Assembly: GCA_016288295.1 (NCBI GenBank)
Contig: JAEEYV010000004.1
Coordinates: forward strand, 1-43,985
Direction: 5' to 3'
Length of the DNA stretch: 43,985 nucleotides
Origin: Alphaproteobacteria bacterium
GTDB taxonomy: Bacteria; Pseudomonadota; Alphaproteobacteria; RF32; CAG-239
Below the pieces are notes generated by a model. It did no database searches, was not told the DNA's origin, and saw nothing but the letters and a program-made list of their open reading frames with translations. The translations under genes and the position numbers were made by a program. Positions 1-43,985 of this stretch are shown one piece after another; the stretch's first letter is position 1, and each line of letters begins with the position of its first letter.

Positions 1-93
1 GATGCATTGTCAGCCTATGCTTGGGCTAATTATACCTTTGGTTCAAGCTATGACGCGATGGGAATTGGTGCCGGCCTGAATTACGCTTGGTAG
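1..93 (+). CDS. C-terminal fragment of a probable outer-membrane beta-barrel protein (truncated by window start)
   Basis: Frame 1 reads DALSAYAWANYTFGSSYDAMGIGAGLNYAW*; alternating aromatic/glycine strand ending in an aromatic residue, typical of OMP C-termini; terminator follows. Confidence 0.6.
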   Translation, partial: DALSAYAWANYTFGSSYDAMGIGAGLNYAW

Positions 94-124
94 AATATAT
101 TCTCATAAACAAGTAACCAACAAA

Positions 125-157
125 CACCTTCCCAAAAACTCGGGAGGTGTTTTTTGT
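125..157 (+). terminator. intrinsic terminator after OMP fragment
   Basis: ACACCTTCCC-aaaaact-CGGGAGGTGT followed by TTTTT. Confidence 0.7.
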
Positions 158-182
158 GTGTTATTAGGAAAACAATAAACAA

Positions 183-290
183 CCTGTCATGCCTCCGAGG
201 ACTAATGTCCGAGGTCAAGGCATCTTCAATATTTTTCTTAAAAAGTTGTAGATCCCTGGACGTTTTCTAACGAAAACGAGGGATGACTGG
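183..290. repeat. MITE-like nested palindromic element, copy 1 (imperfect 13-bp terminal inverted repeats)
   Basis: Ends CCTGTCATGCCTC and GAGGGATGACTGG are inverted repeats (11/13); two hairpin arms flank a central palindrome; right half is repeated at 1289-1335. Confidence 0.6.
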
Positions 291-432
291 TTATTTAAGT
301 CTACAAAATGTATTAGCGCATGATTCATTTTTGTGTTTTTCGAAAAATATTGACAAAATATCTTGACGTAAACGTTAGTTTATGATAGTGTGTCGGTAAT
401 TAACTAACATTATTAATCAAATTATTTAGAAA

Positions 433-1206
433 ATGGAAAATTGGTCAAAACAAGAGCAACTTAGGCTTTTAAGAACCTTGTCTCCAGATGAAGCTGCGGA
501 TGTCTTTGCTTCGTATATTATAAACAATCACTATCGTTTGTGCAAAAAGGTTTTGCTAAACGCCTTCGGAGGGCAAAATGGTAAGGGGCGCTTTATTGGT
601 CTGTACATTAAAATGTCTCATCCATTACCTGATGATGTAGAGGTTAAATTGATTAAATCATTTAAAGGCGATTCCTGTGGGCATACCGGTATTCGTGATT
701 ATCTGTCTGATCGCTTTGGTGATTTGATATACCTCTACATGGAACGAGGCAACACGTTTAGTGACAGGGCGCTCGATGAAATTCGTCATTTGCCACATCG
801 GTTTTGCGCAGAAATTCAGTATGACTATTTTGACTGGACTCATGATATTATGTGCAACACTTGGCGGAATGTTCTTCAAAAACTTCCGTTAGAAAAACGT
901 TTACGAATGTACGAAAAAGCCAAAAGGCAACTTCCTTATAAGGCAAAGCTCAAAGGGAGAAACCTTGATTTGGTTAATTTCTATCAGGCATTTCGTTTGT
1001 ATAATGACGAAGGGTATGGAGGATATCAGCATTTTCTGGATGAAACTCTTGAAGAAATTCGTTTGGTGGCAATAAAAAGCCAACCTGATAATCCTTATTT
1101 GTCTCGTGAAAGGTTTCGAGAGGATTTTCTCGGCAGAATATCAAGAGATATGGAGCTTATTCCTCAAGAGGATCAAGATTTTCTTATGAAACTGATTATC
1201 AATTAA
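433..1206 (+). CDS. hypothetical protein (257 aa)
   Basis: Long ORF flanked by a terminator hairpin; no family recognised. Confidence 0.7.
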   Translation: MENWSKQEQLRLLRTLSPDEAADVFASYIINNHYRLCKKVLLNAFGGQNGKGRFIGLYIKMSHPLPDDVEVKLIKSFKGDSCGHTGIRDYLSDRFGDLIYLYMERGNTFSDRALDEIRHLPHRFCAEIQYDYFDWTHDIMCNTWRNVLQKLPLEKRLRMYEKAKRQLPYKAKLKGRNLDLVNFYQAFRLYNDEGYGGYQHFLDETLEEIRLVAIKSQPDNPYLSRERFREDFLGRISRDMELIPQEDQDFLMKLIIN

Positions 1207-1211
1207 TTCAT

Positions 1212-1245
1212 AGCGGCTGTCCTGTTTATGGACGGCCGCTTTGAA
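1212..1245 (+). terminator. terminator-like hairpin after the 433-1206 ORF
   Basis: AGCGGC-TGTCC-tgtttat-GGAC-GGCCGCT then TTgaattt. Confidence 0.6.
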
Positions 1246-1261
1246 TTTAAAAAAATATCAA

Positions 1262-1335
1262 AGATCTACAAATTTTTAAGAACATTGAAGATCCCTGGAC
1301 GTTTTCTAACGAAAACGAGGGATGACTGGTTATTT
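1262..1335. repeat. partial copy 2 of the palindromic element (47 bp identical to 250-296; central module inverted)
   Basis: agatccctggacgttttctaacgaaaacgagggatgactggttattt at 1289-1335 is identical to 250-296; 1264-1292 resembles the reverse complement of 222-253. Confidence 0.7.
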
Positions 1336-1402
1336 CTGCTTGCAAAACTTAGGCTTTTATAATACTTTGAGCTTAATTTATAATAGTTTTTAAGGGTAAA
1401 AA

Positions 1403-3391
1403 ATGACAGATTTGTTTGATGGTGCAACTTCAGCCACAAGTTCGTATTCCGCACAAGATATTCAGGTTTTGGAAGGGCTTGAAGCAGTGCGTGCTCGTCC
1501 GGGTATGTATATCGGAGGTACCGACGAACAGGCTTTGCATCATTTAGCAGCAGAAATTATTGATAACTCTATGGATGAGGCGGTTGCCGGCTTTGCCAAC
1601 AAAATCGAAATTACTCTTAACCCCGACTATTCTTTGACTATTACGGATAACGGACGCGGTATTCCAGTTGATCCACACCCTAAATATCCTGACAAATCGG
1701 CTTTAGAAGTTATTATGACCATGCTACATTCCGGTGGTAAATTTGGTGGTGGCGCGTATAAAGTTTCGGGCGGATTGCATGGTGTGGGGTCGTCGGTAGT
1801 TAATGCCTTGTCAGAAACTATGACCATTGAGGTTGCTCGCGATAAAAAACTTTATCGTCAGCACTATGCCAAGGGAAAACCTTTGGATAAATTGGAATTG
1901 GTCGGTCCAATTTCTAACCGCAGAGGTACAAGCATTACTTTTAGACCGGATCCGGAGATTTTTGGTACAAATTGTTGTTTTGTGCCCAATAAATTGTACC
2001 GCATGGCGCGCTCAAAGGCGTTTTTATTCAAAGGTATTCATATTATGTGGAAGTGCGCCAGCGAGCTTATCGGCGAGGGAGAGCAAACACCGACAGAGTG
2101 TGAATTGCATTTCCCCGACGGGCTAAAAGACTTTTTGAATTATCAAATCGGCACAAGAACAACTATTAACCGCTCGGCGTTTACCGGCGAAATGCCGTTG
2201 GCAAACGATGAGGGCAAAGTTGAATGGGCTGTTACCTGGCCGGAAGACGAAAACGGATTTTGCCACTCATATTGCAATACCGTGATTACACCGCAGGGCG
2301 GTACGCATGAACTGGGCTTTAAATCTGCTCTGCTACGCGGATTGAAAGAATATGGCGATATGGCAAACATCAAAAAGGCCGCTAATATTACCAATGAGGA
2401 CTTTTTGGGTGATGCCTGCATTATGCTGTCGGTGTTTATCAAAGATCCGGAATTTCAGGGACAAACCAAAGATAAGTTGACCTCTACAAAAGCTATACGC
2501 TTGGTTGAACAGGCGGTAAAAGATGCTTTTGACCACTGGCTGTCTTCTGATGCGGAGAATGCCTCGGCGTTGTTGGAATATGTGATTGCACGTTCTGACT
2601 TTAGGCGCAAGAAAAAAGAAGAAAAAGTGCAAATGCGCAAAACCCCGACTAAACGTCTGCGTTTGCCAGGGAAATTGGCTGATTGCTCACGCAACAGTGC
2701 CGATGACACCGAAATTTTTATTGTTGAGGGTGATTCCGCGGGCGGTTCGGCAAAGCAAGGGCGCGATCGCACAACTCAGGCAATTTTGCCTTTGAGGGGA
2801 AAAATTCTGAACGTTGCCGCTGCTTCTCTTGATAAAATTGCACAAAATCAAGAGATTAAAGACATGATTGAAGCCTTGGGCTGCGGAATTAAAGATGATT
2901 ATAAAGAAGATAATTTGCGCTATGAAAAAATTATTATTATGACCGATGCCGATGTCGACGGAGCGCATATTACGTCGCTGTTGATGACATTTTTCTATCA
3001 GCAAATGCCAAAGTTGATAGAAAACGGACATTTGTTTATTGCAACACCACCGCTTTATAAAATTGCCGCCGGCGGAAAAAACTATTATGCCCTTGATGAT
3101 GACGACAAAGAACAGATTTTGAAAAAAGTTACTAAGGGCAATACAAAGGCTGATATAAGCCGTTTTAAAGGTCTGGGAGAGATGAGCGCACAACAGCTCA
3201 AAGAAACCACTATGGACAAAGAAAAACGCACCCTGCTCCGTGTTATGTTGCCTGATACCGGAACTGAAGAGGGGAAAGAAGAGGCTTTTGAAACAAGGCG
3301 GCAGGTTGAGCGGATTATGGGTAAAAATCCGGAGTTGCGCTTTAAGTTTATTATCGAGCGTGCAAAGTTCGTTGATGATTTGGATATTTAA
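1403..3391 (+). CDS. parE: DNA topoisomerase IV subunit B
   Basis: GHKL/TOPRIM motifs: LEAVRARPGMYIGGTDEQALHHLAAEIIDNSMDEAVAG, IVEGDSAGGSAKQGRDRTTQAILPLRGKILNV, MTDADVDGAHI. Confidence 0.95.
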   Translation: MTDLFDGATSATSSYSAQDIQVLEGLEAVRARPGMYIGGTDEQALHHLAAEIIDNSMDEAVAGFANKIEITLNPDYSLTITDNGRGIPVDPHPKYPDKSALEVIMTMLHSGGKFGGGAYKVSGGLHGVGSSVVNALSETMTIEVARDKKLYRQHYAKGKPLDKLELVGPISNRRGTSITFRPDPEIFGTNCCFVPNKLYRMARSKAFLFKGIHIMWKCASELIGEGEQTPTECELHFPDGLKDFLNYQIGTRTTINRSAFTGEMPLANDEGKVEWAVTWPEDENGFCHSYCNTVITPQGGTHELGFKSALLRGLKEYGDMANIKKAANITNEDFLGDACIMLSVFIKDPEFQGQTKDKLTSTKAIRLVEQAVKDAFDHWLSSDAENASALLEYVIARSDFRRKKKEEKVQMRKTPTKRLRLPGKLADCSRNSADDTEIFIVEGDSAGGSAKQGRDRTTQAILPLRGKILNVAAASLDKIAQNQEIKDMIEALGCGIKDDYKEDNLRYEKIIIMTDADVDGAHITSLLMTFFYQQMPKLIENGHLFIATPPLYKIAAGGKNYYALDDDDKEQILKKVTKGNTKADISRFKGLGEMSAQQLKETTMDKEKRTLLRVMLPDTGTEEGKEEAFETRRQVERIMGKNPELRFKFIIERAKFVDDLDI

Positions 3392-3394
3392 TGC

Positions 3395-3423
3395 TTGACA
3401 TTTAAGCGGAATTTCTTTATTAA
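3395..3423 (+). promoter_or_regulatory. sigma70-type promoter for tRNA-Ala
   Basis: TTGACA (3395-3400), 17-nt spacer, TATTAA (3418-3423). Confidence 0.7.
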
Positions 3424-3436
3424 ATGTCTTGATCTC

Positions 3437-3512
<76 letters not shown>

Positions 3513-3523
3513 ATTCTGAAAGA

Positions 3524-3550
3524 AAGGAACGCAAATCAGCGTTCCTTTTT
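3524..3550 (+). terminator. intrinsic terminator after tRNA-Ala
   Basis: AAGGAACGC-aaatca-GCGTTCCTTTTTT. Confidence 0.85.
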
Positions 3551-3605
3551 TCGTTTTTTAAGGGAGCATCAAACTCCTTTCAGGAGTTCGTCTTGCAAGT
3601 CTCAC

Positions 3606-6059
3606 TTACGTTCGACAACTGCGGTGCTTTGCGCAAGCTGTTCGTAGGTTCGTTTTTCTTACTGTCGATTCTGTATGTTTTTTTTTCGTATTGTCTTGGT
3701 CTTTTGAAAGCTGAGACTTTAAATCATTTATGCGAAGAGCAATTCTTTGCTCCTTTTGAGCATCTTCAACATACACATTTAAGTTCCTTATATCAAAATC
3801 CTTCACAAAAATATCAGGATGTTTGTGATATAATTTTTCGATTAATCCCTTTGCTCCGTCAAAAGCATATTCTGGCATAATTGTAGCTTTTTCTGTTGAT
3901 GCACCTTCTGGTCCATTCATTAAATTAATTCCAAGCCCCATATTATGTGCTCTTTGAATCATATCGCGAACAATTCCTCCTCCTCCAATAGCTATCATTT
4001 CTCCTTTATTTTCTGCTACAACATTAAGTACTGTATCAGGCAAATCAAACCATCTTTTAGCGATTTTGCCGTTTAATGATAAAACAACTGCGTGAGTGAT
4101 TGTATTTTCTTCGATACTCGCCCTATCTTGGTAAGCCGCTTCCTCTGTAAGAGTGCCAATAACTGCTATTTGAGATGCTTCTTTAAGATTTCTACAGTGA
4201 GCAACTTCATGTAATTGCTTCTCAACACCATGATTTGTACCGCCTGTCATAATATATGCTTTATTAGGGTCAACCACATTAACCAATACTTGCATTGCGG
4301 TGCGTATTTCATCTTGTTGTTCTTTTGAAATATTCGGCCAAGCTTTTACTGAAGCACCAGTAACTAAAATTGGCATTTTATCCGCCATAACTTTAGCGAC
4401 CTTGTCTGGGTCTGTTTCCGCACCTACTCTGGAAATTTCCGAATTTAAAAATTCTTGTAGTCTCTTTATTTCTGCATTTTTGCGTTGTTGCACACTGCCA
4501 TTATAGTGTGTTTCACCATTTGCAGTACTATATTCAGGCTTGAATATGTCTTCAAAAGTTTTTCCCGAATCGAGTAGCTCTTGGATTCTGGCATTCTTTT
4601 CATCAAAACGTTGGCTTTTAGAAATTATCAGCTGCTCTTCGAACTCGTTCATCTCTATAAGTTCTTCTTTTGACACTCCTGCGGCATGCGCAAGAATAAC
4701 ATCCTGTTCAGGATTTGTAGAATAAATGCCCATACCATCAGAGCCTAGAACAAATCTTATACCATTATCAATATATCTTTTCAGAGGAATATCTTTTATA
4801 CTATCAATATTATTTAATGATAGGTTTGATGCCATATTAAACTCTATAATAGCACCTGTTTCTTTACATAGCGACAAACACTCTTCATCAACTCCATATA
4901 AACCATGACCTATTCTTATTGCAGGACACTTTAATGTATTACCACTTTCGGTTTCTGCTTCTTTAGTTGCTTCTTTTACGATTTTAAGTACATCTTTCAC
5001 GTTATCTTGAAACAAGGGATTTTCGCCTGCATGAACACGCATGACGAAACTTGGATCATTTAATGCAGCCCATTTTGCAATTTCTTTCAACTCCTCGCCA
5101 AATTCCATCGTAGAATTTGTTTCGTGTCCCATAAAATCTATACCAACGATATATGGACTTCGCGCAACTGATTTTATACGATCGACTTCATCTTGATTCC
5201 ATTCTTTATCCGAATGTCGCCACATAGCAGCTAAAAAACGTATTTTACATCCGGTTTCTTGTTCAATCTGCGGTAATTCTTTATGTATTGTTTTAAGGAC
5301 ATCCATATCTCCTATAACGGAAGATAGTGAAAATTCTGCATATTTAATACCGACGCCTGCATGTATTTCTGCTACTTTTTTTAACAAATCAGGAAATAAT
5401 TCCTTATTTTTGGTAAAAGGTCCCCTCATAACATAGATATCTTCCATCTTGTTGAAAGTTTCTTGTTGTTCTAAAGGAATACGCATTGAAGAAGCATATT
5501 TTTGTAAATCACTTTCTGTTAAATCAGCAAGTTTTATGTTTCTACCATTATATTTTGAAATATCAATACCACTTTTAGATAAAATGTCAGAAGAAATGGA
5601 TAAATCGTGTTTCCTTCCTACCTCTATTAAATCCTCAGGAGACAAGCAACCTGCAAAATGTGTATGTAAATCCGTAGAATGTTTCAATTCACTAATATCA
5701 TCACGTGAAAATATCTGTGGTTCAATACTTTTTCTAGCAAGCATGCGCATTTCAAAGGCGGTCAGGTGCTTTTGAGGACGTTCTGTATCTAAAACAATCT
5801 TTTGTTTTTTTTCATCTTTTTTAAAGTGCGCAAAACATTCATCCTTAAGATATAAACTATATCCGCCATCTTCTGGCTGTATTAAGATGATCCTTTTTAA
5901 ATTTGATATAACATTGTTGCCCGATTGTTTATCAGTTCCCAAATATTCCATTATTGGTACGATAGAATCTTTATCCTCGACAATTTGTAAAGATATTTCT
6001 TTTGAATAATCCAAGTTAATCTTCAATAAATGAGGATAATCAACAAAATAGTCTTCCAT
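3606..6059 (-). CDS. Adenosine-deaminase-like amidohydrolase fused to a C-terminal SLOG/LSDAT-like (TRPM-type) Rossmannoid domain, 817 aa
   Basis: ADA motifs STDLHTHFAG, RVHAGE, RIGHG, VLGSDG; then ILVTGASVKAWPN...AYIMTGGTNHGVEKQLHEVA...IAVIGTLTEEA...MIAIGGGGIVRDM...LMNGPEGAST resembling TRPM-type SLOG. Confidence 0.75.
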   Translation of the reverse strand: MEDYFVDYPHLLKINLDYSKEISLQIVEDKDSIVPIMEYLGTDKQSGNNVISNLKRIILIQPEDGGYSLYLKDECFAHFKKDEKKQKIVLDTERPQKHLTAFEMRMLARKSIEPQIFSRDDISELKHSTDLHTHFAGCLSPEDLIEVGRKHDLSISSDILSKSGIDISKYNGRNIKLADLTESDLQKYASSMRIPLEQQETFNKMEDIYVMRGPFTKNKELFPDLLKKVAEIHAGVGIKYAEFSLSSVIGDMDVLKTIHKELPQIEQETGCKIRFLAAMWRHSDKEWNQDEVDRIKSVARSPYIVGIDFMGHETNSTMEFGEELKEIAKWAALNDPSFVMRVHAGENPLFQDNVKDVLKIVKEATKEAETESGNTLKCPAIRIGHGLYGVDEECLSLCKETGAIIEFNMASNLSLNNIDSIKDIPLKRYIDNGIRFVLGSDGMGIYSTNPEQDVILAHAAGVSKEELIEMNEFEEQLIISKSQRFDEKNARIQELLDSGKTFEDIFKPEYSTANGETHYNGSVQQRKNAEIKRLQEFLNSEISRVGAETDPDKVAKVMADKMPILVTGASVKAWPNISKEQQDEIRTAMQVLVNVVDPNKAYIMTGGTNHGVEKQLHEVAHCRNLKEASQIAVIGTLTEEAAYQDRASIEENTITHAVVLSLNGKIAKRWFDLPDTVLNVVAENKGEMIAIGGGGIVRDMIQRAHNMGLGINLMNGPEGASTEKATIMPEYAFDGAKGLIEKLYHKHPDIFVKDFDIRNLNVYVEDAQKEQRIALRINDLKSQLSKDQDNTKKKHTESTVRKTNLRTACAKHRSCRT

Positions 6060-6093
6060 GGAAACCGTCCTTAAAAATCAGATTGAAATAGCA

Positions 6094-6123
6094 AAAGAGC
6101 CGGATAAGCCAATCCGGCTCTTT
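6094..6123 (-). terminator. intrinsic terminator between PGDYG-like gene and ADA-SLOG gene
   Basis: Perfect 12-bp stem AAAGAGCCGGAT-aagcca-ATCCGGCTCTTT; minus strand continues TTTT. Confidence 0.8.
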
Positions 6124-6130
6124 GGGGTTC

Positions 6131-6637
6131 CTATCTAGTAAATTGTTGAGGGTTTATTCTCAGAGGAGTTCCCTGTTTATCGCATTGAGCATAAGTTTCA
6201 TTAAACTCTTTGCGTTGAATGCCATAAATATCTCCGCTGTCTCTTCCGCTGATATTTAAAACTCCGCCAGCTTTGATGTCCATTTCCTCTCCCCATGGAG
6301 CTGTAAATTGGACATCTTCTTTCAAAAATAAAAACTCCTGAGCTCCGCCTTTAGGACGATATTGTTTAGGATTAGCTGGATCTATCTCATATCTTTTTGC
6401 GAAAGTTTTAGCATCAATGATATATTGCTCTCCATTTGGATTAGTTGCAACCATATCTCCTTTTTCTTTTACAACGTTTTTTGTTTCCTGATGACCATCA
6501 GCCATTTTGGTAACAATTTCTTCCCCAACAATGCCTTCTCTTGCGGTTATGCGAGCTGTTTTTGCATATAATTGAGGTTTTTGTCCTGCATCTAATTTTT
6601 CTTGGACATAAGCCTTTATATCATCAACTTTTACCAT
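6131..6637 (-). CDS. PGDYG-domain-like small protein (168 aa)
   Basis: KEKGDMVATNPNGEQYIIDAKTFAKRYE motif; RBS (aaggaga) upstream. Confidence 0.55.
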   Translation of the reverse strand: MVKVDDIKAYVQEKLDAGQKPQLYAKTARITAREGIVGEEIVTKMADGHQETKNVVKEKGDMVATNPNGEQYIIDAKTFAKRYEIDPANPKQYRPKGGAQEFLFLKEDVQFTAPWGEEMDIKAGGVLNISGRDSGDIYGIQRKEFNETYAQCDKQGTPLRINPQQFTR

Positions 6638-6695
6638 ATCTTGTCTCCTTAAAATATTGCGTTAAACCGAACATTAAAAATCAATGCTATTTTTA

Positions 6696-6724
6696 TTTAT
6701 ACCATACTTTTGTCTAATTTTCAA
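6696..6724 (-). promoter_or_regulatory. sigma70-type promoter for 6131-6637 gene
   Basis: On minus strand TTGAAA (6724-6719), 17-nt spacer, TATAAA (6701-6696). Confidence 0.6.
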
Positions 6725-6868
6725 CAATAAAAATGCTCTGATATTTCAACGCCTAACATAGTACTCGTAAACCCTTAAAATATTGTGAATAGTCGTTCCT
6801 TATTTTTCAATATAGGAATAAGCCGTAAAAAAATAAATCCTTGGATAAATGTTTTGAAAGGATTTAAT

Positions 6869-7465
6869 ATGATTTATGGCTATATACGCACTTCAACAGA
6901 TAAACAACACAATGAAAATCAGCATTTTGAAATAGAACAGTTTGCTAAAAATAATAAGTTTGTCGTTGATAAATGGATTGAGGAAACTGTTTCATCTAAA
7001 AATGATTTAGATAAACGAAAATTAGGAAAATTATTAAGAAAAGTTAGGCAAGGCGATATTATAATTGCCTGCGAGATTAGTAGATTGGGAAGAAATCTTT
7101 TGCAAATAATGTCTATACTTCACCACTGCATGAACACAGGTTGTCAGGTATGGACAATCAAGGATAATTACAAATTGGGAAATGATATTCAGTCGAAGGT
7201 TTTAGCTTTTGCTTTTGGGTTATCGGCGGAAATAGAAAGAAATTTGATTTCACAAAGAACTAAGCAAAGCTTAGACAGGTTAAAGGCTGAGGGCAAGCAC
7301 ATTGGCAGAGTTAAAGGCTCAAAAAACAAGATTACAAAATTATCTGGAAAGAAAGATTTGATATTAGAATTATTATCTCAAAACGTTAAAAAAGGGCAAA
7401 TTGCCAGAATATTAAAAGTTAATTATACAACTCTCTACAGGTTTATGAAAGAGATGTTTGAATAA
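6869..7465 (+). CDS. serine recombinase / resolvase-invertase family protein
   Basis: MIYGYIRTSTDKQHNENQ, EISRLGRNLLQIMSIL, FAFGLSAEIERNLISQRTKQSLDRLKAEGKHIGR and a C-terminal HTH; ATG at 6869 with aaagga RBS preferred over the 6785 start. Confidence 0.9.
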   Translation: MIYGYIRTSTDKQHNENQHFEIEQFAKNNKFVVDKWIEETVSSKNDLDKRKLGKLLRKVRQGDIIIACEISRLGRNLLQIMSILHHCMNTGCQVWTIKDNYKLGNDIQSKVLAFAFGLSAEIERNLISQRTKQSLDRLKAEGKHIGRVKGSKNKITKLSGKKDLILELLSQNVKKGQIARILKVNYTTLYRFMKEMFE

Positions 7466-7468
7466 TAA

Positions 7469-8527
7469 TTATGTGTCTTTCTTGGATTTTAGCTGACCGC
7501 AGGCAGCGAGGATGTCTTGACCGCGGGCGGTGCGTATAGGAGCGGCAAAACCGTGTTTTTGCAGTTCTTCAGAAAAAGCATGAATACGATTGTTGGAACT
7601 CGGAGCAAAATTACACCCCGGCCACGGATTGAAACCTATCAGGTTAAATTTGGCATTAATGCCATATTGCTTCATCAATTTTATCAACTCAGCCACATGG
7701 GCGTAAGTGTCATTAAAGTTATTAAGCATTAGATATTCAAAAGTAATGTATCCGCCGTTGTTATCCTGATATTGGCGACAAGCTTGCATAAGTTCGGGCA
7801 AAGGATATTTTTTGTTAATCGGCATTATTTGTGAGCGCAGTTCGTCATTCGGGGCGTGCAGGCTGATTGCCAGACGAGTGCCGACCTCGGCGTCAAAGTT
7901 CGGAATATGCGGAACTATGCCTGACGTAGAAACGGTTATACGGCGTTTGGACAGTGCTATGCCCTCACCATCGGATATGATTTTAACCGCACGGCAGAGG
8001 TTATCATAGTTTTGAAAAGGCTCGCCCATGCCCATAACCACAATGTTTGAAAGCATGCGCGCTTGTTCTTTCAAATTCCATTCTTTATAAACATCGCGGG
8101 CAACCATAAACTGGGAAACAATCTCACCTGCGGTCAGGTTGCGAGTGAGTTTTTGGCTACCGGTGTGGCAAAATTTGCACCCCATGGCACAACCGACTTG
8201 GGTAGATATGCAGACGGCTCCGCGGTCTTCTTCCGGAATATAGACCATTTCAACCCGTTGCCCGTCCTTAAATTCAAGCAGCCATTTGTGGGTGCGGTCA
8301 GATGAAATTTGCTCATCAACAATCTTGGGACGAGAAAGTTCAAAATATTCCGCTAATTTTTCACGTAGAGGTTTTGAAAGGTTGGTCATTTCGGCAAAAT
8401 CAGTTTTGCCATAAAAATAAACCCATTGCCAAATTTGTTTGGCGCGAAATGAAGGTTCTCCAAGAGATTTGAAATGCTCTTGAAGTTCTTCTTTGGAAAG
8501 TCCTATGAGTTCGATTTTATCGCTCAT
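7469..8527 (-). CDS. rlmN: 23S rRNA (adenine2503-C2)-methyltransferase / dual-specificity RlmN
   Basis: Radical SAM CxxxCxxC (GCAMGCKFCHTG), GMGEPFQNYDN, SLHAPND; ATG at 8527 overlaps upstream stop (ATGA). Confidence 0.95.
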   Translation of the reverse strand: MSDKIELIGLSKEELQEHFKSLGEPSFRAKQIWQWVYFYGKTDFAEMTNLSKPLREKLAEYFELSRPKIVDEQISSDRTHKWLLEFKDGQRVEMVYIPEEDRGAVCISTQVGCAMGCKFCHTGSQKLTRNLTAGEIVSQFMVARDVYKEWNLKEQARMLSNIVVMGMGEPFQNYDNLCRAVKIISDGEGIALSKRRITVSTSGIVPHIPNFDAEVGTRLAISLHAPNDELRSQIMPINKKYPLPELMQACRQYQDNNGGYITFEYLMLNNFNDTYAHVAELIKLMKQYGINAKFNLIGFNPWPGCNFAPSSNNRIHAFSEELQKHGFAAPIRTARGQDILAACGQLKSKKDT

Positions 8528-9030
8528 CGACGGCACTTTGAACTAATTGCACGATATGCAGCAGTAAAGCCTTTAAGCGAATAAGAATCCTTGGTTAAAG
8601 TTCCTTTGCTTGAGGTCCCTTCAATCAATAAACGTTCGCCTCTTTTCATAGCATCAACCAGTTTTTTGTCGGCAGTAGCATTCATAGCCCAAGCCTTATC
8701 GCCGTCAACGAAAATATCGGTTATGGTTTCTTTGCCGATTTTTACGGTAACCGGAGCGCTGTTTTTATAGGTATAGCCAGCGACAAAGTTGACTACATCA
8801 TAAGTTTTATCAGCAGGACGGTGAGTAATTACCATATAAACATTGCCACGTTGAGTATATTTTCCTTCGGACTTTTGGGGAGAACTGGCCATGTAACAAA
8901 CAATATTTTTGCCTTCGCGAAAGAAAAATGCATCCCAATCATTATATTCGCCTATTTTTTGTGGTGCTTCAGCGTGTGCAAAAAATGCAAAAAAACAAAA
9001 GACAACGGTGATAAATCCGATTTTTTTCAT
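8524..9030 (-). CDS. invasion-associated locus B (IalB) family secreted protein
   Basis: Signal peptide plus W-D-F...YMASSPQKSEGKYTQRGNVYMVITHRP...; IalB-like pattern. Confidence 0.75.
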   Translation of the reverse strand: MKKIGFITVVFCFFAFFAHAEAPQKIGEYNDWDAFFFREGKNIVCYMASSPQKSEGKYTQRGNVYMVITHRPADKTYDVVNFVAGYTYKNSAPVTVKIGKETITDIFVDGDKAWAMNATADKKLVDAMKRGERLLIEGTSSKGTLTKDSYSLKGFTAAYRAISSKCRR

Positions 9031-9121
9031 TGTGTTTATCCTTTTTTATGGTTAGGTTTTGGTTATATAAATACAAAAAAATATTAAACATTACAACCCC
9101 GGATTTAATGACAGGTTTAAA

Positions 9122-10336
9122 ATGATTAAAGATAAGTATTTAGACATCAATAAAATAACTACTGACAGCAGAATTTTGAAAATTTTTGATATTGTGCGAA
9201 ATCACGGGGGAACTGTACGTTTTGTCGGTGGTGCGGTACGTGATGCTTTGGCTGGAAAAAGTGGCTTTGATCTTGACTTGTCAACCGATTTGTCGCCCGA
9301 TGAGTTAGCTGATGCCTGTGAAGATGCCAATGTGCGGACTATTCCTATCGGGTTAAAATACGGTACTCTCGGTGTGTTGATTAATGATACTTTACTCGAA
9401 ATAACATCATTGCGAAAAGATATAAAAACTGATGGACGTCATGCAGAAGTCGAATTTACCGACAACTGGGAAGAAGACGCCATGCGTCGTGACTTAACAA
9501 TTAATGCTATATACGCTGATGAGCAGGGAAATGTCTTTGATTACTATAATGGCATTGATGATCTTGAAAAGGGAATTGTGCGTTTTATCGGTAAACCTGA
9601 ACAAAGGATTAAGGAAGATTATTTGAGAATTATGCGATTTTTCAGATTTTACTCGTTGTTTGCAAAAACTCCAATGGATAAAAAAGCTCTTAAAGCCTGC
9701 ATCGATAACAAAGATGGATTAAAAAATGTATCAATTGAGCGAATTCGTGATGAGTTCATAAAAATCCTTTTAACTCCTAATGCGGCAAGCGTTATAGGTG
9801 TTATGCTTGAAAATGAAATTTTAGGCAATTGGCTCGGAAAATCAGAGTATTTGGATAACCTGGATTTTTTAAGCAAGTTGGAAAAATCAAGTAATATTTT
9901 GCCAAATGCAATGAGGAGACTTTTTGTACTGTATTTTCCCAATAAAACGTTAGCTGAAAATATCGCAATGAGGTTACATTTGACAAAGAGGCAAAAAGAA
10001 ATGTTAATTGCCTGGTCAAATGATAAAATTGGAATTGAAAATATACTTGAGCCAAAATTGCGTAAAAAAGTGATTTTTACATATGGTAAAGAGTTTTGTC
10101 TTGATAAATTGTTGATAGAAGCTTCTAAACAACAGATTGTTCCGGAACATTTGGTGGATATGAAAGAAAGTATCTATAATGAAATAGTACCTATTTTTCC
10201 TGTTAGTGGCAAAGATATTATCAAAGCCGGAAAAACTGAAAATTCTCTGATTGGTGCAACCCTTGACAGACTGAAACAAGAGTGGATTGACAGTGGTTTC
10301 AGCCTATCAAGAGATGAATTGTTAAAGCAGATTTAG
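9122..10336 (+). CDS. cca: CCA tRNA nucleotidyltransferase / poly(A) polymerase family
   Basis: VRFVGGAVRDALAGKSGFDLDLSTD, RRDLTINAIYAD, RIKEDYLRIMRFFRFY. Confidence 0.92.
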   Translation: MIKDKYLDINKITTDSRILKIFDIVRNHGGTVRFVGGAVRDALAGKSGFDLDLSTDLSPDELADACEDANVRTIPIGLKYGTLGVLINDTLLEITSLRKDIKTDGRHAEVEFTDNWEEDAMRRDLTINAIYADEQGNVFDYYNGIDDLEKGIVRFIGKPEQRIKEDYLRIMRFFRFYSLFAKTPMDKKALKACIDNKDGLKNVSIERIRDEFIKILLTPNAASVIGVMLENEILGNWLGKSEYLDNLDFLSKLEKSSNILPNAMRRLFVLYFPNKTLAENIAMRLHLTKRQKEMLIAWSNDKIGIENILEPKLRKKVIFTYGKEFCLDKLLIEASKQQIVPEHLVDMKESIYNEIVPIFPVSGKDIIKAGKTENSLIGATLDRLKQEWIDSGFSLSRDELLKQI

Positions 10337-10418
10337 CAGTAAAATCTCCTGATATTTTCTATATGATTGAGGCAGAGGTGGTGCTTTTTAATCATGCTTT
10401 TAATATTTTCTGGTGTTC

Positions 10419-10447
10419 TTGACTAGTAATCGAGAATATGTTATCCT
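10419..10447 (+). promoter_or_regulatory. sigma70-type promoter upstream of 10533 CDS
   Basis: TTGACT (10419-10424), 17-nt spacer, TATCCT (10442-10447). Confidence 0.5.
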
Positions 10448-10532
10448 GTATGTAGGTTGACTATTTTCATGTTATAAGAATTCACATGGTGGTTGGCGTA
10501 CAGTTTGTTTATTTTTGCTATGGGGGGAAAAT

Positions 10533-11411
10533 ATGGGTAAAACGACTGTTCTGGAAAAGATCCGTCAAAAGCTTCATACTAAGGCTGCCGCAGTATTTGC
10601 AACGACAGCAATTGTGGCTGGTAGCTGTGGAGGAATTAAGAATCATAATGATAAAGCGGAGCAACAAAAAATTGAAAATCGTCAGAGCATGAAACAAGGT
10701 TGGAAGGCATTGTATTCGAAGGCTGATATGTTTATGTCTGACGAGGAAAAAGGGATATATATGGCGGTATATACCATCCCGGAAGATTTACAAAAAGATT
10801 TGGCGGTTGAATATGATTATATGACCCAAACGCGTACCAATATTGAAACAAGATTGAGACATCTTGATGAAGTTGAAAAAAACGCATCAAGATTATCCGA
10901 TTTGGGATATAAAACTGGAATTAATGTTAAGGATAGTAAAGAATATAAAGTATTATCTGAGATTATAAAAGAGATGCCCACTCCACCTGAGATTGTTATG
11001 GTGTTGGCTAAGAATGGAAATGCTGTAAACAAGATTGATTTATACGGGCGTGATGATATTAATTTCTACGATACTAAAGGAACGGTTTTTCATTGTGGCA
11101 CTACCATTGAAGGGTATAAATCTTGCGAAGGTCTAGGTTTTTGTAGCGCTAAGTTTTGTATGGGAATGCTAAGTCACGCAGAAATAAGCGGGGAAGCAGA
11201 ATCAGCTACATCGTTGGCACAGAATCAAGTTAAATTAATGCGAGAAACAATGCTGAATGTGGAAAAAAAATTACACGATGCTGGTCTGGATGAGTATCTT
11301 GGTAAAAAGAATGAAAATATGAAAGTAGAACGACGCCAAGTTAATTTATATGATAAAACGAACAAAAGTTCTATGGACAAAAAGGAAATAATGCGTATCG
11401 TTTGTAAATAA
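10533..11411 (+). CDS. hypothetical protein with N-terminal hydrophobic segment and C-terminal Cys-containing region
   Basis: ORF 10515-11411; MGKTTVLEKIRQ start at 10533; AAAVFATTAIVAGSCGG segment; FHCGTT...KSCEGLGFCSAKFCMGM. Confidence 0.6.
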   Translation: MGKTTVLEKIRQKLHTKAAAVFATTAIVAGSCGGIKNHNDKAEQQKIENRQSMKQGWKALYSKADMFMSDEEKGIYMAVYTIPEDLQKDLAVEYDYMTQTRTNIETRLRHLDEVEKNASRLSDLGYKTGINVKDSKEYKVLSEIIKEMPTPPEIVMVLAKNGNAVNKIDLYGRDDINFYDTKGTVFHCGTTIEGYKSCEGLGFCSAKFCMGMLSHAEISGEAESATSLAQNQVKLMRETMLNVEKKLHDAGLDEYLGKKNENMKVERRQVNLYDKTNKSSMDKKEIMRIVCK

Positions 11412-11487
11412 CGTTTGTAGTATATAGAAAAGCAAAGTTGTCAAACCTTGATTTTCGTCATATAATGTTGTTTTTGTTGCAACAGAT

Positions 11488-13926
11488 TTAGCAAACAATG
11501 TGGCCAAATGTTTCTTTAGCATATTGAGCGTGTAATTCATAGAACTTATCCAAAGCACGCTTGACTTGCCAGTTGATACTGCCTTTAGGAAACTCGCCTT
11601 TAGCATTAGGCTTGCCGGCTTTGATGCCAGTAAGGATTTCAATGCCGTCGTCAACATTATCAATGGCATAAATGTGGAATTTGCCCTCATTTACGGCCTC
11701 AATTACGTCTTCACGCAACATTAAATTACCAATGTTGGTTCGCGGAATGATTACACCTTGATCACCAGTTAAACCGCGATGTTTGCAGACATCAAAAAAG
11801 CCTTCAATTTTTTCATTAACGCCACCGATTGGCTGAATGTCACCAAATTGATTGATAGAACCGGTTACGGCGATATTCTGCTTGATTGGAATGTTAGCAA
11901 TTGCCGACAGCAGACAGTAGTATTCTGTTGATGATGCGCTGTCACCGTCAACCCCACCGTATGATTGTTCAAAAACAATTGAAGCAGAAAGAGATAGTGG
12001 TGAATTTTTAGCGAATCGATTGGCTATAAGCGATTGTAAAATTAGCACGCCTTTGGTATGAATCGGACCGCTCATATTGGTTTCGCGTTCAATGTTAACA
12101 AATTCTCCGTTACCAATCCGGGCTTGAGCCGTAATACGGGCCGGTTTGCCAAATGAAAAACGTGAAAAATTATAAACAACTAGGCCATTAATTTGCCCTA
12201 CTTTGGAACCTTGGGTATCCATTAATATGGTGCCATCATCAATTTGCTCAAGCATAGATTGTTTGATACGGTCACTACGATAGATTTGGGCATCAATTGC
12301 CATATCAATATGTTTTTTGCCGATTTGTTTTGAGTTAGATTCCCGCGCCCAATAATCTGCCTCACGTAGCAAGTCGCCAATTGAGGCGATATGAGCGGTT
12401 AATTTTTTGGCATCATCTGCAAGACGCGATGAATGTTCAATTACGCGAGCAACCGCTTGCTTATTAAGGCTACGCAGTTTCTTTTTGTTGGAAAGAGAGC
12501 CTATCAGTTTGGCATATTCAATCTCGTTTTTGTCGTTGCGATCCATGATGGTACCAAAATCAGCTTCAACTTTGAAAAAGTCAGAAAAATCAGGATCACG
12601 TTCAGACAACAAATCATAAAGTTCTTCATCTCCGGTCAAGATAACCTTGACGTCTAAAGGTATCGGCTCCGGATCAAGAGAAATAGTGGTAAAGCTAGTT
12701 TCATCACCAGGGGATTCTATTTTAATATTTTTTGAGGCAAGAGCTCGTTTGAGCGAATCCCACGCAAATGGTTGCAAAAGGAGCTTGCGGGCATCAATTA
12801 ATAAAAATCCGCCGTTAGCATGATGTAAAGCTCCGGCTTTAATCAATGTAAAGTCGGTAAGCAAAGCTCCGTACTGTTGAATACGTTCAACTCGCCCAAC
12901 CAAATTACCTTGTGTCGGATGATCAAGATGAACTATCGGGGCTCCTGAGTTGGGTTCGTTTTTAACAATCACATTAACCTTGAACTTGGCAAACTTATCT
13001 TCTTCCTGACGGTTCATTTTTGACAGCAATGCGCTTAAAGCATCTTCTTCGGCTGAAGAAGTATTATTCTCGCTTTCGGCGGGCAGAAAATCGTCAATAT
13101 TTGAGATAATATGAGTTTGGATATTTTTAAGAAAATCGTTGATTTCACGATGACCTTTATATTTTTGGCGCAAGGTATCAATCGGATTTTTAACAGCTAT
13201 TTTAATGAATTTTTCACGCAATAAATTATGTTCACGACGTTGCTTATCCTCCCATTCGGGTAAATCTTTAGCAATTTTTTCGATTTCTTCCTGCATTAAA
13301 TTGAGGTCTTCAAGCAATTGTTTTTTTTCTGCTTCCGGCAAACTATCAAATACTTCAGGACTCAAAACTTCACCGTTTTTAACCGGAGCGACAACAAGAC
13401 CTACCTGCATATGCAACAACGATACATTTTTACCCTTGGCTTTTTTTTGCAAAATACGCAGATACTCGTCTTTTTTATGTTTATATTTTTCTTGAATGAT
13501 ACTGACACCGGCTTTGTATTCGTCGCTTTCAAGAACAGCCGGAATAGCTACGCTGAAGTCATCAATAAGTTTATCAATATCCTTGGCAAATTCACAAGCC
13601 TGACCGGCAGGAAAACTGATACTATGAGGTTTATACGGTTCATCAAAGTTATAAACATAAGCCCAATCACATGGAGTGGGACGTTTTTTTGATTCTTCTT
13701 CAAGAATGCGTTTAACTAAACTGGTTTTTCCGGTACCTTCAGGACCAAGGCAAAAAAGGTTATACCCTTTAGACTTAATATTAATACCAAGTTCAACCGC
13801 ACTGATTGCTCTATCCTGCCCCAGTGCCGACATCCTTTCCGCAAGTTCGGCCGTGGTTGTAAAGTCGAATTTTTGAGGATTACATGTAGTATATAGTTGT
13901 TTTGATTTTAACTTAGAAATGCTCAT
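11488..13926 (-). CDS. Lon-like (LonB/LonH type) ATP-dependent protease, AAA+ with S16 peptidase domain
   Basis: Walker A GPEGTGKTS; protease GGVDGDSASSTEYYCLLSAIANIPIKQNIAVTGSINQFGDIQPIGGVNEKIEGFF. Confidence 0.9.
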   Translation of the reverse strand: MSISKLKSKQLYTTCNPQKFDFTTTAELAERMSALGQDRAISAVELGINIKSKGYNLFCLGPEGTGKTSLVKRILEEESKKRPTPCDWAYVYNFDEPYKPHSISFPAGQACEFAKDIDKLIDDFSVAIPAVLESDEYKAGVSIIQEKYKHKKDEYLRILQKKAKGKNVSLLHMQVGLVVAPVKNGEVLSPEVFDSLPEAEKKQLLEDLNLMQEEIEKIAKDLPEWEDKQRREHNLLREKFIKIAVKNPIDTLRQKYKGHREINDFLKNIQTHIISNIDDFLPAESENNTSSAEEDALSALLSKMNRQEEDKFAKFKVNVIVKNEPNSGAPIVHLDHPTQGNLVGRVERIQQYGALLTDFTLIKAGALHHANGGFLLIDARKLLLQPFAWDSLKRALASKNIKIESPGDETSFTTISLDPEPIPLDVKVILTGDEELYDLLSERDPDFSDFFKVEADFGTIMDRNDKNEIEYAKLIGSLSNKKKLRSLNKQAVARVIEHSSRLADDAKKLTAHIASIGDLLREADYWARESNSKQIGKKHIDMAIDAQIYRSDRIKQSMLEQIDDGTILMDTQGSKVGQINGLVVYNFSRFSFGKPARITAQARIGNGEFVNIERETNMSGPIHTKGVLILQSLIANRFAKNSPLSLSASIVFEQSYGGVDGDSASSTEYYCLLSAIANIPIKQNIAVTGSINQFGDIQPIGGVNEKIEGFFDVCKHRGLTGDQGVIIPRTNIGNLMLREDVIEAVNEGKFHIYAIDNVDDGIEILTGIKAGKPNAKGEFPKGSINWQVKRALDKFYELHAQYAKETFGHIVC

Positions 13927-13981
13927 TTTTACCTAAATCCTTAAACAAAATCATTTTGCTTAAGGTATATAGCAATAAAAG

Positions 13982-14860
13982 CTAAAATCTGGTAAACAAT
14001 GAAAAAGAATTTAAATAAGGAAGCATTATTTTTCCCGAAATTTTGCTTTTTTCATATGCTAAAATGTAATGCTTTTGTGGGATGAAAATGTTACGAACAT
14101 TGTCACACAAGCCGTTTTTTACAACCAGATTATGTTTGGAAATAAATTTACTGAGTGGCCGAGACCAGGCGACTGTATTGAAGTTTCCAAAAACAACTAC
14201 AGGATCGTCTTGTTCGGCAACAAATGATGAAAGAGCATTAAGAGCCTGTTCAATTTGCAAAATATTGAGATGAGAAAAATCAACTGCAACAAAGGTGGTT
14301 GGCGATGAATCTGTTTGGATTTTAACAAAACTGGCAAAAACCTTAGTACCCAAATTGATACGCCCAGAAAATATAGCATCAGTTCTTGAAAGCATAAAAC
14401 CACCGCTCATATCCGGTGAATGTAAAAAATTATATTGTTCGGGAATTGCTTCCTGGGCAGAGAAATATGGTGCGTCAACTTTAGAAACAGCAATAATGTC
14501 AGGCATCTGTTGAGAAATGACATCAAACAGATGTGATGTATCCGTAACTTTGGAAACAAACAAAACTTTTGTTGAAGAGGGCTGCTGTTGATTGTAAAAA
14601 TCGGTCACTGAAGAAACAGCAAAAAAATTGATACTCAATAAAAGAAACGAAAATATCATATAAAGATAAAAACGCCGAAACAGGGTATAAATAAAAATGA
14701 GTGATAGCAACAAGAGTATTTGCCAACGATACTCATTAAATGCCTGCAAAAAAATATTTTTGCCAAATGATGCAAAAGTTATTATGGCTGAAAAGATTAT
14801 AACAATTTTTAAAAAGGTATTAATATGAGCCTGATGCTTTTTGTTTGCTAAATATCCCAT
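13982..14860 (-). CDS. membrane-anchored endonuclease/exonuclease/phosphatase (EEP)-family-like protein, probably degenerate
   Basis: Three N-terminal TM segments; PDIIAVSKV..., VVVFGNFNTVAWSRPLSKFI resembling GDFN-T-WS-P-; C-terminal SDH motif absent. Confidence 0.55.
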   Translation of the reverse strand: MGYLANKKHQAHINTFLKIVIIFSAIITFASFGKNIFLQAFNEYRWQILLLLSLIFIYTLFRRFYLYMIFSFLLLSINFFAVSSVTDFYNQQQPSSTKVLFVSKVTDTSHLFDVISQQMPDIIAVSKVDAPYFSAQEAIPEQYNFLHSPDMSGGFMLSRTDAIFSGRINLGTKVFASFVKIQTDSSPTTFVAVDFSHLNILQIEQALNALSSFVAEQDDPVVVFGNFNTVAWSRPLSKFISKHNLVVKNGLCDNVRNIFIPQKHYILAYEKSKISGKIMLPYLNSFSLFTRF

Positions 14861-14949
14861 GAGCGCGTATCTTCTTTATTGTTTTTTAATAAGTAATATA
14901 TTAATTTATACTTTGAAAAAAGCTTTTTGTAAACAACCACGGGCAATCA

Positions 14950-16155
14950 ATGAATAATATTTTTGATTTTTCGAAAATTGTACTTTTTTATGCTGAAAGA
15001 GCATACCTGCAGGTGATTGATTATATATCATCTTTGCCTGACAGTAAATTTTGGGCTATTTTATTGTTTTTGCTTGTAATATTTTTATTCTTTGTTTTGA
15101 TTTTCGTGCGGTATATCAAATCAACCTTAGATGCTGCAAAAAGTAAACGCAGAAGAGAAAAAATAATAATGCGCGGCGTAGATACCCGTCTTGATCGTAA
15201 AATTATCGAATCAAACGATGAAGAGAACGTTGCTCCTGACAACAGAAAAAAAATGTCAGAAATGGATTTTGATTGGAATAAAAATACAAAATTTTCTGAT
15301 GTGGATTTTAAGGTGGCTGATGTTTTTCAATATCGTCTTAAACCCCAAAAATTAAAAAATCTGTTAGGGTTGATTGTTGACCTGTTGGAAAGAGGGGTTG
15401 ACGAACCTAAAATTGCTCAAACAGTAATGTATAAAAACCAACACCTTAATAGCGAAGATGATATAATTCAGACTATTACAGCGATAAAATTTTTTATTTA
15501 TTTGTGCTTGAATGGACGATTCAAAAAAATTGATACCGAAAAAATGTTACCTCAGGAAAATGCCGCAATATTCCATATTGCAAAGGGTGATTGCTCTTTG
15601 GCTTTGGTATTATTGGAAGCCTTAATTGACAATAATATTGCTAAAATAAAGAATATGCCCATTGGCGAAGAAAAAGAGCGTAAATGGTGTGAAACATCTA
15701 ATTGTGCTACAATATTCGGAACTTTGGCAGCTTTTGAAAATAAAGAATTGGCTACAGCAGCCTTCGAATTGTCAATCGAACTTAATCCTCGTAATATAAC
15801 AGCATGGGGACGAATCGGAGATATGTATACACAAACAGAACATTATGAAAAAGCTGTGTGGGCGTATTCTAATGTAATAAATTTGGCCGATGAGGGGGTC
15901 TATACCCAGCAAATTGCTAATGCGAATAAGATGCTCGCTTCTTTGTACAGCGAAAAAGGACACGGCAAAGAGGCCGACGAATTAGAACGTAAAAGCCAAC
16001 AGTTTTATGATAATATGGGTATTAACGAACCGCTTACAGAAAGAGAAACAAAAATAGTCTATATTATAGAATCCAAAGAGAATGAAAATATGGAAAATAT
16101 TGTAGACAACTTGTTTAATAAAAACAGAACGCATCAAACCGGAGGGTATGTATAA
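14950..16155 (+). CDS. single-TM protein with TPR-like repeats
   Basis: N-terminal TM (FWAILLFLLVIFLFFVLIFVRYI); AFELSIELNPRNITAWGRIGDMYTQTEHYEKAVWAYSNVINLA is TPR-like. Confidence 0.65.
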   Translation: MNNIFDFSKIVLFYAERAYLQVIDYISSLPDSKFWAILLFLLVIFLFFVLIFVRYIKSTLDAAKSKRRREKIIMRGVDTRLDRKIIESNDEENVAPDNRKKMSEMDFDWNKNTKFSDVDFKVADVFQYRLKPQKLKNLLGLIVDLLERGVDEPKIAQTVMYKNQHLNSEDDIIQTITAIKFFIYLCLNGRFKKIDTEKMLPQENAAIFHIAKGDCSLALVLLEALIDNNIAKIKNMPIGEEKERKWCETSNCATIFGTLAAFENKELATAAFELSIELNPRNITAWGRIGDMYTQTEHYEKAVWAYSNVINLADEGVYTQQIANANKMLASLYSEKGHGKEADELERKSQQFYDNMGINEPLTERETKIVYIIESKENENMENIVDNLFNKNRTHQTGGYV

Positions 16156-17241
16156 TTATCTGCTATAACCTTTTTCTTTGAGTACACGTTGGTTTTGATT
16201 AATTTCTTTTTCCAATTGTTTTGATTTTTCGGATTCTGTTTCAGGGGGTGTTTCAGGTGCTATCCGCCCACTTTTTTCCAAAATAAGGCGGCGAACATCC
16301 TCTTCCTCTGTTTCATGTTTTTCCCGTTCTTTATTTTCTTCTTGCAAAGTCTTTTGTTCCGGTTCAGGCTGTTTTATTTGCTCTTGAGGCTTTTCTGGTT
16401 GCTTTTCCTCTTGTTTTTGAGGTTGTTCTTTGTGTTGTTCTTCTGTTAAAGCTTCTTGCTCGGCAACTTTTTGTTGATTTAGTTTTTCTTTGGTAACGGC
16501 ATCAATTTCGGATTTTTCCTGTTGTTGGCGTTCAATAGTCTTTTTGACGGACTGCTTTTCTTTTTCCGCATCGTCAATTAAAGCTTTTCTAATTTCTTTA
16601 TCTTCCGGGTTTTTGATTTTTGGTAACTCTTTTGCCGGTTTGGTCGGTTTATCTTCTTTGTTGGACTGCAGGCTTTGTTCTTTTGTTTTTTTGCGTTTTT
16701 TGAGGCCTTCTTCAACTAAACCTTTGGCATTGATTTCTGTAACATGTGTACGTTCTTTGGCAACAGCTTTACGGTCAATTTCAACACCTGATTTTTTGAG
16801 AGCTTTCTCCACTTGTTGCAAGCGCATATCTCTTTCTACCGTTTGACGAATATTAACGTCTTCGGGTCGAGCTTTTTCCATTTGTTCAAGTTGTTTTTTC
16901 TCTTGCGGGGTCAAAGCTTTTTCAAGAGATGATATTTCTTTATCCATAAAAACCGGAACTAAAATATACTCGCCCTCGTCCTCATCTTCATCATCATACG
17001 AATCGCGAATTTTTTTACGAATTCTTTTAAATCCCTTCGGAACATCGAGTGGGGTACGGGCTTTAACTTGAGGTTTATTTTTACGCTCTTTATTAGCGTT
17101 ATACATTTCGGCTTCTTTGGTATTGATTTTAAGCGTCATGCGTTCGTGCTTGTCAAAGCCACTTTTTTTCCAATCCATATTGGAATCTTCTTCTTTGCCT
17201 TCTTGATTTTTTTTCGGATCAGAAAAAATATCGTCGCCCAT
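16156..17241 (-). CDS. highly charged Lys/Glu/Gln-rich hypothetical protein
   Basis: ORF with long E/K/Q-rich coiled-coil or disordered region. Confidence 0.6.
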   Translation of the reverse strand: MGDDIFSDPKKNQEGKEEDSNMDWKKSGFDKHERMTLKINTKEAEMYNANKERKNKPQVKARTPLDVPKGFKRIRKKIRDSYDDEDEDEGEYILVPVFMDKEISSLEKALTPQEKKQLEQMEKARPEDVNIRQTVERDMRLQQVEKALKKSGVEIDRKAVAKERTHVTEINAKGLVEEGLKKRKKTKEQSLQSNKEDKPTKPAKELPKIKNPEDKEIRKALIDDAEKEKQSVKKTIERQQQEKSEIDAVTKEKLNQQKVAEQEALTEEQHKEQPQKQEEKQPEKPQEQIKQPEPEQKTLQEENKEREKHETEEEDVRRLILEKSGRIAPETPPETESEKSKQLEKEINQNQRVLKEKGYSR

Positions 17242-17301
17242 GTATATGCCTCTTTATGTTTTTCTTTAAGTGTAAAAAAAATTAATTACTTTGTCAAACA
17301 A

Positions 17302-18987
17302 TTAAGTTTCAGGCAATTTATGCATTAAGACCATGATTGACTCGTTTGATAGTAATGTTGAAAAGCACTCAACCGTATCTCCGCTGTTACGACGCAGGCT
17401 AAACGTTTTTGTATTGTTACTAAACAGGTGCTTAACAATATCTTTTTTAAGCGCCGACCAATTGGCAACATCGCTAAAAAATGATTTTTGCATTTCAATT
17501 AAGTCATTAAAGGTCGGCTCATTATCAAGCTCGCTAACCGGTGCATTCCACAAATCAACGTATGCCTGATTATAGAGTTTTAGGCGACCATTGCCCGCAA
17601 AAATGAGTACCGCTTCCTCAATATTGTTAAGTATTTCTTGCTGAACGCTCATTAATGAGTTGTATTCTCGGCTGGCAGCCAAACGGTCAGAAATGTCCTC
17701 AAAAGCAAAAACCAATCCTCCCTTTAAATACTGGGCACGAACACGACGTAATGAACGACCGTCCGGCAAATGTAGCAAGTCTTCTTTAGGTTCAATAATT
17801 GTGCTGAACATTTTTTGTTCTTCACTTTTGAAGTATGGATAATCAGGAACTTCGGGTAACAAACGGCGTTCACGCAAATTATCTAAAAAGTTGCCATATG
17901 TTCTGCCTGTATTAAGCCACTCATCATCAAAACGCCACAAAGTTTTAAATGCCTGGTTGTAAAACGACAATTTGAAGTTGTTGTCAAATACTGCAAATGC
18001 TGTCCCCAATGTTCCTAAAATTTCAAGATTAGAATTTTGATTTTCTTTTATATTATGTTTGAGTTCGTCAAGTTCGCTGATATTATATAAAGCACCTACT
18101 GTAGCAATTTTATCAAGACTGTCTTCGGCGTGGAACGGGGTTTCAATTGCCTCAAAGCAAAAACGTCTTCCATCGCGATTACGGCTGATATGGCAACTGT
18201 GAGGACGATTGTCACTTTGTGCGGCTATTGCAAGCTGCCTAATTTGGCTATCATCATTACCGCTGTCAATTTCCATGTTGCCGGCAACCACGGCTCTTTT
18301 ATCAAAGCAATCAACGAATTCGGCATATTTTTTATTTACCATCTCCAGATTTAGGGAAGAATTTCGCAGCCAGACGGGGTATGGCAAGTTATCTACCAAT
18401 GCTTCTACATGCTGCAGTTCTTTTTTTAGTTTTGATTGTTCTTTTATTATTCTTTCGACATATGTTGCTTCACCGCTTATGTCTCTAAACCAGATAATAT
18501 CGCCGTAAACACTACCGTCAGCTCCGCTGATACGAGCTCCGCTAAGGTTAAGAGATTTGCCGTTTTTAAGTAAAAACTTGTTTTCAAACGATACTCCGTC
18601 TTCTTGTAAACGAGTAATATACTTGCGAATCTTTTCAACATCATCTTTATAAAAATGGTGCAAAACTTCTCCGAGAGTGGAGTTTATTCCGTTCGGTAAA
18701 TCAAGGATAACTGCCAGTCGACGAGAGCAATATTCTGTGGTTTGTTGTTGCGAATCGTTAATTTGATCATCGGGATAAACAAAGATATAATATCCGTCTT
18801 TGCTAGCATTCATTGTTTCAGCATAACGATCCTCGTTGCGTTTAATAAAATAGTTTTTATGGCGAAGCTTTAAGATGTTATAGTACAAGAAAGCAATGAT
18901 TATAAAAAGCAACAGCAACAACACCAAAAGAGTATACCACAACTCCGGTGCTGCATAAAACATGTTTAAAAGCAATTCTTTACTCAT
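17302..18987 (-). CDS. membrane PAS-domain protein resembling DivL-type sensors but lacking HisKA/HATPase
   Basis: N-terminal TM; repeated PAS-like segments (FAVFDNNFKLSFYNQAFKTLW; AVLIFAGNGRLKLYNQAYVDLWN; VFAFEDISDRLAASREYNSL); ends at VLMHKLPET without H-box. Confidence 0.7.
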   Translation of the reverse strand: MSKELLLNMFYAAPELWYTLLVLLLLLFIIIAFLYYNILKLRHKNYFIKRNEDRYAETMNASKDGYYIFVYPDDQINDSQQQTTEYCSRRLAVILDLPNGINSTLGEVLHHFYKDDVEKIRKYITRLQEDGVSFENKFLLKNGKSLNLSGARISGADGSVYGDIIWFRDISGEATYVERIIKEQSKLKKELQHVEALVDNLPYPVWLRNSSLNLEMVNKKYAEFVDCFDKRAVVAGNMEIDSGNDDSQIRQLAIAAQSDNRPHSCHISRNRDGRRFCFEAIETPFHAEDSLDKIATVGALYNISELDELKHNIKENQNSNLEILGTLGTAFAVFDNNFKLSFYNQAFKTLWRFDDEWLNTGRTYGNFLDNLRERRLLPEVPDYPYFKSEEQKMFSTIIEPKEDLLHLPDGRSLRRVRAQYLKGGLVFAFEDISDRLAASREYNSLMSVQQEILNNIEEAVLIFAGNGRLKLYNQAYVDLWNAPVSELDNEPTFNDLIEMQKSFFSDVANWSALKKDIVKHLFSNNTKTFSLRRNSGDTVECFSTLLSNESIMVLMHKLPET

Positions 18988-19080
18988 TGTGCTTCAAAAA
19001 AATATTGTTATTTTTGATGTATATAATATAAGTTAATGCTATCGTAAGTAAATTATAAAAGTAATTTGGTAAACAGAAAG

Positions 19081-19740
19081 ATGATTAATTTAGCGTTTGA
19101 TACCACGGCTCAAAGTTGTTCAGTCATTTTGATGAAAAACGGAGTTGTCATTGCATTATCTGTTCAAAAAATGGACTTCGGGCAAGCTGAAGCTTTGATG
19201 CCAGCAATCCAAAAAGCCCTTACCGATAATGGCTTAAAAATTAATGAATTGGATCTAATCACTGTCTGCACCGGTCCGGGATCCTTTACCGGAGTTCGTT
19301 CATCGCTTTCTGCCGCCAGAACTTTGGGATTGGCTCTACCTAATACGGAACTTACTGGAGTTTCTGCTTTTGAAGCATATATCGAAGATATGATGCCCGA
19401 TGAGTTGGCAGAAGTTAATGCCGTAATTATTGAAACCAAGCGAAGTGATTTTTATTTTCAAGCTTTTGATATGCACAAAAAATCTCTTTGTGAGCCACAA
19501 GCTTTAGTTTACGAAGATATTATAAACAAGTTAAGAAACAAAAAAGTTTCCTTAATTGGAGACGGAGTAGAGCGTTTTCTTAATAAGCCATCCGGATTAA
19601 GTTTGCACGTGATAAGAATGGAAGACTTGCCTCCGATAAAAGCTTTGGCCAGATGCGGAGAGAATCGTTATTTGAAAAAAAATTTGGATTATCCCAAACC
19701 TTTATACTTGCGTGCTCCGGATGTATGTATAAAGGGTTAA
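19081..19740 (+). CDS. tsaB: tRNA threonylcarbamoyladenosine biosynthesis protein TsaB
   Basis: INLAFDTTAQSCSVIL, GPGSFTGVRSSLSAARTLGLAL. Confidence 0.9.
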   Translation: MINLAFDTTAQSCSVILMKNGVVIALSVQKMDFGQAEALMPAIQKALTDNGLKINELDLITVCTGPGSFTGVRSSLSAARTLGLALPNTELTGVSAFEAYIEDMMPDELAEVNAVIIETKRSDFYFQAFDMHKKSLCEPQALVYEDIINKLRNKKVSLIGDGVERFLNKPSGLSLHVIRMEDLPPIKALARCGENRYLKKNLDYPKPLYLRAPDVCIKG

Positions 19741-19771
19741 TTTATTATACTGTTAATTATAAGAGATACCA

Positions 19772-21601
19772 ATGATTCAGAAAACACCTAAAAAGACAAC
19801 AAAGAAAAACAATACCAAAACAAAAAGAAAAGTTAAATCCACAAAAGTACGTCGCAAAAAGGTATGCAAGCGGTGGTGGCTGAAACCTTTGTTGTTATTT
19901 TTATTGTCTATTATGTTAGCAGTCGGCGTGTATGTGTTTTATTGTTGGCTGACTATGCCTGATATAAAAGCCGCAATTGAAAGAACTCGTTTGCCAGCTA
20001 CAACCATTTTGAACGAAAACGGGCAAGAAATAGAATCGTATGGGGGTGTTTATTCGGATATAGTTTATGCCAAAGATTTGCCACAATATGTTTTAGATGC
20101 CGTAATTTCAACTGAAGATCGCAGATTTTATTCGCATTTTGGTTTTGATGTTATAGGTTTTTCAAGAGCGATGGTTGTAAACGTTATTCATCGTCGTTAT
20201 GTCCAGGGGGCAAGTACTATTACCCAACAAGTCAGCAAAAATCTGTTCTTAAGTTCCGAAAAAAGCATTAAACGAAAAGTGCAAGAACTTTTGATGGCTT
20301 TTTGGCTGGAAAAACATTTTAGTAAAGAACAAATTTTAACATTGTATCTTAATCGTGTATATATGGGAGCCGGAACTTATGGTATTGAGGCCGCGTCACA
20401 AAAGTTTTTTCATAAAACATCTCGCGATATAAACATGATGGAAGCCGCAATTTTGGCCGGCCTGTTAAAAGCACCAGCAAGATATAATCCGGTATCGAAT
20501 CGACAACGGTCGGTAGAAAGAGCCGGTGTTGTTTTGCAAAACATGATTAATAATCACAAAATTTCACAAACTCAGAAAAAACAAGCTTTGAAAATGCCTA
20601 TTGGAAATAATAAATACAGTTTCGGAATCGGTAAATATTTCGGCGATTGGGTTTATAATGAAGTTAATGCTTATATCGGAGAAAGAGATGCTGATATAAA
20701 TGTCTACACAACTTTGGATGGTAAAATTCAAAAGGCGGCTGAAGAAATTTTGCAAAAAACTATTGAAGCGAATCGAGATAAAAATGTCACTAACGGAGCT
20801 ATTGTTGTTATTGATAACGGCGGGGCCGTTCGGGCTATGGTCGGAGGCGTTGACTATGCCAAAAGCCAATTTAACAGGGCAACTCAGGCTTTGCGTCAAC
20901 CGGGGTCTTCGTTTAAGACCTTTGTGTACTTGACTGCGCTGGAAAACGGTTTTGAGCCTGATGATATTATTGAAGATAAGCCTATAACCGTCGGAAAATG
21001 GAAACCGGAAAATTATGATAAAAAATATTATGGCGAGGTTTCGCTAACCGACGCTTTTCGTCGGTCATTAAATTTGGCAACAATTGATTTGAGTTCAAAA
21101 ATTTCAAAACAAAAAATTATAAGTCTTGCTCACAAAATGGGAATCAGCACACCGATTGAAAACAGCTCGGCAATGGCTTTGGGAAGTTCTGAAGTGAAGA
21201 TTATAGATATGGCTGTAGCGTATTCGACCATCGCTAACGGAGGATTTGCAAATTGGCCATATTCTATTACCGAAATATATACTAAGGACGGCTATAAAAT
21301 TTATGAACGAATCGCTGATGAAAAGCAGAGAGTTATCTCTCAGGAAAGTGCCGAAAAAATTACTTATATGTTGCAGAAAGTTATCGAATCCGGAACCGGT
21401 AAAAGGGCGCAATTACCTTATTTTGCAGCTGGAAAAACTGGAACCTCACAAGATTATCGTGACGCTTGGTTTGCAGGTTTTGCTAAAGGGTATACCGCTG
21501 TTGTTTGGCTTGGTAATGATAATAATTCTCCGATGAAGGGAATCGGTGGCGGTACTTTGCCAGCACAGATTTGGAAAGAACTTATGCAACGAATTGAATA
21601 A
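19772..21601 (+). CDS. class A penicillin-binding protein (PBP1A-type transglycosylase/transpeptidase)
   Basis: STEDRRFYSHFGFD, GASTITQQVSKNLFLSSEKS, RKVQELLMAFWLE; SxxK RQPGSSFKTFVYL, KTGTSQDYRDAW. Confidence 0.95.
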   Translation: MIQKTPKKTTKKNNTKTKRKVKSTKVRRKKVCKRWWLKPLLLFLLSIMLAVGVYVFYCWLTMPDIKAAIERTRLPATTILNENGQEIESYGGVYSDIVYAKDLPQYVLDAVISTEDRRFYSHFGFDVIGFSRAMVVNVIHRRYVQGASTITQQVSKNLFLSSEKSIKRKVQELLMAFWLEKHFSKEQILTLYLNRVYMGAGTYGIEAASQKFFHKTSRDINMMEAAILAGLLKAPARYNPVSNRQRSVERAGVVLQNMINNHKISQTQKKQALKMPIGNNKYSFGIGKYFGDWVYNEVNAYIGERDADINVYTTLDGKIQKAAEEILQKTIEANRDKNVTNGAIVVIDNGGAVRAMVGGVDYAKSQFNRATQALRQPGSSFKTFVYLTALENGFEPDDIIEDKPITVGKWKPENYDKKYYGEVSLTDAFRRSLNLATIDLSSKISKQKIISLAHKMGISTPIENSSAMALGSSEVKIIDMAVAYSTIANGGFANWPYSITEIYTKDGYKIYERIADEKQRVISQESAEKITYMLQKVIESGTGKRAQLPYFAAGKTGTSQDYRDAWFAGFAKGYTAVVWLGNDNNSPMKGIGGGTLPAQIWKELMQRIE

Positions 21602-21677
21602 ACACACAATTATACTTTTATTCTTTCTGTAATTATATATAATCTTGAACAAAAAGAATTGAAAAAGGGAAAAAGAA

Positions 21678-23213
21678 ATGAGACAGAAACCTGTGATGCT
21701 GTTGGTTCTTGACGGTTGGGGCTATCGCGAAAAAATAACACCTGATAATGCTATTGAACAAGGAAACACGCCTAATTGGCACGAATATTTGAAAGAGTAT
21801 CCGCATAACTTAATACAAACTTCGGGTTTAGCTGTGGGCTTGCCTGACGGACAAATGGGAAACTCTGAAGTTGGACATACCAACCTGGGAGCCGGCCGCG
21901 TTGTTATGCAGGATTTGCCGAAAATTGATATGGCAATAAAAGATGGAAATATTGAAAACAATTCCGTTTTACAAAAACTTATTTCAACCCTAAAGCAAAA
22001 CGGAAAAACTTGTCATTTGATGGGGTTGATGTCGCCGGGTGGTGTGCATTCGTCACAAGCACATATTGTTGCTTTGGCAAAAATCTTAAATAAAAATGGC
22101 ATAAAAACCTGCGTTCATGCATTTTTGGACGGGCGTGATACTCCACCGGAATCGGCTGTTAACTTTTTGGCAGACTTTGAAAAAGACATAATCAATTTAG
22201 AGTTGGTAAAAATAGCAACTTTATCCGGACGTTTTTATGCCATGGACAGAGATAAACGATGGGATAGGGTTGAAAAAGCATATAATAACTTGGTTTTGGC
22301 GGATGGCAAAAGATTTGCTACTGCCGATGAAGCAATAAAAGCTTCATATGCCGACAAAGTGAGCGACGAGTTTGTCGTCCCGTGCGTAATTGGAAATTAT
22401 GTCGGAATGGAGGACGGGGATGCGGTATTAATGGCAAATTTTCGTGCCGATCGAGCCAGAGAAATCTTATATGCGCTAGCCGATAAAACTTTTGAAGGTT
22501 TTGCACGAAAAAAAGTCCTTAAACTTTCAATTGCTGTTGGTATGACCGAATATTCGGTCGACCATAACCGTTTTATGCAAACAATGTTTCCTCCGGAAGC
22601 GTTGGTAAATATTTTTGGAGAAGTCGTTTCTAAAAACGGGTTAACTCAATTGCGTATCGCCGAAACCGAAAAGTATGCTCACGTTACATTCTTTTTTAAT
22701 GGCGGAGAAGAAAAAGAATTCGATGGCGAATCGAGAATTTTGATTCCAAGTCCGAAAGTCGCAACTTATGACTTGAAACCAGAAATGTCTGTTTATGAAG
22801 TTACCGACAAGTTAGTAGATGCAATTGAAAATAAAAAATTCGACGTCATTATCTGTAATTTTGCAAACGGAGATATGGTCGGACATACCGGGATTATGGA
22901 AGCAGCATTAAAAGCCGTTGCCGCCGTCGATGTGTGTCTGGGAAGGGTTGTTAAGGCAATCAAAGATGTTGATGGTGTAATTTTAGTGACGGCTGACCAT
23001 GGTAATGCCGAAAAAATGGTTGATGAGGTTACCGGTCAACCATATACCGCACACACAATCGGTGATGTTCAGGCTGTATTGATTAATGCTCCTAAAAATA
23101 TTGTTGCTTTGCAAAAAGGAAAACTTGCTGACATTGCTCCGACTTTGCTTGATTTGTTGGGAATCGAACAACCTAAAGAAATGACAGGAAAATCTTTGTT
23201 GGTAAAAGAATAG
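21678..23213 (+). CDS. gpmI: 2,3-bisphosphoglycerate-independent phosphoglycerate mutase
   Basis: MLLVLDGWGYR, MGNSEVGHTNLGAGR, DGRDTPP, VTADHGNAEKM. Confidence 0.97.
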   Translation: MRQKPVMLLVLDGWGYREKITPDNAIEQGNTPNWHEYLKEYPHNLIQTSGLAVGLPDGQMGNSEVGHTNLGAGRVVMQDLPKIDMAIKDGNIENNSVLQKLISTLKQNGKTCHLMGLMSPGGVHSSQAHIVALAKILNKNGIKTCVHAFLDGRDTPPESAVNFLADFEKDIINLELVKIATLSGRFYAMDRDKRWDRVEKAYNNLVLADGKRFATADEAIKASYADKVSDEFVVPCVIGNYVGMEDGDAVLMANFRADRAREILYALADKTFEGFARKKVLKLSIAVGMTEYSVDHNRFMQTMFPPEALVNIFGEVVSKNGLTQLRIAETEKYAHVTFFFNGGEEKEFDGESRILIPSPKVATYDLKPEMSVYEVTDKLVDAIENKKFDVIICNFANGDMVGHTGIMEAALKAVAAVDVCLGRVVKAIKDVDGVILVTADHGNAEKMVDEVTGQPYTAHTIGDVQAVLINAPKNIVALQKGKLADIAPTLLDLLGIEQPKEMTGKSLLVKE

Positions 23214-23223
23214 GACTATTGTT

Positions 23224-24474
23224 GTGAAACGCAGAGATTTGTTTATATGTTTTGTGGTGGCGGCACTGATTTCAGGCAGTGCTGTGGCCGCAACCGTATC
23301 AAAACAAGATCTCGAAAATGTGCAAAAACAAGTTCAGCAGCAAAATACCAAGCAAAAACTTTTACAACAAGAAAGTGAAAAGGTCGGACGTGAATTGTCA
23401 CAAATAAGCAAGACAATGGTAACAAAGGCCAAACAAATTCAAAATATTGAGGATAAAACATCGGGTTTAGAAAAAGAACTTTTGCAATTACAGGAAGATT
23501 TAAAAGTTGCAGAAGCGGATTTTACAACAGAAGATAAAAACTTGATACAGACTCTTTATGCTTTGCAAAATTTGGCTCTTAAACCCACAGAGTCGTTGTT
23601 TGTACAGCCATTATCGCCGGTAGATATTATACGTAGCGCAATGTTACTGCGTGAAACAAGCGCATATTTATCAGAAGAAGCTGAAAAAATACGATTAAAG
23701 TTACAAAATATTAGTGATAAAAAGAAAAGCATCGAAACTCAATTATCTAAAATTGCTGAGAGCAAAACTTCTTTAGAAAAAGAGCATGCGCAAATGCGAA
23801 AATTAATGGCACAAAAATCTGCTATACAAAAAAATTTGCAAACACAGTCGCAAGAGACTAAACAAAAAATTAAACGCTTGGCAGAACAAGCAAAAGATGT
23901 TAAAGAATTGTTAGATAAACTGGAACGTGAAAGGTTAGCCAGAGAAAAAGCTGAAAGATTGCGGCGTGAAAAAGAGGCGCGGGAAAGAGCCGAACGCGAA
24001 GCTCGGTTGAAAGAACAGGGAATAACGGTTGAACAACCCGAAACGACTGCTCCAAAGGCATCGGAAAGCTTTATGAAAGACACAGCAAAGAATTTTGCTA
24101 AAGCTCGTGGAAGACTGCCTATGCCGGCTCGCGGACCAATCGTTGTTTCTTATGGAGAAGAAACTTCAAAAGGTGTAACATCAAAAGGTATTTCGATAAA
24201 AACACGTTCGCAAGCGCAGGTTATTTCTCCATATGACGGATCGGTTATTTTTGCGGGACCTTTCCGCGGATATGGAAAATTAATTATTATTGAGCATGGA
24301 GACGGATATATGTCTTTGTTGGCAGGAATGGAAAGTATTGATTGTGAAGTTGGGCAGATGTTGTTGGCCGGAGAGCCGGTGGGACAAATGCCTAAGAGTA
24401 ACGATACACATCTTTACATTGAGCTAAGAAAAAACAATAAACCAATTGATCCTTTAGCGTGGATTGCAAATTAA
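23224..24474 (+). CDS. EnvC-like murein hydrolase activator (coiled coil + degenerate LytM/M23)
   Basis: GTG start; long coiled coil; GKGISIKT...VISPYDGSVIFAGPFRGYGKLIIIEHGDGYMSLL...LYIELRKNNKPIDPLAW. Confidence 0.85.
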   Translation: MKRRDLFICFVVAALISGSAVAATVSKQDLENVQKQVQQQNTKQKLLQQESEKVGRELSQISKTMVTKAKQIQNIEDKTSGLEKELLQLQEDLKVAEADFTTEDKNLIQTLYALQNLALKPTESLFVQPLSPVDIIRSAMLLRETSAYLSEEAEKIRLKLQNISDKKKSIETQLSKIAESKTSLEKEHAQMRKLMAQKSAIQKNLQTQSQETKQKIKRLAEQAKDVKELLDKLERERLAREKAERLRREKEARERAEREARLKEQGITVEQPETTAPKASESFMKDTAKNFAKARGRLPMPARGPIVVSYGEETSKGVTSKGISIKTRSQAQVISPYDGSVIFAGPFRGYGKLIIIEHGDGYMSLLAGMESIDCEVGQMLLAGEPVGQMPKSNDTHLYIELRKNNKPIDPLAWIAN

Positions 24475-24489
24475 ACTTAAAACGGGAAT

Positions 24490-25791
24490 ATGAACATGTT
24501 AAAAAAACTAATGATTTCTACTTTGACTTTTGGTCTTTTGTTTGCATCAGGTTGTGTTACTGCTGCCGACAAACAAGCCCAATCAAAAGAAGAACAATTT
24601 GACACTTATGAAATGCTAAACCTTTTTGGCGAAGTTATGGAAAGAACAAAAGTGTCTTATGTTGAAGAAGTAACCGACCAAAAATTGTTAGAATCAGCAA
24701 TGAACGGGATGTTGTCTTCTCTTGATCCGCACTCCAGTTTTTTGGATGCCAAAAGTTTTAAGTATTTGAATGAGCAAACACAAGGAAAATTTGGCGGATT
24801 GGGTATCGAAGTTACAATGGAAAACGGTGTGGTAAAAGTGGTTTCGCCGATTGATGATACTCCGGCATTCAGAGCAGGACTAAAACCAGGCGATTATATT
24901 ATTTCGTTGGACGGGACTCCGGTTATCGGAATGACCTTAAATGAGGCTGTTGATAAAATGCGTGGAAAACCCGGAACAAAAATTAAGCTGACTATTCGTC
25001 GTAACAGCGAAAAGCCTTTTGATGTTGTCCTAAAGCGTGAAGAAATAAAAATTCAATCAATCAAAAGCGGAATTAAGGCAAAAGATATTGCTTATATTCG
25101 TATTTCTTCATTTAGCGAGGAAGCCGATAAAACCATTGAAAAAGAAATTGCAAAAATGCAAAAAAAGACCAAAAACGGTATTAAAGGTGTGATTTTAGAT
25201 GTGCGTAATAACCCCGGTGGTTTGCTTGATCAAGCAGTTGCAATTTCGGATTTGTTCTTAAATGAGGGGGAGATTGTTTCTACTCGTGCACGTAGCGAAG
25301 ATGACTCTTTGAAATATAACGCAACTGAAGGCGATATTGTTAACGGTTTGCCAATTGTAGTAATGATTAATGATGGTTCGGCCTCTGCTTCGGAAATCGT
25401 TGCCGGAGCATTGCAGGACCATAAGAGAGCTGTTATTTTGGGAGAAAAATCTTTTGGTAAAGGTTCGGTTCAAAGTGTTATTCCTTTTGGAAAATATGGT
25501 GCAATTCGTTTGACCACCGCACGTTATTATACTCCTTCGGGACGCTCTATTCAGGCCAAGGGAATCGAGCCTGATATTGAAGTAAAACCGGCAAAAGTTG
25601 AGGAATTAAATACTGACGGGTTAACTATTAGTGAAGCCGAATTGAAAAATGCATTGAAAAACGAAACAGCAGAAAACAATAAAAAAGATGGCAAAAATGA
25701 TGATTCTGAAGATGAAGATTTGAAAAAAGATTATCAATTGTTGAGAGCTGTCGATACAATCAGAGCTTTGAGCATTTATAACAAACAATAG
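24490..25791 (+). CDS. ctpA: S41-family C-terminal processing peptidase
   Basis: Lipoprotein-like signal; PDZ; DVRNNPGGLLDQAVAI; GSASASEIVAGALQD; GEKSFGKGSVQ. Confidence 0.93.
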   Translation: MNMLKKLMISTLTFGLLFASGCVTAADKQAQSKEEQFDTYEMLNLFGEVMERTKVSYVEEVTDQKLLESAMNGMLSSLDPHSSFLDAKSFKYLNEQTQGKFGGLGIEVTMENGVVKVVSPIDDTPAFRAGLKPGDYIISLDGTPVIGMTLNEAVDKMRGKPGTKIKLTIRRNSEKPFDVVLKREEIKIQSIKSGIKAKDIAYIRISSFSEEADKTIEKEIAKMQKKTKNGIKGVILDVRNNPGGLLDQAVAISDLFLNEGEIVSTRARSEDDSLKYNATEGDIVNGLPIVVMINDGSASASEIVAGALQDHKRAVILGEKSFGKGSVQSVIPFGKYGAIRLTTARYYTPSGRSIQAKGIEPDIEVKPAKVEELNTDGLTISEAELKNALKNETAENNKKDGKNDDSEDEDLKKDYQLLRAVDTIRALSIYNKQ

Positions 25792-25800
25792 GTTATAATA

Positions 25801-26259
25801 ATGGATGGCTTGTATAGGCAAAATGTGGGAATTGTTCTGTGTAACAACAAGAATTTGGTGTTATGGTGTGAAAGAAAAGATTTACATGGGCAGTGGCAAT
25901 TTCCACAAGGGGGAATCGAAAAAGGAGAAACTATAGTTGAAGCTGCAAGACGTGAGTTGCAAGAAGAAACTTCTGTAACTTCGGTTAAATTGGTGGCACA
26001 AATTGATGCGCCTTTAAAATATGATTTTCCGCCTGATGTTGCTGCTCGTTTTAAGAAAAAAGGTCAGGCAATGTGTTGGGTTCTGTTTAGGTTTGAAGGA
26101 AGCGAATCAGAAATAAATCTTAAAACCAAGGAACCAGAATTTAGAGATTGGATGTGGGTCGATATTGACGAAACAACTAAAAAGATTGTAGAATTTAAGA
26201 AGGATGTTTATTCAAAAATGGTTGAATACTTTAAACCATATTTAACAGAAGGAAAATAA
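25801..26259 (+). CDS. rppH: RNA pyrophosphohydrolase (Nudix)
   Basis: YRQNVGIVL, WQFPQGGIEKGETIVEAARRELQEET (Nudix box). Confidence 0.9.
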   Translation: MDGLYRQNVGIVLCNNKNLVLWCERKDLHGQWQFPQGGIEKGETIVEAARRELQEETSVTSVKLVAQIDAPLKYDFPPDVAARFKKKGQAMCWVLFRFEGSESEINLKTKEPEFRDWMWVDIDETTKKIVEFKKDVYSKMVEYFKPYLTEGK

Positions 26260-27018
26260 ATGGATCAAAACGATATTCAGAGTTTGATTGATCAGGCAAT
26301 GAGTTGCACAATAATTTGCAATGTTGAATTGCATCCCGAACAAATGGACGCACTACAGAATCTTAGTGATTATTGCGTAAATTTGGTTTTACAAACTCCG
26401 GAGGTAATGCGAGAGCCGCTGAAAATCGTTTATAAAAGCAATGAGGAATTTAAAATTGCCTTGGTGGCTTTTTGCTTGTGTCAATCTTTAACGAATCCAA
26501 GACGCAAAATGCGCGAAAATAAAGAGTTCTTTGAAAAGAATATTACTGTTTATCATCACGCAAATAATGTTAAAGAAGTTAATTTTGGGGCAATCAATCC
26601 TTTGAATGTTGCCGAGGCCATAAATTGGGAAATTGTAGAAGATTGGAAATTATATCGCGATAACGAGTGCGGCGGTATTAAGGCGTTAGTTGATGAAAAA
26701 ACAAAGCTGACCGGTTTAGATACATATAAACGCGGAGGAGATCCGCTGTATGAGTTTGCACGCTTTCATCGTAAATTTACAGAAAAAGAAAATAAAATTG
26801 CCGAGCAAAGCAAAATTGAAGCACAAAATGCTTTTCGTAATGCCGTTGTGCAATCTGTTGCAACAGAAGTTGCAAAACAACAATTATCGCAAGGTAAAAA
26901 TCCGATGGATATTATAAATTCTTTGTTGAGCCAAGAGGATAATTTGCAAATAGGTTCACAAAAAAATATTGAGCATCGACCAAATACCCCGCAGATTACT
27001 CATCGCAAGAAAAAATAA
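26260..27018 (+). CDS. hypothetical protein
   Basis: 252-aa ORF immediately after rppH. Confidence 0.6.
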   Translation: MDQNDIQSLIDQAMSCTIICNVELHPEQMDALQNLSDYCVNLVLQTPEVMREPLKIVYKSNEEFKIALVAFCLCQSLTNPRRKMRENKEFFEKNITVYHHANNVKEVNFGAINPLNVAEAINWEIVEDWKLYRDNECGGIKALVDEKTKLTGLDTYKRGGDPLYEFARFHRKFTEKENKIAEQSKIEAQNAFRNAVVQSVATEVAKQQLSQGKNPMDIINSLLSQEDNLQIGSQKNIEHRPNTPQITHRKKK

Positions 27019-27023
27019 GCAAG

Positions 27024-27057
27024 AAAAAAACACCTGCGTGACGCAGGTGTTTTTTTC
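27024..27057. terminator. bidirectional intrinsic terminator between convergent genes
   Basis: AAAAAACACCTGCG-tga-CGCAGGTGTTTTTT. Confidence 0.9.
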
Positions 27058-27064
27058 AGCAGAA

Positions 27065-27514
27065 TTATGCGTCTTTTTTTGTGTTTTCGGCTTGTTTGCG
27101 AGCCATGTACATAGCGCCAAAATCTATCGGATTAAGCATAAACGGAGGAAGCCCTCCTTCTGTTAAACATTGTGTTACTACGTTGCGCGCAAATGGGAAA
27201 ATCAAACGAGGCAACTCTATCATCAACACAGGCTCAAGGTGTTCTTCCGGAACATTAACTTCAGCATATGCCACATATGAAAGTTCAAGGACAAAGAGAG
27301 TTTTTTCTTCAACTTTTCCGGTCATAGAAATGTCTAATTGTGATGTGTACATTCCGTTGCCTTTTGGGTCGGCTTTGACATCAATATGGACATCCATTTT
27401 AGGTGCGGTTTTCACTTCGCTAAAAATTTCCGGGGCATGTGGAATTTCAAGAGATAAATCTTTGATAAATTGTCCATGAATGGCAACTGCCGGTTTTGTT
27501 GCTTGCTCTTCCAT
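27065..27514 (-). CDS. secB: protein-export chaperone SecB
   Basis: QFIKDLSLEIPHAPEIF, LFVLELSYVAYAEV, LPRLIFPFARNVVTQCLTEGGLPPFMLNPIDFGAMY. Confidence 0.95.
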   Translation of the reverse strand: MEEQATKPAVAIHGQFIKDLSLEIPHAPEIFSEVKTAPKMDVHIDVKADPKGNGMYTSQLDISMTGKVEEKTLFVLELSYVAYAEVNVPEEHLEPVLMIELPRLIFPFARNVVTQCLTEGGLPPFMLNPIDFGAMYMARKQAENTKKDA

Positions 27515-27641
27515 TTATATTCTCCTTATTTTTCTTGTTTGGTTAGAGTATAATAAATATTTTTTACAGGTCAAACAAATAGGTTGATAATATTAACATT
27601 TTAGCTATATTATAAACAAAGTTATAAAGACAAAAGAGGGA

Positions 27642-28298
27642 ATGATGGCTTTAGATATTATAATTTTATTGGTTGTAGTTGCGGTTATTTTTCAAAAATT
27701 ATGGAGCGTCTTGGGGACAAAACCTAGTGAAACTCGCCCGATAAGTCAGGAAAGTGCTGCAAAAATTTTTGATATTTTAATGAAAGAAAATTTGAAAAAC
27801 GCTCAAAAACAACCTTTAGACGGCGGAGAGTTGAAAGCAGAAACAACAAAAGAGTTAACTGATGTTGAAAAGACGTTAAAACAAATACCTCACTTCAATC
27901 AAGAAACTTTTTTGAGAGGGGCAAAAAAAGCCTTTGAGATAATTGTAACTTCTTTTGCAAAAGGTGATTTAGCAATGCTAAAGACTCTCGTCGGTAAAAG
28001 TCTGCTTAAAAAATTTGAAGACATTGTCAAACAGCGTAAAGATGAGGGAATAAGTGCCGAAACTGACTTTGTGGGCTTTGATTCTGTTGAGATTACAAAT
28101 GCAAAAATTGATGCAAAAAATAATGCTCAAATCTCGGTAAGATTTATTAGCGAGCAGGCAAATGTTTTGAAAAATGCAAAGGGTGAAGTTATTGAGGGTG
28201 ATGAAAACTTTATTCAATCAATTACAGACCTTTGGACTTTTGAAAAAAATATTAACTCCAACAACCCTAATTGGCTTTTGGTATCTACAAAAAAATGA
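27642..28298 (+). CDS. Tim44-like domain protein
   Basis: N-terminal TM; FLRGAKKAFEIIVTSFAKGDLAMLKTLVGKSLLKKFEDIV; WTFEKNINSNNPNWLLVST. Confidence 0.85.
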   Translation: MMALDIIILLVVVAVIFQKLWSVLGTKPSETRPISQESAAKIFDILMKENLKNAQKQPLDGGELKAETTKELTDVEKTLKQIPHFNQETFLRGAKKAFEIIVTSFAKGDLAMLKTLVGKSLLKKFEDIVKQRKDEGISAETDFVGFDSVEITNAKIDAKNNAQISVRFISEQANVLKNAKGEVIEGDENFIQSITDLWTFEKNINSNNPNWLLVSTKK

Positions 28299-29470
28299 AA
28301 AAATTCACTATCTTAGTTTTAGTACTTTTGCTAACAGCATGTCCGCAAAAAAAAGAGCAAAAACCTGATCAACTGTCTGTTGTTTCTGGTGCAAAACCGG
28401 AACTACAAATGGCCGCTTTTGACGAACTTGAGGGCTGGAAACAAGATGACGTTATTGAGGCTTATAAAAATTTAAGCAATAACTGCAAGCGAATCGATAA
28501 AATCAAAACTGATTGGCTTGGAAATAGTGCAATAAAAGTTGATACTAAATTGTATAAAAAAATATGCCGTAAATTTGAAAATGAAAAATTTGCAAACAGT
28601 GCAGAGTTAAGAAAATTTATTGAGAAAAACTTTCAGCCTTTTTTGGTGCTCGATGATGGAAATGCCGAAGGTAAATTCACTTCGTATTACGAATCGCAGG
28701 TAAATGCATCTTTGCATAAACACGGAAAATATAAATATCCTATATATGGTGTGCCAAACGATTTGGTCGAAATTAATCTTCAAGACTTTGATAAGGCTTT
28801 ACCAAACAAGCGCTTGGTAGGGCGAATCGATAATAAAAAAATGGTTCCTTATTATGAAAGGGCTGCTATTGAAAACAACGGTATTTCTGCTCCGGTTTTG
28901 ATGTGGGCTGATAATCCGGTCGATGTTCATATTATGCAAATTCAGGGGTCCGCTGTTGCCAATATGGATAATGGAGAAAAAATAAGAATAGGATACGCCG
29001 ATAATAATGGTTTTCCCTTCAGAGGAATCGGCAGTATTTTGCTTCAAAACAAAGAACTTTCTGCCGGCAAAGCAAATATGATTGAAATCAAAAAATGGTT
29101 AAATGATCATCCGCAAAAAGCAAAAGAATATATGCAACAAAATAGCCGTTATATATTCCATAGAATCATTAAGGAATCCGGTCCGTTAGGTGCTTTTGGA
29201 GTTCCGTTGCAAGGCGGGAGAAGTATTGCTGTTGATAGATATATTATTCCGTTGGGCAGTTTGATGTGGTTATCAACAAAGAAACCTGACGGTACGCCCA
29301 TCAATAAGCTTGTTGCTGCCCAAGACATCGGAAGCGCCATAAAAGGTGTGGTCAGAGGTGATTATTTTTGGGGAAGCGGCGGAGATGAAGTGCTTTCTCA
29401 AGCCGGTAGCATGAACTCTAGCGGAAAATATTTTATTTTATTGCCTAAGGGGCAGCACAATGATTTCTGA
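28295..29470 (+). CDS. mltA: membrane-bound lytic murein transglycosylase A (MltA-type lipoprotein)
   Basis: Lipobox LLLTAC; GKFTSYYES, MWADNPVDVHIMQIQGSA, AQDIGSAIKGVVRGDYFWGSGGDE; ATGA overlap with upstream gene. Confidence 0.92.
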   Translation: MKKFTILVLVLLLTACPQKKEQKPDQLSVVSGAKPELQMAAFDELEGWKQDDVIEAYKNLSNNCKRIDKIKTDWLGNSAIKVDTKLYKKICRKFENEKFANSAELRKFIEKNFQPFLVLDDGNAEGKFTSYYESQVNASLHKHGKYKYPIYGVPNDLVEINLQDFDKALPNKRLVGRIDNKKMVPYYERAAIENNGISAPVLMWADNPVDVHIMQIQGSAVANMDNGEKIRIGYADNNGFPFRGIGSILLQNKELSAGKANMIEIKKWLNDHPQKAKEYMQQNSRYIFHRIIKESGPLGAFGVPLQGGRSIAVDRYIIPLGSLMWLSTKKPDGTPINKLVAAQDIGSAIKGVVRGDYFWGSGGDEVLSQAGSMNSSGKYFILLPKGQHNDF

Positions 29471-29984
29471 TGATGACGAATCTTGGCTTGATGAAATAAA
29501 GCACGTTGTACCTTTAAAAAAAATCGCAAGAAATGTTGATAGAAAAACCAAAAAACTGACTGTAACGCCCAAAATCAGTATTAATCAGGTTTATCATGGG
29601 GATAAGCTTTGTGATTTGACTATCGGAAATACAGATAATATTGATGCAAATACCGCAAAAAAATTTAAAGACGGGAAATTTAGAATCGAAGCCGAGTTAG
29701 ATTTACACGGGTGTACTGAGGATAAGGCTTTTGAAAGAGTTATAGAGTTTGTTAAAAATGCTTATATTGACGGGAAAAGATGTATTGCAATTATCACGGG
29801 AAAAGGGCTGCATGCAGACAATGAAGCAGATGTCTTTAGAAACCGCGGAGTATTAAAAGAACGTGTTCCCCAGTGGCTTAATTTGCCTGAAATTCGTCCC
29901 CTTATTTTAGCAATTAACCATCCGCAACCGAAAGACGGAGGGTGCGGAGTAATCAAAATTTTATTACGCCGAAAAAGAGATTAA
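29460..29984 (+). CDS. Smr-domain protein
   Basis: EAELDLHGCTEDKAFERVIEFV, IAIITGKGLH...GVLKERVPQWLN. Confidence 0.9.
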   Translation: MISDDDESWLDEIKHVVPLKKIARNVDRKTKKLTVTPKISINQVYHGDKLCDLTIGNTDNIDANTAKKFKDGKFRIEAELDLHGCTEDKAFERVIEFVKNAYIDGKRCIAIITGKGLHADNEADVFRNRGVLKERVPQWLNLPEIRPLILAINHPQPKDGGCGVIKILLRRKRD

Positions 29985-30529
29985 GAAAACTCTTCAACCA
30001 AGGCTTTGTATGCTATTGTCAAACGCTTAAATTTTTCTTCTGCATCTTTGTCATTGCGGTTGACATCAGGATGATATTTTTTTACCAACTTTTTATATTG
30101 TTTTTTTAGTAATTGTAGAGAAAGTTCTTCTTCAGAAAGCTCCATAATACTTAAAAAGTCATCACGCATCGGGGATCTTGAACGGTGAGGTTTGTAATCA
30201 TCAGAATAAGTATTGAAAAAATCAAATTCATCTTTGAAATCATATCCGAATTGGTATTTTACTCGTGATTTGAAGCGTCCGAAATGCATTTTTGATTTAG
30301 GCTTTTTTTCAACTTCTTCTTCGAAATCACCATCATAATAGTTCCACTTGGCGTTGTAAGCCTGAACGTGTTCAAGGCAGAACCAGTAATATTCTTTGAG
30401 AGATCTGTCTTTGGGAGCGCGAAACTCACCGGCTTTTTCACAGCCTGGAAAATCGCATTTACATTCATTGCTTTCCCGTTGCGGATTATAATATTTGCTT
30501 CTTATGCTATTTTTTACACGTTTTGACAT
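29981..30529 (-). CDS. J-domain protein with N-terminal Cys motif
   Basis: C-terminal LKKQYKKLVKKYHPDVNRNDKDAEEKFKRLTIAYKAL (HPD); N-terminal CKCDFPGCEKAGEFRAPKDRSLKEYYWFCLEHV. Confidence 0.88.
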   Translation of the reverse strand: MSKRVKNSIRSKYYNPQRESNECKCDFPGCEKAGEFRAPKDRSLKEYYWFCLEHVQAYNAKWNYYDGDFEEEVEKKPKSKMHFGRFKSRVKYQFGYDFKDEFDFFNTYSDDYKPHRSRSPMRDDFLSIMELSEEELSLQLLKKQYKKLVKKYHPDVNRNDKDAEEKFKRLTIAYKALVEEFS

Positions 30530-30631
30530 TTGTTGTTATTTTTTTTCTTTTTTTAGTTGTATTTGCGTATCGTTCCTAATATACTCTTTATGAGTAACAA
30601 TGGCAATAGTATTTGTTATAAAGGCAGAAAA

Positions 30632-30928
30632 ATGACCAAGCTGTTAAATAAAGTTTTATTTATCAATAACCGACGAACAAGCATGCGTCTGTGTACTAAG
30701 GAGTGGCAATTATTAGATTTAATTTGCGCATGCGAACAAATATCCAGAAATGATTTTTTGGAAGTAATGGAAAACAGTAACCATTGCGGGCTGGGCTTGA
30801 CGTATTATACGAGGTTGTTTATTATGTTGTATTTTTATAACAAATCATCATTAGGCAATATAAAAACAAGACGGCATGGAATCGGAAGCAAATCTTTTAT
30901 AAACGAGATTGTAACAACTATTCAATAG
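30632..30928 (+). CDS. small ribbon-helix-helix (RHH_4-like) protein
   Basis: VLFINNRRTSMRLCTKEWQLLDLICACEQISRNDFLEVMENS...YYTRLFIMLYFYN fits the RTS-x-R-L-...-W-x-x-L pattern of RHH_4; start chosen at MTKLLNK inside ORF 30557-30928. Confidence 0.6.
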   Translation: MTKLLNKVLFINNRRTSMRLCTKEWQLLDLICACEQISRNDFLEVMENSNHCGLGLTYYTRLFIMLYFYNKSSLGNIKTRRHGIGSKSFINEIVTTIQ

Positions 30929-30998
30929 GCAACAAATAAGTATTTGCAAAAATAACTGAATCTTTTATACTGAATACCAGTTTAGGAGAAAGCAAATT

Positions 30999-31838
30999 AT
31001 GCCTGAATTGCCAGAGGTGGAAACGGTTAAGAACGGTATTGCCGCTTTTGTCGGTAATGCTAAAATTGTGAATGTAATTATTCACAACAGATGTCTTCGC
31101 GAACAGGTTCCGGTTGATATGGAATCAAAAATAACCGGTACCAAAATTGCTGATTATGCACGTATCGGCAAATATATCGTTATTAATCTTGATAACAATT
31201 TGTCCTTGATTTGGCATTTAGGGATGAGCGGCAGAATCAAAACATTTGAGAAAAAACCTCAAAAACTTGAAAAACATGACCACATTGTTTTAGAGACTAC
31301 TAACGGGTGTCTGGTGTATAACGACCCGCGAAGATTTGGGATGTTTACCTATTGTCCAACCGATAAAATATTTCAATTTAAGGGATTGTGTCATATGGGA
31401 GCAGATCCGTTTGACAACAGTTTAAATAAAAAATATCTATTTGATCGCTTACAAAATAAGAGAATCCCGATAAAAGCAGCATTGCTTGATCAAAGAATCG
31501 TTAATGGGATAGGAAATATTTATGCTTCGGAAATTTTATATGCATCAAGAATATCCCCTTTGCGTGAAGCTAACAAAATAAGTCTGACTGAATGTAATAA
31601 TATTATAAAAAACACGCGTTCTGTTTTGCAAAAAGCTATTGATAACGGTGGTTCAACTTTAAGAGATTATCACAAGCCTGATGGAAGTTTGGGGTATTTT
31701 CAAAATTTACACTGCGTGTATAACAAAACAGGATTACGTTGTCCTAATTGTACTTGCAATATTGATAAAACCGGAGGAATCCGTAAAATAGTGCAATCCG
31801 GTCGTTCAACTTTTTACTGTCCAACTTTGCAAAAATGA
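30999..31838 (+). CDS. mutM: formamidopyrimidine-DNA glycosylase
   Basis: MPELPEVETVKNG, WHLGMSGRI, NDPRRFGMF, QRIVNGIGNIYASE; C-terminal zinc finger CPNC...C. Confidence 0.95.
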   Translation: MPELPEVETVKNGIAAFVGNAKIVNVIIHNRCLREQVPVDMESKITGTKIADYARIGKYIVINLDNNLSLIWHLGMSGRIKTFEKKPQKLEKHDHIVLETTNGCLVYNDPRRFGMFTYCPTDKIFQFKGLCHMGADPFDNSLNKKYLFDRLQNKRIPIKAALLDQRIVNGIGNIYASEILYASRISPLREANKISLTECNNIIKNTRSVLQKAIDNGGSTLRDYHKPDGSLGYFQNLHCVYNKTGLRCPNCTCNIDKTGGIRKIVQSGRSTFYCPTLQK

Positions 31839-31845
31839 GGAAAAA

Positions 31846-32208
31846 ATGAAAATATTAAATAAACTATGGTTAGCAATTTTTTTATTGTCAACGCCGGCGT
31901 TCGGTGAAGAATTTATTGAAGAAATGGACGACATTCCTCTGGTAGAAGGAGCTCAACAAATTCATAGTGCAAACATTTCTTTCGGCAACGATGAAAGTCG
32001 TTTTAATGAGGCTTATATAAGTTCTAAAAAAATTAAATTTAAAAATGTGTCTGATTTTTATGAAAGCACTTTACCGCAATTGGGGTGGAAATTTGTTGGA
32101 AAAAAAGAAAACTCTTTACATTTTGAGCGTGATATGGAAGTTTTGGATATAGCGTTAGAAAAGAATAAACCACTTTTGGTTAGGGTTACTCTAAAAAGTA
32201 AGGATTGA
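31846..32208 (+). CDS. secreted hypothetical protein
   Basis: Signal peptide MKILNKLWLAIFLLSTPAFG; VSDFYESTLPQLGWKFVGK. Confidence 0.65.
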   Translation: MKILNKLWLAIFLLSTPAFGEEFIEEMDDIPLVEGAQQIHSANISFGNDESRFNEAYISSKKIKFKNVSDFYESTLPQLGWKFVGKKENSLHFERDMEVLDIALEKNKPLLVRVTLKSKD

Positions 32209-32211
32209 GAT

Positions 32212-32961
32212 ATGAGCATAACAGATGTAATTATTGAAAAAAAGAATCAAATCGGCGTAGTTACGCTGTCAAGCAACAATGGCTTGAATGCGATTAATGC
32301 TGATGTGTTAGAAACTTTGGCCGCAAAAATAAACATGCTTGATGCTGATGATGCTGTGCGTGTGATTGTGTTGCGAGGCTCTGAAAAAACATTTTCTTCC
32401 GGTATCAATGCTACGGAATTTGTAAAAACCGTAAATGCAAGTATGCTTGAAGATATGCTCGATAATTTTGATAAAATAGCAGAAATAAAAAAGCCAATAA
32501 TAGCTGAAATCAGCGGTTATGCTGTGGGAATCGGTTTTGAATTGGCGTTGGCATGCGATATGATATTCTGCTCTGATAATGCATGGTTTGCTGTTCCCGA
32601 CTTATGTTTGGGTACAGTACCCGGTTTTGGCGCAACCCAAAGATTAACCAAAGCCATCGGAAAAGCAAAGGCAATGGAAATGATTTTATCAGGCAGAGCA
32701 ATGGGCGCAGCCGAAGCTGATAGAATCGGCTTGATAAGCCGAATCATTCCTCTGATGTATTTACACGACGAAACCTTAAAGGCTGCGGAAATAATTGCTT
32801 CTATGCCTGAGATTGCTTCCAGAACATCAAAAGAATTGATCAAAACCGCTGTCGGAAATACCGATTTGGAAGAAGGGCTGGATATTGAAAAACAAGTATA
32901 CAAAAATGCTCTCGAATCCGATGAATACAAGCTTAATTTGGAAAAAATGCTAGAAAAATAA
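32212..32961 (+). CDS. enoyl-CoA hydratase/isomerase family protein
   Basis: AVRVIVLRGSEKTFSSGINATEF, ISGYAVGIGFELALACDMIFCSDNAWFAVPDLCLGTVPGFGATQRL. Confidence 0.92.
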   Translation: MSITDVIIEKKNQIGVVTLSSNNGLNAINADVLETLAAKINMLDADDAVRVIVLRGSEKTFSSGINATEFVKTVNASMLEDMLDNFDKIAEIKKPIIAEISGYAVGIGFELALACDMIFCSDNAWFAVPDLCLGTVPGFGATQRLTKAIGKAKAMEMILSGRAMGAAEADRIGLISRIIPLMYLHDETLKAAEIIASMPEIASRTSKELIKTAVGNTDLEEGLDIEKQVYKNALESDEYKLNLEKMLEK

Positions 32962-32990
32962 TAAAAACCGCATTTTTACAAAAAATTGTG

Positions 32991-33019
32991 TTGACTTAAA
33001 AGCTCAGAAGAGTTTATAA
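32991..33019 (+). promoter_or_regulatory. sigma70-type promoter for rpsT
   Basis: TTGACT (32991-32996), 17-nt spacer, TTATAA (33014-33019). Confidence 0.65.
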
Positions 33020-33070
33020 AGCATATCAGAAAAATTTTTTAATTAACTTAATTTTAAGGAATAAAGAAAA

Positions 33071-33331
33071 ATGGCCAATCATAAATCGGCAAAAACAAGA
33101 ATAAGAAGAAACAATAAGCGTAGCATGATTAATGGTGCTCGCAGAAGCAGAGTTCGCACTTTTGTAAAGAAGGTTGAAGCCGCTGTTGTTGCAAAAGACA
33201 AAGCCTTGGCTCAGACCGCATTTGTTACCGCAGAATCAGAATTGATGAAAGCTGTTAACAAAGGCGTTATGCATCGCAATACTGTTTCGAGAACAATTTC
33301 TCGTTTGTCAGCTAAAATTAAAGCTCTTTAA
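33071..33331 (+). CDS. rpsT: 30S ribosomal protein S20
   Basis: [36 protein letters not shown]. Confidence 0.97.
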
Positions 33332-33351
33332 TTTTATTATAAAGTTTATGT

Positions 33352-33400
33352 GCAAAAATCACTCCTCTGTCGAATCGGGGGCGTGATTTTTTGCTTTTTT
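33352..33400 (+). terminator. intrinsic terminator after rpsT
   Basis: GCAAAAATCAC...GTGATTTTTTGCTTTTTT. Confidence 0.75.
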
Positions 33401-33617
33401 GTCATCTAAAACATAGAGAATCTGGGCGACTCATCAAAAAATAGCTGTCAAGAAATTTAATTGCAATGTTCTTTAATTGTTCTGTTGTTTTTTATTTTTT
33501 AACCTTTTATTATCTGACCATCAAATTGATGGATGGTTTGAAATAAAAGAGATCGCTGTCAGGAAGATGAGGTTTTATTATAATAAAGTCGTCTTTCATA
33601 TAAAATTATAAAAAACT

Positions 33618-33644
33618 ATCATCCCGTTTAAGATAACGAGATCC
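33618..33644 (-). repeat. possible diverged single arm of the palindromic repeat family
   Basis: Minus strand aGGATCTCGTT-atctta-AACGGGATGATA matches the GATC...stem...GGATGA(C/T) plan. Confidence 0.4.
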
Positions 33645-33719
33645 TTTTATAAAAAAAATAAAACCGGTAATCAATTATGAAATATTGTTTAACCTATTAC
33701 TTATGAGGATGCGAAGATA

Positions 33720-35168
33720 ATGGTTAGCGAAGCAGCTACAAACAACAACGAAGCTGTCCAGAATGAATGGGGACAAATTTGCTCGCAATTAAGGCAAGAA
33801 GTCGGTGAAAAAGCTTTTGACAGTTGGCTAAAGCCCTTGAGTATCAGTTCTTTTTCAAGCGGAATTATGAACATCAGTGTTCCTACTCGGTTTATGCGCA
33901 ATTGGGTTATTACTAATTATTCCGACAGAATCCACAAAATATGGGGAAAGAAAAACCCTAATATAAAAAGTATTAATTTTGTTGTGCAGGCCGCAGATGA
34001 AGGAATTATGACCGGTGTTCACAACTCCACATGCAGATCTTTATTAAAAAAGATTTCATCTAGCCCGGCGCCACAAAACATATATCAATCAGGGATAGGC
34101 AATATTCCTTCCGAAGCAGGTTATGTTTCTGATGCAAACCAGTCTTTGTCGGTACCTCTTAACCCGCAATATACTTTTGAAAATTTTGTTGTCGGCAAAA
34201 CAAATGAATTTGCTTATGCTGCCGCAAAAAAGGTTGCTGAATCCGACGATATTCCTTTCAATCCTTTGTTCTTATATTCAGGGGTCGGCCTTGGAAAAAC
34301 TCACCTGATGCACGCCATTGCTTGGCGTATTAAGCAGAGGAATCCGAACAAAAACATTGTTTATTTGTCTGCCGAAAAGTTTATGTATAAGTTTGTAAGA
34401 GCTTTGCGTTATAAAGACACCGCAGCATTTAAGGAGCAGTTCAGATCTGTCGATGTTTTGATGGTAGATGATGTGCAATTTATGGGCGGAAAAGATACTA
34501 CACAAGAAGAATTTTTCTATACATTTAACTCTTTGATTGAAGAAGGGCGACAAATAATTATCTCTGCGGATAAATCTCCTTCTGATTTAGAGGGAATCGA
34601 AACTCGTTTACGCTCGCGTTTGGGTTGTGGATTGGTGGCTGATATTCATCCGACAGACTTTGACTTAAGAATCGGTATTTTACAAGCAAAAGCAAAACAG
34701 CTTAATTGTGAGTTACCGCAAAAAGTTGCTGAGTTTCTGGCTCAAAAAATTACATCAAATATTCGTGAGCTTGAAGGTGCTTTGCGTAGAATTATTGCTC
34801 ATGCACAATTGTTGCCCGGTAAAGAAATTACTCTTGAAAACACCCAAGATGTCTTAAAAGATATGTTGCGTTCTTATGACCGCAGGACAACAATCGATGA
34901 AATACAAAAGAAAGTTGCCGAGCATTTCAATATTTCAGTAAAAGAGATGCAATCTTCTCGGCGCGCCAGAACAGTAGCAAGACCTCGTCAAATTGCCATG
35001 TATTTGGCAAAACTTTTAACACTGCGTTCGTTGCCGGAAATCGGTCGAAAATTTGATCGAGATCACACAACCGTTATGCACGCGGTACGCAAGGTTGAAG
35101 AACTCATAAAAGAGGATGCGAGCGTTGCTGAAAGTGTTGAAATTTTGCGTCGATCTTTAGAGGCATAA
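33720..35168 (+). CDS. dnaA: chromosomal replication initiator protein DnaA
   Basis: TFENFVVGKTNEFAYAAAKKVAE, GVGLGKTHLMHAI, DVLMVDDVQFMGGKD, RDHTTVMHAVRKVEEL. Confidence 0.98.
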   Translation: MVSEAATNNNEAVQNEWGQICSQLRQEVGEKAFDSWLKPLSISSFSSGIMNISVPTRFMRNWVITNYSDRIHKIWGKKNPNIKSINFVVQAADEGIMTGVHNSTCRSLLKKISSSPAPQNIYQSGIGNIPSEAGYVSDANQSLSVPLNPQYTFENFVVGKTNEFAYAAAKKVAESDDIPFNPLFLYSGVGLGKTHLMHAIAWRIKQRNPNKNIVYLSAEKFMYKFVRALRYKDTAAFKEQFRSVDVLMVDDVQFMGGKDTTQEEFFYTFNSLIEEGRQIIISADKSPSDLEGIETRLRSRLGCGLVADIHPTDFDLRIGILQAKAKQLNCELPQKVAEFLAQKITSNIRELEGALRRIIAHAQLLPGKEITLENTQDVLKDMLRSYDRRTTIDEIQKKVAEHFNISVKEMQSSRRARTVARPRQIAMYLAKLLTLRSLPEIGRKFDRDHTTVMHAVRKVEELIKEDASVAESVEILRRSLEA

Positions 35169-35171
35169 AAA

Positions 35172-35199
35172 ACAAAGCCGGATTTATTCCGGCTTTTTT
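35172..35199 (+). terminator. intrinsic terminator after dnaA
   Basis: AAAGCCGGA-tttat-TCCGGCTTTTTT. Confidence 0.85.
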
Positions 35200-35212
35200 A
35201 GTGAGGAACTTG

Positions 35213-35623
35213 ATGGAAGAAAAAATTGTAAAAATCGGTATCGGAGTGTTGATTTACAACCATAAAAATGAAGTATTGTTGGGTTTGAGAAAATCAAAGC
35301 ATGGGAACGGAACATGGTGTCCTCCGGGCGGACATCTTGAATATGGGGAGAGCTTTGAAGATACCGCTATACGCGAAACCGCAGAAGAAACCGGATTAAT
35401 TTTAGATGAGAAAAATTTGAATGTTTGCGGTGTAACAAATGATTTCTTTAAGGAAAGTGGCAAGCATTATATTACCGTTATGATGAAAGCATCAAATTTT
35501 GCAGGAAACCCCACCATTAAGGAGCCTGACAAATGTGCCAAGTGGAAATGGTTTGCAAAGGATCAGTTGCCCGATGATTTGTTTTTGCCCTTAAGCAATT
35601 TTTTGAATAAATACAGCTTGTAA
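35213..35623 (+). CDS. Nudix hydrolase
   Basis: GGHLEYGESFEDTAIRETAEETGL; ATG at 35213 with GAGGAA RBS. Confidence 0.9.
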   Translation: MEEKIVKIGIGVLIYNHKNEVLLGLRKSKHGNGTWCPPGGHLEYGESFEDTAIRETAEETGLILDEKNLNVCGVTNDFFKESGKHYITVMMKASNFAGNPTIKEPDKCAKWKWFAKDQLPDDLFLPLSNFLNKYSL

Positions 35624-35740
35624 CCGAATCCTGAAAAAAGCTGTTGAATATTTATTATTTTAGTTTTGAAAGCAATATATTGTGCTATTATTGCAGGGAG
35701 TAGGAATCTGCTTATAAATTAATTTTTTCGGAATAATGTC

Positions 35741-36859
35741 ATGAAATTTGTTATAGAACGTGCTATTTTGTTGAAAACTTTGAGCCATATTCAAAGTATT
35801 GTTGAGAAACGCAATACCATCCCGGTATTGTCAAATGTTCGTATTGAAGCGCTCGGCGATGGTATTAGCTTTAAGGCAACCGATATGGATACAGAAATCA
35901 CCGAGATTGTCGATGCTAAAATTGCTGAAACAGGTGCAACCACTGCTCCGGCACATATGCTGTACGACATTGTACGCAAATTGTCCGACGGATCAGAGGT
36001 TGAGTTGACTTTTCCTGACGACAAGGGACAGTTAACCATTGCTTCAGGACGTTCAAAATTTGCGCTGTCAACTATCGGCGTTGAAGATTTTCCAGTTATT
36101 TCCGGCGATAAGTTGCCAATCAACTTTAGCATGGCAAGAGAAGAACTTAAGGATGTTATTGATCGTACTCAATTTGCTGTTTCAACCGAGGAAACCAGAT
36201 ATTATCTGAACGGTTTGTATATTCATGCCAAGAGTGAAGGAGCAACCAAAGTTTTGAGAATCGTTGCTACCGACGGACACCGTTTGGCTTGTGTTGAATC
36301 GCCTCTGCCTAAAGGTGCTGAAAAAATTGCCGGTGTTATTGTTCCGAGAAAAACCGTAAGCGAAGTTCGTAAGTTACTTGATGATACTAAAGCCGAAAAT
36401 ATTTCCGTTGCACTGTCTGATAATAAAGTGCGTTTTACATTGGAAGAAGTTACTTTAACATCAAAATTAATTGACGGTACATATCCTGATTATGAAAGAG
36501 TTATTCCTACAGATACTGATAAACTTTTGGAAGTTCAGGTTAAAGAACTGGCAAATGCTGTCGATCGTGTTTCGGTTGTGGCTGAACGGACCCGTGCTAT
36601 CAAGATGATTACCGAAACCGGCAAAATTATTATTACAACAACAAGTCCTGATTTGGGATCTGCGTTGGAAGAAATTGATGCAAAATATGACAGCGAATCT
36701 TTAGAAATAGGATATAATTTCCGTTATCTTTTAGATATATTGGCTGAAATAAAAGGTGAAGCTGTACAAATCAGTTTTTCTGATGCCTCTTCGCCATCGG
36801 TTATTCACGACACATCTGATTCAAGTGCAATTTATGTATTGATGCCAATGAGGGTGTAA
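35741..36859 (+). CDS. dnaN: DNA polymerase III subunit beta (sliding clamp)
   Basis: MKFVIERAILLKTLSHIQSIVEKRNTIPVLSNV, RYYLNGLYIH, ATDGHRLA, YVLMPMRV C-terminus. Confidence 0.98.
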   Translation: MKFVIERAILLKTLSHIQSIVEKRNTIPVLSNVRIEALGDGISFKATDMDTEITEIVDAKIAETGATTAPAHMLYDIVRKLSDGSEVELTFPDDKGQLTIASGRSKFALSTIGVEDFPVISGDKLPINFSMAREELKDVIDRTQFAVSTEETRYYLNGLYIHAKSEGATKVLRIVATDGHRLACVESPLPKGAEKIAGVIVPRKTVSEVRKLLDDTKAENISVALSDNKVRFTLEEVTLTSKLIDGTYPDYERVIPTDTDKLLEVQVKELANAVDRVSVVAERTRAIKMITETGKIIITTTSPDLGSALEEIDAKYDSESLEIGYNFRYLLDILAEIKGEAVQISFSDASSPSVIHDTSDSSAIYVLMPMRV

Positions 36860-36860
36860 G

Positions 36861-38078
36861 TTGGATAGTTTAGCAAAAAGCATAAAATCAGTTACCAGTA
36901 AAAAGTCAGGTGTTACGCGCCTGACTTTAACTGATTTTAGAAATTATGCTTTTTTGCGAATTGATACTGATTTACGTCCGATAGTTATTACCGGAGAAAA
37001 CGGAAGCGGTAAAACTAATTTGTTGGAAGCAGTATCTTTTTTAACACCAGGAAGGGGGTTAAGAAGCGCTCGTTTATCAGACATAAAAAGATTTACTCCG
37101 GCTGTAATTGATGATGATTATATGCCGTCTAACGGTTCTTGGGCAGTTTCTGCAACAGTATATAAAAACGGTGATGATTTTGAAATCGGAACTGCGGTTG
37201 AAAATACTCTGAAGGAAGATGACGACGAAATCAGCAACTACAATAAAAGAGTTGTAAAAATTGATGGGCAAAAAATAACCTCACAGGCTGAATTGGGACA
37301 ATATATATCTGCAATTTGGCTCACTCCGCAAATGGATCGACTGTTTCGTGGCGGCTCGCAGCCGAGAAGAAGTTTTTTAGACAGGTTGGTGTTTGCTTTT
37401 GATAATGAACATGCAAAAAGAACGGCAAATTTTGAACATTTATATAAACAATGGTATCAGCTGATAAAAAGCACAAACGGACGTGCTGACAATGCGTGGC
37501 TTGAGGGAATCGAGGAAAACATGGCCGCAATAGGTGTAGCGATTGCGGCAGCACGCAGAGAACAAATTGCTCGCTTAAACAGTTTTATTGAAAATGAGCC
37601 TGATGATGTTTTTCCAAATGTAGTTTTAGACCTCGATGGTACTATTGAAAAAATGCTTGATAAAATGCCGGCGGTCGATGTTGAAGATTTTTATATTGAT
37701 AAACTCAAAAACGAGCGTCGCAACATCTTGTATAATGATAGTGTTGACGGTGTAAATCGTACCGACTTTAAGGTTACCTATAAGCGCAAACATATGCCGG
37801 CAGAATTGTGTTCTACCGGCGAGCAAAAATCATTGTTGATAAGTATTATTTTGGCGCAGACTAAGTGTCAAATTTTATATCAGGGTTTTGCTCCCGTGTT
37901 GTTACTTGATGAAATTGCCGCACATCTTGATGACATAAAAAAAGAAGCTCTGTTAGATAAGATAAAAAATCTCGGTTTACAGGCTTGGATTACAGCAACA
38001 AATCATGATATTTTTCAGACATTGAAAAACGATGCGGATTTTTTTGAAGTCAAAAACAATAAAATTATAAAGTTATAA
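36861..38078 (+). CDS. recF: DNA replication/repair protein RecF
   Basis: TTG start; LTDFRNYAFLRI, VITGENGSGKTNLLEAVSFLTPGRGLR, STGEQKSLLISIILAQ, LLLDEIAAHLD. Confidence 0.96.
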   Translation: MDSLAKSIKSVTSKKSGVTRLTLTDFRNYAFLRIDTDLRPIVITGENGSGKTNLLEAVSFLTPGRGLRSARLSDIKRFTPAVIDDDYMPSNGSWAVSATVYKNGDDFEIGTAVENTLKEDDDEISNYNKRVVKIDGQKITSQAELGQYISAIWLTPQMDRLFRGGSQPRRSFLDRLVFAFDNEHAKRTANFEHLYKQWYQLIKSTNGRADNAWLEGIEENMAAIGVAIAAARREQIARLNSFIENEPDDVFPNVVLDLDGTIEKMLDKMPAVDVEDFYIDKLKNERRNILYNDSVDGVNRTDFKVTYKRKHMPAELCSTGEQKSLLISIILAQTKCQILYQGFAPVLLLDEIAAHLDDIKKEALLDKIKNLGLQAWITATNHDIFQTLKNDADFFEVKNNKIIKL

Positions 38079-38106
38079 AAAGCCTCTCAAAAGAGAGGCT
38101 TTTTTT
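38077..38106 (+). terminator. intrinsic terminator after recF
   Basis: AAAAGCCTCTC-aaaa-GAGAGGCTTTTTTT. Confidence 0.9.
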
Positions 38107-38212
38107 ATTTATTTTTATTGCCGCATCCGCAGCCGCTTCCCTGCTCTTTTTCGTTTGGTTTTGACTTGGTATCACTAGTCGGTTTTTTAGTTGTTTCTTT
38201 ACATATACTCAT
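38105..38212 (-). CDS. small Cys-rich protein, 35 aa (MSICKETTKKPTSDTKSKPNEKEQGSGCGCGNKNK)
   Basis: ATG at 38212 with AGGAGT at 38224-38219 (6-nt spacing) and TAA at 38105; absent from the supplied ORF track (below length cutoff). Confidence 0.55.
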   Translation of the reverse strand: MSICKETTKKPTSDTKSKPNEKEQGSGCGCGNKNK

Positions 38213-38225
38213 ATTAATACTCCTA

Positions 38226-38267
38226 AAAAAAATAACCTAAATCCGTTAATAGATTTAGGTTATTTTT
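38226..38267. terminator. bidirectional terminator-like hairpin between ptsH and the 35-aa ORF
   Basis: AATAACCTAAATC-cgttaata-GATTTAGGTTATT; minus strand continues T8. Confidence 0.8.
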
Positions 38268-38297
38268 ATGCTTTTTCAACCTGTGTAATCGATAGGT

Positions 38298-38567
38298 TTA
38301 TTCTTCACCAAACTTGTTATCAACCAAAGAAGATATTGCATCCATAGCTTTTTGTTCATCCGTACCAGAGATAAAAACTTTTATTGTCGTTCCTTGAGCT
38401 GCCGCCAACATCATTAACCCCATTATGGAACAACCGTTGACTTTTTGACCTATGCGCTCAACCTCGATTACGGAATCGAAACTTTCAGCAACTTTCACAA
38501 ATGCTGCCGCTGCTCTTGCGTGCAACCCTTTACGGTTCTTGATTTCAAGCTCTTTAGTGATGCTCAT
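38298..38567 (-). CDS. HPr family phosphocarrier protein
   Basis: ELEIKNRKGLHARAAAAFVKVAESF, CSIMGLMMLAAAQGTTI. Confidence 0.93.
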   Translation of the reverse strand: MSITKELEIKNRKGLHARAAAAFVKVAESFDSVIEVERIGQKVNGCSIMGLMMLAAAQGTTIKVFISGTDEQKAMDAISSLVDNKFGEE

Positions 38568-38568
38568 T

Positions 38569-38967
38569 TTATTCACCAAGCAGTTGGGAAGCGATATTTA
38601 TATATTTTTTTCCAGCTTCCTGACCGCCAAGAACCGTGTCTTTAAGATTTTTTTCTTTGCGGAGTGAGGCGATTTTTATTAACATTGGTAGGTTGACACC
38701 GGCAAGAATCTCAACATTGGCTTTATCCATGATTGAAATGGCGAGGTTAGAAGGCGTGCCACCAAAAAGATCGGTCAGAACTATTGTGCCTTCTCCGCTG
38801 TTGACCTTTTCAACTTTGCTGAGTATTTCGCTGCGACGTTCCTCCATGTTGTCTTCAGGGCCTATACAAACAGTTTCAATTTGCTCCTGTTTGCCAACAA
38901 CGTGTTGCATGGCCGAAACAAATTCTCTGGCTAAATTGCCATGTGTAACCAAAACTAAACCTAACAT
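38569..38967 (-). CDS. PTS sugar transporter subunit IIA (mannose/fructose-type)
   Basis: GLVLVTHGNLAREFVSAMQHVVG, VLTDLFGGTPSNLAISIM. Confidence 0.93.
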   Translation of the reverse strand: MLGLVLVTHGNLAREFVSAMQHVVGKQEQIETVCIGPEDNMEERRSEILSKVEKVNSGEGTIVLTDLFGGTPSNLAISIMDKANVEILAGVNLPMLIKIASLRKEKNLKDTVLGGQEAGKKYINIASQLLGE

Positions 38968-38978
38968 TATTTTTACCT

Positions 38979-39404
38979 TTATTTCTTTTCGGTGCTACCG
39001 CCAACCCACGAATGAATTGCGCCAAAGCTTTTGATAACATCATCTTTACTCTTGGCCAAAATCAGTTCATCGGCACGGGTTTGACGACCTTTGAAAACGA
39101 TTTCTTCAACATTGTCAACCGGGGCTGCATAAACACGCTCAACGGTTTTGCCTTGCAGTTCAATAATCATAACAAACTCGGCTTCGGCCAGAGGGCCTTT
39201 GGTTTCTTTATCAATGTTATCAAGTTTTACGGCAAGCCTTCCGTCACGCTTTAACAGAGCTGTTTTTTTGCCGTCAAATTCAAGAATCGGATTAACTGGA
39301 GAACCATCGCGAGCATCAATAAAAATTGCCAGTTCCCCGTATTTGTTTTCAATAATTTCAAAAAAGTCCTGTTTTTCAACAACTGTATAGTACTGTGTTT
39401 CCAT
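38979..39404 (-). CDS. hypothetical protein
   Basis: 141-aa ORF in line with EIIA and HPr genes. Confidence 0.65.
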   Translation of the reverse strand: METQYYTVVEKQDFFEIIENKYGELAIFIDARDGSPVNPILEFDGKKTALLKRDGRLAVKLDNIDKETKGPLAEAEFVMIIELQGKTVERVYAAPVDNVEEIVFKGRQTRADELILAKSKDDVIKSFGAIHSWVGGSTEKK

Positions 39405-39484
39405 GGTTGATCCCCTTAAATTAAATCTATCTTAAGTATTATAATAGTATAGTATTACTAAACTGTCAATTTTGAGTTAAGAAA

Positions 39485-41233
39485 ATGGAAAAGACTGCTT
39501 TTAGTTTTGTTTGGAAATATTTAAAAAAATTCAAGTTGGCTTTTTTGTTACTGTCGTTGTGTATAATTGTACGGCAAGCAACGGAGGCCGTCGAACCATA
39601 CATCTTAGCAAAAATATATAATATTGTGGCAGGAAATCAACTTGATAACTATTGGAAAAGTATTGTATTTTTTGCGGCAGTGTTTGCTATTGTTTCTTCT
39701 GTTTCGGTGTTTATTTCAGAAAGCTCCATGTTTGTGTTGGCAAAAATCTTGCCCAAAATTAAGACCATGGTTATTCGTGATACTTTTGAGTATGTAAACA
39801 AGCAATCAATAGCTTATTTTGTAAACGAAATGACCGGAAATATTTCTCATAAAGTTAATATTTTAGCAAACAATACTACTGACTTCATAAATTTTTGCTT
39901 TGAAATTTTGCATATGGTATTTCGGTTAGTCGTTACAATTATTGTGCTAACATGGGTAAGTTTTTATTATACGGCATTGATTGTTTTATGGCTTTTATTA
40001 ATTACTTTTATTAGTATGCGACTTGGAAAAATCCGCCACTATTGGGGCAAAGAAACCGGGCGTTTGAGCAGTATTGCCAATGGCGCTGTTGTTGATGCGA
40101 TTTCAAATTACAGCGAAATAAAAAGTTTTGCAAATTTCAATTTTGAAAAAGTCAATTTGTTAAAAGCCTTACGTCAATTGCGCAAAGCTGAAACCAAAGA
40201 AAAGAAAATCATGGGATATATTAGAATCGCACAAATGATGGTTAGCAACCTTTCGTTTGTCGGTTTTATTTTCTTTTCTATTTATATGCTGAAAATAGGC
40301 AAGATTGATACTACACAATTTATTTTTGTAAACGGCTTGTTCCTTAATGTTTCATATACGGTATTTAATATGTCGTGGGCATATAACAACGTTTCAAGGA
40401 TGCTTGGAAATGTAATATCGGCGTTGGAAACTTTGGCTGTTGACCCGGAAATTGTTGATGATAAAAATGCAATCAAGTTGCAAGTAAAAAAAGCAAATAT
40501 TGTTTTTGATAATGTCAGTTTTGCTTATCCGAATCGAGATGTTCTGTTTGATAAACTGAATTTGAAAATTAAAGCCGGAGAAAAAGTGGGTTTGGTAGGA
40601 TTATCTGGTTCCGGAAAATCAACTTTTATTAAGCTTATCAGCAGATATTATGATGTACAATCAGGAGGCATAAAAATTAATAATCACGATATACGCAAGG
40701 TTACTCAAGAATCTTTACATAAAAATATTGCAACAATCCCGCAAGATGTTTGCTTGTTTAATCGGACGTTGATGGAAAATATACGTTATGGAGATGTAAA
40801 AGCCGATGACAAACAGGTCGTGGAGGCCGCTAAAAAAGCTTACGCAGATATCTTTATCAATAATTTTGCAAAAAAATATCAAACAAAAGTCGGCGACAGA
40901 GGTGTGGTGTTATCCGGCGGAGAAAGACAACGAATCGCTATTGCTCGTGCAATTTTGAAAAATTCTCCTATTTTGGTGTTTGATGAAGCAACTTCTGCTC
41001 TCGACAGTCAAAGCGAAATTCATATTCAAAAATCTTTGCATAACCTAATGAAAGGAAAAACCGTTCTGGCTATTGCTCATCGTCTGTCAACTTTGCGTGA
41101 AATGGACAGGATTTTGGTGTTTGAAAAGGGAAAAATAGTCGAAGACGGAACACATGAAGAATTAATTAATAAAAACGGTGTTTATGCAAAACTCTATGGT
41201 ATGCAAGTTTCGGGATTTATGGTTGCCGGGTAA
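39485..41233 (+). CDS. ABC transporter, fused permease/ATP-binding (exporter type)
   Basis: Six-TM region; GLVGLSGSGKSTFIKLI, LSGGERQRIAIARAILKNSPILVFDEATSALD. Confidence 0.95.
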   Translation: MEKTAFSFVWKYLKKFKLAFLLLSLCIIVRQATEAVEPYILAKIYNIVAGNQLDNYWKSIVFFAAVFAIVSSVSVFISESSMFVLAKILPKIKTMVIRDTFEYVNKQSIAYFVNEMTGNISHKVNILANNTTDFINFCFEILHMVFRLVVTIIVLTWVSFYYTALIVLWLLLITFISMRLGKIRHYWGKETGRLSSIANGAVVDAISNYSEIKSFANFNFEKVNLLKALRQLRKAETKEKKIMGYIRIAQMMVSNLSFVGFIFFSIYMLKIGKIDTTQFIFVNGLFLNVSYTVFNMSWAYNNVSRMLGNVISALETLAVDPEIVDDKNAIKLQVKKANIVFDNVSFAYPNRDVLFDKLNLKIKAGEKVGLVGLSGSGKSTFIKLISRYYDVQSGGIKINNHDIRKVTQESLHKNIATIPQDVCLFNRTLMENIRYGDVKADDKQVVEAAKKAYADIFINNFAKKYQTKVGDRGVVLSGGERQRIAIARAILKNSPILVFDEATSALDSQSEIHIQKSLHNLMKGKTVLAIAHRLSTLREMDRILVFEKGKIVEDGTHEELINKNGVYAKLYGMQVSGFMVAG

Positions 41234-41236
41234 AAA

Positions 41237-41830
41237 TCACATTTCTTTGCGAGATTTCAAAGCGAGTTGTATTGTGCCTTCATCCATATAATCGAGCTCG
41301 GCACCAACCGGAATTCCCTGAGCCAGGGTTGTTATTTTTATGTTACTGTTTTTTAATTTTGATACTAAATAGTGCGAAGTTATTTGACCGTCAATCGTTG
41401 CCGGCAGGGCTAACACGATTTCGGAAACCGCCCCTCTCTCAACACGCATAAAAAGAGAATCGATATTTAAATCTTCAGGTGCTATACCGTCAAGAGCTGA
41501 CAAAATACCACCCAAAACATGGTATTGTCCGTGATAGAATCCGGTGCGCTCCATTGCCCACAAATCAGCAACATCTTGAACAACACAAATGATATTTTTT
41601 TCTCTTTTTTCAGAAGAACATATTGAGCAGGGAGAAGATGTATCAAAATTACCGCAGATTTCACAAGTTTTGATATTGTCAGCAACATTTTGCATTGCTT
41701 CTATCAATGGTAACAAAGTTGTTTCTCTTTTTTTGATGAGGTGCAACGCAATACGTCTAGCCGACCTTGTGCCTAAAGACGGTAATTTTGCAATTAGCTT
41801 TATTAATTTTTCAATATCTTGTCCGGCCAC
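41237..41830 (-). CDS. recR: recombination mediator protein RecR
   Basis: LIKLIAKLPSLGTRSARRIALHLI, CEICGNFDTSSPCSIC, YHVLGGILSALDGIAPEDL. Confidence 0.96.
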   Translation of the reverse strand: MAGQDIEKLIKLIAKLPSLGTRSARRIALHLIKKRETTLLPLIEAMQNVADNIKTCEICGNFDTSSPCSICSSEKREKNIICVVQDVADLWAMERTGFYHGQYHVLGGILSALDGIAPEDLNIDSLFMRVERGAVSEIVLALPATIDGQITSHYLVSKLKNSNIKITTLAQGIPVGAELDYMDEGTIQLALKSRKEM

Positions 41831-41841
41831 AATAATCGTCC

Positions 41842-42162
41842 CTAAAATGGAAGTTTAAGGCCACCGAGATTTAATCCGCCGGTAACATCTTTTAAGCCAT
41901 CGTTCATCATTGCTTCGGCCTTGACCTGTGCATCATTGCATGCCGCTACTATCAAATCTTCAAGAATATCGACTTCATCAGGATTTAATAAAGACTTATC
42001 AATTTCAACTTTTTTGGTTGCCATTTTGCCGGTAATGGTAATTTTTACCATACCACCGCCACTAACGCCTGTTACTTCACTTTGAGAAAGTTTTTCTTGC
42101 GCTTCGGCCATTTTCTTTTGCATCATTTGAGCTTGTTTCATAAGTCCTTGCATGTTCATCAT
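41842..42162 (-). CDS. YbaB/EbfC family nucleoid-associated protein
   Basis: MNMQGLMKQAQMMQKKMAEAQEKL, GVSGGGMVKITITGK. Confidence 0.93.
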   Translation of the reverse strand: MMNMQGLMKQAQMMQKKMAEAQEKLSQSEVTGVSGGGMVKITITGKMATKKVEIDKSLLNPDEVDILEDLIVAACNDAQVKAEAMMNDGLKDVTGGLNLGGLKLPF

Positions 42163-43838
42163 CAGTTAAAATCCTCATTAATAAATTCATCGTTGTTTTC
42201 TTCAAAATCTCCCGACTCATCGGTAGTAAATTTACGCATTAATGTTTCAATTTTTGCTCCTTTAAACTCATCAAGAATCGCTTTAACAAGGGGATTTTCA
42301 GCCACGTTCTTCTTGTCTGCTTCTTTTTGAGCATTTTCAATGCTTGCAATACTTAAAACGACAGCACCGGGAACAACTTCTGTTTTCCAAGTTTTACCGG
42401 TTGACGTTTCTAAAAATTTGCCAATCAATAATACTGTGTCGGCAGAAACCCTTTCTGTTGCTTTAAACTTCATTATTCCATCTGTAAATTCGACAATTTC
42501 AATATCATTTTTTAGTGTATACACAAGACGCGGTTGTTTATTGTCTTCAAGATAGCGAATAAAATCAGTAATTTTATCAAACGACGTTGTTGGGGTTGAA
42601 GATGTATGAACAACTTGTAAGGCAGGTTTTGGTTGCGGTGCAGAAAAAGACGGCGCAACACTTAGGCTAGATTTTTTTTTTACACTCTCAAGGAGTTCTG
42701 CCGGAGTTGGAAGATTGGCCGAATAGGCAACGCGTATTAAAATCATTTCAAGTGCATCTATCGGAACAGGGGCGTTTTGTACTTCACTCAAACCTTTGAT
42801 AAGCATTTGCCACATTTTTGATAGCAGGGCAATATTTGTTTTTGCTGATGTTGTTCTTAAAAATTCGCATTCGTTTTCTGAAAGTTTTTCATCCTTTAGA
42901 ATAGCAGGAATTAGCAAAACCTTAGTCAACATATGGGTTATATTTATCAAGTCATTTAATATAGCCGTAGGATTGGCACCGTTTTTATATACTTCCTGAA
43001 GTTTTTGGATTAGCCCTGTCATGTTGCCACTGATTAGATAGTCAAAAATTTCAAAAGCTTGTCCTCGGTCGGCCATGCCTAACATTTCTTTGACAATATC
43101 TACTCTGACCTTACCACTGCCAAGTGAAATTGCCTGATCTAAAAGCGATAGTCCGTCTCGGGCAGATCCGTCTGCAGCAGAAGCTATCATGTGAAGAGCT
43201 TCCTCGTCGGCTTTGATTTTTTCTTCAGCGACAATCTTATTAAACAGCTTCATTAAATCGTCAATTTGCAGTCGCTGTAAGTCGAATCGTTGGCAACGTG
43301 AAAGTACCGTAACAGGAACTTTGCGAATTTCGGTTGTGGCAAAAATAAATTTAACGTGAGCCGGTGGTTCTTCAAGAGTTTTAAGAAGAGCGTTAAATGC
43401 GTTTTTGGACAGCATATGAACTTCGTCGATGATGTATATTTTATAACGGCAATTGGTCGGCTTGTAACGAACACCGTCCAAAATGTCGCGAATATCATCA
43501 ACTCCGGTACGAGAAGCAGCATCCAACTCTAAAACATCAATATTGCGTCCGGCGGCAATAGATTTGCAGTTTTCACAAATACCACAGGGATGTGTTGTCG
43601 GACCGCCTTTGCCGTCAGGTCCTATACAGTTAAGTGCTTTGGCTATAAGCCGAGCAGTGGTGGTTTTACCAACCCCTCGTATACCGGTCAAAATATATGC
43701 ATGATGCAAGCGATTTGATTTTATGGCGTTGGTTAAAGTCTGCACCAATGCGTCTTGTCCAAGCAAATCTTCAAAATTCTGCGGACGATACTTTCGCGCT
43801 AAAACTACGTAATTATCTTGTTTTTCTTCTTCTGCCAT
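42162..43838 (-). CDS. dnaX: DNA polymerase III subunit gamma/tau
   Basis: VLARKYRPQNFEDLLGQDALVQTL, GIRGVGKTTTARLIAKALNC, IYIIDEVHMLSKNAFNALLKTLEEPPAHVKFIFATTE. Confidence 0.97.
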   Translation of the reverse strand: MAEEEKQDNYVVLARKYRPQNFEDLLGQDALVQTLTNAIKSNRLHHAYILTGIRGVGKTTTARLIAKALNCIGPDGKGGPTTHPCGICENCKSIAAGRNIDVLELDAASRTGVDDIRDILDGVRYKPTNCRYKIYIIDEVHMLSKNAFNALLKTLEEPPAHVKFIFATTEIRKVPVTVLSRCQRFDLQRLQIDDLMKLFNKIVAEEKIKADEEALHMIASAADGSARDGLSLLDQAISLGSGKVRVDIVKEMLGMADRGQAFEIFDYLISGNMTGLIQKLQEVYKNGANPTAILNDLINITHMLTKVLLIPAILKDEKLSENECEFLRTTSAKTNIALLSKMWQMLIKGLSEVQNAPVPIDALEMILIRVAYSANLPTPAELLESVKKKSSLSVAPSFSAPQPKPALQVVHTSSTPTTSFDKITDFIRYLEDNKQPRLVYTLKNDIEIVEFTDGIMKFKATERVSADTVLLIGKFLETSTGKTWKTEVVPGAVVLSIASIENAQKEADKKNVAENPLVKAILDEFKGAKIETLMRKFTTDESGDFEENNDEFINEDFN

Positions 43839-43858
43839 AATTCGCTCAACTCAAAAAG

Positions 43859-43947
43859 GCGGAGGAACACCGACCTCAGGCTGGTTCGTTACGGCTGCTT
43901 TCTTCCGAACCTGACCGGGTTGGCGAACGCTTGACCCGATGCCCTCC
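43859..43947 (-). ncRNA. ffs: signal recognition particle RNA (bacterial small type, 4.5S-like)
   Basis: Minus strand contains CCCGGTCAGGTTCGGAAGAAAGCAGCC, the SRP tetraloop/domain IV core, closed by GGAGG/CCTCC; directly upstream of dnaX. Confidence 0.9.
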
Positions 43948-43985
43948 ATAACAGTAATTCACATAAGGGCAGATTTTGTTCTTAA

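What the first reader, a model, noticed from the sequence alone, without database searches (positions are those of the whole stretch)
3606..6059. Adenosine-deaminase-like enzyme fused to a TRPM-type SLOG (LSDAT-like) domain
Seen: one ORF carries a full set of ADA-type metal motifs (HTH, HAGE, IGHG, SDG) followed by a Rossmannoid domain (VTGASVKAW.., MTGGTNHGVEKQLHEVA, IAVIGT, AIGGGGIVRDM, NGPEGAST). Knowledge: that pattern resembles the N-terminal SLOG/LSDAT region of TRPM channels, where it can bind ADP-ribose; prokaryotic SLOG domains are proposed nucleotide sensors in biological conflict systems, and ADA-family enzymes act in defence (RADAR RdrB). Inference: the fusion could sense or modify an adenine-nucleotide signal such as ADP-ribose, an NAD metabolite or a nucleotide alarmone. 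The usual ADA DD pair is DG here, suggesting an unusual substrate.
Basis: partly seen in the sequence, partly recalled or inferred. Interest (0 to 1): 0.8.

Follow-up and report, generated by a model that had tools for sequence, protein, structure and literature searches.

The report
Deaminase fused to TRPM-like sensor domain
A gut bacterium carries a small mobile gene pair whose main protein joins an adenosine-deaminase-type enzyme to a nucleotide-binding domain related to the one that senses ADP-ribose in animal TRPM ion channels; it looks like an undescribed nucleotide-destroying defence or toxin system, but no function has been tested.

Summary
The 817-aa ORF (3606-6059, minus strand) is N-domain + ADA-fold deaminase (Pfam E 2e-19; Foldseek top 50 all ADA fold) + C-terminal Rossmannoid domain. 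The SLOG/LSDAT call holds at moderate strength: the family profile against the whole PDB finds only TRPM2/TRPM8 (14 of 14, best E 0.016), and both Pfam LSDAT models match 6 of 8 members, always below the curated cut-off. The layout is a real family: 8 full-length members in Alphaproteobacteria, Clostridia and Saccharibacteria, plus a second Clostridia subfamily. Metal and catalytic residues are invariant; DD->DG is invariant in 17/17 and ADA Asp19 is Ala/Asn. Both contacts are also changed in Cad1, which deaminates ATP.

A sister species has the empty site, another the partner alone, and a third the recombinase-PGDYG pair with a Zeta-toxin-like cargo. In the closest relative the pair adjoins SoFic and PD-T4-2/NsnA-like genes. 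Best reading: mobile, ligand-gated adenine-nucleotide deaminase effector of conflict/defence. ADP-ribose sensing is unproven.

The parts
3437..3512 (+). tRNA-Ala (GGC) immediately beside the inserted cassette
   Evidence: ARAGORN; intact and next to rlmN with only 48 bp between in sister species G012 (empty site)
3606..6059 (-). 817-aa fusion: N-domain + ADA-fold deaminase + SLOG/LSDAT-like domain
5715..6059 (-). N-terminal alpha/beta domain (residues about 1-115), no Pfam match, shared by both subfamilies
   Evidence: alignment, model
4635..5678 (-). ADA-fold deaminase domain (residues about 128-475); H132, H134, H343, E346, H385, D441 invariant, G442 in place of mouse ADA D296, A136 in place of D19
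   Evidence: Pfam A_deaminase E 2e-19, Foldseek top 50 all ADA fold, residue counts
3810..4394 (-). SLOG/LSDAT-like Rossmannoid domain (residues about 556-750), motif TGGTNHGVE (605-613) with invariant E613
6094..6123 (-). 12-bp-stem terminator-like hairpin between the two genes
   Evidence: 6 terminator-like sites found against 2.7 expected in the region
6131..6637 (-). PGDYG-type 168-aa all-beta partner protein
   Evidence: Pfam PGDYG E 1.8e-4, below its cut-off; beside the fusion gene in L004, L006, L007 and fused in L005; model pLDDT 84
6785..7465 (+). Mpi-family serine recombinase, divergent from the partner (true start probably ATG at 6869)
   Evidence: NCBIfam PRK13413.1 E 2.3e-89, 298.5 bits against cut-off 272, match starts at residue 29

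Best explanation
A mobile two-gene conflict (defence or toxin-type) cassette. The large protein is an adenine-nucleotide deaminase of ADA fold whose activity is set by a ligand, probably a nucleotide, bound at its C-terminal SLOG/LSDAT-like domain; when switched on it converts an adenine nucleotide (ATP-like rather than free adenosine) to its inosine form and stops growth, as RdrB and Cad1 do. The small PGDYG-type beta-protein is its regulator (antitoxin, or a trigger that resembles a phage protein). Shown here: three-part architecture, invariant catalytic set, changed substrate-contact positions, linked partner, mobility, defence-gene neighbours in the closest relative. Inferred: substrate, ligand, gating, growth arrest, partner's role.
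For: Architecture conserved in 8 full-length members of three bacterial groups and in a second subfamily. Metal ligands and catalytic Glu invariant 17/17, so probably an active enzyme; mouse-ADA positions D19 and D296 are A/N and G in all. TaqCad1 also has both changed (G and N), deaminates ATP, and has at most weak activity on adenosine (PMC12669630); RdrB deaminates ATP/dATP, not adenosine or AMP (PMC9994260). The C-terminal profile hits only TRPM2/TRPM8 in the PDB; SLOG domains are known ligand switches, e.g. for 3'cADPR in ThsA (PMC11204291). Partner adjacent or fused in 5 of 8 subfamily I loci, on either side. Mobility: empty site in G012, partner alone in G002; same recombinase-PGDYG pair with a Zeta-toxin-like cargo in G045 and without cargo in G530; 2 of 153 genomes of the order. 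In L004 the pair is divergent from SoFic (E 5e-110) and an NsnA/PD-T4-2_A-like gene (E 4e-62).
Against: No phage, plasmid or IMG/VR copy found and no known defence gene in the window itself. No ligand-making partner (TIR, cyclase, CRISPR type III) recognised next to any copy. Subfamily II keeps the same neighbours in related Clostridia (L038-L040), which looks like a resident gene. Three of eight subfamily I copies have no PGDYG neighbour. The deep tree follows the phyla, so long-range transfer is not shown. A well-scoring ADA in G588 has N at both contact positions, and restoring both Asp in Cad1 did not rescue adenosine activity, so these positions alone do not fix the substrate.
Confidence: 0.45

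Rival explanations
1. A resident metabolic enzyme: a nucleotide or modified-nucleotide deaminase with an allosteric nucleotide-sensing SLOG domain, with no role in conflict; the mobile copies are simply carried along.
For: Subfamily II is found in 10 of 396 genomes of one Clostridia order, with conserved neighbours in some; ADA-fold enzymes include AMP and N6-methyl-AMP deaminases, which are among the Foldseek matches. Own genome has no other A_deaminase match, so it could be its only ADA.
Against: Absent from the 12 other genomes of the genus and from 151 of 153 of the order; no purine-salvage neighbours seen; host genomes G588 and G589 carry a separate ADA as well; recombinase, tRNA site, defence neighbours.
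Confidence: 0.25
2. A classical toxin-antitoxin pair: the PGDYG protein neutralises a constitutively active nucleotide deaminase toxin.
For: Small gene upstream of large gene with a terminator-like hairpin between, a dosage arrangement common in such pairs; the same PGDYG slot is coupled to a Zeta-toxin-like protein in G045 and lies near AAA_33/zeta-like kinases in G498/G499; orphan PGDYG retained in G002 and G530.
Against: Fusion-gene copies without PGDYG exist (G024, L008, G727, all of subfamily II); PGDYG is fused in cis in Saccharibacteria; PGDYG relatives occur in phages with no toxin recognised nearby.
Confidence: 0.25
3. Bifunctional nucleotide destroyer: the ADA domain deaminates and the SLOG domain, which keeps a Glu where LOG enzymes have their catalytic Glu, cleaves the base from the sugar, so it degrades a signal nucleotide or drains a pool.
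For: E613 invariant 17/17, spaced from the second Gly exactly as Gly116-Glu122 in CgLOG (PMC4979012), whereas TRPM2 has Met there.
Against: The LOG motif proper (PGGxGTxxE) is not present, the other LOG catalytic residue (Arg99) has no obvious counterpart, and subfamily II lacks the second Gly.
Confidence: 0.15
4. An ordinary adenosine deaminase with a decorative C-terminal domain.
For: Full set of ADA metal and catalytic residues.
Against: Far below every ADA equivalog cut-off (70 against 217 bits for TIGR01430); both adenosine-contacting aspartates replaced in all members; long extra domains conserved across phyla.
Confidence: 0.06

Closest known systems
Cad1 (CARF-ADA, type III CRISPR effector, ATP to ITP)
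   Same: ADA-fold domain joined to a Rossmannoid nucleotide-sensor domain; same metal set; ADA Asp19 and Asp296 both replaced; PADLOC CARF_ADA is the best defence-library match over the ADA part (E 4e-12; 2e-18 for L007); Foldseek matches to Cad1 chains
   Different: Sensor is C-terminal and TRPM/LSDAT-like, not an N-terminal CARF; no CRISPR locus seen nearby; extra N-domain; PGDYG partner
RADAR RdrB
   Same: ADA-fold effector; proposed nucleotide deamination
   Different: No RdrA AAA+ ATPase adjacent, no RdrB profile match, own sensor domain in cis
Thoeris ThsA (SIR2-SLOG)
   Same: Design: enzyme plus SLOG ligand switch
   Different: Enzyme is ADA-type, not SIR2; no TIR gene recognised; SLOG is LSDAT-like rather than ThsA-like
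TRPM2 MHR1/2 (LSDAT_euk)
   Same: TGGTnxGV motif region; only PDB family matched by the profile
   Different: Sub-threshold score; TRPM2 has Met at the invariant E613; ADPR-contact residues F268/R275 of srTRPM2 (PMC11479946) could not be placed
PGDYG family (PF14083) in phages and plasmids
   Same: Partner matches it (E 1.8e-4, and 1e-5 in L004) and matches phage proteins by sequence and fold
   Different: Coupled to a deaminase fusion; function of PF14083 unknown

Membership tests
Adenosine deaminase superfamily (PF00962) | Profile score over curated cut-off | tested here: met
   70.3 bits against 27
Adenosine deaminase superfamily (PF00962) | Metal/catalytic set HxH, H, E, H, D | tested here: met
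   invariant 17/17
True adenosine deaminase (TIGR01430) | Equivalog cut-off | tested here: not met
   70.3 against 216.55 bits
True adenosine deaminase (TIGR01430) | Adenosine-contacting Asp19 and Asp296 (mouse ADA numbering) | tested here: not met
   A/N and G in all members; but not universal in bacterial ADA-like proteins either
True adenosine deaminase (TIGR01430) | Deaminates free adenosine | not testable with these tools
   needs enzyme assay
SLOG, LSDAT clade (PF18139/PF18171) | Pfam curated cut-off | tested here: not met
   17.8 and 17.7 bits against 25.7 and 25.4 for the isolated domain
SLOG, LSDAT clade (PF18139/PF18171) | Sequence relationship to TRPM MHR1/2 | tested here: inconclusive
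   PDB profile search: 14 of 14 hits TRPM, best E 0.016; 6/8 members match both LSDAT models, best E 3.3e-4; subfamily II alone does not match
SLOG, LSDAT clade (PF18139/PF18171) | Alternating beta/alpha Rossmannoid core with Gly-rich loop after a strand | tested here: met
   model: E562-568, H579-595, E601-605 (TGG), H611-626, E633-636, E656-658, H670-683, E687-693 (GGG), H695-706, E710-719
SLOG, LSDAT clade (PF18139/PF18171) | Fold match of the isolated domain to TRPM2 MHR1/2 | not tested
Cad1 | N-terminal CARF domain and type III CRISPR locus | tested here: not met
   PADLOC match confined to profile 261-556 of 605; no cas genes among the neighbours
RADAR | rdrA AAA+ ATPase gene next to rdrB | tested here: not met
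   cassette neighbours are tRNA-Ala, parE, the partner, the recombinase and rlmN; no RdrB match
Thoeris | SIR2-SLOG ThsA with TIR ThsB | tested here: not met
   ADA in place of SIR2; no TIR match among the gene products scanned around the fusion gene
PGDYG (PF14083) | Profile score over cut-off | tested here: not met
   22.3 (window) and 26.2 (L004) against 27 bits; phage and plasmid relatives found by tblastn, best E 3e-17 and 7e-17, the plasmid one annotated PGDYG

The most novel reading that the evidence does not exclude
A previously undescribed immune system in which a bacterial relative of the TRPM channel's ADP-ribose receptor directly gates an ATP-type deaminase, with a phage-like PGDYG protein as trigger or antitoxin, carried on interchangeable recombinase-PGDYG-effector cassettes.
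Probability: 0.25. Interest if true: 0.85.

Novelty: new variant of a known kind. Interest (0 to 1): 0.6.

Why it matters
It would add a third, independently wired ADA-type nucleotide-deamination effector after RADAR and Cad1. It would also give a soluble bacterial protein in which a TRPM-type sensor controls an easily assayed enzyme, making it possible to ask what ligand this domain evolved to detect. The PGDYG link gives a functional lead for a protein family that is found in large phages and has no known function.

Tried and rejected
Viral-contig scans with the fusion protein, its profile and the partner gave no relatives; phages and plasmids hold no fusion gene, and the single plasmid hit is an ordinary ADA stretch. 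A search for LSDAT_prok in 249 genomes of the phylum found none and its controls did not ring, so it says nothing and gave no LSDAT sequences for profile-profile comparison. The partner model has no solved-structure match (best E 0.29). PGDYG neighbours in phages show no consistent theme: an NAD-salvage and NADAR cluster in XacN1 only, so an NAD link was not pursued. Long direct repeats marking attachment sites were sought and none was convincing. Deep horizontal transfer was tested by tree and is not supported: groups follow phyla. The idea that DG alone proves a new substrate was dropped after a well-scoring ADA with N at both positions turned up. The founding SLOG paper (Burroughs et al. 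2015) is not held, so an earlier mention of this architecture there cannot be excluded. No paper in the open library mentions PGDYG and none was found to describe such a fusion.

Full report
WHAT IS THERE. The ORF at 3606-6059 (minus strand) encodes 817 aa. Residues 129-471 match Pfam A_deaminase (E 2e-19). An AlphaFold model from six sequences (mean pLDDT 81) matches ADA-fold enzymes throughout the top 50 of the PDB: Plasmodium and mammalian ADA, AMP and N6-methyl-AMP deaminases, and Cad1. A further N-terminal alpha/beta domain of about 115 residues has no Pfam match. The C-terminal region models as an alternating beta/alpha domain whose Gly-rich loops (TGGT, GGGG) follow strands.

IS THE C-TERMINUS SLOG/LSDAT? 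Moderately supported. Both Pfam LSDAT models match 6 of 8 members of the isolated domain (best E 3.3e-4 and 6.3e-4) but stay under their curated cut-offs. The family profile run against all PDB sequences returns 14 sequences at E<=10, all of them TRPM2 or TRPM8, aligned on TGGTNxGV (best E 0.016). An equivalent profile from subfamily II returns no TRPM, yet is homologous to this domain by profile comparison (probability 95, E 3.5e-8, 176 columns). E613, invariant in 17/17 sequences, is spaced from the second glycine like the catalytic Glu122 of CgLOG (PMC4979012), where TRPM2 has Met. So the domain may have kept chemistry that TRPM lost; this is inference.

THE FAMILY. Full-length relatives: L004 (Alphaproteobacteria, red deer, 73%), L002/G024 (same bacterial family, 44%), L005 (Saccharibacteria), L006, L007 and L036 (Clostridia), L008 (Alphaproteobacteria). 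A second subfamily in one Clostridia order keeps the same three parts: 33-36% identity in the ADA part and 15-19% in the C-terminus. HxH, H343, E346, H385 and D441 are invariant in all 17. The position of mouse-ADA D296 is Gly in all, and D19 is Ala (subfamily I) or Asn (II). TaqCad1 has both positions changed too; it deaminates ATP and has at most weak activity on adenosine, but restoring both Asp did not rescue adenosine activity (PMC12669630). Hence the substitutions suggest, and do not prove, a nucleotide substrate. A second ADA in a Clostridia host has N at both positions.

THE PARTNER. The gene at 6131-6637, upstream on the same strand, encodes a PGDYG-like protein (Pfam E 1.8e-4 here, 1e-5 in L004, both below the cut-off). 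A relative stands directly upstream of the fusion gene in L004 and L007, downstream in L006, and is fused to its N-terminus in L005, where a further copy precedes it. It is missing at L002, L008, L036 and subfamily II. Its model is all-beta (pLDDT 84) with no PDB match but with matches to phage and Orpheovirus proteins; sequence relatives lie in large Vibrio, Yersinia and Xanthomonas phages and on plasmids. A terminator-like hairpin (6123-6094) separates the two genes.

MOBILITY. The cassette sits between tRNA-Ala (3437-3512) and rlmN. Sister species G012 (RlmN 98% identical) has parE, tRNA-Ala, 48 bp, rlmN with nothing inserted; G002 has only the PGDYG gene at that site (97% identical protein). 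A divergent Mpi-family serine recombinase (6785-7465) completes the window cassette. In the same bacterial family, G530 has recombinase-PGDYG without cargo, and G045 has recombinase-PGDYG followed by an 890-aa protein with a Zeta-toxin-like P-loop (E 2.4e-4, just below the cut-off), in the same order and orientation. The fusion gene occurs in 2 of 153 genomes of the order and PGDYG in 21 of 134. Five of eight subfamily I loci have a tRNA gene within 1.4 kb. A tree of 17 proteins follows the phyla, so transfer between phyla is not shown; mobility is shown at the level of related species.

CONTEXT. Around the window cassette the genes that can be named are housekeeping (parE, rlmN, dnaA, recR and others). 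In the closest relative, L004, the PGDYG-fusion pair is divergent from a SoFic gene (PADLOC E 5e-110) and an NsnA/PD-T4-2_A-like gene (E 4e-62). No locus showed recognisable purine-salvage neighbours. The own genome has no other A_deaminase match; two host genomes have a separate ADA.

HOW IT MOST LIKELY WORKS. A ligand binds the SLOG-like domain, the ADA domain is activated, an adenine nucleotide is deaminated and growth stops; the PGDYG protein restrains or triggers this. Architecture, active-site conservation, linkage and mobility are shown; ligand, substrate, toxicity and the partner's role are inferred. The general principle, an enzyme with a Rossmannoid nucleotide sensor, is established for Cad1 and for SIR2-SLOG ThsA.

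NOVELTY. It works like Cad1 or RADAR in design but fails membership of both (no CARF, no RdrA). No description was found in the open library, but the founding SLOG paper could not be read. Filed as a new variant of a known kind.

Noticed in passing
L090:4336-8445: Recombinase-PGDYG cassette of the same layout carrying an 890-aa protein with a Zeta-toxin-like P-loop instead of the deaminase fusion: the PGDYG slot may pair with interchangeable effectors.
   Followed up: partly
L091:6142-7956, L093, L096: PGDYG genes lie beside small AAA_33/zeta-like P-loop kinases in several relatives.
   Followed up: partly
L092, L094, L095, L097, L099, L100: A PGDYG gene sits at one conserved chromosomal site, next to a 155-aa protein resembling MraZ and the genes after it, in several genomes of the family, so one PGDYG branch looks resident rather than mobile.
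   Followed up: no
L051:2317-8424: In Xanthomonas phage XacN1 the PGDYG gene lies in a cluster with NADAR (DUF1768), NMN adenylyltransferase-Nudix and nicotinate phosphoribosyltransferase genes.
   Followed up: no
L005:6265-6873: A second, free-standing PGDYG-like protein directly upstream of the PGDYG-deaminase-SLOG fusion in Saccharibacteria.
   Followed up: partly
L037-L046: Clostridia subfamily II of the fusion, with stable neighbours in some genomes, and a C-terminal domain not recognised by the LSDAT models.
   Followed up: partly
window:433-1206: 257-aa protein next to parE with no Pfam, NCBIfam or PADLOC match.
   Followed up: no
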